Shown: positions 1-64,000 of the stretch, piece after piece
How positions within the stretch are numbered: position 1 is the first letter of the stretch
How the letters are laid out: the number at the start of each line of letters is the position of its first letter
NCBI RefSeq assembly: GCF_036711975.1
Contig: NC_091967.1
Location: forward strand, 18,910,001-18,974,000
DNA length: 64,000 nt
Direction: 5' to 3'
Source of the DNA: Onthophagus taurus
Taxonomy: Eukaryota > Arthropoda > Insecta > Coleoptera > Scarabaeidae
The notes under the pieces: model-generated
The model's database searches: none
The model's input: the letters and a program-made list of their open reading frames with translations, nothing else
Told to the model about the DNA's origin: nothing
Translations under genes and position numbers: made by a program

Positions 1-51
1 TAAAATTAACTTCATTAATTATAACAAAATCAAATTAGTTAGAGAACATAC

Positions 52-3000
52 AGAGGTCCAGGAACCCTCCTAGAAGTTGTATCTAAAGAGTAAATGTTCA
101 TATCACGAACTTCAATATCGTAATTTTCTTGTCGAACGTCTTGTAAATCATCGCTATGTTCATCGCCCGGTTTGTTGTTTGTAAGGGTAATTTTACCAAG
201 ATGCCCAATAAAAACTTGAGGGCTATTGCTTGATCTTGGTATGATTATTACAGGACTATCTAATACAACATCCAATCTAAAATGTTGAAATTAACTTAAG
301 AAATTAAGTTATGATTAAGTTAAGTAGGGTTACTTGATGTTTATCATGAATTCTGAATCTTCCTCTGGACTATAAGGAGTTTGAGGCATGGTATCTCTTA
401 CTGATGAATATCCAGAATAAGTTTGTTCCATTGAACTGCTTCTTCTTCGTCTTCGAGGTGACGCAAAATCAGAAAACGACAAAGCTGACCCATAAATTGA
501 TGCAGATAATCTAAGTATTAAAAGACAAATTAATTTTATTTATATAATTCTAATACAAGTTATACCTTGCGTGTACAAGCCCTAAAGCCATATCAGTAGC
601 AGCTGATTTAATTGACTTTGCAAGATGAGATAAATATTGTTTAAATTCAGTCGCGCAAGATTGCAATTCTTTTAAAAATTGTGGTGAATGTGTGTACCAT
701 AACGAAGCCATTCTAACAATAATTTCCGCTTCATCACCTTCCCTACTACAATGTAGGCTTCTAATAATTTTAAAATTTAAAGCTTTTCGTTCCTCCCCTT
801 GAATACTTTGCGACATAACGTATAAAGGGTGTACCAAATCCAAAACGGGATCATGACCAACACTCACAATGCGTTGATGCATATGCCCTTCTGGAGTTAA
901 ATCCAGAACTTGAAGGCCTCCCAAAGAACCTTCAATCGTTATTCCATTATCTAAATAATAAAAAAAATTTAAACAGAAAAATAACAACAAATAGAAACCT
1001 TACCAACTGTAGTTTGTATTTTAGCTTCACTCAGCGTAGCGGTACAAATTTTTTTTCCTTGAACCGACCCATCTTTGTAAACCCCACGTAGAAGTAACAC
1101 GTTTAAACGGTGAAAATCAAAAGCTAGTTCTGTTCTACTCATTTTAGAGCTATCTTCTAATATTGATTCAGATGAATTTTGCATACTAGTAAAAGCAGTT
1201 GCTATGTTCATTGGTTGCTGTTTTTGTGATTTCATATCCGGAAATACTCTTCGAATAAATCCCATTAATTCAACTATAGTTTCTTGATTTGCTATAATAA
1301 AAATTAATTCATTTTTTTGCATCGTTTTATATATACCTATAGTATAATGTACAAAAACTTATGTCACGTGCGGTACATGAGATAGTATTTAAATGGCCGC
1401 ACTAAACATAACCTATAACAGCAAAACGTCAAACACGTTAATCAACGAAATAAAATGAATTTTACGGATATTGACCAATTTTATATAAAAGCGATTGCGG
1501 CTTTATATTGTAAAGATCATTTACGAACAGGAGATGCTCCAACATTACAAAAAATTGCCGAGGACGCTATTAAGGCAAAATCAGGTAAAGACAAGGATTT
1601 CTCATCTTTCGTTGCACCAGCAGTAAAATTACAAGCAGCTGCGGAAGAATACAAGAATGTAACTGGAGGTATAGAGGAAACAAAGACTGCATCGAGTTCA
1701 GATAACGAATTAGAACTTGATTTATGGAAAGAAGATCTAATGTGTGTTGTATGCAAAGGAATGGATGTTGGGGCTAGAAATCGACTGATAGAATGTTGTG
1801 AGTGTCAAATATTGTATCATCAAGAATGCCATTCGCCGCCTGTATCTCAAGAAGAAGCAGATCAAACATGGACTTGTCAAAGTTGTAAAAATGCGAAACA
1901 AGTTTATACAAGCCCTGTAGGGTCGCGGCCAAATTCGCCACATACAAAATCATCAAAATCGTCTTCACATAAAAATAGTAGTGGATCCAGTTCTACGTCT
2001 TATAAGAGTAGCTCAAGTTCGAAAAATGCGCAAAAAACCGGATCGAGTTCATCGTCAAGTAAATCATCTAGCAAACAATCTTCGTCGTCTTCAGCGTCAT
2101 CTTCACCTGCTCATAATCAAGGAGTTTCAAGTAGTTCTAGCTCGTCTAGAAGCTTAATGAAACCCAATATTAATATTATTAGTGCAGATAAGAGGATACA
2201 AAGTATGAAAAAAAAGGCTGCTAAGTTACAAGAAAAGAAAAAATTACCAAGATAATCTTAATAATTTATCTTAATTTTGTATTTTTAGTATAATTAAATA
2301 AAGAATTAGTAACTTAAAAGTTTTACTTGTTTTATTATCTTAGTATATACTGGTTTATTAATTTAATAGCACTGATATAACATTTTGATGTAAAAATCTT
2401 GTTGTTGGTCTAATCTCTGCATGCAGAGAAGTCTAAGAAATGGCTCAAAAATAGACGTAAGCCACTAATTAATATTTGCAAATCGAAGCGGATATAAATG
2501 CTAAATTAGCAAGTCGGCCCAAGAATGAGTTCGACGAAAAACGATCCACTGCCTCTTCAAACCCGGAAAACCTCCACTAAGTTATGGTAATTCCAACAAA
2601 AGGGTCGCTGGCCCTCCAGGTGGGGGGGCTAAGTGTAAGGTTAACGACCTTACCTCGTAAAAAGAGTACCAATAGGTCAAAGAATGAAACTCAAATGACT
2701 TAAGCTACGAAATAAGGATGAGAGATCAACTCAGAAGGTTAGATGAAAAAGTAAGGTACCATAAATAAAAGAAATTACTCGCTGCATTTCTCTGGAAACG
2801 AAGAAAACAAGGATATATCGGACTTGGATTCATAATAACCAAAAGAATCTATGGTGTTTGGGATTTCATCCAATATCTAGTATCTACACAACACATCCTT
2901 TATCAATACATATGCTCCAACTGAGGCTGCGTAAGAACGTGTTGCAGGCAGCTTATGTTCATTTTAAAACACGATGTGGACCTCGAAAATTTAAACTTGG

Positions 3001-6000
3001 CAGAGAGAACTGTTTTATAGAAATTTTTGGAAAACACAGCCTCCATGAAGAGACAAACAGTAATGGACTCAGGTTGCACAATTTGTCGCAAGCAATAACT
3101 AAAAAACCATGAGCACTTCATTTCCACAGAAAAATATATGTATATAAAGGAACGTGGTAAATACCATGAAGTCAATCAAATGGACCATGTGTTAATCTGT
3201 AAGAGATGGACTACTTCTATCCAGAACATCAAATCATATAAAGGAGCGGACTGTGACTCAGATCCTCAGAGAACGTATTGGTGGGAGTTAAAATGAGACA
3301 ACGAAAGGTCTTGTAATGGAAGGCCAACGATCAAATAACACAACTAAAGGAGGAGTACCAGACGAAGTTAAATTAGAGGCTTTTAGATCTTTGAGACCTT
3401 TTAGACCTTCGCATAACGTAGATAAAAAATGGTCGTGTTTAAGAATTCATAACAAATCGCACTGTGGAAACCAAGGAATTAAGAGTGATATGATGAAAAA
3501 TATAGAGATAAGCCAGACAAATGTGTTTGTAATAGAATAGCAGAGCAAATAGAAATAACTATATTAAAAAAAACTACGTCGTCTAGAATATGTAGAAGGA
3601 AGAAGATTGAGGTTCTTAACAGAGAGTTACAAGAAATATTAGAACAGTACAACAAAACCGTGAGTAGAAAGTACGAAAATTTTTAAACCTAAAACAAATA
3701 CATATAAAGATGTCCAAGGAAATGTTTTTTACGGAGAGAAATGACATTCTGCAACGATGGAAGGTGTGTTTTGACAGCAAAACACTGAATACGTCATAGT
3801 GGGCCCCTACACTAAACACCCAAGCTATGAAAAAAATAAAAATATAATTGGAACCCTCAAAAATCACAAAGCACCAGGAAGCTATGGAATAATGTTAAAG
3901 CTGCTCAAATATAAAAGAAGTCGGTGGTTACACGTTTGAAAGACTATAATAGTTCTCCTATCTATAGATTACACAGAATAGCTCAAGCAGTAATAAAATA
4001 TGAATGATGAAGATATTTTAGTATATCCGTAGTTTAAAGCACACGCTTGAAATTTAATATCTCAAGCAGAGACTACTTTAGGAATAAGTCTGTACAAAAC
4101 ATTTTCTATTAAAAAAAACATTAAATGCACCCGCCTAAAGTTAAATTAGTACAAGGTTTAAGAGATGGTGATTTTGCCAGGAAACTAAACAACAATCTAA
4201 ATTTATTAAACTTGATACTCTTGAGTAATGAATTTAATTTCAATACTAATAGAATTTCTAACAGTAAAAATGAGCACTTCTAGGATACAGAGAATCCACG
4301 TCAAGGACTCGTAGGACCTTATTTTGTTCAAAGATTGCTTAATGCAGATCGATTTGCCAATTTTCTTGTGACAGAATTCGAAGATTATTTGAATGATGTA
4401 CCCCTACATGTTCCCACAATGCACAAAACATCAAGAATATTTTGTATGAAGGCCAGCAAGATTGCCAGTTCAATTCTAGATATTTTCATGTGGGATTTTG
4501 TCAAACGGTAAGTTTATGATACTTGTCCACAAGATATTAATGATCTTAAAATTCGTATATGTAGGACATGTGGCCAAAATATTCAATACATGTTGCAAGA
4601 AAGCAGAACCAATTTAATAAACAGATTTCGACACTAGATCTTTTAGATATTATGATCTCAATTTTTTCTTTAGTCTACATATTAATTTATTATAATTTTG
4701 TTCATGTTGTAGTTTCATTTGTTTCGTCGTGCATTTGCTACTTCAATATCAATTTGTGTTTTTCATTAATTGGATAACTATGGCATATCGTTGTAAATAG
4801 AAAGAGAGAAAAGAAATTTTATTTTGAATCCTTAGTAAAATAAACAAGAGTAATAACAACAATACACCCATACATATATACATACAATATATGGGGTAGA
4901 ATAGGGCTAGCTAGTCTTTCTGCCCAGTTGTAAATAAATTTTTGTATACTTTTAAAATACTTAACAATATTGGTCTAAATTGGTTTTTAATTTTGGATGT
5001 ACTCACTGTATCTAACACATTTGATGCTCAATTGTTTTTTTGAATGTGACACATAATAGAATATTAAGTGTGTAGCAACTTTTCTTCTACAACATTTTAT
5101 CTTATCTTCAACAATGGTCGAGATATCTGTGATGACAACTAAAATCAAACACTGTATCGAATACTGGAGGTTACGAATGAATCATGAATTAGACCAATTG
5201 ATAGATGACACCGATATTGTCACGTTCATTAAAAGTCGAAGACTGGGATGAATGAGAGGACAACAAGAAGTGTTACAGATTGGAGACCTGTGGATCAAAG
5301 AGCAAGGAGCAGATCGAGAAAGAGATGGATAGATGATGTAAACGAAGATTTAAGAAGAATGGAAGTTAGAAGATGGAAAAAAATGAAAGATCATTGAGCA
5401 GCTTAAACCTCACCAGGAGTTGTAACGCCGAAAGAAAAAGAAAAACATACCCATATTAATAATACCAATAGAAATTTTTATAGTAGTAATAATTTAAAAC
5501 CACTTACCAATAATATCCAGATTATTGAATTGTATATTAGCAAATTGCATTGATTCAGCTCCAGTAATAAGTGTAATTTCAATGCTAATCAAAGCTTCTG
5601 CATCTAAAAAGTTACCAACACGATGATGAGTCATATGTAATACTTGATGTAAAGGCGGAGATGTAGCTAATGATGAAAGTGCTTGTGATAAAGCAACAGG
5701 TGATGTTGTTTGTGGTCTATAAGCATTTGGATCTGGACTACCAGGCGACATTGGAGACGTAGGTTCGCTGTCACGTAAACTTCCCGACATTGAATCCATT
5801 CTAAAATATAATCATTTAAATAGTAAATATAAAAAATATATATATAACCGGTTGATTACCCAACATGTTTATGGCTGGCAACAAGAAGTTCAAAATCTGG
5901 CCCAAACGTTTGTAAAGCATCCACCAGAAGTAATCCATGTACAGTTAAGGTAATTCCAATATCAACTGGTCGTTTAGTAAATGCTACCTTAACACCAGTA

Positions 6001-9000
6001 ACTTGTAATTCAGCCACACTTCTTCCTCTGCTTTGTACTTCAAGTGCCATGTGATCAATGGTAAATTGAACCATTAACAATCTGGATAATTCCACACTAG
6101 TATCAACACTCTCACTTTCATCATCATCATGTACATCAATAAATTCTTCCATCGAATTATCATTTATGTTAAAAGGCGATGGAAGACCAGTTGTTGTAAT
6201 AATTTGCATTAAAGTTCTGGCGGCGGAAATTTTATTTTCGTTTAAATGGGCCACTAATTTTGGAAGATTTGCATTTAAAGTAAGACTAGGAAATGATGGA
6301 TCTGTTGTATGCACAACTCTTCTTTCTAATTGTAAAGAAATGTTAAATCTATCCAAAACATGCATTGTAGATGACCCCTTATTATGCGCATATCTCCAAT
6401 TATCCTTAACTTTACCAATTAAAATTTGCATATCTGTTAATTCCACGTTATATCGATCGTAGATTTTATCATGTAACGTTGATTCATTAAGAATATCAGC
6501 GTATTCAACGGCGTTTAAAGTATTTGGCGATGCTGAATCACTTTCTTCACTGACTGGGGGTGTTGAACATGGAGTTACAAACATATCTAAATATGTAAAA
6601 AAATAAAAATATACATGAATGAATTAAGAGGAATTATTATACCATCGTCTTCAGATTCTTTGGTGACTAACTCTTTAGTAACAATTTCAGGTATAACTAC
6701 ATCTTGTGGTTTATTATTTACAAGAAATCTACCAAAATCTATAACTGCCATTGATGAATTCTGATCATTAAATTTTTCTATAAAGAATATTTGTGGAGCT
6801 GAGATATCTAATTGTAAATCCCAGATCTTTCTTACTAACTAAAAATTAATTGAAGTAACATTTTATTACTTAAATAGTAAAATAATATTTTATTGCTTAC
6901 AACTCGCCCATCTAACATTTGCTCCCAATTCTTTATCAATCCCTTTTTTGTCCTTGATTTCATCGCTTCTATTCTTGAATGAGTTATGATGCGCTGATGG
7001 GGATTAAATAAAAATTCTAAAAGCCACTTTATTGCTGCTGGTTGATAAACAACATCAAGCGATTTTGTTTTAACTGATAATCTAAATTCAGAAAATTTAT
7101 ATAATTAAATTAAACATTTACAAAATTATTTATATCTTACTTATAATCATAGCCTGAATTAATAGGACATTTCTCATAAACCAAGGAAAACAAGTCTTCA
7201 TTACTAGACATAAGACTCACTCTTGGACTTGGTCCTCTCGATCTTATCATAGACGATCTTTCTTGCGATGGTGGTCCAATTAAAGTTGGAAATATAGTAT
7301 TAGATGTTATTTTATCTTTCAAATACATTCCACCTAAACATAATTCGACAATATGTGATGTCGACCTTGGTTTACTTGTGATGTTTAAACTTAAATTTTT
7401 AAATTCTAACTCAATCATTGGTATACTGGAAATAAAATGTAATAAAGCTCCAATAAAAAAAATTGAGATTACGCGTACCTTTCTCTTGAATTATCTTTGG
7501 TACTGCATAAACTAATCAAACCACTCTTTAATGAAAAACTAAATTTACCAAAAACAACATCACGTTTTAAAATTGTGTTGTCATCAAACGAATCAGAAAG
7601 CGCTTTAAGAATTTCGCCCTCTAATTGTGTTGCTTCATTACTTTGCGTTGTTTCGACTTGTGCTGAAGAATACCAACCCATCCATTGAGGAAACCAACGA
7701 ACTAAAACTCCACGTCCAGCGGCACTATTTTGATTTGTAGATTGTGGTTGGGATGGTACAGATTTCATGGCAATCTAAACATAATTATTAATAATTAATA
7801 ATAATTAGTTATATAGCTTTTTTGGTACCTCTCTTAGAATTTTTATTTCTTCAACATCCCTTATCCATTCAACATTATCTTTAACCTTTTTTTCTTCTAC
7901 AGTTAGTGTTATTGTAGGAGTAACAAGTATCTTTTTATACAATTTTGTGTAAGCAACATTTTCTTTGGCGCGTTCCAAACATGACTCCCACGTTGGATGC
8001 GGTTTGCATATATTTGGTTGCCCTCCTGGATACATACAACTAATTGCATAGACCCACCAAGCGTGAGCATCTTCAGAAACTGAACAATTTGGTCTATACT
8101 CCCTATAACTACGAAGCCTAGCGATATCATCCAAACCCCTCGTACATTTTACTATTTGCTCATATTGCCACTACAAAAATAAAGTAAGTTAAAAAGAATT
8201 GATTTAATTTAATATAACTTACGTCAATTAAAGTTAATGGAACCTCATCTAATTGTAAATCACACGTTATTCTTGGTGTATCAATAGATCTTAGAGGTTT
8301 TTCACTACGATTTCTTTGTATGCGCGCTTGAGCACTTACTGGCGAAAGGATGTAATGATTGCCATATATGTGGTCCTGTCCGGGTGACATAGCCAACTAA
8401 TTAAATAAAATTTATTAGAATATTAATAATGTGTTGAAAGGTTCGTTTTATAAATGGATATTCAGGGTGAGTCACAAGTAGTGGGATATCTCTGAATTAG
8501 AAATAGATAGCAAAAAGACCCATATGGCTTATTCTTTTAGCAATAGTGTTGATTTAGCAGATAAATGACTGCTTGATAGTATCTACTGCAAAAAAATTGA
8601 ATCCAAAAGTTTTCACTTTCAGTTTTTACCTTCCAAAAACTACAAGCAACCGCCAAAAATGCAACAATAACGGTAATTAAGAAAAAATGCAATTTTGAAC
8701 AGTAATATCTATCTAGTATATATAATACAATATAGTTGTTTACAAAATTGTTTACTTACAGCTAATTCTGCAGGTGACATTTTCGAAAAAACTTTATCTA
8801 AATCCAAATCAATCCAATACACAGCCAATTTTTGCATTTCAAGTAACTTAAATGAAGAGGTTGCACTATCCCATTGTGTGGTCCATCCATCAGAGCTTTG
8901 GGCCGACAGTGTTTCCATTGTAACGCCAAAAGCTGCCGCTTTGTTATTAAGACTAACATTGTCTTCATATCGTATGTGAACATCTTTAATCTTTAACTAT

Positions 9001-12000
9001 AGACAAGACAACATTAATAAAATATGAAAATGAAGTAACTAGGTTTATTTGCTAGTTCTTTTGGGTGATTTATTAGAACTTCATTAGGTTCTAGTACGTT
9101 TCTATACCAACTTTGATTGTTGATACCTAATGCTTTTTGTTTTCAAGATATTCTAAATTATTTATTTTTAATTAATACCATCATTAAGTTTTTCAATCTA
9201 TCTTATACAGAAGGATGTTACATGATTCAGAACCATGTAATTACTATAGTTCCTAAGTACACAGCATTATAACCCATAGATTTAAATATAGAGATATTAT
9301 GCAATTTGTTAAAAGCATAGAAAAATAACATTTGGCTTTCATAGTAGCCATAGAATAAGACAATTTAACTACAAGTAAACACCTCCTAGTAATGGCCACC
9401 ACAACCGCTTTATCTGACACCATCACATTTTTATTTATGGGATCATTAAAAAGATATACTGTTCAATTCTTTCAGTATTTGATTGATCCTTCTTTAAATT
9501 CTATAACTGAGCAAAAGCGTCGTGGCATTGATGCAAGTAAGCTTATTCTTTCTTCTGATTTTATTTTATTCCATGACTTTAATAACACAAATTTCTATAT
9601 TTTTACATATGCTCCAAAAGCTCCCAAATATTAAGAAGTGGGGTTAGACCCTAGCTCTGAAAAGGTGTATTAATGAATCAGTGCTTAATGTAACAACCAG
9701 TTTGATAATAATAAATAAAAGACTAGATCAGAAACATGGGATTGAGCGAATTCTGGACAAAGACAACGATAAATTTTCGAACCAACATTATACTTCTGCT
9801 AAGCAGAGCAGCATGCCTAAAACTCAATGTTGAAAAAACGAAGAAGATGAGGATAAAATCTGTAGTCGAAGCTAACAGTGATTGGAAGAGACATGAATGG
9901 CAGAGGAAGATGTGGAGATACAAATACAGTTGTACCCTATCTGGTGAAATAATAATACATTTCAAAAAGAACAAAATTTTGCTTGTTCAACAACTTTGAT
10001 AAACTTGTCCTCCTGTATAGGTGTGAGGATGGAAGGAGTCACCAAGGGGATGTAGAATAATAATAATTCACTTTATTGCCCAACAAAGATCAGATTACAG
10101 GACAATATTACAAGAAAACACAAGAAATAGCACATGTTATAAAACAAATATAACTCACATAAACACTCCTACACTATTATTGTTTATTTATTTATTACAT
10201 ATTCGGGATGCATACAGGGAGAATATCCCCAACAAAGCATCCTCATAATAATGAAAATTAATATAAAATAATTGTAACAATCTAAAATAAATACAACAAT
10301 AAAGCGATCAACAAAACATCCGATATACGTTAGTTAATACACGTTCTCTAAAAGAGCGTAAAAGAGAAATACATGGTTGAAGCACTGGTTATAGAAATTA
10401 AGAATTCGAACTAATAGCGAGTTTTGATAAAGGTTGGTGTTAGCTATGTTAAGACGAAATGTGGCGTTGTTACTTAGTTTACACATCCTGTGCAACGGGA
10501 AGTTGGCTAAAACATTGGATTTGCAATTCCTCAGATAAAACTCATTGGTACTACGTGTTGTACGCGTAGGCACCGCAAAAATGATCCGCGACAACAACCA
10601 ACCTCAATCCAATTCACCTTGCACTAACTTCTGTAAAAACTTCATACACTGGTCATGTCTTCTCGCGTCCAGTTCAGAAAAGTTGTCACGTTGCAGCAGG
10701 AATGCGTAATCCGTTCCACGATCCGGATATGATGCATCCAAGCGTAGAGACAAATATTTGAGAAATCTCCTCTGAATTCTTTCCAATATGAGTCTATGAC
10801 ACATATATTGTGGTGACCAAATTAGAGAGCCATATTCCATTTTGGACAATACCAAGGTCCAAAACAGAGACTTGTACACACCGATGTCAGAAAAGGCACG
10901 CGAGTTGCGTAAAACGAAACCAAGCATCCTCGGTGCAGAAGATGCAATATCTTCACTATGCGACGCAAAAGACAATTTGCGGTCAAAAGTAACTCCCAGA
11001 TCCTTGATTGTAGATAATTTTTCAAGAAGAACACCTTGTATATAATAAGAAGATGGAAGAGGAGATTGCTTGCGTGTAAAACTCACGGCACTACACTTAT
11101 TGGTATTAATCTATAACTGATAACGGTTACACCATTCCACCAAGACGTCCAAGTCAGACTAACAACATAACGGTTCGAAACAATAGGTCGGAATGGTTTT
11201 AGATCATCATCACCAGCAGTAAATTTATTAGGTAACCTTTTTAGGAAATGAAGAACCTGTTCTTCAGTGAGATCGACTATAAATACTGGAGGATACGTAG
11301 AGTGTACACCAACCATGTTGTAAGCAGAGACACCAGTATATACTCTAGAGAATTGATCTGCAAAAGCATTAACTATTTTATCAGGATCAGTGTAGATGGA
11401 CTTATCACGCATCATTTTTCCAGGAAGTCGAGAGGTCGTTGTTTTCTGTCTTATATAACTCCAAAAGTTATGGCGATCAGAACTAAGCGATTGTTCAGCA
11501 CTAATACTGTTTAGTCAAACACCTCAGTCTTTTATATTCCGCTGAATAGAAAGCACTATTCCTTCTTCTCCACTTCTTCCTATAATACTCTTTCAATTTT
11601 AATAGCCGCTTCATTTCTGGGGTTTACCAAATAGGGTATGAGGATCTACGACACAATTTAGTGGATTTACTGCACGTTTAGAAAAGACCAATCCGTATAA
11701 AGTAGCTCATCATACAAGCCAGGAAAGTTGGCTCTTCGAAAATTATAGCGATCACCCAAAGACGGAAAGTTCAGCAAACCATCATTTGCGTCAGTAAATA
11801 CATTAAATACATAAGGACAGGATAATTCAAAACTTTATGTTCCAAGGCGTCCAAGAAACATAGCAAATCAAGTTGACCATAAAAAGCACTTGCAAATCAA
11901 CACATCGACAAGTGGTACTAAAAAGTATTAAAGACTGAATATCTGTACAATCAACGAATTAAAGATTGAATTTACGAACAAATACAAGTGTTCAGTAATC

Positions 12001-13491
12001 AATACCTGCGGCGCATTATAAACGTGAGGTGGCGTAAGGTGATATCTAATGAACACTTGTGGAAGAGAACAAAAGAACAGCCCATTAGTGACCAAACCAA
12101 AGAGAGAAAATAGCGTTGGATTGGCCACACGCTAAGGAAGCCTCATGAAGCAGTTGAGATGTCAGCGCTTGGCTGGAACCCCTAAGGAGCACGGAGACGA
12201 GGGCGCCCAAGAATGGCGTGGAAGAGAACTATTGAGGAAGAAACATTCATTTAGCTGAGCAATGTGGATTCAAAAATGTGGTTTGATTGACAGCCAAGAA
12301 ATGTGAAGAACCAAGTATCAACAATTCTTGTCAAGACCAATATATTTTTATATGAACAATATGAATATGCAATAAAAACTAAAGCATTCTATTTAAAATA
12401 ACAGAGTTGTAACATACTTCTAATAGCTTGGTAAATGGAAGCTTTAAAGATTTTTTAGATCAGAATCCATAAAAGGTCTAATAAATCAATTTTGTGAGGC
12501 ACCCTGTATAACTTTATTTAAAACTCATTATAAAAGGATGTCCACATTGAAAAAGATGTTTGCATCAACAAAAACTTTATCATAATGATGGAATAATAGG
12601 AAATTGAAATATTTCAGTTTTGCATATTTGATAAGTAGCAAAAAAATGTGACTAATATTTCTTATTTATTTAACCTAACATTTTTTCCTATTACTTTTTA
12701 AATAGTTTTATTATCACACCTATTCAAAAATTTGTTAAGAACTTCATGCATAACCCAACATCAATTTGGTTACACTTTTTTATATTTCGTTAAAATTGTA
12801 TGGATTAAAAAATTTGGTATAATATTTTTTGAGAAAGAAATACCCCTAATTATTTGTTTTACCTGGAGATTATCAATAATATTTGTGATCACCCCTGTTC
12901 CATAACTTAACCAAGAAGAATAAGTAGATGCGTAATAAGTAGATTGATCTTTACTTTCAGTTTCTAATCTCCATTTGGCTTCAAAATTATCTAAAGCGCT
13001 TAGTTTTAATTCTTGTGATGCTAATTTTTCAGCAACACTATCCCACTGTAAAAGAAAAAATAAAAATTAATTAATTTCATCGGTTGTAATGTAATTAACA
13101 GATATTAAAAATTATTTTAACCTCTTGCACTGGTAATGGAGATGCAACAACATATAATTGTTCAATTTGAATCACCCATGGTGCAGATTTAATTAACCTC
13201 ACTGGTATTTGTAATTTCACTTTTCCAATAAATCCTGATTTTATTTCAATAGGTAATCCAAGGTGTCGTAATGCATCTTTTTTTAATGGTAAATTTTCAA
13301 GTTCAACTTGACCTAAAGCAAGTTATCTAATTATTATATTGGATCATTTTGATAAACAATATTTCAATTTTTTTTAATTGTGAAACTTATTCACCTGATA
13401 AAAGAGCTATACTTAATTGATCCGTATTTAAATTCTCTACATATTTCCCAAGATAGTTGTTTAAAACCCATGCAGCTAATCCTTCCAACAT
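52..13491 (-). CDS. Vps13D: VPS13D, bridge-like lipid transfer protein, N-terminal part (gene runs off the left edge)
   Basis: Sixteen coding exons on the minus strand, all with GT-AG sites and consistent phases: 13491-13395, 13312-13122, 13045-12863, 8996-8760, 8396-8223, 8170-7829, 7774-7479, 7425-7141, 7081-6901, 6838-6643, 6586-5860, 5800-5508, 1291-1004, 950-566, 510-334, 276-52. They encode about 1,425 residues. The start [20 protein letters not shown] is the chorein N-terminus. [56 protein letters not shown] and [12 protein letters not shown] match VPS13D rather than VPS13A-C. Family knowledge: VPS13D is a long groove protein that moves lipids at contacts between ER, mitochondria and peroxisomes. 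Human VPS13D is near 4,390 residues, so about two thirds, including the C-terminal membrane-binding parts, should lie beyond position 1. Introns 3 (3.9 kb) and 12 (4.2 kb) hold mobile-element debris, and intron 12 also holds INTS12. No frame break was seen. Confidence 0.95.
1455..2255 (+). CDS. IntS12: Integrator complex subunit 12 (PHD finger protein), nested in VPS13D
   Basis: A single uninterrupted exon encoding 266 residues. Residues 1-70 carry the conserved N-terminal Integrator segment ([18 protein letters not shown]...). Residues 97-144 form a PHD zinc finger with C4HC3 spacing (CVVC, CCEC, YHQECH, CQSC). Residues about 160-240 are a serine-rich low-complexity tail, followed by a basic end ([15 protein letters not shown]). 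INTS12 is a subunit of the nuclear Integrator complex, which cleaves snRNA 3' ends and attenuates paused RNA polymerase II; its N-terminal segment is the part known to bind INTS1. Human INTS12 is 462 residues, so this copy is short in its tail. The gene lies wholly inside intron 12 of VPS13D on the opposite strand, with its ATG only 164 bp from a VPS13D exon. The start is chosen as the first ATG of the open frame and begins the conserved segment. Confidence 0.92.
   Translation: MNFTDIDQFYIKAIAALYCKDHLRTGDAPTLQKIAEDAIKAKSGKDKDFSSFVAPAVKLQAAAEEYKNVTGGIEETKTASSSDNELELDLWKEDLMCVVCKGMDVGARNRLIECCECQILYHQECHSPPVSQEEADQTWTCQSCKNAKQVYTSPVGSRPNSPHTKSSKSSSHKNSSGSSSTSYKSSSSSKNAQKTGSSSSSSKSSSKQSSSSSASSSPAHNQGVSSSSSSSRSLMKPNINIISADKRIQSMKKKAAKLQEKKKLPR
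2297..2302 (+). promoter_or_regulatory. Polyadenylation signal of INTS12
   Basis: AATAAA lies 42 bp after the INTS12 stop codon, a normal distance for a short insect 3' UTR. Confidence 0.7.
2340..4134. other. Transposon-derived intron sequence, mostly unassigned
   Basis: Part of VPS13D intron 12 downstream of INTS12. It has short broken frames and a GC-richer patch around 2,520-2,650 unlike the AT-rich surroundings, which looks like old mobile-element sequence. No protein domain could be identified. Confidence 0.35.
4135..4510 (+). pseudogene. Degraded mariner/Tc1-type transposase fragment
   Basis: In one frame, with a stop, the plus strand reads [18 protein letters not shown] followed by [11 protein letters not shown] and [14 protein letters not shown]. 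This block resembles insect Tc1/mariner-superfamily transposases of the type with the phrase 'GPYFV-RLL'. It is truncated on both sides and lacks a complete catalytic triad, so it is a dead fragment inside VPS13D intron 12. Assignment rests on motif memory only. Confidence 0.5.
5195..5440 (+). pseudogene. 3' tail of a non-LTR retrotransposon
   Basis: The plus strand encodes [20 protein letters not shown] and VRRWKKMK, then a stop, which is the typical C-terminal tail of an insect reverse-transcriptase ORF. Upstream frames are broken, so only the 3' end of the element inserted here (5' truncation is usual for such elements). It sits in VPS13D intron 12, just before exon 12. Confidence 0.6.
8997..10333. 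other. VPS13D intron 3, left part: no host gene seen
   Basis: AT-rich intron sequence. A short plus-strand stretch near 9,780-9,870 ([18 protein letters not shown]) looks like a scrap of reverse transcriptase. Nothing else was recognised. Confidence 0.4.
10334..11450 (-). pseudogene. Non-LTR retrotransposon remnant, internally deleted
   Basis: Read on the minus strand. A pre-polymerase segment around 11,415-11,170 ([20 protein letters not shown]) is followed directly by the post-polymerase region at 11,086-10,604 ([38 protein letters not shown]) and a final tail at 10,597-10,334 ([12 protein letters not shown]). The palm with the catalytic FADD motif is missing, so the copy has a large internal deletion as well as frame breaks. 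It lies in VPS13D intron 3 in the host gene's orientation. Confidence 0.7.
12000..12290 (+). pseudogene. 3' tail of a second non-LTR retrotransposon family
   Basis: The plus strand reads [26 protein letters not shown], a stop, and then [17 protein letters not shown]. This is the hallmark C-terminus of a widespread insect reverse-transcriptase family. It is truncated at the 5' end and carries a stop codon. It lies in VPS13D intron 3, antisense to the host gene. Confidence 0.7.
12291..12862. other. VPS13D intron 3, right part: nothing recognised
   Basis: AT-rich intron sequence with no open frame or repeat that could be assigned. Confidence 0.5.
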
Positions 13492-13700
13492 TTTTGCTAT
13501 GTCATATAGGTTAGGTCATGCCTAAAAAAACGTGTAACCACTTAAAAAACAATAAATTAATTAACAAACACATTATGCGAATTATTTAATTACAGAAATG
13601 TTTATCAGTCATAAATGGTTTATACTCACTTACCTGTACTGTGTTTTTATATGCGTATTTCTGTGTTGTGGTAGGTTATCGCGATTCGTAAAAAATGTTG
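13492..13700 (-). promoter_or_regulatory. Probable VPS13D 5' UTR with one intron
   Basis: Upstream of the VPS13D ATG the minus strand reads a good acceptor (T-run then AG at 13523-13522), leaving a 30 nt leader before the ATG. A strong donor (ACAG|GTAAGTGAG) lies at 13634/13633. This suggests a non-coding first exon upstream of 13633 and a 112 nt UTR intron. The start site itself was not identified and the upper end is a guess. Confidence 0.5.
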
Positions 13701-14179
13701 ACAAGAGTCCAACTTGTATACTCAAACGTTACGTTTTAACATTTCTTTATTTGCGTCATATATAAACTTACTAATTTAAGTAAATTTTAATATCTTTGTA
13801 AAAATGTGCAAGAAAAATGCTTGTTTTGACGTTCAAACTGACAATACACTTTGACAGCTGCGATAAATATACAACATAAAAAATGTAAAAACCCTATGTT
13901 ATGATGGAATTTGGAATTATTTTAAAATTATTGTCCGGTTATGTAACTTAATTTATGGTCGCACTTATTAATACATCAAATACGAGGCTAATAAGTTATT
14001 CAAAAAATTAACATTGCAGGAATATTTTTACATATAAATAATAATTTTTGATATAATAAAAAAATTAAAGGTGAAAGAAATTAAATGTAGGCAACCCAAT
14101 TAACATATATTGAATTATTTAAATAAATAATGAAAATTAATTTATTTCTTAAATAACAAATTAAAACTTAATTTAAAAT

Positions 14180-15213
14180 TCAAATTGCACCTTTCGCGTA
14201 TGGTGTATTTTTATTAATATGCAAATAAAAATCGCCTTTAATCCCAATTTGACAATTTTCACCCATAACAGCCCTTTGATTATCTGAGTATCTCCCACAG
14301 TCAAATTCATCGTAATTTGAAGTGTTTACAGCGACAAAATTGGTTGTGTTTATGCTTTCGGCGAAATATAATGGGGCTCTATTATGACTGCCGCCACCTA
14401 TTAAACAAAAAAATTATTTTTACAGAAATCTGTAATGTATTAAATTTTAAATGTTTCTTACCAATTTTGGCACAACCATTTTGCGGACGTTTTCCCCCAC
14501 ATGGAAAGAAATCTGCATGACCAATTGGTTTTTCATAACCCAAGTGGCCTCCGTCTGTGTGAATAACATCAACAAAATTGGCATCACCAGAACATAATCT
14601 ATCATCAGGACAATTTCCTATGAAGAGTGGTCCTGCAGGATCTAAAGCTGTTATTCTACCGATTTTTGCTCCACGTAGTGCTAAAATTCGTTTTCCTAAA
14701 ACAAAATTAAGAAATAATAAAGAAAATTTAAATTAAATAAAGAATTACCTGCAAATCCTGATATGTGAGCTCCTAAAGAATGTCCAATAAGATGGAATTG
14801 TTCGAACGGTAGGCTGTATTTTTCGGCCAATTCAGTTATAAAATCACCAACATGATTTCCAACATTTTTTACTGATTTAACGGCTAATGTAAAAAATCCT
14901 CTGGCGTGTTTACCCCAATCGACGGTGATTACATTCACATTTCCTTTTTTTAAATACTCATTTACTGTTGGTTCGAACCAAAACGAATCTTTGTTATCCA
15001 TCCAACCATGTATTAAAATTTTTATTGGTTGCGTTTCATTAATTTTAAAATCTTCAATTTCCTTTATTTTAACCGCCTTTGATGAAGAATGTCCATAAAA
15101 CTTAATATTGTTGCGATTAACAGCTAAAAAAGAGGAATTAAATTTATTAATTTAAAATAAATTTTAAAATTAATACCTTGTGGATTACAACAAAATATGC
15201 AATTTAGACACAT
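14180..15213 (-). CDS. Pancreatic-lipase-family lipase/phospholipase A1-like protein, copy 1
   Basis: Four exons (15213-15177, 15123-14749, 14695-14462, 14397-14180), all in phase, 287 residues. The protein carries ILIHGWMDN, the nucleophile elbow GHSLGAH, the catalytic aspartate motif [22 protein letters not shown], and [13 protein letters not shown] holding the catalytic histidine. A complete Ser-Asp-His triad is therefore present. The family hydrolyses acyl esters of lipids, usually outside the cell. Oddities: the predicted N-terminus ([12 protein letters not shown]) is not a classical signal peptide, although relatives are normally secreted, so a signal-peptide exon may have been missed or lost. 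The cysteine that normally precedes the catalytic SH is glycine here. The protein is short for the family. It is a paralogue of the gene at 21168-22257 with the same exon layout, and the stretch between them is all repeats. Confidence 0.88.
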
Positions 15214-15239
15214 TTTAGAATTGAAGCTTTACAATAAAA

Positions 15240-16500
15240 TAAGTTATGAAATAAAATCAGTTTTAGTACTCAGCTGTTATATCGATTGATAAAATAAAGG
15301 TTTTTTAGAAGTGAGTTATCTCTTGTGGTTGTTTGCTAAATTCGTTTATCTTTTTCTATCAATTATGAGTAACATAATGCTGAAAATTATGTTTTTTTAT
15401 GATTCATTAGAGTAACACTTAAAATATAATCGTAACGGAAATCAAAGAGTAAATATCTACTTACGCATATTATACTTTTAAAACAACTCAAACTGTTGGT
15501 TAATAAAAATGAATCAAATTTTGTAATACCGTGCTTATAAAGTGTTTGATAATCTTGTTTAGATATTGGAATAGAATCGATCTAATTGATGACTTTTTTA
15601 ACGAAATTATAAAGAAAAGATAACGCTAAAAGTACTCGATTTTACTTAGAAAGAGATTACGCACTTGAGTGTGGCTAAAATTTCGTTTGTAAATGTTTAC
15701 ATAAGTGTGTTTTGTTAGTACAAATTTTCCGCTTTCATCAAAATGCCGAAGTTTACTTTATCTGTTATGTAAATTGTCTATCTATAAATCTTGATCCTCA
15801 TTTAGACCGATTCTTTTAATAATTGTGTAATGAAAAACCTTCCAATGTTGTTTGTGAAAGAGAATGGCGAGTTTGAGGATTAATCAAATAAATGAAAAGT
15901 AATTTTATATCACTAAAGTGAACCAGAAAATCTATTTAAATTCAACCATGACTAAAGTGATGTGTCTAGCAGCTGTTGTCCAATATGTATGATGGTTATA
16001 GTCACCAATACATCGATGGCAAAATTTAAATATGGCATTTGTAGTAGATGAAGCAGCCTCGCGAAATAGCAAAACTCGACCCAGAAGTGCATTTGGTGTT
16101 GTGGCAAACCGATTTTGGAAATCGAGTTACCAAAATCGATGTTACTACATTAGTTACCAGAAAATATTATTATTATTCTTTGTCCAACAAAAATATATAA
16201 ACAAATTAATCAATAAATAAAACCCGATTCCATTTAATATCCTTTATTGGAATTCTTCATTGACCCCGACGACAAAGAACAGCGTTTTGACGTTCAGAAG
16301 GAAGAAGTTCAAAAAATCAAAAACATCAAGAAGAAGAAATTTTCTTCTGGAAACTTTTTCAGCAAGTCAAGTTCATGGAGTTGTCAATTTTTTAAGTTTC
16401 TTCAATTTATCATCGTTTGCCACTTCATCAGGTAAGCCATATTCCTTTCACCTATAAGACAGAAATAAAATACAAATAAAATTAATTAAATAAAATATAT
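15240..16500. other. Intergenic spacer: nothing recognised
   Basis: AT-rich sequence upstream of lipase copy 1. A short basic frame near 16,260-16,450 has no recognisable domain. The 5' flank of the lipase (15,214-15,700) presumably holds its promoter, but no TATA box stands out. Confidence 0.4.
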
Positions 16501-16782
16501 AACATACAGGGTGTATCTAAATGGATGCGAAAGATTTTAAGGGGCGATTTTCAACGAAAATTAAAGGAGGTCTTTCATATAACTTTTTGGTCAAAACCAC
16601 TTCTCTTCCAAGTTTCAGCCCTCTAAAATTAGGGGAAAGAATGGTTTTTCTTTAACAAATCCACTATGGAGGAATTTAGAAGCATGAAATTTAGCACATA
16701 ACTGTTGCTAATAAAATGACACTTTTTGACGATTTTTATAACCGGAAAATGTTATTACAGGTGGCTAAAAAATCAACCCCTA

Positions 16783-17998
16783 TACAGGGTGTATCTGAAT
16801 GACTGCAACAAACTTGAAGGGGTGATTCTTTAGTGAATTTTAAGGGTACTTTGATATATGAACCATGGGCGACTTCGGCTCCCCTAAGGAGCTACACCCC
16901 TCCAAAAATGGCGGAAAATTTTGGTTTAATTTTTTTGTCTCAAAAACCATAAACGCTAGGAAAATGAAATTTGGGGAATATGTTTAACTCATAATAGGGC
17001 ATGTTTTGACCCTATTTGTACTTTCAACCTACCCCTCTAAACTACTAAACGTAACCACCCCCTTTACATTTTTGCTAATATTTTTTTTATGCAGATGATA
17101 AATACATTAAAAAAAGTAGTAAATCTAGGTAGATGGAAGTATCCTAAAACTTTTTTGTCTCTTTAAAATTTTTCCAAAAACGACTAATTTTTGAGAAAAA
17201 AAATAATAAAGCAAACACTGCACGTTAAACAACGGGATTGTCGATCAACAGTTGGAATGAATTTTTAATGAAAAAATCTTAGTAGGCTTTGCAATCTTTG
17301 TCAGAAATATTTTTGACGTTTAAATGTCAGTGTTTTCCTTATTATTATTATTGTGTTTCAAATTAATTTTTAAATAAAGTTCTATCGCATTTACGCTCGT
17401 TCACTCGACGTTTCAAAATTTTAAATAAAACAATAATAATCGTACGAAAACCACTGACATTTAAACGTCAAAAATATTTCTGACAAAGATTGCAAAGCCT
17501 ACTAAGATTTTTTCATTATAAATTCATTCCAACTTTCGATTAACAACCCTACAGCTTAACAGTTAGTGTTTGCTTAATTATTTTTTTTCTCAGAAATTAT
17601 TAAATTTTCGAAAAACATCAGAGAGACAAAAAAGTTTTAGAATAGTTTTATCTATCTAACTGATATTTTTACAATGTATTTAAAATCTTCATAAAAAAAA
17701 TCTAGGCATAAATTGAAGGGGGGTGGTTACGTTTAGTAGTTTAGAAGCGTAGGTTGAAAGTACAAGTAGGGTCAAAACGTGCCCTATTATGACTTAAACA
17801 TATTCCCCAAATTTCATTTTCCTAGCGTTTATGGTTTTTGAGAAAAAAAAATTAAACCAAAATTTTCCGCCATTTTTGGAGAGGTGTAGCTCCTTAGGGG
17901 AGCCGAAGTCGCCCATGGTTCATATATCAAAGTACCCTTAAAATTCACTAAAGAATCATCCCTTGAAGTTTGTTGCAGTCATTCAGATACACCCTGTA
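16783..17998. mobile_element. Near-perfect 1.2 kb palindrome, inserted element
   Basis: The two arms are about 600 bp each and meet near 17,390. For example, the left arm TACAGGGTGTATCTGAATGA and CCATGGGCGACTTCGGCTCC are matched in reverse complement at 17,880-17,998. The ends abut TA on both sides. It has the same CAGGGTGT-type termini as the outer element but a different interior, so it is a related family that jumped into the outer copy. Confidence 0.8.
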
Positions 17999-18742
17999 TA
18001 CAGCCTGATTCAGAGTAAGCGCCTTATTTTTTTTTAGCCACACTATGGGTATTACTTTCAAAATATTTGGCAGTAATATGTTTTAGGACTTTCTCTACAC
18101 GATGGTGATATCATATTTTCAATTGGACGAATTATTTCAAAATGGCGACTGTCAACTTTTTTTTTTAAATGGAATGCTCAAAATTTTTTTTTATTATTGA
18201 GATCCTAAAAACATTCTTTTTACGATAGTATTTTGTTTTTCTTAAAAATTCATTTCTTTCCCCATCAAAAAGCAACCTAACATTTGAATCTAGTAGCGCA
18301 TGAATGTTTTACACTCGATGTTATTTTTGTCCAAATAAATAAATAAGTAGATGTTTATTACAAAATAAAGTTTAATTGTGTCTTTTGTGTCTAGCGCTAC
18401 TTGATATTTGGACAAAAATAACATCGAGTGTAAAACATTCATGCGCTACTAGATTAAAATGTGTGCTTTTTGATGGGGAAAGAAATGAATTTTTAAGAAA
18501 AACAAAATACTATTCGTATAAAGAATGTTTTTAGGAACTCAATAATAAAAAAAAAATTTTGGCATTCAATTTAAAAAAAAAGTTGACAGTCGCCATTTTG
18601 AAATAATAATTCGTCCAATTGAAAATGTGATATCACCATCGTGTAGAGAATGTTCTAAAATATATTACTGCCAAATATTTTGAAAGTAGTACCCATAGTG
18701 TGGCTAAAAAAAAATAAGGCGCTTACTCTGAATCAGGCTGTA
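17999..18742. mobile_element. 744 bp palindromic element with TACAGCCTGATT ends
   Basis: The left end TACAGCCTGATTCAGAGTAA is mirrored by the right end TTACTCTGAATCAGGCTGTA. The arms (about 370 bp) meet near 18,370 and are highly similar throughout (GTGTAAAACATTCATGCGCT lies in the right arm, with its complement in the left). It lies immediately next to the right end of the 1.2 kb palindrome, at a TA. Confidence 0.8.
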
Positions 18743-19161
18743 TAATAATTTTTCTCTTTAAAAACTTGATTTAAATAGAGGGATTCAATACGCAACTTCT
18801 TTGTCTCTTGTCATGTTCTCTTAAAATTGTTAGTTTGATCACAAAAAAATAAAATAATACACAGGCTCAGGTGAATTAATTCAGCGATTGGTTATTAGTA
18901 GTCAAAAAAATGAAGTTATGTCAAATTGATCTCAGCATTATTTTATTTTTTGTGATCACACTAACAATTTGTTAGTTGTAAAATGTCAAGAGATAAGAAA
19001 GTTGCAGATTTTTTCCCTTAACTTTAGACTATAACTTGGAGGAGAGAAGAGGTTTAATTTTCGCTGAAAAATCACCCCTTAAAATCTTTCGCATCAATTT
19101 AGATACACCCTGTATATATAAAATTAATAATAATTTAATTATTTATTACCACATTAAATTA

Positions 19162-21000
19162 TCATGGTTGATTCGAATAATGATTTAGAATTACAAAATA
19201 TTTCAAAAATTAAATTTCCACCCTTTTGGCGTTCCAACCCTGAGATTTGGTTCAAACAAATTGAAACACTTTTCGTGTTAAACAGAATTAACTCTGAAAA
19301 AATTTAATATAATGCAGTATTGGCAAACTTACCTACCGAAATTTTTTCAACTGTGCTTGGCTTAATCCAAAATCAACCAGATCTAGATCCATACTCTTCG
19401 CTTCACAAGGTATTAATAGACCGATTATCCTTAAGCGAAGAAACACGTCTAGATAACCTCCTTTCCTCTGGCAAGGAAGAAGTTCAAGATCACCATCAAC
19501 TTCAACCTCATTGTCAGAAGTAAATTTTAATCTTCAACCTCAAAAATACTCCAAAGTCACATCACAGGATGACACTAGCTTTGTTCGTTGGGACTGCACT
19601 ATTCTGCACGACATGGCACTCGTATGACGTCATAGTGCAATTAAGTGTAAGTCAGTGCAATGTCATGTCAACTTAGTGCAGGTCAGAAAAGTGTATAAAC
19701 CGTGGTCGCAACGAACAGATTTTTATAAAAAAAAGTGTATAATATTTGAAATGGACGAACAGGAGATTGTCAGCGAAATACTCGTGGAAAATGAAATCAT
19801 TGCAGAATGTTTTTTTAGTAGCGATTCATCAATTATTATTATTTTTTATTTTTATCAATTATTAGCGAAATATATTTTTTCGCCAAACTACTATCTAGTT
19901 CTTTCAAAAGTACTACTTAACGTATAAAGAAATCACATGCTAAATTGCACCAAAATCGGTAAGCAGTACCTGCAAAAAAAAAATTTGGGGTGGTGACGGT
20001 AGTTAACACCAGCCACCCCTAAATGAGAAAAAACATATAATTAGTATTTTTAAATGTACTATAAGTGTATTTAATGAAGCCAAAATGGACAGGGTAGTTT
20101 TTAAATTATTCCAAAAAAGTAGGGGTAGTTTTCTACCGCCTCTACTGGGATTGAATATACTGTGTTCTCTAATACAACAAATATTAATTATTATAAGGTT
20201 TTATTTCTTAATATTTAATATTAATATTAATTATTACAAAACACGGTTTCAAATATTCCGCCATTTTAGTTACACTGCATTAAACTGCACTTATTGAACT
20301 TAATCGAAAGCAGGTGCAACAAAATCTGCACCAACTTGCACCGGCTGCACTAAATTGCACTGCACATGGCCCAACGAACAGTATGAGTGCAACTGCACTA
20401 AACTGCACTATCCCCAATGAACACACAACATCTGCACTAAACTGCTTAGTGCAAATGAGTGCAAGTAGTGCAGTCCCAACGAACCAAGCTACTGTAACCA
20501 CAAAGTATTAAAATCTATTTGAGTCGATAACTAAACATCAGGATGACATTGAAACTCAAATAAATTTAATTATAAACAAATTAAAAATAACTTACCACCA
20601 ACGTTTTCATATCAAACTTACAATCACTGTCACTGCTCAAGATCACGGGAGCGTTCATTTTCATGTTCACGCCAGAGGTCTAGAAGCAATTCCCAAAATT
20701 CTCTAGACATTTGTTGGTATCATCGCAAATTTCACGATAATGCACACAAATGTGAAGGTGCTCTATGTAGATTCTACACTTCATTTAACAATTCTTCATC
20801 TCCAAAAAACTAAATAAAGTTTTAATAGAAAAAAAGAAATTTTCAAAATTCAAAATTTTGACAAAACGTCAACCTCACTTTTTTGACAATACCAATAACC
20901 TAAATTTCTTGATTGACACTGGAGTCGACATTTCAGTGTTACCATTCAAGTTTTTTCCGAACCATATATTATATGGTAGCACTAAAAGACTGATTTGTAA
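19162..21000 (+). pseudogene. Gypsy-type LTR retrotransposon remnant (gag to start of protease)
   Basis: The plus-strand gag reads KFPPFWRSNPEIWFKQIETL and VLANLPTEIFSTVLGLI, with a stop between them. A gag C-terminal piece follows at about 20,700-20,810 (CWYHRKFHDNAHKCEGALC). Next comes a retropepsin active-site-like segment near 20,905-20,950 (FLIDTGVDISVLPFK; family consensus DTGAD). The coding region is interrupted by a ~0.9 kb insertion (19579-20488) plus stops. Reverse transcriptase, integrase and LTRs were not found. Confidence 0.75.
19579..20488. mobile_element. Non-autonomous DNA transposon with ~23 bp inverted ends, inside the gypsy gag
   Basis: The left end CTTTGTTCGTTGGGACTGCA and the reverse complement of the right end CTTGGTTCGTTGGGACTGCA differ at one position and continue into CTA. 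Subterminal DNA is crowded with copies of GTGCA/TGCAC and TGCACTAAACTGCAC. Inside are short frames, one starting MDEQEIVSEIL, too short for a transposase. The superfamily is not certain and the target duplication could not be fixed. Confidence 0.7.
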
Positions 21001-21167
21001 AGTCTAATTAACAATTCGAGTTTTTGTATGCAATGTTTATAATTGGAAACATAGATTAAGAGTGATAAAGGATAATAAAAGATCAAAATAATTTTATGGA
21101 AAACAGAATTTTTATTTGTACAAAAATAGCAAAATAAATAACATCAAGTAGTAATAGTTATAATGGG

Positions 21168-22257
21168 TCATAAAAGCTCTCCTAACGCGTAAGGAGACGT
21201 ATTGTTCGTTTCTAAATAATAAATTCCAACGATGTTTGGATTAGCGTCCTCACCCATAATTGCAGTTATTTTTTTATTGTACTTTTTATCAACGACATCA
21301 TCGAAGCTATCGCAATAGCCAGCAATGAATTTTTTACTTGTAATACTTTCCGCAAAGTATAACGGTGCTCTTTTATGACTGCACGCCACTAAAGTAAAAC
21401 AAAGAAAGTTATAAATTATTTTTAAAATAATTGTGCAATTTGGGTTGCATACTCATACTAACATTTTTGAAAAAAATTCAATAATTTATAAAAATTAAAT
21501 AAATTCTTACTGTTAGTTGTTTTACATCCAGCTTGTTTCCTGACTCCACCATTAGGATAAAAGTCAATATGTCCTAATGGTTCCTTAATCCCTAAGACGC
21601 CTCCATCAGTATGGATGACATCAACAAAATTTGCATCTGATCTGCATAATCGATCTTCAGGCGGTTTTTCTTTATAACCAGGCCCAGCAGGATCTAAAGC
21701 GGTTATTCTTCCGATGGTTTTATTATGATATAAAATAATATGTTTTCCTAGAAGTAACATTTATTTTTTAAATCATAAAAATGTAATGATTCAATTTAAT
21801 TACCTGCAAATCCTGCTATGTGTGACCCTAAACTATGCCCAATAATATGAAATTTTTCGAAATGTATGCGGTATTTTAAAGAAATATCACTGATTAACAT
21901 AGCTATGCTGAATCCAACCATTTTAACCGATTTCACAGCTTTACCAAACAACCCTTTCGCGAATTTTCCCCAATGCACTGTAATAATATTAACATTTCCA
22001 CGTTTTAAATACTCTTGAATCGTTGGTTGATACCAATATGATTTTTTATCATCCATCCAACCATGACACAATATTTTAACTGGATATTCTGGATTTATTT
22101 TATAGTTTTTCGTTTTTACCTTTAACAATTTCGTTCCTTTCTTATCCCCATTTCCGGTATAAAGATAAAACTTAACACCGTTTTCTTCATAACCTAGATT
22201 TTAAAGTAAACGTTAATATATCTAACAAAAATAGAATGAATAAATAAAATTACCCAT
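21168..22257 (-). CDS. Pancreatic-lipase-family lipase/phospholipase A1-like protein, copy 2
   Basis: Exons 22193-21804, 21747-21511 and 21388-21168, plus a proposed 4 nt coding start exon (22257-22254, ATG G), give 283 residues in phase. Motifs: [15 protein letters not shown], nucleophile elbow [22 protein letters not shown] with the catalytic aspartate, [13 protein letters not shown], and [14 protein letters not shown] with the catalytic histidine. The triad is complete. It is a paralogue of 14180-15213 with matching intron positions. The start is uncertain: the tiny first exon gives no signal peptide and no upstream in-frame ATG is visible, so either the protein is not secreted or a leader exon was missed. 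Expected role is hydrolysis of lipid esters. Confidence 0.85.
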
Positions 22258-22259
22258 GT

Positions 22260-22826
22260 TAAGATCGAGAATGAAAGCGAAGTTCAAGGATCGATGTCGA
22301 TGCTGACGACGAATATTTTCCTATGCCATGTATTTTACAAACTTGGCAAAGCGCAATCGCACACCAAAGACTAATCGAAGTCGGAACGTTTTATGTTAGA
22401 TTCACTGTCTGGTAAGTTTAAAAATAATATGAGGGAGTTTGTTTATAATGCTAGCGGGAGCCGGTAATTTCGTAATTTTGTGACGTAAACTCTAAATATA
22501 ATAGATATTATTTATACCTTAAGCCTTATCTGAACAATTTGGATTGTTATTCCGTGACTGAACTGCTAACATTGCCGGTTTAAACAAAAGTGCGCTATTT
22601 TGACTTTATATAAACACTTTTATGATGTGTAATCATAAAATATGATTACAATAAAATTATGAAGTGTGCTTCAACTTGTAATTAAATCGAGATAATTTGA
22701 AATGTAAATGAATCACATAAAAAAAATTTAATATATCAGATTGAAATGTAACGAAAAATATTTTTAAATAACAAGGCCATACAATTAATCATCAATTTTA
22801 TTGACCAAATAAGTATGAATAGACAA
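22260..22826. other. Intergenic spacer between lipase copy 2 and the dehydrogenase cluster
   Basis: AT-rich. It should contain the lipase 2 promoter and the 3' UTR of the first dehydrogenase. No motif stood out. Confidence 0.4.
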
Positions 22827-25800
22827 TTATTTAATTTTCTCTTCACGTTTAAGTTTAACTAATTCCTCTGATTTTGTCCATAATTTTTTAGCGATTTCTG
22901 CGTCTTTTGCGGAATCATACAGTTCAATTTGTTGACAATTATCAAAAAGTTGACCCGTTATGTGTTGAACAGAACGAGATGTTGCTACATGAATTGATGT
23001 TCTTGCCCCTTCTTCCGGTGTCTAAAATAAATTTAAAAATATTGAATCATATTTTTTACTAAAATTTGTCTAAAATTGTTACATTACTGAATAATGAATG
23101 TAAAAAAAGTATTAATAAAGTTTCTTATTTTACTGTTCCTGCAACTCCTTTTTAGGTATACAACGGTTATTAGACAGTTTATGACTAGAATAAATTAGTA
23201 ATAATAATTATAAAAACATAGTTGTTACGTTTAGCGTGTACGGCTGGTATATTACTGCTATTACTATAAGTGTTGTAAATATAATTTTCTTTACCATCAT
23301 TTTCTTCCTCGTGTTCCAAGGTCCCAATCGTCTCCCCACAAAAAATAGTCTTCTACTCTAGATTCAACAGTTGATGCATGACATGGAGTTTATGTCATCG
23401 TCTTTAATTTTTACAAACAAAAATTTGTTGTGCATGGCACGGTAAAGTTCGCCATTAACCGTAATTTCTTTTTGTAAGCTCACTTTGGAAGAACTTGTGG
23501 CCCAATGATCTTACTGTACCAAAATTCGCACCAAACAGTCGTTTTGTGGAAATGAACTTCATCTGAAAAGATGATTTTTTGATAAAAATGCTCATCTTTG
23601 GCTAAGCGATCTCCAGCCCATTGGGTGAACCGAAAACGCATCGGATGGTCATAAGACTTCAGTTTTTGAACAAATTGAACTTTGTAAGTCTTCATACTGA
23701 GGTCTTTATACAACATTTTCTTCAGAGAAGTGAAACGATGACGAGTTCATGGATTTTCACGCACACTCTGAGCAACTGCACGAGAACGTGGACGGGTTGT
23801 TTTTGCAATAACGATTCAGCTTTACGAATTGATCCACAAAGTGAGTTGAACGCACTGCATTTAGTCCAATATTTCCATGTAATTTTTTTACAGTTTGGCT
23901 TGAAGATCACTTTGGCAGTAAGTTTTTAATATGTCACATTTTTGTTCAAGCGTAAAGCAAATGTCAAATATAAGACTAACTCTGTTAATTCATGAATGTC
24001 ATTTGTTAGATGGCCCACTCTGTAATTCTCTTTATGAATGATTGTCATTACAATGCCAAGAATTGTAGTATCGTAATGATGTTGAGAAATTCAGTTGTAC
24101 TAAGAATGATGGAATCGTTACTTTTTGTGCAATGTGGCCAAATTGCATTCCTACACATTTAAAGTTGATAGTTTAGGTATTCTATAGCAACGTTATCGGA
24201 AATATTATCGAGAATCAAAAGAACTTCTAGACTTTTTTAATTCATATATCGTATAAACCATTCTGTAAACATAAAAATGATCACCCAGGCGATCTTATTT
24301 GCCAAGCAGGGAATAGGTTAGTGATCGAACGGATAATGATTTGCGAAAAACCGGATACCGGATATTTCTTTCAGCCGGATATCCGGTTATCCGGCATATC
24401 TATAAGGCCATTATGGTTACAATTTCTGGTGCATTTCTGTGATACCCTACAATACCACATTATTGCGATATTTTAATAAAAATGAAATTAATAAGAAAGC
24501 TGATAAGATATGTCAACTTATTTGGATCCAAGATACAAAATGAATCATTTTGATGCTGATTTAACTAACGAACCAACTCTAAAAAGAGGATACTTTAATT
24601 AATACTTGATATTTCCACAAGGATCCTTCAAGAAATGAATTATATATCAAAACTTCGAATATTGTTTTCTCAAAAACTAAAAGTTATTTTTCAAAACGGG
24701 TCGGTTCATTGGATAGAGAACACTTTTATTAACACTTTGGGAAAATTTCATACTCATATTCCAATAAATGGATTTTATACAAATTTTTAAATCTTAATCG
24801 GCGAAAATTGCGAAATTCGAAAAAATTGTCGATTATTTCAAAAATTTATTTCTTAAGAACTAAAAATGATTTTTCACAATGACTTTTTTCATTAAAAACA
24901 GAATACTTTAATTGATAATTGGTTATATTTCCACAAGGATCCTTCAAGAAATAATTTTATAGCGAATTTTGAAAGTTATCGATGAAAATTGCAACATCGA
25001 AAATTTTACCAAAACTTCAAATATTGTTTTCTCAAAAACTAAAAGTTATTTTTCAAAACGGGTTGGTTCATTGGAAAGAGGACACTTTTGTTACCACTTT
25101 GGCAAATTTTCATACTCATATTCCAAGAACTGGATTTTATACGAATTTTTAAAACTTAATCGGCGAAAATTGCAAAATTCGAAAAAATTGTCGATCATTT
25201 CAAAAATTTATTTTTCAAGAACTGAAAGTGATTTTTCAAAACGGCTTTTTGCATTAAAAAGAGGATACTTTACTGACAGTTCTGTTAGTAATTAATGTGA
25301 TGATGAATTACAAGCGAAGAGAAGAAAACTAGATGAAACTGCAACAAGAGATTTTATATATCGTATTGGATTTGTTATAATGGGGTTGCTAATGGCAAAC
25401 CTGATATAAATAAAGTTGTATTCAATGAAAAAAGTCCTATTGGGGTTGAACTTGATTATTATCTGCAGTGTCCAACACCTAAAAGAGATACTACTTCCTG
25501 TGAATGGTGGAGTACTTACTAAGTAATAGGTTTTTAATATCCGACCAAAGCCGAATAGTTGCCGGATATCCGTTCCACCACTAGGTAGTTTACTGATTCA
25601 CCATTAGGTCTTGATTCACCATCACTGATTTCAACGTACGATCTCCTGAGGTAATGGAGCAAAATATGAGTGTCACCCGTTCTTTTGCTACCTTAGATCC
25701 ACCGGTAGTTTTCTGCGATTCGGGTTCATCTGCATTTCACACTTGGGCAGGAGTATATCCTTTATCTCAATGATCTTAGAAAGTTCCCGGGACAATGCTG

Positions 25801-27816
25801 TTAAAAAGACTTGTCAATTAATTAAAATTGTTCTTGCTGAAAATTTAATCGAGCTCTTTTTTCAATCTGTACGTAATGCTATTCTGTTCCATATATTCCA
25901 GTCGTGTCGACATTTTGATTGACATAATCGGTTGTATATGATGCTGATTTCGCACTTATTTTTGGTCCAGAACATTTCAACTTTGTAATTGCAGCTTCAT
26001 GTAGATCAAAATGTTTTCTCATATAAATAAGTCCTTGTTTATTTGCAAGGCGATGAAAATCGTCCTTTTTCGATGAGTTACAAAAGCTTACTGAAAACTA
26101 CTTGTAGCTCACTACATTATTTTATTCAACTGTGCATGGAAAAGACTAACCTACACGATGTAGAGCTTACCTAGGTTAACTTCTTTCAGACGCACAGTAC
26201 AGAATGAAGAAATTAATTAGTAACTTTATAATATATTGTTGTTAGGCTTGTTCAATGGCTTGTCCAACATCCTCGTCAACGTTTTGGTGCTGTTCTATGA
26301 TCTTTTTCTTACTGGGTTACTCATTTTTGCACTTCATTCTTTTTATATGTTAAGAATGAGTACTGCTTTTCTACCTTGAAGATTTGTTTCGGCTATCGTC
26401 TCGTCATATATTGCATGAGCTGCAATAAGCTGTTCAATCTTGCCTTCTTCAAATTACACATGTATTCAGTTTCTTTAGCAATTGACAAGGTGTAGAGTAT
26501 TAATGTACTATCCAATGTTATTCCCTTTGCATGATATCTTTTTTACCTTAGTAATGTTTTCGTGCTTCGTAATAATTACCATTGGCAATTATGTAAACAA
26601 ACTGCGTTTCTGCTTAAGTTGTGTATTCAACCACAACTTCAGATTACTATTCTTTTAATACATGTGGTCTTCTACTAAGCTTGCATACATAAATGACTAA
26701 TTATGCAAATAGGTATCTATATATATAAGAGTAATGTGTTAAATAAGTAATAGTTTAAATGTGATATCAAAATCCATATTGAGTGTTTAAACAAAAACAT
26801 CTGGATAGCATAAGAATCAGGAACATAAAAAGTTTAATACTTGGTTGTGTAACATTTGTTAGTGTAATATGTGTGGTAAGATGTGTAATAAATAGCTTTC
26901 AAAACTTTTATAACTTACTTTAAAGTACGGTTTTGCAAAAGCCATAACTATAGTTTTCATTAATTTAGGCATTCTTCTAAATATATCAGTTAAAACAGCC
27001 CCTGGATGTAAAGCATTAACGGTAACTCCACTACCATCAAGTTTTTTTGCTAACTCAGTCGTGAAATAAATGTTACAAAGCTTTGAAACTCCATAAAGTC
27101 GTGTATCGGCTCGAGCTGGTCCAACATCTTGAGGAAACATATTTAACGCATCAATATTTATTTTTGCAAATTTTGCTCCAATCGATGACACATTAACTAT
27201 TCTACTTGGTGCTGATTTCTTGAGTTTTTCTGTAATTCAATTAATGTGATTTTGATCTAAATTAAATAAATGTTTTTCTTTTAAGTTTACCTATTAATAA
27301 ATGTGTTAGTAAAAATCCGGATAAATGATTAACTTGAATGGTAATTTGTAAACCATCCTCAGTGACGTGATTTCCTAATCCTCCGGCTCCTGCGTTATTT
27401 ACTAAAATGTCTAAACGATCCTCGTTTTCGTTAATATCTTTTGCGAAATCTCTTACTGATTGCAAAGACGTCATATTTAGTAATTTATAAACAACATTAT
27501 CATTTCCGGTTTCTTTTTTAATTTTTTCACAAGCTTCTTCAGCTTTTTCTTTATTTCTACATCCCAATATTACTCTAGCTCCTCTACATGCAAAATCTAA
27601 TGCGGTTACATATCCGATACCTATTTAATAAATATTTAAATTTAATTAAATTTTATTACTTATCAAATATTTACCTGTATTTGCTCCAGTTACTATAGCT
27701 GTTTTTCCATTTAAACAAGTGTAGCTATCGGTTTTCTTTGTACGTAATTTTAAATATATTTTCCAACCAACTGCAGCTAAAATTATCCAAAATAGAGCAC
27801 AAATACAGCAACCCAT
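22827..27816 (-). CDS. Short-chain dehydrogenase/reductase, retinol dehydrogenase 11/12-like, copy 1
   Basis: Four exons (27816-27675, 27620-27291, 27229-26919, 23021-22827) encode 325 residues in phase. Residues 1-25 form a hydrophobic N-terminal anchor (MGCCICALFWIILAAVGWKI). The Rossmann nucleotide-binding motif is TGANTGIG, the NNAG motif is present (DILVNNAGAGG), and the active site is YGVSK (YxxxK) with an upstream serine in VNVSSIG. LHPGAVLTD is the usual region after the active site. The family uses NADP(H) to reduce retinaldehyde-type or other small carbonyl substrates at the ER membrane; the real substrate here is unknown. Intron 3 is 3.9 kb and holds a mariner fragment, a hAT element and a satellite array. 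It is the first of a head-to-tail cluster of paralogues. Confidence 0.9.
23480..23720 (-). pseudogene. Mariner-type transposase fragment in SDR copy 1 intron
   Basis: The minus strand reads RFTQWAGDRLAKDEHFYQKI followed by IFSDEVHFHKTTVWCEFWYS. This is the region of mariner-like transposases around the second catalytic aspartate (IFSDE.HF). Frames on both sides are broken. Confidence 0.65.
24319..25583 (+). mobile_element. hAT transposon relic carrying a satellite array in its transposase gene
   Basis: Inverted ends are visible: left TAGTGATCGAACGGATAATG, right (reverse complement) TAGTGGTGGAACGGATATCC. Subterminal CCGGATATCCGG-type motifs occur on both sides. Inside, 24,511-24,575 encodes STYLDPRYKMNHFDADL (the hAT LDPRYK motif) and 25,418-25,520 encodes GVELDYYLQCPTPKRD...EWWSTY (hAT C-terminal dimerisation region). 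Between them the expected several hundred bases of transposase are replaced by the ~362 bp satellite array. A clean 8 bp target duplication was not found. The element is dead. It lies in intron 3 of SDR copy 1, antisense to the host gene. Confidence 0.75.
24575..25285 (+). repeat. Satellite array A, ~362 bp unit, about two copies
   Basis: Landmark TACTTTAATT/TACTTTACTG occurs at 24591, 24904 and 25266, giving spacings of 313 and 362 bp. The short first unit lacks ~50 bp. Typical text is CACAAGGATCCTTCAAGAAA and ACGAATTTTTAAAACTTAAT. This is the same family as 33690-35365 but in inverted orientation. Confidence 0.85.
25590..26858. other. SDR copy 1 intron 3, remainder: nothing assigned
   Basis: AT-rich intron sequence without a recognisable gene or repeat. 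Confidence 0.4.
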
Positions 27817-27999
27817 TGTTATCGAAATACGGTCTGATAATAAATTCGTTTTGATCGAAGTTTTGTTATCGCTTTAATCGAACTGGAATTTGAATTGCGA
27901 TCGAGGTCAACATTTTTTAAATACATACATGGTTTTATTGCATTTTTGGTCGAATTTTACTTTTAAAATATATGGATATTTTTACAAATTTATAAATTA

Positions 28000-28600
28000 C
28001 ACGTTTAATTTAGTATTACAGTTTAATTATACACTTTAAAATCTTTTTTGCTTATAGGCAGTAAGCTTTGCACTACAGTAATTTAGTTTGCCTAATTCTG
28101 AAGAAAAAAATTTTCATTTTTATAAGTGTGCAAGGACAGTAGAATTTGAAATCCCGGGAATAGGTGCGGGAATTACTATTTTGTACTTTAAATTAGCAAA
28201 ATGTTTAATTTATTCTATTCCATAACATAAATGGGTCACCCAAGGTGGTATGTTATAATTGTAATCCCCTTTTATTTCGTATGTGTAATCACTAATCACC
28301 TAATTTTTCATAGCGATCTTTTTATTTAATAATAATAATAATGCCTTTATTTCCCACCTGTAATGATATACAACAACATAATATATCACAATTTCACGAG
28401 ACGAACTAATACTAAATAAGTGGGAAATCCCAAGGTGCAGTTCAACCGCTGAATGCCACTGACATAGAGTTGCTCTTCCACTGAAACCTTGAAATACAAA
28501 ATTAAAATAAATACCAAAAATTTTATTTAAATTAATCCAAAATTAAATCAGCAAAACAAAGAAAAAAGAACAGAACAAATGTTTCCTTGTCCTTCTCTTG
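28000..28600. other. Intergenic spacer upstream of SDR copy 1
   Basis: AT-rich with a small ATA repeat near 28,330. The dehydrogenase promoter should lie at 27,820-28,100, but no element is clear. Confidence 0.35.
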
Positions 28601-28614
28601 CATTGACTGCGGGC

Positions 28615-28842
28615 TCACATGTGCATGGATCGATTGAAAAAAAACCAGATTAGTAAGTAAACAAAGGAAAAAACAAAAACAAAAAACTGCAACAGAAACG
28701 TTGTAGAGAAAACATGCTTTTTAAATGCCAGGATGGACAGTGATTTCGCCCAAGGCGGAATGCGGTTATAGACTTTCGATATAGGTATTGTAAATACATC
28801 TCGAATCAATTCCCAAAGAAGTCTACTCAAGTAATCCAGCAA
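28615..28842 (-). pseudogene. C-terminal end of a non-LTR reverse transcriptase
   Basis: The minus strand reads KVYNRIPPWAKSLSILAFKK, the typical 'YN.LP......S...FK..' end of insect non-LTR ORF2. It probably belongs to the element at 29309-30690 but is now separated from it by a plus-strand ORF1 fragment. Confidence 0.6.
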
Positions 28843-29289
28843 ACTAAAAATATCTCAAACGCAAATCCGGTTGGAACAATAAAAACTAAAGAGAAAAATG
28901 CGGAAAATAAAACTTCAACTTCTGCGCTTGTTGCAAAGCAGTCAGATAAATTATCAAATAAAAATGTAAACATACTGGAAAATATCTCAAATGATCAAAA
29001 AACCATCACGGATGCTAATAACGATTTTACAGTCGTTCAGTGGCCCCAAAAACGTGGCTCTTTGTTGGGAACTGCTTATGGTACAACAAGCGATAGTGAA
29101 TTAAAGGGGACAGTTCGTGCTCATCTTCACATTTATGTTCTAGACCCAAAAACAAAGTCAAAAGATGTAGAAAAATATTTAAATAATAAGGGCTTTAATT
29201 CTATACAATGTTGTCAGTTAGATTCTAAATACCCTCAAAACTATTCATCGTTTAAATTATCTGTTCCATTTGCAAAATTGGACCAATAG
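28823..29289 (+). pseudogene. Non-LTR retrotransposon ORF1 (gag-like) fragment
   Basis: A plus-strand frame, open without an initiating ATG until 29062, reads NDFTVVQWPQKRGSLLGTAY, then LHIYVLDPKTKSKDVEKYLN and YSSFKLSVPFAKLDQ. This is the RNA-binding ORF1 segment of insect CR1/Jockey-like elements. It stops abruptly at 29,289 where antisense reverse-transcriptase sequence begins, so it is a truncated insert. Confidence 0.65.
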
Positions 29290-29308
29290 GACACCACGCC
29301 AGACTACA

Positions 29309-30690
29309 TCAGCATAATCGAAATGAGAGAACACGCTTTTTAGTGTTAGTAGAAAACATTTTCCTGCTTGCATATACATTTTTTAAGTTCATATAAGCTT
29401 TTTTCATACAATTACTAATGTGTTTTCTAAATCTTAGGTCCGTATCGATTTGTAATCCCAAATTTCTGCCTGGCTCAACACGATTTAAGGTGACACCACC
29501 AACCTCAACTCTGAAATCATTTAGAGTTTCCTTACCCCTAGTTGCACCGAATATCATATAAGTCGACTTTGTGGAATTGAGTTTTAAGTCATGGTCCTTC
29601 ACCAAATTCTCTAGATCCCTTATCAATAGATCATTAGTTACAGCAGCCTCCGACACAGGAAAATCAATGTAGATCTGTGTATTATCAGCGAAACAATGCA
29701 TTTTACAGTTCCTCACCGAGGAATGCAAGTTAAACGTGTAAATAATAAATAATAATGACCCCAATATCTCGGGGCTCCGAGTATTGCCCAACCGAACCAA
29801 CTGACGGCGGCCAAACAGGTACTTCCCAAAAGATCCACAGAACAATTTTCGAAACCAATATGACCCAAAATGGAGAGCAGTAACTCGTGATTAATAGTGT
29901 CAAAAGCTTTACTGTAGTCAAGCAAAACCAATACACACATTTTACCCTTATCAATTGCCGAAATTATATCATCCAACACATTCAACAGTAACGTAGTACA
30001 ACTATGACCCCTTTCTAAACCCTGATTGCTGTTTTGGTAGAATAGAATTTTGAGTCAAATACTCTTTAATTTGCCTAGCCAGTATCTTTTCAAAAATCTT
30101 GGATAAAGTAGGAAAGATACTGATCGGCCGCAGATGAGAAAATTCAGCTGGATTGCTAGAGAGACGTCCTCCCCTCGTGTGGAAAACAATTATTTTCAAT
30201 GCAGAAATTGTAGATATGAGTAATGTGAGGCAAAATCAATGGACAAATCAATTGCACAACCGACAACCCTAACCCGTCCGCTCCTACCGCTGTCGATTGC
30301 TGCAGAATGAGATGAATATCCGCATTATTATTATTAGCAACAAAGAAATTATTTAGATCATTCGCAATTCCCAAGTGAGACAAATCCATTTCCGAGTTTT
30401 ATTTAAAATATTTAAATCTCTCAGATGTTTCCAAACGTTACCCGGATCAGCACTGCAACGATACTGCAGATATGCCTTCTTTTCATGACGAATACTACAG
30501 TTGACCAAATTGCGGAGCTGCCTAAAATACATAAAATCATTATGATTCCTAGAATGCTTAAATTTTCGGTAAGCTTTATCTCTTAGGTTCACCATAAATT
30601 GCAAATTCTCGGTCATCCACGGTGCGGGAGGCCTCGTGATGCGTATAGTTTTTACGGGAGCATGAAAATCGATCACAGTCGACAAAATTT
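29309..30690 (-). pseudogene. Non-LTR retrotransposon ORF2 remnant
   Basis: Minus-strand pieces in order: pre-polymerase region (PPAPWMTENLQFMVNLRDKA), fingers (HLRPISIFPTLSKIFEKILA, QSGFRKGS), palm (CVLVLLDYSKAFDTINHELL), and catalytic region FADNTQIYID, followed by LKLNSTKSTYMIFGA and the thumb. The frames are shifted against each other several times. The normal FADD catalytic box reads FADN, so the copy cannot be active. Confidence 0.8.
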
Positions 30691-31035
30691 CTTTGCTAAA
30701 TAGCTAGCTACATACTAAAGAGAGTCTTTACTCATTTCATTTTTAATGTAGAAATAAAGGGCTATAATACAATAATATATCATCCATCATTTCCAAAGCT
30801 GAATTTTCCAATCTAATAGAAATTGGAGAATTACTTAACATAGTAGGTACGTTCTACAGGAAAGTTTTTTACTTGACCAGTAGATGTTACAAAACCTCTC
30901 AGCAAGCCTCGGCTAAAAAACTCAAATACATAACAAAGACTGCATGATGTTGATGATTAAGATAAGATCGCTTAGAGCCTATGCAATACAATTTATACCA
31001 TATCGCCACAAAACTAAAGTCAAATAATGGAACGT

Positions 31036-31430
31036 CTCGGCCGCAAGTGACCTCGGCTAAATCAACATAAAGCTGGTGTCAAACAACATACTACCATGAT
31101 TGAAGCGGACTTTTTTTAATACAGTTAAATGTATGAAGTCCCTGTATTAGCCAAGGTTGCATGTGGCCGAGGCGCTATAGTTAATACCACATCAACATAA
31201 GTCAGGTGTCAACCTCGGCTTAACACGCTGAAATACACGATTTGATTGTATTAAGCCGAGGTCGCTTGTAGCCTCCGAGTTAATAGAATGTCATCATAAG
31301 GCTGGTCTAAAACAATGTACAGTCTCGGCCGTAAGCGACCTTGGCTGAATACGCCAAAATACGCAACGTTGCTGTATTAAGCTGAGGTCGCTTGCGGCCG
31401 AGGCGCTACAGTTAATACCACATCAACCCA
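31036..31430. repeat. GC-rich hairpin-forming repeat cluster
   Basis: Three inverted pairs of one ~25 bp motif occur in AT-rich DNA. Plus copies include CTCGGCCGCAAGTGACCTCG (31036 on) and CTCGGCCGTAAGCGACCTTG (31324 on). Inverted partners include AGGTCGCTTGCGGCCGAGGC (31384 on) and TTGCATGTGGCCGAGGCGCT (31157 on). A longer flank TTAATACCACATCAAC is repeated at about 31,181 and 31,411. The spacing allows three stem-loops with loops of roughly 30-90 nt. Confidence 0.75.
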
Positions 31431-31439
31431 AAACACTAC

Positions 31440-31772
31440 TCATACATTTTGGATTCTGTAACATAAATTAAATAACGATTTACTAAATAATTTTTTGCCG
31501 TACTATTTTGACAAACAATATGGTATTAACTTTTTATACTTGACCAGAAAATTCCAAGAAATTCTTTCTCCAAAATAGATTTACTTTAAAAATAAATGTA
31601 ATATAAATATATCTGCGATAAGCTTCGAAAAGTGACAACACCTAACTGACCGTGGTTTTTTGGTTAACAGAAGAACAAAGAATTGACTAATCCTTTTAAA
31701 TTCTACCATCCTTGTAATTATAATATATTTTCTAAACGTTATATAGTTTTTATTACTACTTATTTTATTTAT
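31440..31772. other. Spacer before SDR copy 2: nothing recognised
   Basis: AT-rich DNA that should include the 3' UTR of SDR copy 2. No assignable feature. Confidence 0.4.
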
Positions 31773-32922
31773 TCACATTATCTTCTTTTTATATAAATTA
31801 ACTAATTTTTCACTTAACTCCCATAATTCTATTCCTAGATTAGGATTTCTAGCAGTTTTATACATTTTAATTTCAGCACAATTTTCGAAAAGTCCTCCAG
31901 TTACGTTTTTAACATCTTGAGACGTTGCTAAATAAATTATGGTTCTTGAACCTTCTTCAACTGTCTGAAACAAATCAAAAAATAATTCAAGCAAAGTTAA
32001 TTTGAAACAATTTTACTTTAAAGAAATAAAATCCTATTAATTTTATTATGTTTTTAAATAATTCTGGAATATCCCAAACTCCCGTTAATATAGCACCAGG
32101 ATGAACTGCATTTACTGTTATACCATGACAACACAATTTTCTTGAAATTTCTTGTGTGAAATAAATCATGCAAAGTTTCGAATTGGAATACATAGATTTT
32201 CTGGCAAAATAATTTTGTTTAAAATAGGGATAATTTGTAAAATTTTTTAAATTCAAATCGGATCTTTTTGCTAAATTAGATGTTAAATTAATAATTCGAC
32301 TTCCAGGTGACTCCTTTAATTTATCTAAACAATAGGAACAAATTAAAAGTTAAATCATTACATAAAAAAGTAATTAAGACCTATTAAAAGATTCGTTAAT
32401 AAGAAATGACCTAAATAATTAACTTGGATCATTGTTAAATGACCATCTTCGGTTAATTGATCATCAATTCCTCCAATTCCAGCGTTATTAATTAAAACGT
32501 CTATTTTCTTCTCATTTTCATAAATTTCTTTCACGAAATTCCTAATGGAACTAAACGATGCTAGATCTAAGTGTTTATGAAAAACATTTTTATTCTCAGT
32601 TTGATATATTATATTTTTAACAGCTCGTTGAGCTTTTGTCGCATTTCTACAAGCTAAAATAATTTTTGCGCCTCTTTTAGATAATTCTAAAGCTGTTTCA
32701 AAACCTAATCCTACAACAAAATGATTCAATGTTTTAATAATAATGGAATTAATAATTACCTGAATTAGCCCCTGTTATAATAACCACTTTTTTAAACATA
32801 CACGTGTAAGAATTAATTGGTTTTATACGAAGTTTTATATAAATTTTCCAAGTTATACAAGTTACAAGGAAAAATAAAATTAATAATAAGAAATATATTA
32901 AATTTATTGTGGCTATAAACAT
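31773..32922 (-). CDS. Short-chain dehydrogenase/reductase, retinol dehydrogenase-like, copy 2
   Basis: Four exons (32922-32760, 32710-32381, 32324-32017, 31964-31773) encode 330 residues in phase. The N-terminus is a strong membrane anchor (NLIYFLLLILFFLVTCITW). Cofactor motif TGANSGLG, NNAG motif (VLINNAGIGG), active site YSNSK, then VHPGAILTG. All key residues are kept, so it is probably active; the substrate is unknown. Exon 2 is exactly 330 nt, as in copy 1, and the exon 3/4 boundary is identical (FK|T.EEG.RT), confirming tandem duplication. Introns are short (36-52 nt), in contrast to copy 1. Confidence 0.9.
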
Positions 32923-33689
32923 TGTTATGTTCTTAAAATAAAAGGAGAATAAAATAATTTTATTATTATGAGAAATTTATTGCGTTAATATCTTAATTAT
33001 TAAATTTTTTCATTTTCCTGCAGTCCACACCATTTTTCACACATTTCCCAAAGTTTCTTTGCTATTTTCGGATCCTTAGCGTTTGAATACATCTCAACTT
33101 CACGACAGTTATCAAATAATCTTCCACTAACACCTTCTAAATCATCAGATAATGCAACATAAATCGATGTTTGAACACCTTCAAATGGGGTCTATAAAAA
33201 ATTGTTTTTTTAAATCTATTTCAATTCTTAAAACCAAATACGAGCAAAAATCTCGAGCAAAATCTCTTATCGATTTAAAAGAAGATAAATCGAGATGTTT
33301 GAAGATCACGTTTTCATTTTTTGTTTCTTTTCGAATTTTGTAAATTGCCGCTTCAGTTTTCTCTTTATTTCTACAAGCTAATGTTACTTTACAACCTCTT
33401 TTTGCAAAATCTAATGCTGTCATGTAACCAATTCCTATAAATTATTAGCATTGTCAGTAATTCAAATAAACTGATAGGAGTATAGATCATGCAAAAACAA
33501 CAAGTGTTCTTTCTTAAGTAGGTACAGTAGGCACATAAGAGTGGCTACTGTATGTTTTTGGCATACTTGCATGTTTTTATTTTAATAGTCTTACATTGAA
33601 TGAACTTTTTCGTAATGTGGAAAACAGTGGCAAAAAAGGTTAGAATTGTATTAAGTAGATATAGCCATGATGCTACCAACATATCTATA

Positions 33690-35365
33690 TGATTATTAAT
33701 TAAAGTATCCTCTTTTTAAAGCAAAATGCCTGTTATGATCTACAATTTTTTCGAATTTTGCAATTTTCGCCGATTAAGTTTTAAAAATTCGTATAAAATT
33801 CAGTTCTTGGAATATGAAAAGTGAAAATCTCCCAAAGTGTTAATAAAAGTGTCTTCTTTTGAATGAACCAACCCGTTTTGAAAAATAGGTTTTAGTTTTT
33901 GAGAAAACAATATTTGAAGTTTTGATAAAATTTACGATGTTGCAATTTTCATCGATAATTTTCAAAATTCGCTATAAAATTAATTTCTTGAAGGATTCTT
34001 GTGGAAATATCACCAATTATTAATTAAAGTATCCTCTTTTTAATGCAACAAGCCGTTTTGAAAAATCGCTTTAAGTTTTTGAGAAATAAATTTTTGAAAC
34101 GATCTACAATATTTTAGAATTTTGCAATTTTAGCCGATTAAGTTTTAAAAATTCGTATAAAATCCAGTTCTTGGAATATGAGTATGAAAATTTCCCAAAA
34201 TGTTAATAAAAGTGTCTTCTTTCCAATGAACCAACCCGTTTTGAAAAATAGCTTTTAGTTTTTGAGAAAAAAATATTTGAAGTTTTGATAAAATTTACGA
34301 TGTTGGGATTTTCATCGATAATTTTCAAAATTCGCTATAAAATTAATTTCTTGGAGAATCCTTGTGGAAATATCACCAATTATTAATTAAAGTATTCTCT
34401 TTTTAATGCAAAAAACCGTTTTGTAAAATCACTTTCAGTTCTTGAGAAATACATTTTTGAAACGATCTACAATATTTTCGAATTTTGCAATTTTAGCCGA
34501 TTAAGTTTTAAAAATTCGTATAAAATCCATTTCTTGGAATATGAGTATGAAAATTTTCCAAAGTGTTAATAAGAGTGTCTTCTTTCCAATGAACCAACCC
34601 ATTTTGAAAAATAACTTTTAGATCTTGAGAAAACAATATTTAAAGTTTTGATAAAATTTTCGATGTTGCAATTTACATCGATAATATTCAAAATTCGCTA
34701 TAAAATTAATTTCTTGAAGGATCCTTGTGGAAATATCACCAATTATTAATTAAAGTGTCCTCTTTTTAATGCAACAAGCCGTTTTGAAAAATCGCTTTTA
34801 GTTTTTGAGAAATAAATTTTTGAAATGATCGACAATTTTTTGGAATTTTGCAATTTTCGCCGATTAAGTTTTAAAAATTCGTATAAAATCCAGTTCTTGG
34901 AATATGAGTATGAAAATTTTCCAAAGTGTTAATAAAAGTGTCCTCTTTCCAATGAACCAACCCATTTTAAAAAATAGCTTTTAGTTTTTGAGAAAACAAT
35001 ATTTGAAGTTTTGATAAAATTTTCGATGTTGCAATTTTCATCGATAATATTCAAAATTCGCTATAAAATTAATTTCTTGAAGGATCCTTGTGGAAATATC
35101 ACCAATTATTAATTAAAGTGTCCTCTTTTTAATGCAACAAGCCGTTTTGAAAAATCGCTTTTAGTTCTTGAGAAATAAATTCTTGAAAAGATCGACAATT
35201 TTTTCAAATTTTGCAATTTTCGCCGATTATTAAGTTTTAAAAATTCGTATAAAATTCAGTTCTTGGAATATGAGTATGAAAATTTCCCAAAATGTTAATA
35301 AAGGTGTCTTCTTTCCAATAAACCAACCCGTTTTGAGAAATAACTTTTAGTTTTTGAGAAAAAAA
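33690..35365 (-). repeat. Satellite array B, 363 bp unit, ~4.6 copies
   Basis: Landmark TAAAGTATCC/TAAAGTGTCC occurs at 33701, 34025, 34388, 34751 and 35114. Three consecutive spacings are exactly 363 bp and the first is 324. Units are highly similar (CCGATTAAGTTTTAAAAATT, AATATGAGTATGAAAATTTT). It is the same family as array A at 24575-25285 but in the opposite orientation. It lies in the former intron 1 of dead SDR copy 3. Confidence 0.9.
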
Positions 35366-35379
35366 AATCACTAATGATG

Positions 35380-36030
35380 ATACATTCATGAAAAATAAAA
35401 TAGTTAACATTCATTTAATTTTTTGCTAGTGAATAAGGAGTGAAGCAACTGGTATGACATTATTAAAAAGTGTTTTAAATTATAGTGCTAACAATATCTT
35501 TGCTTCAATAAGTATTTTTAAATGGTAAGAAAATCGTCAATTGAGTTATACGTACATATTAAATAATGCCGTCACATTTAATAGATTTGATTGCTTAATT
35601 TAATATAGGTGACTAAAATAAGAGGTTCACAGCTAGTCAGGAATGTTTGAGGAACTAATATTATTATGTGGAAATCACATCCAAAGATTGATTGTTGAGC
35701 AATATTTATAATAAAATCATTAGAATGATTACACTTAATCTTATCTTATTTGCACACATTTGTTACAAAATTCAAAATTTTTTTATTCTTCCATAATTCG
35801 TTGTAGAGTTATCAATTGCTGATACTTCCACAACGACTTTGGCAGAATAACGCTTTGGAAATATATAAAATAAACAGTTTTCTTTTTGTGAGTTAGTCTT
35901 ACAATTAGATTAATTTATTGTTTGATTGCCACAAATTTTATAATAATTTTTGTATGAATAAATTTAAACTAAATCTTCTTACCTCTATACGTAACAATAT
36001 AAATATAGATATATATATATATATACAAAT
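35380..36030. other. Rest of former SDR copy 3 intron 1
   Basis: AT-rich, with a short (AT)n run near 36,008-36,025. No gene or assignable repeat. Confidence 0.4.
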
Positions 36031-36178
36031 ACTTCTACCAGTAACAATAGCAGTTTTTTCAACAAGACATTTATAACATCCATTATGTCTAACACGAAGT
36101 TTTAATATCATTTTCAAAATAACAGCCAAAAATATTATTATATTAATTATATTATATTATATATTATTATATTAAATA

Positions 36179-38577
36179 TTATATAAGTTTTTCAGCTATT
36201 TTCGGATTCTTAGCGTTCGAATACATTTCAATTTCACGACAATTATCGAACAATCTTCCACTGACACCTTCCAATTTATCGGATAACGCAACATAAATCG
36301 ATGTTTGAGCACCTTCTAAAGGAGTCTATAAAAAAATTGATATTTCACAATTAAATTTCTTAAATTAAAACTTACTAAAAAATACAATTTGGACACAAAT
36401 TGAAAAAATGTCTTCAAAAATGGAAATCTTATCAAAAAATCGGTATCAACAGCTCCTGGATGTAAAGTGTTGGTGACGACTTTCGTACCACTCAATCGTT
36501 TTGCTAATTCGATTGTAAATAAAATGTTACACAATTTCGTGCTTTTGTACATATAAAAGGTGGATTTAGCTTCTTTTGGGTGTTTATTTAAGTCGTTCAA
36601 ATCGATTTTACCGGCTAAATGACCGGCTTTCGAAGCCACATTTACAATTCTACTTGACCCCGATTTCTTTAATTTATCCAAAAGTAAATGAGTAAGAAGA
36701 AACGGTCCGACGTGATTCGTTTGTAAAATTACTAGTAACCCATCGTCGGTAAATTTATTTTCAAAACCAATTCCACCAGCGTTATTTACCAAAATATCCA
36801 GTCTATCTTCGGTTTGATTAAAATCGCGAGCAAAATCTCTTATCGATTTAAAGGAAGATAAATCAAGATGTTTGAAGATCACGTTTTCATTTTTCGTTTC
36901 TTTTTTAATGTTGTAAATTGCTGCTTCAGCTCTTTCTTTACTTCTACAAGCTAATATCACCTTACAACCTCTTTTTGCAAAATCTAAAGCTGTCATATAA
37001 CCAATTCCTAGAAATTATTTGTATTGTTAGTAATTAATAGAATTCATATTAAATAATCAAAAATAAAAATATACATAAAGTGGGGCAATCAAACTGCACT
37101 TTCATAGGAAACCTAACCGTACTACAGATACAAATTTCCATGCTTTATGATGTGGTCTTGATGGTTATATTCGTATCATTAGTGATCTCTTCAACTTGCA
37201 AAATGATTTGATTTTTAAATTTGGAGCGTAAACTTGGATGTACAACCACTTAATGATACTCACAGCTAAGTTACCTAAACCCTAGTGCCAGGACAGTATT
37301 TAACAAAGCTTTAAATATTAATTAATTGAAGCTCCTACTACAATAAACTGGTTTAGAAACTACTACAATGATGTCTCTTGCTTGGAGAAGTATTTAAGCT
37401 ATATCTTTAAGGTGGTGATCAATGGCTGCCTGTAAGATGTGTGTTGTCGAGCTTCACATTAAACAACCTAATAAAGCAACTTAGTGTGGTCTATTTTATT
37501 TTTGACAAGATATAGATAGTTCTTCATATAATTACAAAATGATGTGTCAAACAATATCTCTCTTCTAACACAACATGCTATGCTACACTCAACTTGCCTA
37601 CCAAGAAGTTAGCTTGGCATCAATACGTGGAAACTAAACCATATAAGTTTTGTGCCTTAGGATGCGGCTGGAAGGATGTGGAATCTGTTTTTCAAGATCG
37701 CTCTTTGGACTTACACGCCCATAATTGTCAGAATATTCACTTACGGAGAGTAGCCTGGTGGTAGACTTTGCTAACATTTTTGTAAAATCTGTGTAATTAA
37801 ATCTAGTAATTAATTCCAAGATAAACTCAATCTATCTCAAACATAATTAGTAATATAGTACAAAATGTTCATAAATATAATAAACGTTCCAAGTCAAGTC
37901 CGTTACCTTTCCGAACCATTCCAAATAAAAATTCTTGTTTACTTGTGTGATATTGTGTTGTGAAACTCAAGGTCTACTACTCAATAAAGAAAAACTTGTT
38001 AATTTAAAATAATCATTTGGTTGGGTATTCCATTTACCAGTATTTTATAAAAAATGTAAACGATGAAAATTATAATCAATTTATTTTCTGTACTTTTTTA
38101 CTGGTTTATTAGTCTTTAAATTCAGCTTAACATGTTTCGACTACACATGTTACGACTTCAGTTAACTTTACTTTACATTCTTTTTTTGTTAATTTTATGC
38201 TAACAATATTAAGGTTGTCTCGAGATCTTTAAATAAAGTATACCCGCTTGAGTCATCGATTAATGGTATTTAGATACTGTTTCAGTATATAAATAGGTTG
38301 TGATGTAATTGGCAGATCGATTATAACGCATATCTAATTTTTATAATACGTGAAAAAAGGTTTACATTTAATAATCGTTTGACTGTCACAACTTTGTTTA
38401 TAATTTTTGTATGCATAAATTTAAAATAAATGTTCCTACCTGTATTAGAACCGGTAATAATAGCAGTTTTACCAACAAGACATAACATCCATTATGTCTA
38501 ATACGAAGTTTTAAAATTATTTTTAAAATAACAGCCACAATAGTTATAATAAATAAGTAACAAAATAAACAGCTCAT
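36179..38577 (-). CDS. Short-chain dehydrogenase copy 4, frameshifted exon 1 and shortened C-terminus
   Basis: Exon 1 is 38577-38440, a fused exon 2+3 is 37007-36376, and exon 4 is 36325-36179. Motifs are kept: TGSNTG split over the exon 1/2 junction, NNAG (DILVNNAGGIGF), active site YKSTK, LHPGAVDTD. Exon 1 is 138 nt where copy 1 has 142, and comparison with copy 3 shows a 4 nt loss near 38,482, so the anchor (MSCLFCYLFIITIVAVILK) is out of frame with the rest. An internal ATG at 38488 (MLCLVGKTAIITG) would give an in-frame protein of 275 residues without the anchor. The intron between exons 2 and 3 is absent. The last ~14 residues seen in copies 1-3 are replaced by a stop within AT repeats. 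It could be a young pseudogene or a soluble form. Confidence 0.7.
37030..38430. other. Long intron 1 of SDR copy 4: nothing recognised
   Basis: About 1.4 kb of AT-rich intron sequence. No open frame of note. Confidence 0.45.
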
Positions 38578-38599
38578 GTTTCTTTTTCAACGAAAACAC

Positions 38600-40100
38600 A
38601 GCTCTTGTTAATAAGATAATTTGGAGTGAGCCCGATAAAAAAAAAAGTAGCACAGATAGATAAATATTTTCAAATTTGTAGTATAAAGTAGAGAGGGGGC
38701 GAAAAAATTGCTCGTATCTCTGAGTAGTAGCTAATGCGCTTGCGTGAATGATGTATACTGAAGATTGCCTCGATCTTATAGGTACTCCAGTGTGCAATCA
38801 ATGATTTAAGTTTAATTGTTATCGTCATGGTGACAATTAGAAAATCGTTTTTGTTGTTATGACATTGCTAATTAAGTTATCTATCGTGGAACTTTTACAG
38901 CATAGTAATACAAATTAACATTTACTTGACCTATTTTATGTCTAAAACTAAGATATAGAGAAAGTTTGAATTTTTAAAAAATTCGATTTTGTTAAGGTGG
39001 AAACTATTAGACCAATTTAAGATCGGGATTTAGAACATTTACATATAGCAAAAAAAAACAAAAATCAAGACAATTGTGCCCAAAAAAAAAAGAAGCAAAA
39101 TAGAAATAATTCAAATTTCAAATTATTAAACTGTTTACAATTTAATCTACACTCTAAAGTTCCTGCTAAAGACATTTGTAAGTTATATGATGAACTCATA
39201 CATAAAATAAAAAGTGAATAAGAGTCAGAGAGAAGAAAGGTCATAGAAGTACAAATTAAATTGCATTTAGCTCCCGCAGAATAACCTAGGAGTCTTCTTA
39301 AAGACGACAGTAATGTAACGTTTAATTAAAGTTACATTTGCACTTTTGATTTGGAAAAATACAAAAGAAATTTTTACATACTTGTGTATACGTTACCAAA
39401 TATACAGTTTTGGTATTTACTGCTTCAATGGTTCTAAGTAGTGACTATAAGTATGCTTGGAATGAGAGTGAAGGAGGCAGAGGTTTACAGGATTCTATCT
39501 TGAACACAGAAATACAGACAGCTTGTTCTTTACAATCTGAATGACCCAAACATTCAACACTGCTTCAACTCAACGATCGTCCACCATCAGTTTTTTTAGT
39601 TAGAATAATACATTGTCGGAGTGTCCCCCAAATGCCAGTTTTCCGGTCAAACAGATGCAGAGGTGTGTTAAGTCACATTTTTGCGAAATTAAACTGCACA
39701 TTAACTGCCACTTTTTTTTTAATTATTGTAATTTGCCAAGTGAGGTACGTTAAGATTAAAAATCCCCAAGTGGGCATCGTGGCAGCTAATGGGTTAAGTT
39801 CATTACCTTAGGGTTAGAGTTTGTGACTTAACATACCTTACCTCTGAGGAGCTGATATGTAATATATACTTTAACTTAACTTGCAGATGGGGAAGATCGA
39901 GGTCCAAGTTTCTTGGATAGGAATTGTCGTGGTTCATTAGTTGCATCTTCGATAACGTTGATTAATTCGAGTATTAAAAATACAATAAAATTTGTAACAG
40001 TTTTGAAAAAGAGTCATACAAAAATGATACACTACCATTGAGTATTTGGACACCCATGCAAATGCTCTCCGCCGTTTAATGTGTATTAACAACATTGGTT
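38600..40100. other. Intergenic DNA upstream of the SDR cluster
   Basis: AT-rich with no recognisable gene. Confidence 0.4.
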
Positions 40101-40107
40101 TTATTCG

Positions 40108-40740
40108 CATGCAAGATGCCACGCAATACAGAGTTATCAGATTTCGTGAAAGGTGTAATCGTCGGGTATCACAGAAATAGAGCACTTACATCTATCAAGT
40201 TGAATTATTGAGTGATGATGTGAGTGACGATTAATATTTTGTAAAACATGTTTACAGTGGACCGTAGATCAGTGAAAACAGATACTCTGGTTCACCTCAA
40301 TGTCAGCCTCGAGAACACCTCCTGTCCGAATGCACTGTGCGACCAGTACAATTCAGCGGAGGTGGGATTATGATGTGAGGATGTTTTATTTAGGACTTTT
40401 TTCTCAATTTATGGTAAGCTCAACGCCGACGCCTACTGCACAATTTTAGATAACAATGTGCTTCTTACGTTATGGCAATTTTAGGGAGTAAAGCTATGTT
40501 ACTTTCAGGACATTAACGCCAGCTGTCATGTTGCAAGGTCCATTATCGATGGGTACGGTGCTAATGAAGTTACCTGAATGGACTGGCCTGCCCAGAGCCT
40601 TAATCTGAACAGCATCAAGAATCTCTGGGACAAATTGTATCGCTGATTTAAGGGGTGAAACAATCGACCAAAATCGATGAAAGAACTTAAGTGTCTTCTC
40701 CAAGCCGAGTAGAAGGAAATACTAGTACCCATTATATTAG
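40108..40740 (+). pseudogene. Tc1-type transposase pseudogene, internally deleted
   Basis: Starts with MPRNTELSDFVKGVIVGYHR (Tc1 N-terminal helix-turn-helix). It then jumps to the catalytic part: GGGIMM, stop, GCF; LNADAYCTILDNNVLLTLW; FQDINASCHVA; DWPAQSLNLNSIKNLWDKLY. Several stops and a missing central part show it is dead. The 'DWPAQS.DLNPIENLWD' block is diagnostic of Tc1-like elements. Confidence 0.8.
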
Positions 40741-40899
40741 GACTTATGAAGGCATGCCACGGAGGATTGAGGCTGTAATTGCCGCAGTTGCAAGCTCTAA
40801 TGTACTGAATATGAGTTTTAATAGTTCGTTTTACGATAGTCACACTTATTCGCCAATCCATCATATTTACTTTCTGCACCTTTGAACTAGTGACGCTTG

Positions 40900-41420
40900 C
40901 TTCGAAACTAACTTATGTTGCCTATGTGTGTCAGGCTGCTCTTCGACGACATTGAATATATCATTCAAGCACAGAATTTTGCCATGATTCCCCGTATGCC
41001 AGTACCATATCCATAAGTTCTTCGTTAAAAAAAGTGTGCGCCATAATTTTTATAAATTTTAAATGTGACGACACAATGTAAATGTCAGAATGACACAACC
41101 GAACTTAAACAATTGTTTTCAAATTTGTAACTGTTTATCGCCATAGTAATTTCTATGTATTCTTAGTTTGAAAGTAAATTTCACGGATATTTAGGAAACT
41201 AAAAAACTTTTGTTACAATTTGCTACAAAAGAGTGTAACCGTTTAAAAACAGAACGAAAATGGCCTTACTCGTTTTACAAGTTTAGATCCTTAAAGTCTT
41301 TTACGGATTAAAGAAGCTTTAACCATACATGAGGGAATTTATTTGTACCATCAAAGTTCATTCCTCTTTGAAACCAGATTCCATCCCGTTTAATTCATGT
41401 TTCAGCCTTCCCACGATTAC
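40900..41420. other. Spacer and upstream region of the vWD-domain gene
   Basis: Nothing assignable apart from the TATA box at 41429-41436. Confidence 0.4.
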
Positions 41421-41428
41421 TACCTACA

Positions 41429-41436
41429 TATAAAAG
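41429..41436 (+). promoter_or_regulatory. TATA box of the vWD-domain gene
   Basis: TATAAAAG lies 32 bp before the ATG at 41468. With the usual ~30 bp TATA-to-start distance, transcription would begin about 10 nt before the start codon, so the leader would be very short. Confidence 0.6.
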
Positions 41437-41467
41437 CTCGTTTTTCGCATAGACACCATTCCGCAAA

Positions 41468-44400
41468 ATGATACCGAATGTTTATCTGTTCCTTGTAATT
41501 CTAATATTTTTTAGTGTTGAATCCCAATCTCAATGTAATCGAGATGTAAGTATTTTTTGAAAAATAAAGATTTAAAATTATTGAATATATTAATATATTT
41601 ATTGTTGATTTTAGCCTACTACCAACTGTGTAGTTTATGATGGTTTGCACTTAAAAATCTTTGATGGATCACTTTTGAGTTATGATTCAAAGTGTGGGTA
41701 CACTCTTGTTTCGATCAATTCAAAAGGAACTAATTTGGAAATAAATCTTCTTCAAAATGTACAAACTTTACAAGTAAAGTATGCCGAGCATGTCTACGAT
41801 GTTAAAATTACAGGTAATCAATAAGATTTTTAATCAAAAACAATTGATCTCAACATGACACAAATTTATAATTTAAACCTCAATTTGTGTCACGTTAAGT
41901 TAGTAAATTATAAAAGAATTTCAGAAACTAAAATTGCTATTAATTTTTTAGGTGCAGCAATTGAAGTTAAAATAGATGGAAATGTACAAAGTATTCCTCA
42001 TGATTTGTCTGGAGTGTCCATTAGTAAACCAGGAGCTATGGTTGTTGTGGAAATTAAAGATTTGGGATTAAAAATACGATACGATGGAAGGGTAATAATA
42101 TTTTTTATGACATAGTACATTTTAGTATATTTTTCAACATAGTTAGATTTGTAAATTAGTTGTGCCATAAAATTATTGTGTCCCAATAGTGAGTGCTTCA
42201 AGAACATTGTTGTTTTTCGCCAATATCAGATTCCTTATTTTCAAACTTGTGTTGTACTACTTTTCTTATTATTGATTAAACTGTGCTGCTCTTTTTGCTA
42301 CTACATTAAGTTTTTCTCTAGATTTTCAAAGGTGTCGGAATATAATGTCACATAAAATTTTTTCTGAACGGTTCAAGTTGTATATGCCGACGTGGGTCAA
42401 GAACCAGATGTGTTATAATCTTCACAATTGTACTTTGTTATTATAGTGGATATGTGTTAGTATTTTAGGCTAAACTAATTTTTCTTAGTCCAAACCAGTT
42501 TGTTCAACACGTGTTGAGTTCAACTAGTTTATATTAGGAAAAACTAGATTGCCAAAGTGGAAAATGTTTTGGAAATGTTTGACTGAAGGCACTACTTCCG
42601 AAAATACCTTCCCAGATTCTCTTGGTCGACTATCGGGATTTCCTCTGATTCTTCGAACGATCTACATCTTATTGCAAAAGTTTAGGCATTGGCGTAGCCG
42701 TGCTTTTTAAATGTTTTTTATGACATATCTGCGATATATATTATTATGACTTAATATGCCAAATCGCTCTTGAGGTTTGTTGGTGAACTCACATAGGACT
42801 CCATGACAAGGACTTGGAATGTTCTGTTATTCATATTATTTAGCAGGCGAGCTGTTAATTTAAAATTTTCAATAAAATGTTGTAGGCAGACGTCAGATCA
42901 ATGATTGCAGCCGAAGTTTAGAGCTTTCATTGGAATCCCGACTCAATTTAAATTGACGCAGCTTCGTTTTGGCCTAAAAGCTGCCAAATACTTTCTAAAG
43001 TTGCGTAAATACCTTATAAATTATCAATAACAAATACTTACTATCGTGGATGATTAATATAGTAGTCCATCGCTACTTAAATACTTCTATGTACCTAACA
43101 AATGTTTTTTTTACTCGTCAACCTTGTAGTCAAGCAACGTTCAATGTGTTAAAAGGAAAAAATGCAACGTGTTCTCCGTTTCTAACCTGTCGATCGTACA
43201 TAACCAGTTTTTGAAGTGTCTGGTAGTCTCGAGATGTGTTGCCCGAAAGGTCACCGTCCTGTTTCTCCTTCATTTCTTTTATACTATTTACATAATGTTC
43301 TGCTGCTTATCTGTAATGGAGCAGAGTGCGTCGACTTTGTAGGATACAACAACGCCTTTACACCTGTTCCACAATCTCCTCAGATCTGTCCTTTTCATTT
43401 TAAGCTTTTCATTCCGAAATATGTACGTTATAAGCGTTTGCCTGTGGAAAAAGAAACTTTATACGACGTCAAGTTCGCACTTTTTATGTAATATTTTGTT
43501 CTATCAATTTGTAATTACGCGTTGAAACACAGATGATATGAGTGAAATTGTTTCAGTTTTCAGTCGTAATATTATGTTCATAATAAATAGTTGACATGAG
43601 CATATCTTAACCACATATACTAATAAATAGAATTATTTGTCAACTGCGCAAAAATGTAATCTAGATTGCACATCAGATTTTCACAAAGTGATATAATGTT
43701 GTACATTTAACACGTTTTAATCCACATAAAAAAAGCGATAGGTAACTTTACTTTTGGCAACATTGTTCTTAACATTGCTTTAAGCTTTTTTCCGCCACAT
43801 TCATGACCTTGACCTCATTGCAAATCGATACTTTACATTTCCTTAAATTGACGCAAAAATTTTTATTTGCAGACTGCAGAAGTTATTCAACGGAATCAAT
43901 TTAATGATCGTGCAATGTTGGGAATGTGCGGAAATAATGATGGATGCAGTGGAAATGATATGGTAATGAAGAATGGTGGAATTGCTGGAAATAATCTTCA
44001 ATTTGCTGATAGCTGGAGTATAGGTAAGACTTTTTGTTGTTAATCAACAAATCTATAACTACATACAACCATCAAAAAAATTATTAAAATAGTTACGACA
44101 AAATTCGAATCATTTTCGTCTCATTGCAACGGTATTTTAAACTGCATCATTAGCTTATTCGGAAGTAAAAACGATCATATCTTAAGTAATCATTAATTTA
44201 GAAATAGTCAAGAATTCAACAGTTGTTTTTCTCAATTTATTTTTATTCTTGATATCACTTTGGTTGAATTCTTGATTTCTACACGCATATACAATTTTTA
44301 TTGTTTCTTCTTTTCTAATTTATGTTTCAGGTGGATGTAGATCTGGAAATTATCTTAATAGTTGTGGAACTAATCGTCATTTTTACACACAAGCCCAAAA

Positions 44401-47400
44401 TTTTTGTAATGATCTATTTAACGATCAGAAATTTACAAAATGCAGTGTAATATATTAATTTCAAATTTGTGATATCAAAAATTATTTTTATTGTGATTAT
44501 TTTTTAGGCATTCAACTCCCAATTTATGAATATTTGTACATCAAATTATTGTAATTGTAAATTGGCAAATAGAAATGATTGCATGTGTGATATGCTGGAC
44601 GTCTACGCTAGAACCTGTCAAATTAAAACCAACGATATTATTAGTTGGAGAAATTCAACACTTTGTCGTAAGTTGTTCTTTTTTTCTTTTCAAGTAGTGC
44701 AATCATAATAATTATTTTATAGCAATTAACTGTAGAAATCAAGAACAACAATACATGACTTGCGCTCCTAATAAACGGCAATTATCGTGCAATGAAATAG
44801 AAACAGATACTTCAAATTTGGATTGCGAGGAAGGCTGTTATTGTCCTAAGGGATTACGTTTACAGGAGGATAGATGCCTATTTGTCGAAGAGTGTGATTG
44901 TTACTACAACAACGTAGCATACAAATCTGGAACATCAATAGCTCAAGAATGCAATATGTGCACTTGTAGAAAAGGACAATGGATGTGTACAACTGTAACC
45001 AGCAAGTTGTTTGAATGTGGTACAGTTTTTAGCAAAGTTTTATTTTTAGAAAACCTGTCAAGTTGAAGCCAGTTGCTATGCTGATCCACATTACACGACT
45101 TTTGATGGTAAAAAATACGACTTTATGGGAAAATGTATGTATTATGTGGTGCGAGGAAATGGATTTGATGTTATTTGCGATCATTATATTATATGGAATG
45201 GAGCATTTGTTGTAAGTATATCATCTTTTTCAATAAATTGTAGTAAACTCGATTATGCTAACAAAATAATTTATTCTTTTATGTAGAAAGATGAAAAATC
45301 ATCTATACCATCATATTGCGCAAAAGTTATTGTACAACTAAGAGACCACATCATTGAATTGGAACAGGGTCGCAAACTAAAATTAAATGGCTTCAGACTT
45401 GAACGATTACCTTTTAATTCTCCATTATTCCGAATTACCGAACCGAGTAGTCAATTAGTCTCAGGTATTAAATTTTATACTTTTTATATCAAAATTAATT
45501 TTAATAATTAATTTTCAATTTTAGTTTCATTAAGAAATAACGTTGATGTTAATTTTAATGGTGATTCTTGGCTCATCGTTAAAATACCTACCACAATGAT
45601 AGGAAGAGTGAGCGGATTATTTGGAACTTACACAAAATCGCAAGCTGATGATTTCCTAATGGCTAATGGTTCTCTTACGACTGATCCGAATTTGTTTGGC
45701 CATTCTTGGAAAGTCCCCGGAAGCTGTGCAAATGAATATACAGGACCAGTATATCATCCATGTAGCATAAATCCAGAAAATCGCGAGAAAGCTGAACAAG
45801 CTTGTGCTCCATTAAAAAGTAATCTATTCGCAGATTGTCTTGAAGATATTGAGACAAATTACGAAAATTGCGTTTATGATGGCTGCGAATGCGTCGATAA
45901 AGTAATCATTTTAATTTAATTAACTTAATCTTATATATCTTACATTTACCATAAAATTATAGATAAAAACTTGCGTTTGCAATTTCTACGCGTTACAAGC
46001 AGCGAAATGTGCTGCGAAAGGCAAACCGGTGGATTGGCGAAAAACAATCACTCAATGCCAAGTTCAATGTCCCGCAGGGCAAACGTACCAAACATGTGAG
46101 AATTCTTGCACTCGCACCTGCGATGATATTAGCACCAATTCACCATGCGAGTCGTCTTGCCTTGAAGGTTGTAATTGTCCAGAAGGACAAACATTAAATG
46201 AAAAAAATCAATGCATTCCAATTAATAAGTGTACTTGTCTTTGGAAAGATGGAAGATACAATCCTGAAACGACCTTTATAAACGGCGAAAATAAATGGTA
46301 ATTCATTATCAGAAATTTCATTCAAAATATTTTTGTAAATATGAAACTTTTTTAGCACTTGCTCTAATGCTAAATGGAATATAACAACTACTACTGCAGA
46401 TGATAAATTGAAATACCCGGACTTAAAGGACCTAAAGAAACGATGCAATGCGGATGATTTTATGACTTATACAGGCTGTAAACGAGTGAAAAGTGTGATT
46501 TGCCTGGTAATAACAAATTTAATTGCTTTCTAAATCCGAAAATATGTGCAAGAAAAAAGAGTGCACTTAAACTAAATTAGTTTTGATGCTATAACAGTTC
46601 GTGATGTTTAGTTTTTTTCAATTTTCTTGGTTACTGAGTATTGTCCGGGAGCTGAATGGGCTCAACGTTTGTATATCACAGCAGTATATTTTCATGCTTC
46701 ACTCCGATATGTTGAGTTACTTGGCAGACCCGTTTCATTACGAGTTTCATTTTTGAATTTCATACTCTGCCATTCCGCGCTCTGCTCAATAATTATGTGG
46801 AGTGAATTGATAAGATGGATATTGACTTTCATCACTCCATGTAATAAATGTAAATAATAGCATATTTTCGGACATAAATAAATTTCAGAGTTTACTAATT
46901 TAATAATTATTTTTAAGTTGCATAAATTATTTAATATATGGAAACATCTCAATGAGGATTCAAATTATAATAATTGTCAAAGTGGATGTCAATGTTCCGA
47001 AGGATTTGTTTTTGATGAAGAATTAAATACTTGTGTTAGACGCGAAGATTGTCCGTGCATGTATAAAGGAATTAGTTATGCGGATAAAACAACAAGAAAT
47101 GATAGAAATCAAACCTGGTAAGGATTTGTTATAATTTATTCCTTTTTACAAAGCTTTAATTAGATCTACTATTTCTAATAATTTACCTAATCTTTATTTT
47201 AGTGTTTGCAAAGATGGATTTTGGGCTTGTAATCCATCAGCAGATCATTGGGAAAAATGTAGCATTTGGAATAACGTTCATATAAGAACTTTTGATGCAA
47301 CAGTATATTCTTTTAAAGGAAACTGCGAATATACACTTTTCGAACATTCACTTCCAACTGGTGGAGTATTTAGAGTAACAGTAACGGTATGTTAATTTAT

Positions 47401-50400
47401 CTTATAGTAATCTTAAATAATACTACTATTACTATCATACCGATTTTAGACGGCACAATGTAATGTTGGTTCATGTATTAAGAGTGCTAAAATTTATTAC
47501 AAAGATACAACGGGTCGTGAAGATATTGTAACATTTGTAGTTGGTCAAGAATTCGTTCCACCTGGTTTGTTAGCGAGTCTTGTTATTACAGATTTAGATC
47601 TTTCTGTTATGGTTGATGTTATTGGAATGGGAATAAGAGTTGTTTGGAATAAAGGAGGTTGGTTACATGTACATGTTTCTAGAGTTTGGGTTACATGGGT
47701 ATGTATAATTCACTTTCTTTTTCACAATAAATAAAAATAAACATTTCAGAATCATGTTGGGTTATGTGGAAAATACGATGATAATCCCAATAATGATTTG
47801 ACAACTCCAAACAATCAGAATGATGTTACGGAGTTGGTTGATTATTATAGAGTTGATAAATCATGTCCTGGTTGTACTCAATTGAAAGAAGTAAATTTAA
47901 TGCCTATAGAAAACCCATGCGAAATTTTATATAGTAATGTTTTTAAAACATGTCGGTTCCTAACACCCGTTAATGAGTACTATAATAGATGCTTAATTGA
48001 TGCTAGTTTACAATTACTTATACCAGAAAATCAACGTTATAATTATTATTGTCAAACATTATCGGCCTACGCCCAAGAATGTAATGATGTTGATGAACCC
48101 ATCGAGTGGAGAACAAACGATATTTGTCGTGAGTTAATTGATTTATTATTTTTATATATTATATTAATTTATAATTAAATAATGTTCTGATTTAGCGTAT
48201 AACTGTAAACCTAACAAAGCGTATTATCCATGTGAAACACCTTGTCCCAAGGATACTTGCGAAAAAGATAATAATTGTCCAGATAGATTATGTTCAGAAG
48301 CTTGCAATGTTTCACCTTGCCCATTTAATTCAATTTATAAAGACTCGACATACACACAATGCGTACCTAAAGATCAATGTGGATCTCAGGTAACTGCAAC
48401 AGTAGAAGGCCATTGTATGGGTGATCCCCACTGTACCACTTTTGATGGTAAATATTACGATTTCATGGGGAAATGTATGTATTATTTAGTCCGTGGAAAT
48501 GGATTTGATGTTATATGCGATACTTATATATGGAACGGAGCGTATATTGTGCGTAAAATATCTTTTTAAAATAAATAAGATTTTAATTAATTTCATTTGT
48601 AATAAATACATTGCTTAATTAATTACAGAAAGATGTTAAATCAACGGCACCGTCATTTTGCGCAAAAGTTTTTATAATAACTCAAGGACATAATATTGAA
48701 TTAGAACAAAAACTTAATGTTGCAGTAGATGGTCAAAAACTTGATTGGTTACCTTACATAACTCAAGATTTCAGTGTTATTCAAACGAGCAGCGAACAAA
48801 TAACTGGTATATTTATGATATTATTTATATTTTTCTATTTAGCTATCTTTTCTTTTTTTAGTTTCCTTGAAAAATTCCGTTGTGGTTCTTTGGAATGGCA
48901 ACTCATATGTTATTGTTCGGATTCCTGTAACTATGATAGGGCAAGTAAAGGTAATTAAAAACAAATCGATTTATAAAGAATTTTCAATATTAACTGTTAA
49001 TATGCATTGAAAGCTGCTGTTAAGGTGTATTTTCTAATCCCTAGTATGTTTATGAATTTTGTTAACTGCCACTTAAAGTTTCTCCACAGTTTTCACTTGA
49101 GTTGAATCTTTTACCATAATAACTATATTATCAGCGAAAGTTGCATGTACTTTTGAATTTGGAACATCTATGGTATACAGTAGATAAAGGAATGGTCCTA
49201 AGACACTGCCTTGTAGAACTTCAATCAAGATTGGTTTGAATGTTAAGCATCCCCCTTCATGTGATAGTCTATACTTTCTAGCAGAAAGATATGCTTTCAT
49301 TAGTTGATTGTACACCCTATCAAACACCTTAAAAACATTCAGAAAAACTGCAGCACAATATTTTAGCCACAACCAATCGTCTGAGTAGTCTCTTAATAAC
49401 GGTTGTTGTTCAATACTCTTGATCTATTATAGAATGGCGATTACAAAATCCAAACTGTAAAGCTGGTAATCTTTCTTACAATTTGCAAATGGCAGGTAAC
49501 AGCAAGATATACTTGTATGATCAAATTTGCTCAGCTGGTTTGTCAGTTTTTTGAGCATAATCATCTGTGCTATCTTAAAACATTGCAAGCATACTTCAGT
49601 CTCAAGCAAGCATTAAAAAAGTATACCAACATGATGATTGCATTTCTTCTCTATGAGGTGAAATTTCGTCAATTCCAGGATCTTATTAGGATGAGTGTTG
49701 TTATCGATATCCAGGGCAACTTCCATTGGTGAAACCAGCTTAGAGTTATTTTTGATTTATCATTTTGTTAAAATATACTTCAGCTAATCGTCGAGTTTTT
49801 CACCAGTAGTATACATATCGTCATAAACTTATTTTAAGCAAATTTTTTCCAAAAGTCTTCATTTTAGTATAAAGAGCTGAAATCTTGCTGTATCTAGGGT
49901 CTTTTGGGAACATACACTAAAACTCAAGATGACGATTTCTTAATGCCAAATGATATAGTTACAAATGATCCAAATATCTTTGGAAATTCTTGGAAAGTAC
50001 CAGGTAGTTGCGAAGGTGAATACACAGGGCCAGTGCATCATCCGTGTAGCATCAATCCAGATAAAAAAGTTCAAGCAGAAAGTGGTTGTGCAGCACTTAA
50101 AAGTAACTTATTCGCAAGTATGTATTTTATTAGAAAATTCTTTTACAAAATTCATATAAAACTGATTATAATTTTAGATTGTCTCGAAAATGTAAACGAA
50201 GTTTATGAAAACTGTCTATACGATAGCTGCCAATGCACAAATGAAGTATGTTAAAATTACAATTAATTTAATCCAACTCAATTTCTTTTTGTAGCAATCT
50301 ACTTGTGTTTGTGAATTTTATTCATCTCAAGGAAATAAATGTGCGGCTAAAGGAAAATACGTCGATTGGCGTAAAAATGTAACCGAATGTTCCATTAAGT

Positions 50401-53400
50401 GTCCATCCGACCAAAGTTATCAAGTGTGTGGAAATTCTTGTACTCGTAGCTGTGAAGATATAGCAGCAAATCCAACTTGCCAACGTCAATGTGTCGATGG
50501 TTGTAATTGTCCAAATGGTCAAACTTTAGACGGAAATAATCGGTGTATCCCTATAAGTAGCTGTCCATGTAAGTGGGGGAACGAAAGATATTCTCCAGGT
50601 TTTTCATTTATAAATGGCCATGATAAATGGTAAAAATAAATTAATATTAAATTCACGTTTTGATTCGATTTATTTTAGGACTTGTACTGAGGCGACATGG
50701 ATTATCATTACAGCTACTTCTGAGGATAAGAGGAAACATCCCACAACAGATAACTTAAAAACGATATGTGACGCAGACAATTTTTATGTATACTCTGAAT
50801 GTAAACGAGTGAATGTTGTAACATGCCAGGTATAAAAGTTATTTTATTTTATTAATACATTTTTTCTAATACAATATTTACTTTAGAATAAACACCTTAA
50901 CAGTAAACCAAATTATGATAACTGTGAAAGCGGTTGTCAATGTATGGAAGGTTATGTACTTGATACAGAATCCAATCAATGCGTTAAACCAAGTGATTGT
51001 CCGTGTTTGCACAACGGAGTTAGTTACCCTGAAAATTTTGAACGCAATGGAAGACAAAAAACATGGTAAGATTAAAAAAAGGAAATTTCTTTAGTGTAAT
51101 TTTTATTTTAATTAGTGTTTGCAAAAATGGTACATGGGATTGTAATACACTATCAGAGTACTGGGAAAAATGTAGTGTTTGGAGCAATGTTCATGTAAGA
51201 ACTTTCGACGAATTAGTTTACTCTTTCAAAGGAAACTGTGAATACACATTATTTGAGAGTTCACTCAATGAATCATCTGTATTAGTTAGGGTTACATTAA
51301 AAGTATGTTGCAATATTCATTATTTAAACAGTTAATAATTTTATTTTTCGAAATAGACAGTGGAGTGTTCTTCTGGATCTTGCATTAAAAACGTTAAAAT
51401 TTATTGTGAAGATGTGAATGGCAATCAAGACCACGTTGTTTTTACAACTGGAGAAACTTTCGTGCGACCTAACCAATTAAATCATTTAGTAATAACAGAT
51501 TTAGATCTTTCAATAATGGTTGATGTCATTAAGATGGGCGTTAGACTTGTTTGGAATAAAGGAGGTTGGGTACATATTCATATTTCAAGAATTTGGACTA
51601 CAATGGTAAGATGAGAAAAAAAATTTAATTAATACTAAAATAATACTTTATCTTACTTTAGAAACAAGTTGGTTTATGTGGAACATATGATAATAATCCA
51701 AACAATGATTTAGATACTCCAAATTTTAAAAAAAGTGTTAAAGAAGCTGTGGATTATTATCGACTTGATAAAACATGTGCCGAAAGCAGTGAACTGTTGG
51801 TAACAAACATACTGATGTTTCCCACATTTATATTTTCTTATTTTGAAACCACTCCTCCTTACCTTTAATGTTACTTCTCAAACACCTTGGATAAGCCCTA
51901 GAGAAACATGTTAATTAGCCCAAACTAATTTCTCTTATAACATGACTTCAATTGCCATTGGATTTCTAATGTTGAATAAAAACTAAATATATAATAATCC
52001 GCATGAAAACATTTTTTGAAATGTTATAAACTGTATAACTGGTATGTCACATAATATTCACCATATTATACTGCCAACAGAAAAGTACATATTGATGACA
52101 GAATACAAGATACGGATAAATGATGTTTGCAGAAAATTATATACTGCTTGCAGAAGACTTCCTTCTGGTTGCGGAGGAGACACTATTGGTAAAAGACTGA
52201 ATACTGCGGACAGAAACCTAGATACTGTTAATTTGTAGACTAGAAATTGTGATTACAGGATATTGTATTAATTAGGACTTTAAGATTATTTCTTTAGATG
52301 AAGAACCTTTAGAGATGCGATGTCAATAAGATCTAATATGTATTAGTTTATCATCATTTCTAATAGATATCTACGCACAGAGCTCTTCTTTTTCGCACTC
52401 ACTACATCAATTTCGCATTCTTAGTCGACGGTAAAGTTTAGTATTATCAAACAGCTATTGCATCTGTGTGTTGCGGTGTCTTGTGCCTCCAGGCAACCCG
52501 TTTAATTTATTTTTAGACCGAAGGAATCTTTATGTCTTTATGTAGATCCGCGTTTCGTATGTACGATCATCCGAAGTACTTTATTTTGCCACCTCGGGAT
52601 TTTGTCTCTTTTGAGTAGGCATCTTAAAGTAACGCCCCAGGAACTAATACAGTTATCGTATTCTGAAGCAGAGTTCTTCGCATTTTTTCTTCACGTCCTA
52701 CTTCCATTTGCGCCTTGAGTCTAAAGTCATGCCCCTTAAGAGCGCCATTTATGCGCACTGGAGCTGCTTCATCTATTTTACAATACGTAACATTTACAAG
52801 GGAAAACTTCAGCTCATTAACTTTGACTTTCCATTTTTGTGTTCATTATTGGACTATTAAATTAGCTTTCTGTAACTTATCAGTTGCATGCAAATGTCGC
52901 TATAGTTGCATCGTCATTTCTGGGTAAAAATCGCCCAGTTAAGTACGATTCCAAGACTTAGACATATTGTGTGCCAAACCTTATGAAAAGTCTAAGATAC
53001 ATTAAAGAAAGTCGCTGAATTCAAACTGGTAGTCCAAAATTATTATGAGGAGTCTTGGTACGCCCATTTCATCTAGGATGTGTTAAAGTAATGATAAATT
53101 CTCTGACCTTTTCTATGATTTGTCTTATGTTCAATATTTGTTGTCGCGTTCCACTTGACATAAAGCCAAGCAAGCTTGCTCCTGTGGTATTTGTGACAAT
53201 ATGTAGGGATTTAGGCGTTTTGCTATTATTTAGACATTACTTTGCGAAATGTTGGCAATTGTTCGATAATTGTGACATACTTTTCCGAAACCATCTAGTA
53301 CTCATGGTATCCACCCTGATCTCAAATCACTTGATATATTCTGTGCATAGCATCGATTCCCGGGTTTCGTATTATCATTTCGGCTACGACGTTATCTTCT

Positions 53401-56400
53401 CCTGGCGATTTGGTTGATTTTTGATCTCTCTATATAGTGCTGCGTGTTTCATTTTACAACCCTGGATTTATATTTGCTTCAGTTAACGCCTTTTTTGTTT
53501 TGATCAAGTCAGCGGTGTGTTTGTGATCGGGTTAATTTCGGCTATTTCTTCATTAGTTTTTGACTTAGTTTTCTAAGTTTTTAGTAAAAACACCTTCATT
53601 TATTTTCCTCCCTCATCATCAACCCTTTCATTCCCCTCCTTTAATAACTCTCCCAAAGTTATTAAACAACTATCACCTCTTCAATAATAGATACCAACGA
53701 TTAAGAAATAAAATTTTTAGAACGTAAATATTTTGGTTCCTGAAAACACCTGCGATATTTTATTCAGTCAAGCATTCAAAAACTGTCGTCTTATAAAACC
53801 AGTTGATGAATATTACAGAAGATGTCTAATTGACGCCAATACACAATTATTAAAACCTGAAAATGAAAGAACTAATTATTATTGCCAAACATTATCTGCG
53901 TATGCTCAAGAATGCAATGATATTAAGCAACCTGTAAAGTGGAGAACGAATCGAATTTGTCGTAAGTGCTTTTTCTACTTAAAGCAATTAAATAAGCATT
54001 GTTTATTTAAATACGTTATCGGTTTTAGCGTATGGTTGTAAAACTAATACGGTGTATTATCCATGTGAAACTCCTTGTCCAAAAGACACTTGCCAAAGTA
54101 ATGTTTATTGCCCAAATAAAGTTTGCTCGGAAGCATGTAATGTCGCATCATGTCCACTTAACACGATTTATAAAGATTCTACTTACAAGCAATGTGTAAA
54201 AAGACGCAAATGTGATAGTGTTATCGTACGTCAACCTTTTCTTTTTAATTTAAAATTTTTAATTTATTATTTTTTAATTTTAGAACATTCCTACAGTGGA
54301 GGGACATTGTGTAGGCAATCCACATTGTATGACTTTCGATGGTAAAAAATTTGACTTTATGGGAAAATGTACTTATTATTTAGTAAGAGGTAATGATTTT
54401 GATATAATGTGTGATCATTACATATGGAAGAATGGAGCATACGTTGTAAGTACATTTTTTAAAACTATATTGTTAAACTTTCAACATGATCTGAATTTGC
54501 AGAAAGATTATAAATCAAAAGCACCATCTTATTGTGCAAAAGTAATAATCCATTCTGGAGGTAACATCATCGAATTAGAACAGAAACATAATGTTAAAGT
54601 TAATGGCCATACGATTGGTTTTCGTCCTTATATTAATTCGGAATTCCGCATTAATCAACCGAGTAGTGAATTAACCACCGTTTTATTAAATGATCACGTC
54701 ACTGTAACATGGAATGGCAAATCTCGCGTTACAGTTAGCATTCCTACCACAATGATAGGAAAAGTAAATGTAATATTTATTTTAATTTGTTATTATCAAA
54801 ATAAGCATTATTTTTATCGTAGGGATTACTTGGTACATTTACTAAGTCTCAAGATGATGATTTCTTAATGCCTAACGGTGTCATAACAAAGGATTCAACG
54901 GAATTTGGAAATTCCTGGAAAGTTCCTGGTAGTTGCAAACATGAGTATACTGGACCAGTTGAACATCCTTGCGTAGCTAATCCAAATAGAAAAGCTAAAG
55001 CTGAAGAAAGCTGTGCTGCGCTAAAAAGTGATTTATTCAAAGGTAATAAACCTATAATATATTTTGAGAAATCTATTAAAAATTAATTATTAATAGGGTG
55101 TCTTGATGGTGTAAATAGCGTTTATGATGATTGCCTTTATGACGCTTGCCAATGCACAGATGAAGTAAGTTAATTTTAGAATTACATTCAATTTTAATTT
55201 AACCCAATTCTATGTAATGCAGCAAAAAACTTGTGTTTGTGAATTCTACTCCATTCAAAGTGATAAATGTGCAGCAAAAGGAATTAACGTAGATTGGCGC
55301 AACAAAATCGCACAATGCGCAATTCAATGTCCAGCTGGGCAAACTTACCAAGTTTGTGCAAATCCTTGTACTCGAACATGTGAAGATGTCTCCACCAGCC
55401 TAACATGTAAACGGATCTGTGTTGATGGATGTAGTTGTCCTGAAGGGCATACGTTAAATAGTATTAACCAGTGTGTTCCAATTCATACATGTCCGTGTAT
55501 ATGGGAAAATAAACGATATCCACCAGATTTTACGTTTATACATGATGATAAAGTAAAGTAAGTATTATTGATTTCAATAAATAATAATTTAATAAGAAAA
55601 CGTTGTTACTTAGGGTATGCGAAAATGCGATGTGGAATGTGACCACAGCTACCCCAGACGATAAAAGCATATATAAAACTACCGACGAACTCTACAACAA
55701 ATGTAGCCCTTATGATAACCTTAGATACACTGGTTGCAAACGTGTCAACCCCGTAACATGTCGAAACAAGCATCTTAACGAGAAACCAAATTATGAAAAT
55801 TGTCACAGTGGTTGTCAATGTGTAGAGATGTTGGTATACGATGCAGAAGAAAAGAATTGTATTTATCCGGAATTTTGTCCTTGTTTGTATAAAGGAATCA
55901 GTTTTCCAGATAAAACGGAACGACATGAGAGAAATCAAAAATGGTAAATAATTTATTAAAAATATTATTTTTTTTTGTTCGAACGTTCCTTTTATTTTTA
56001 AATCGTTACTTTAAGTACTTGTCGAGGTGAATATTGGACTTGCTCCCCAGATGCCGACCACTGGGAGAAATGTTCCGTTTGGAATAACATACACGTCAGA
56101 ACTTTTGACGAACTAATTTATTCCTTTAAAGGAATTTGTGAGTACACGTTATTAGAGCACTCATCTTTAACTTATGGAGTATTAAGGGTCACACTTACGG
56201 TATGTTGCTTTTTATACAACAACTTAATAAATTAATATTTATACTTTTTAGACTGCGCAGTGTAATGTTGGATCGTGTATTAAAAGTGTCAAAGTTTATA
56301 TTCGTGATTCAAAAGACAACGAAGATAATGTCATCTTGGTAACTGGCGAAAAATTTATACCGCCAAATAAATTAAAGAATTTAGTTATAACAAATATGGA

Positions 56401-57466
56401 ACTTTCGATTATGGTTGATGTAATTGGAATGGGTGTTAGAGTTGTATGGAATAGAAGTGGTTGGGTTCATATTCATGTTTCGAGATCTTGGACAGCACGG
56501 GTAAATTTTACTAGTTTGCAAATTAAGTAGTTAGTACGTGTAAATTGATCTATATTCAATAATTTAGGCAATTATGCCTATCATATTTTGGCACTCAAAA
56601 TACTGATTTGTATTGTTTATTTAATTTTTAAATTAAAACATTTAATTTTAGAATCATCTCGGTTTATGTGGTAAATACGATGATAATCCAAAAAATGATC
56701 TCGACACTCCAGCAAGCGTTAATGATGTTGCTGAACTCGTAGATTATTACCGTGTTGATAAAACATGCCCAAGAAGTTCCGAAATTGAGGTAAATCAATT
56801 TAATATAATTACTGTTATAATTTAACAACATTTTTTTTTGTAGAAAGCAATCATGATAGACAAATTCTGCGATATCTTATACAGCGAAAAATTTGAAACA
56901 TGTCGATTACTAACACCTGTTGAAGAATATTATAACAGATGTTTAATAAACGCAAATTTACAACTTTCATTACCCGAAAATCAACGAACTAATTATTATT
57001 GTCAAACATTGTCTGCTTACGCTCAAGAATGTAACGACGTTGGACAGCCTGTTAATTGGAGAACAAACACGATTTGTCGTAAGTTTAAATTACAAATTTA
57101 CATTGAATTAAGAGGACTAATTCTAATATTAATCATTTAGCTTATCAATGTCACAACGATAATGCTTATTACTCCTGTGATACACCGTGTCCAATAGAAA
57201 CTTGTCAGAAGAGTGTTAAATGTGCAGATAAAGTATGTGCAGAAGCTTGTAACTCAAAACGATGTCCGCCAAGCCTGATTTATAAAGATTCCACATACAA
57301 AGAATGCATATCAAAAAATGAATGTCAAGGAAGAGATTGTCTCAGCGGGTGTACTTGTCATGCACCTAACAACAACAGATCGTATAATATCGATCTGTAC
57401 GCTGGATGTAAAGACGGAAAATGTTCATGGTCTCAATTAATTTTTAATATTTACTTAAATAAATAA
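41468..57466 (+). CDS. Large secreted multi-vWD/C8/TIL-domain protein (hemolectin/zonadhesin/mucin-like)
   Basis: Forty exons with GT-AG borders and consistent phase give 2,809 residues. Starts of the first ten: 41468, 41615, 41952, 43873, 44331, 44508, 44723, 45050, 45287, 45525; the last is 57141-57466. Residues 1-20 are a signal peptide (VYLFLVILIFFSVES). A divergent vWD-C8-TIL set follows (27-372), then three tandem units starting near residues 373, 1175 and 1973. Each unit has two vWD domains (HCxGDPHCxTFDGKxYDFMGKC type and CSVWNNVHVRTFDxxVYSFK type), C8 regions (YYCQTLSAYAQECND) and TIL domains (GCNCPxGQTL...C.PI..C.C). The cysteine-rich composition implies an extracellular, disulphide-built, probably multimerising protein of the clotting, mucin or egg-coat type. 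No F5/8-C, vWA or knot domain was seen, so a specific orthology is not claimed. AATAAA overlaps the stop region at 57458. Confidence 0.9.
42100..43870. other. 1.8 kb intron 3 of the vWD gene
   Basis: The largest of the early introns. A plus-strand frame at 43,216-43,491 shows no known domain. Nothing else was recognised. Confidence 0.4.
45050..48395 (+). repeat. Two-vWD-domain coding unit 1 of 3
   Basis: Exons 8-16 and the first part of exon 17. The first vWD domain starts DPHYTTFDGKKYDFMGKC and the second CSIWNNVHIRTFDATVYSFK. The unit ends with ETPCPKDTCEKDNNCPDRLC and STYTQCVPKDQC. The block after the first vWD domain is one 377 nt exon (45525-45901). Confidence 0.85.
49073..49430 (-). 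pseudogene. Reverse-transcriptase fragment in a vWD-gene intron
   Basis: The minus strand reads YCAAVFLNVFKVFDRVYNQL, then LQGSVLGPFLYLLYTIDVPN and ATFADNIVIM. This is the palm of a Jockey-like element. The catalytic FADD reads FADN, so the fragment is inactive. It lies in the intron between exons 19 and 20. Confidence 0.75.
51800..53720. other. 1.9 kb intron of the vWD gene, likely transposon-derived
   Basis: In its homologue, exon 16, this position is uninterrupted. The intron is somewhat GC-richer than neighbouring introns and carries broken plus-strand frames at 52,715-53,417 without a domain that could be named. It looks like degraded mobile-element DNA. Confidence 0.4.
54284..57330 (+). 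repeat. Two-vWD-domain coding unit 3 of 3
   Basis: Exons 30-40. The first vWD domain starts GHCVGNPHCMTFDGKKFDF and the second CSVWNNIHVRTFDELIYSFK. All introns are under 160 nt, so this is the most compact unit. The protein ends soon after, with a short extra cysteine segment (CLSGCTCHAPNNNRSYN). Confidence 0.85.
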
Positions 57467-57836
57467 TTCTTAATTCTAAACATCGCTTCATTTTATTTCT
57501 TTTTGGCATAATCTGTAAAGTTTTTTCATACATTGTGACGACTTATGAACACAAAGAAAAGAACAATACAGTCGATTAGCAATTTAATAACTAAAGCAGG
57601 TCCTCGGCCGGCCCAGTGAAGACGGGTAGGGTTATTTATAAGGCGCCACACAGTTAACCCTGCGTTGTCCACGAACTGTGACGTGAGGTGGTAAAGTGAT
57701 GCAATCGACACAAGTGGACACAAACACAAAAAAAAAATAATAAATAGTTCGAGATATTTTAAGTTGCAAAAAATATTTATTCGGTAAAAATAAAAAATAT
57801 AATAAGGTAAATAAAAAAATATTATTGTGATATACG

Positions 57837-58915
57837 CAGTGATGGGCACTGGGTAAATACCTCACGGGTAGGTATTTATAAAATGGGTATTTATTCGGGT
57901 ATTTACCTCGGCCCAGGGTAAATACCCAAACAATACGTATAAAAGTGATACAAGTAAAAATATATCACATACCGAAAAAATGAAGAGGAAATGATGAAAT
58001 GGACGTTGGAGACTAGGAATTGTCAACGATCCAAGACGTATTATCATCAGACGAATCTGTCGTAATTTAGATTAGATCAAGTTATTATTATTATTATCAT
58101 CAAGCTATCCTTGGATATAGGCCTCCCCTATTCTGTTCCATTCGATTCTATTCTGTGCTGTCTGAACCCAATTGTTGAGCTTTGCCACAATGTTGACCAC
58201 ACCTTCGGCGCCAGTTCTTCTTCATAGGTCTTCATTTCGGTCTTTGCGTTACTTTGAGCCTCCTGCCAGTCGCTACCGTTATTGTTTCGGAGCCGTATGT
58301 CATAAGCGGAAATACGCATTGATTGAAAGCCTTTCTTTTCAAATATATAGGAATATCGTGTTGAAGATGTCTCTAAGTTTCCCGCAAACTGTCTATGTGA
58401 GTATGATCCTTCTGTTTAGTTCGCTTGTTTGATTATCTCTGGATACACGAACCTCATGGCCAAGATAGACATAGCTGTCAACCCTCTCAATCTCATTATC
58501 CCCAATGTTGATGTTAGACTTGGGAACAAGATTTGTTATAAATTTTGATTTGATGTTTATGCCTGTTTGGATTCAATCCAGTTCTTTAAATGCATTCTCC
58601 AGGACTGTGATGAACAATTTGGGTTCAACAGTGTATCGCTTTGTTTTACTCACAATCAGTAGTTTACTACTTCTACTCTCTTCAGTACTTTTATAAAATT
58701 TTACCGTCATTGTAGCATTCTTGTAGATGTTATAAACAAGTTTGGTGTATCGATAATCGACTCTGCATTCTTGAAGTGCTAGCAAAACTGCCATCAACTA
58801 AATTTAAATTAAATTTTATAAATACCTCTAAATACCCATCTTGGGTAAACACCCCCGGGTATATATCCAGGAAATTTACCCTTGAAAATAAATACCCGGG
58901 TATTTAACAACATTG
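57837..58915. mobile_element. hAT-type non-autonomous element with 8 bp target duplication
   Basis: Flanked on both sides by GATATACG (57829-57836 and 58916-58923). The ends are short imperfect inverted repeats: left CAGTGATGGGCACTGGGTAA, right (reverse complement) CAATGTTGTTAAATACCCGG. Subterminal DNA is full of GGGTATTTA/TAAATACCC motifs in both orientations. An 8 bp duplication with CA(G/A)TG ends is the hAT signature. No hAT transposase is inside; its interior is a non-LTR fragment instead. Confidence 0.8.
58128..58797 (-). pseudogene. Non-LTR retrotransposon fragment inside the hAT element
   Basis: On the minus strand, 58,797-58,573 reads LALQECRVDYRYTKLVYNIY and PKLFITVLENAFKELD, a reverse-transcriptase segment. 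Then 58,319-58,128 resembles the C-terminal tail (SDWQEAQSNAKTEMKTYEEE). The middle of the polymerase is missing. Confidence 0.6.
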
Positions 58916-59107
58916 GATATACGTAAGTAAGAATGTTGTTGTCCAGCAAACGTGAAGCAACACAATAAAAAAAAGAAAAGAATTGTTGGCGTACCAAAAA
59001 AAAAGTTGAAATAAATGACGAAAATAAATGAATAAAACAATTACGCAAAAAGAAAATAATAAATTTGAATTGAATTACGCGCACGACCCGTACCCCTGAT
59101 ATCAGTG

Positions 59108-59112
59108 TGGCG
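59108..59112. repeat. Left 5 bp target duplication of the Transib-like element
   Basis: TGGCG directly precedes the CACTATG terminus and is repeated at 61919-61923. A 5 bp, GC-rich duplication is the Transib habit. Confidence 0.85.
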
Positions 59113-61918
59113 CACTATGGGCAATTTGAGCCGTTTGCTGATCATAAATGGGTTTTTCGAAAGTCGTAAAACCTATATAACGTCATATCTTCCCGAAAAG
59201 GTTGTTCAATGGAGAACCTAATTCAGCTATCAATAAGTAATTTCATCGTTGCATTTTAATAATAAACGTAGGATTATCCGATGACATCAATTTCGAGATT
59301 TCTTTAACTATCGCTAAAGTTTTAGCAGTTAGCGATGTTTAGCGATGGTCTACAATATATATAGTTTTAAAGACTATTTATTTCTTTAAAACATATAAAA
59401 AAAATTAGCTGCCAACATTTGCCTATTTAGAAGTTATTACCAGAAAACTAAAAGAGTCCACGTCACGCACAGAAGTGTTGTTTATAAGTGTCTTGTTTAT
59501 TGACGACGTACATAACTTAAATGCAATATGGCTTTTCTTAGGTTAGGTAGCTTAAACTTGGCATACAGAATAATAATATCACGAGACTATAATCAATTTT
59601 CAGAATATCGGAAGAATCAATACTATACAGTGTGTCCACAAAAGTTATATCCGTAGTACATTTTTATTTAAATATAAAGCCCAATCATTTTTAATTATTA
59701 AAAAATAGTCTAATTTTAAAATTATTGTTATAAATATTTATTTATTTGCATGCTTTTCAAGTTATTCAACACAATATGTAATCAGTTTTCGGTTATATAT
59801 TGTTGCCCATTAATTTAGTTGGCGTGAATAAATCTTCAACGGCCAATGGCGCACTTAATTTTTTTGGTAATATTGACTGAGCCAATCATTTGGCTCATGA
59901 TTGGTTAAACCAGGAGTATACTGTATCTTTATCTGTTCTAAATGAAGAATGCGACGAATCTGTTGGTTCCATGCCATCTACATCTAATGAAAAGAGAGAA
60001 AGACCGTATCTACCTTACGAAGATTCTGCAGCATCTAGTAAGAGACGAAAAAATACCACATTGCTAAATGAATATGGATTTGATCGTATATACAGTGCGT
60101 ATATTCAGGAATTACGGTCAATGGTAGAAAGTGATGAAGCAAATGTAGTGGAGACTATAAGAGATTTGCAGCCTGATGAAAAGAAAGCAATTTTAAAACA
60201 GATCCACCATGATAAATCACAACCATTGACTGTAGTTGAAGCATTAAGCGTTTACATTGATTTAGATTTCACTAAAGCACAATATTTATACCTTAGAAAT
60301 CTAACCAATGAGAAAAGCTCCTTTTTATTGCCACCTTCTTATCACAACATCTAGGAAAGTAAAAAAAGCTGTTATCAACCTGTTTCTAGCATAGAAATCA
60401 GCAATACATATGCAAAGGTAACATCTTTACAAGATTTATTAAATCACACAAGTACGGTAGTGTGGCAAAATCTTGTCCCCTCTTCTGTGCGGATTTGTCG
60501 ACCAATTTCAATCGAGTTTCTAAAGAGACTCCCGAGAAAACAAAAGCCGTTGTGCTCGACATGCACTATTTGCGGTGCTAATCCACAGCAAATGAATAAT
60601 TTAGAAAAGGTGGCAACAAGACCAGAAAATGATAATGCATTTCGCTATCGTTTGTCAATGATACATGCCTCGATACGTTGCATGGAGATGATTTTACACA
60701 TATCATATTATCTACCCTTCCGAAAGTGGTCAGCTACTACCGCAGAAAATAAACAATTAAAAAGAGATAAGAAAGCTTTGGTCCAGGCACGATTCCGCAA
60801 ATAGCTTGGTTTGATTATTGATGAGCCAAAGAAATAAGTGGTAATACAAACGATGGAAATACTGCTAAAAGATTTTTTTTGTAATGCTTCTTCTTCGGCA
60901 GAAATTACCAGTGTCGACGAAATATTGATTAAGCGATTTCACATAATTTTTCAGGTGTTGACATCGGGTATTACGGAAACGGCAAAAATATACATTAAAA
61001 ATTATGACTGGTATTACATGCCATCTTCCGTACATAAAGTATTAATTCGTGGTGAACGTATCATACGACATTTTGCAATTTTACCTATTGGACAGCTATC
61101 AGAAGATGTACAGGAATCTCGAAATAATGATTACAAAAAATTTAGACTACATCATGCACGAAAATGTTCTAGATATGCTACAAACGAAGATGTATTTTAT
61201 ATACTCCTTTATACATCAGATCCATACATAACGAATATTACAAATCAGTGCATTAAAAATGTAAAGAAACTTGACGAAGAAACCCTAGCTCTTTTAACAC
61301 AGCATCACCTGGTTTCTGAAAATTAAATTGAATAAGTTGAACAGTGTCAAATGAGTACAGTTTCAGGTAAAGTACTACTTCCGGTTATGTGAGATGGTAG
61401 AAATTTTGTATCTGAAAGTTACTTATTCTTATTCAGATTTCTACAAAATTTTTTAACTATTTGTAAATCTGTTAAAGTAAACTGCTACTTCCGGTCGACA
61501 GATTTGTTCCAAAAGTTGGTAGAGATCAACAGTCTTAATTTAATAGCCGCATACCAAATTTCATGGAAGTAGATAATTGCGTCTTTGAGTTATCGTGTTT
61601 ACGAACGCACGTATATAATACATACTATATACTAACAGATACATATGTACAGATGTAATGCTAAAATGGTCAAAATAGGTTCTAGGACCATCAAATGTAT
61701 AGATTCATCACAACCTCGAAACGGTAGTTTGGGACAGAAGTTGTCTTCATATAGTTCGTATATAGGAGGAAATAAAAATAATAATAAATAATAAAAAGAA
61801 AATTGGTACTCTTACTTCCTGTAATGTAGAATATTCTTACCAAGTTTGAAAGGTTTATGTTTAAAAATAAAAAAGTTATTGATTTTTGATCAGCAAACGG
61901 ACTAAATTTTCCATAGTG
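59113..61918 (+). mobile_element. Transib-superfamily (RAG1-like) DNA transposon, 2,806 bp, both ends present
   Basis: Terminal inverted repeats of about 37 bp: left CACTATGGGCAATTTGAGCC continuing to TTTGCTGATCATAAAT (59113-59149); right, in reverse complement, CACTATGGAAAATTTAGTCC continuing to TTTGCTGATCAAAAAT. About six mismatches separate them. Flanking TGGCG is duplicated exactly (59108-59112, 61919-61923). CACTATG fits the CACWRTG start described for Transib elements, the counterpart of the V(D)J heptamer CACAGTG. The interior codes a damaged transposase (59890-61326). Since the ends look intact, the copy could still have been mobilised by an enzyme supplied elsewhere. Confidence 0.88.
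59890..61326 (+). pseudogene. Broken Transib/RAG1-like transposase
   Basis: Segment 1 (59890-60354) contains DRIYSAYIQELRSM and ends at an in-frame TAG; the same frame continues to 60804 with VVWQNLVPSSVRICRPISIE, CTICGANPQQMNNL and RYRLSMIHASIRCMEMILHI. Segment 3 (60838-61326) contains YYMPSSVHKVLIRGERIIRH, ILPIGQLSEDVQESRNND and LHHARKCSRYATNEDVFYIL. NTNDGNTAKRFF, holding the second catalytic aspartate, is legible at 60,845-60,885 only in another frame, so at least two indels occur there. The last block aligns by eye with RAG1 around its catalytic glutamate ([20 protein letters not shown]). The block expected between HTSTV and VWQNL, which carries the first catalytic aspartate in relatives, is missing. 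The enzyme is therefore dead. Confidence 0.82.
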
Positions 61919-61923
61919 TGGCG

Positions 61924-63490
61924 TCGAGAAAGAAAATAAAAACTAATTCGTGAAATAAAAAAATGTAAACCAAAATTTTACAAAGAAAAATAACAAAAAT
62001 TATTTTGTTTGATTTAACTGACAACAAAATACTGAATATTTTCTATTTATGATAATTTTATGATATATATAAAATATATTTAATTAATTTATTTGATTTA
62101 AGATTTAATGAATTTAATTTAAATTGTACTTAATTGAACAAAAGTTCACCGGGAAGCGGTATATAAAACAAACGTTTAGGTCTGACCTTGTCTTGACCAC
62201 GTGTAGACGATCCAAGCAAATTCTTCCAGCTCCAGCGACAATCTCCTCCGATTCAGGGAAAGGAAAACTTATTGGGTAGTAGTAATGCAACTTCGACCAA
62301 AATCCTCAAGGAAGAACCCCCCGAAAAGGTAGAACTTCGAAAATGGATTGAAAAATCTCACAAAATAACCAAACTTCTGTTTCGAAAATGTTACAGAAAG
62401 GTTGCCAAAATGTATGCTCTTCAATTAAAACCTTAAATAAACACGAAGAAATTAGAAAAGAAAAAAAAATATACCTATATAAAAAGAAAAGAGTAGAAAG
62501 GATGGAAAAATAAGATATAAAAAAAAAATGATGATAATAGTTTAATTAATTTGGTGGTAAAAGGATGTATGTTTGAATAAATGAAGGTATGAATGTGTAA
62601 GGGAAAATATAAAATATATTTAATAAAAATATCTTACCTCAGATCTTCGAAGTTTAGTCAGAAAAACGTAGAAAAGTTTCAAAATACGGTTTAATCCGAA
62701 ATAATCCGATAATTGGACGTTCAAAAACGTTACCAATAAATTGCACAACACGTAGATGAATCCCAAAAATTTGGATTAGGAACCAATCACCACGCGAAAA
62801 ATTCAAAATGGCTTTACCAAAAATCCTAATTCTACGTGCGTACACGTACTGATCTGACATGAAAAGAGGAAGTGAAAATCTTATACAGACGATAAATATC
62901 CTCAAAAATTCACAAAAAATAGATACTTGCGCACAAGCAAGAATAACGAAAGAATTAACACCATCTTTTAGGGGAAACGAAGAAGTAAAATAAGTTTAGA
63001 GGAAAATAAATTGAAAAGGAAAAAGGAAAATCATGAAAGGAGATCTTCGGAGAATTGTCGCTGAAAAAGAAAAATTAATTAAACAAAAATTCAACAAAAT
63101 AAACAAAAAGTAAACAAAATAAATCATCGCGAAATTTATGCAACTCAAAATACTCGATAACAAAATAAAATATCTAACCCAAAATAAAATTAAAACAAAG
63201 AATTGGGAAAGTAAAGGTTAAACACACAAATAAAACATTAAGGAAAAATACAACCGTAACAACATGTATGATTAGAAGTGGCTAGCTGTTGGAGTAGTTT
63301 TAATTGTTATAACATTGTATGTGAAAGCTGTTTGTTGCCTTCCTTTCACATAATAATAATAATAATAATAATTTATTTAATCACCTGGCTACAAATAGTA
63401 GATGTGACAAGTTCAAACCACATACAATATATAATACACAACATACACAATATTCAACAAAGAAAGAGAGAAATTAAATTATGAAGTATG
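61924..63490. other. Non-coding, probably repeat-derived DNA
   Basis: AT-rich with a GC-richer, retroelement-like patch near 62,150-62,350 that has no identifiable domain. A simple ATA/TAA repeat lies at about 63,351-63,375. No host gene was seen. Confidence 0.45.
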
Positions 63491-63492
63491 AC

Positions 63493-64000
63493 CTATGCTA
63501 GTTGACTAGGACTAATACTAAAATTAAATGACAAGTATTCCTGGCGGTCGTAAAACGCCCTTTCTACACGCATCATTTTTACTTTATGTTTAAATGAGCT
63601 AAGCGTATCAGCTTTTTTAATTGCAGATGGCAAATTATTATAGAGCTTTGGGAGGATCATACCGTGGACTCTTTTCAAAGAAAGCCGTCTTATGATGACC
63701 CAAGCACACCAAACTATCAAATCTAGTTTCGTAATTGTGTTTCATGACAGGGTATCTATCGACATGCTCCCCACATGAACAACTGATTTATATATATATA
63801 TACTTTGAAGAGTAAGAAGCGAATTGGCCTTGAATGTATCTCTACACGAATCTCTGCAGTTTAGGTCGAAGATTAATCTTATAATGCGCTTCTGTGCTAC
63901 AAAGGCACGCCGCCACTCCGTCGATCTTCCCCACAATAATATATTGTATGAGAGATGCGAATAACAGAGAGCATAATACGCATCTAATGATCCCGATAGC
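63493..64000 (-). pseudogene. C-terminal part of a non-LTR reverse transcriptase, runs off the right edge
   Basis: The minus strand reads RAFVAQKRIIRLIFDLNCRD and LLTLQSIYIYKSVVHV (63,936-63,742), then after a frame change KLYNNLPSAIKKADTLSSFK and VERAFYDRQEYL (63,720-63,493). This is the standard tail of an insect Jockey-like ORF2. The frame change marks it as decayed. Upstream polymerase sequence would lie beyond 64,000. Confidence 0.75.

Follow-up and report, generated by a model that had tools for sequence, protein, structure and literature searches.

The window (the whole stretch of 64,000 nucleotides of Onthophagus taurus DNA that we analysed) contains a mobile element of 2806 bp which, judging by its sequence, is a member of the Transib superfamily. 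With high probability, the best explanation of this element is a helper-dependent Transib derivative that was moved in trans. Because both catalytic aspartate regions have been lost and two stop codons have been gained, its own gene would be unable to supply a transposase; the window copy is thus, very probably, a non-autonomous deletion derivative, a passenger rather than a driver of transposition. The features of the element and of the repeat that received it are collected in Table 1.

Table 1. Features of the Transib element and of its insertion site, in positions of the window
Feature	Position	Strand	Evidence
LTR-like recipient repeat, left half	59022..59112	+	search with joined flanks
Left target-site duplication TGGCG	59108..59112	.	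once at the junction in 12/12 fetched empty repeat copies
Left terminal inverted repeat, starts CACTATGG	59113..59149	+	37 nt, 84% complementary; 49 genome ends vs 0 in control
183-bp deletion scar, microhomology GTAA (4 bp), end points only in window copy	59166..59169	+	
Transposase segment 1 (N-terminal part); last codon a subfamily-shared TAG	59890..60354	+	open frames, copy comparison
Premature TAG; CAG in L063, L064 and other relatives	60352..60354	+	copy comparison
Transposase segment 2; best stretch against HzTransib chain residues 222-302	60355..60804	+	E 8.2e-19
~200-bp deletion scar, first catalytic Asp region lost	60449..60452	+	junction in 8/28 copies
138-bp deletion scar, microhomology TG (2 bp), end points only in window copy	60553..60554	+	
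Premature TAG, common to L063; GAG in L064	60802..60804	+	copy comparison
Transposase segment 3, C-terminal part	60838..61326	+	HzTransib 6pqn E 1.3e-31; RAG1L 6b40 E 0.011
33-bp in-frame loss site, common to L063	60973..60974	+	copy comparison, structure alignment
Catalytic Glu codon (ESRN), sole DDE residue remaining	61114..61116	+	structure matches, L064 match, motif search
301-bp deletion scar, microhomology CA (2 bp), 3' of gene, end points only in window copy	61348..61349	+	
Right terminal inverted repeat	61882..61918	-	inverted-repeat search and genome pattern search
Right target-site duplication TGGCG	61919..61923	.	window reading, flank table, empty copies
LTR-like recipient repeat, right half	61924..62000	+	search with joined flanks

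An inverted-repeat search recovered the ends just as the first-pass annotation had described them (about 37 bp with about six mismatches), and its coordinates are correct to the base: the two 37-nt ends, 59113-59149 and 61882-61918, match at 31 of 37 positions (84%), with six mismatches. Each end reads CAC...GTG and is abutted by TGGCG. As a control we used 300 first-order Markov shuffles of positions 58500-62500 of the window and scored the best CAC..GTG pair; this pair reached 24 of 37 positions, or 21 when matching 5-bp flanks were demanded, as compared with 31 with matching flanks for the real pair. Both ends begin with CACTATG, which agrees at five of seven bases with CACAGTG, the RSS heptamer of V(D)J. 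The ends pair ungapped over the 37 nt, which means that the inner conserved block is equidistant in both, and the 12/23 spacer asymmetry of V(D)J signals was not found in the equally spaced ends of the window element.

The same ends recur in the genome, where the first-pass annotation had proposed to look for them: a pattern derived from them, with up to three mismatches allowed, was found at 49 places in 290.8 Mb and its reversed control at none. We tabulated the flanks of 16 copies and left out one whose examined stretch does not cover the left end, so that 15 copies remained, the window copy included. Identical 5-bp flanks are seen in 14 of these (L024 is counted after a one-base shift of its left coordinate), and the only mismatched pair is AGGCG/CGGCG in L074. 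The Transib target site is given as CGNCG in the excerpted text of one report (PMC4735498). This motif is exact on both sides in 8 of the 15 copies and one base off in 6, among them the window copy, whose TGGCG differs at the first base; in L074 one flank is exact and the other is one base off. A GC-rich duplication of 5 bp with a preference for CGNCG and heptamer-like inverted ends that start with CAC are both traits of Transib elements, and both were found here.

The insertion itself can be followed in the flanking repeat. The joined flanks, with the element removed, were used as a genome query, and 40 matches were listed (the best 40 of 47 candidates were scored). Among these, 38 cross the junction with 85-93% identity and the remaining two are the window's own halves. 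Since 20 of the 38 listed junction-crossing matches make up ten same-strand pairs that lie 7.6-8.0 kb apart, we infer that the recipient repeat is an LTR; within the window, a search for a second copy of it gave only short matches of 29-53 nt. All 12 of the empty copies that were fetched have a single TGGCG at the junction, which reads CAGTGTGGCGTCGAG in eleven of them and CAGCGTGGCGTCGAG in L105. The empty copies show that the element was inserted into a TGGCG site and that this site was duplicated, in agreement with the target-site duplication that had been annotated. Elsewhere in the window, three open frames (1455-2255, 36316-36996 and 54296-54868), read by eye, look like host genes and resemble, in this order, a PHD-finger protein, a short-chain dehydrogenase and a piece of a von Willebrand type D domain.

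Inside the element lie three open segments and a glutamate block like that of RAG1, as first annotated, and the transposase that these segments represent is homologous to that of Transib. In comparisons with protein structures, HzTransib was matched by segment 2 (E = 8.2e-19) and segment 3 (E = 1.3e-31). The relative L064, which has an uninterrupted frame of 539 codons, matches HzTransib with E = 1.1e-121 over residues 9-466 of the 497-residue chain; its matches to amphioxus RAG1L (6b40, E = 1.4e-9) and to vertebrate RAG1 chains (from 1.4e-7) are much weaker, and it clears the Pfam RAG1 cut-off with 28.5 bits. The superfamily named in the first-pass annotation is thus upheld. Apart from the transposase pieces, the element, which is internally deleted in this copy, holds only four frames of 50-60 amino acids. 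No match was found among phage records, which was to be expected.

An autonomous Transib has an open frame with a D, D, E triad. The window copy has stops at 60352 and 60802 and lacks both Asp regions, so the description of the element as "whole" had to be given up. The deletions were defined by comparison with L063 and L064 for the two Asp regions and with L059 for the 183- and 301-bp losses. In L063 and L064 the first Asp region reads KWGCDGSSG; the 138-bp deletion takes out the second one (MIDGK). The 33-bp stretch that is missing near 60974 is kept in L064, L065, L066, L068, L074, L018, L020 and L026, and is present as residues in HzTransib. The end points of the 183-, 138- and 301-bp deletions are absent from the 20 other loci compared, several of which (e.g. 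L066, L068 and L078) have other losses that span the same places. Introns were considered as the cause of these three gaps and rejected: the junctions are unfit for GT-AG splicing, and what the 138-bp gap removes is coding sequence with a catalytic Asp.

The order of these losses can be read from the other copies. A motif search covered 28 distinct copies, limited to the sequence stretch examined for each one. The two Asp motifs occur together with the Glu block in five of them, L063, L064, L018, L019 and L020, the last three of which were counted separately and may include duplicates of one another. Only L064 is stop-free among these five, and it has the only uninterrupted catalytic-core frame within the window family, in both cases among the matches listed; the beginning of segment 1 is missing from L064, and the inverted-repeat search saw no right end for it. 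At the start of the series stands L064, with neither stop and with the 33-bp stretch retained. L063 stands in the middle: it has lost the 33-bp stretch and gained the stop at 60802, while its codon at 60352 is still CAG and its first Asp motif is still present. The junction of the first-Asp deletion is found in eight of the 28 copies (the window copy, L059, L060, L061, L062, L067, L072 and the L023/L052 copy), in all eight together with both stops; the second Asp motif is missing in the window copy alone among these eight.

For the seven of the eight copies whose left ends were read, the left flanks (600 bp each) are unrelated. Segmental duplication as the source of the shared deletion is ruled out for these seven. 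Since the first-Asp deletion and the stop at 60352 are identical at seven unrelated sites, they predate the insertion. A gene that had lost its first catalytic Asp thus came to reside at at least seven separate sites, and therefore a transposase from elsewhere was required. The first-pass annotation had spoken of an active RAG-like transposon; the subfamily had lost its first aspartate before it spread, and the present copy is better described as a passenger. When 21 left flanks were compared, only those of L070, L071, L075 and L076 were related to one another; they are 96-100% alike, so these copies are duplicates and count as one insertion. Stretches of L070 (1767-1904) and L071 (2963-3100) resemble the N-terminal part of L100 (39% over 46 residues, E = 2.9e-4). 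This stretch was not found in the window copy; in the family to which this copy belongs, the N-terminal part may formerly have been longer.

The window copy differs from six siblings by 0.71-1.60%, and from L059 by 0.87%. The closest pair, L059 and L072, differs at 3 of 1693 sites in this comparison, which left aside the L023/L052 copy. Such low divergence supports a fairly recent movement of the subfamily, as had been suggested from the clear ends alone.

Taken together, a Transib transposase would have cut the ends and joined the element into TGGCG within an LTR-like repeat of older date, and this site would have been duplicated when the 5-nt stagger was repaired; these enzymatic steps are modelled on HzTransib and RAG. 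By the time the lineage spread to unrelated sites, it had already lost the first Asp region and carried both stops, with the transposase presumably supplied in trans by another copy or by a sibling Transib family. The 183-, 138- and 301-bp deletions, with their microhomologies of 2-4 bp, could have arisen by interrupted gap repair or by ordinary end joining.

One might suppose instead that an autonomous Transib was inserted whole and then decayed in place. The end points of the three deletions just named, which none of the 20 other compared loci has, would suit such a history, since these losses could postdate the insertion. For the first-Asp deletion, however, decay in place is refuted, as seven unrelated sites share its junction and the stop at 60352, and we consider this history improbable. 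Even less credible is a domestication of segment 3 by the host. The last frame, of 162 codons, is indeed open in the window copy and in four further ones that are 95-98% identical (among the matches listed), but the frame is broken upstream, siblings located elsewhere carry this same broken frame and nothing sets the window copy apart.

The remaining alternative is a different superfamily that also makes 5-bp duplications and resembles RAG1 by chance. Segment 1, when searched alone against structures, gave no HzTransib or other Transib match and none that was convincing. Segment 3 scores 11.4 bits against the Pfam RAG1 cut-off of 25, and segments 1 and 2 are not listed for this family. Against this stand the HzTransib matches of segments 2 and 3, the ends and the target site, all of which agree with Transib, and the L064 match refutes the reading outright; we give it practically no weight. 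Movement of a helper-dependent Transib derivative remains the explanation that we prefer.

We were not able to identify a helper for the window subfamily. A genome search with the L064 protein gave 1018 first-look candidates, so that Transib-like places appear to be very numerous in this genome; the best 80 candidates were scored and 87 matches listed. At least 18 other listed matches, with 42-49% protein identity, align over 450 or more of the 539 query residues without an internal stop. Among the loci that were read, L099, L100 and L038 have open frames of 726, 730 and 647 codons, in which the three catalytic motifs were recognised by eye. Another genome search for the transposase gave at least 151 matches (the best 150 of 539 candidates were scored). 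No convincing pair of matching ends was found in the open siblings L099, L100, L101, L038, L031, L033, L028, L027 and L037, although the sequence examined of each may not extend as far as the ends.

Two sibling elements deserve mention. L036 (948-2592) is a sibling Transib whose ends (CACAGTGGGGCGAAACGCT..) are identical at 34 of 35 positions and start with CACAGTG, the V(D)J heptamer; its flanks are TAGCA/TAGCG. In L101 (957-3230), an open frame of 758 codons resembles Transib except that the part with the catalytic Glu is swapped in frame for unrelated sequence. The replacement matched no family in Pfam up to an E of 0.1, and L101 may be a fusion that arose when another mobile or virus-like gene was inserted.

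A tentative proposal, which we would sooner doubt than rely on, is that functional Transib transposases persist in this genome and act across families on broken relatives. If true, the window subfamily would offer a natural series of RAG-like substrates that depend on a helper and that moved recently amid many open Transib frames, and with a living helper this genome would suit the study of how a RAG-like element transposes in an animal whose immunity is not based on RAG. Taken alone, the window element confirms what is known of Transib elements, and dependence on a helper is ordinary for such elements. Its value lies in being a clean case: the ends are exact, both filled and empty sites are seen, and the succession of losses shows that a RAG-like transposon went on moving after its gene had lost a catalytic residue.

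The ends, the duplication, the target site and the enzyme are those of Transib, as far as the excerpted sources describe it (PMC7204232, PMC8355894, PMC1852546, PMC4735498). HzTransib of Helicoverpa zea is described, in the part of the source available, as an element of 3518 bp with GCTCG duplications and a deduced protein of 489 amino acids (PMC1852546). Our family shares with it a homologous transposase core (L064), the inverted ends and the 5-bp duplication; on the other hand, the window copy has 2806 bp, lacks both Asp regions and contains two stops. A second comparison is with Transib N1-N3, where N stands for non-autonomous. These are named in Anopheles gambiae in the available text of PMC8355894. 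By description, N1-N3 also have Transib ends, no working transposase gene and a need for help in trans, whereas the window copy retains most of a recognisable transposase gene and its family displays a stepwise series of losses in one genome. Finally, RAG1 and amphioxus RAG1L (ProtoRAG) have in common with our family the catalytic glutamate block, ends that start with CAC and the 5-bp duplication, and differ from it in the 12/23 asymmetry of their signals.
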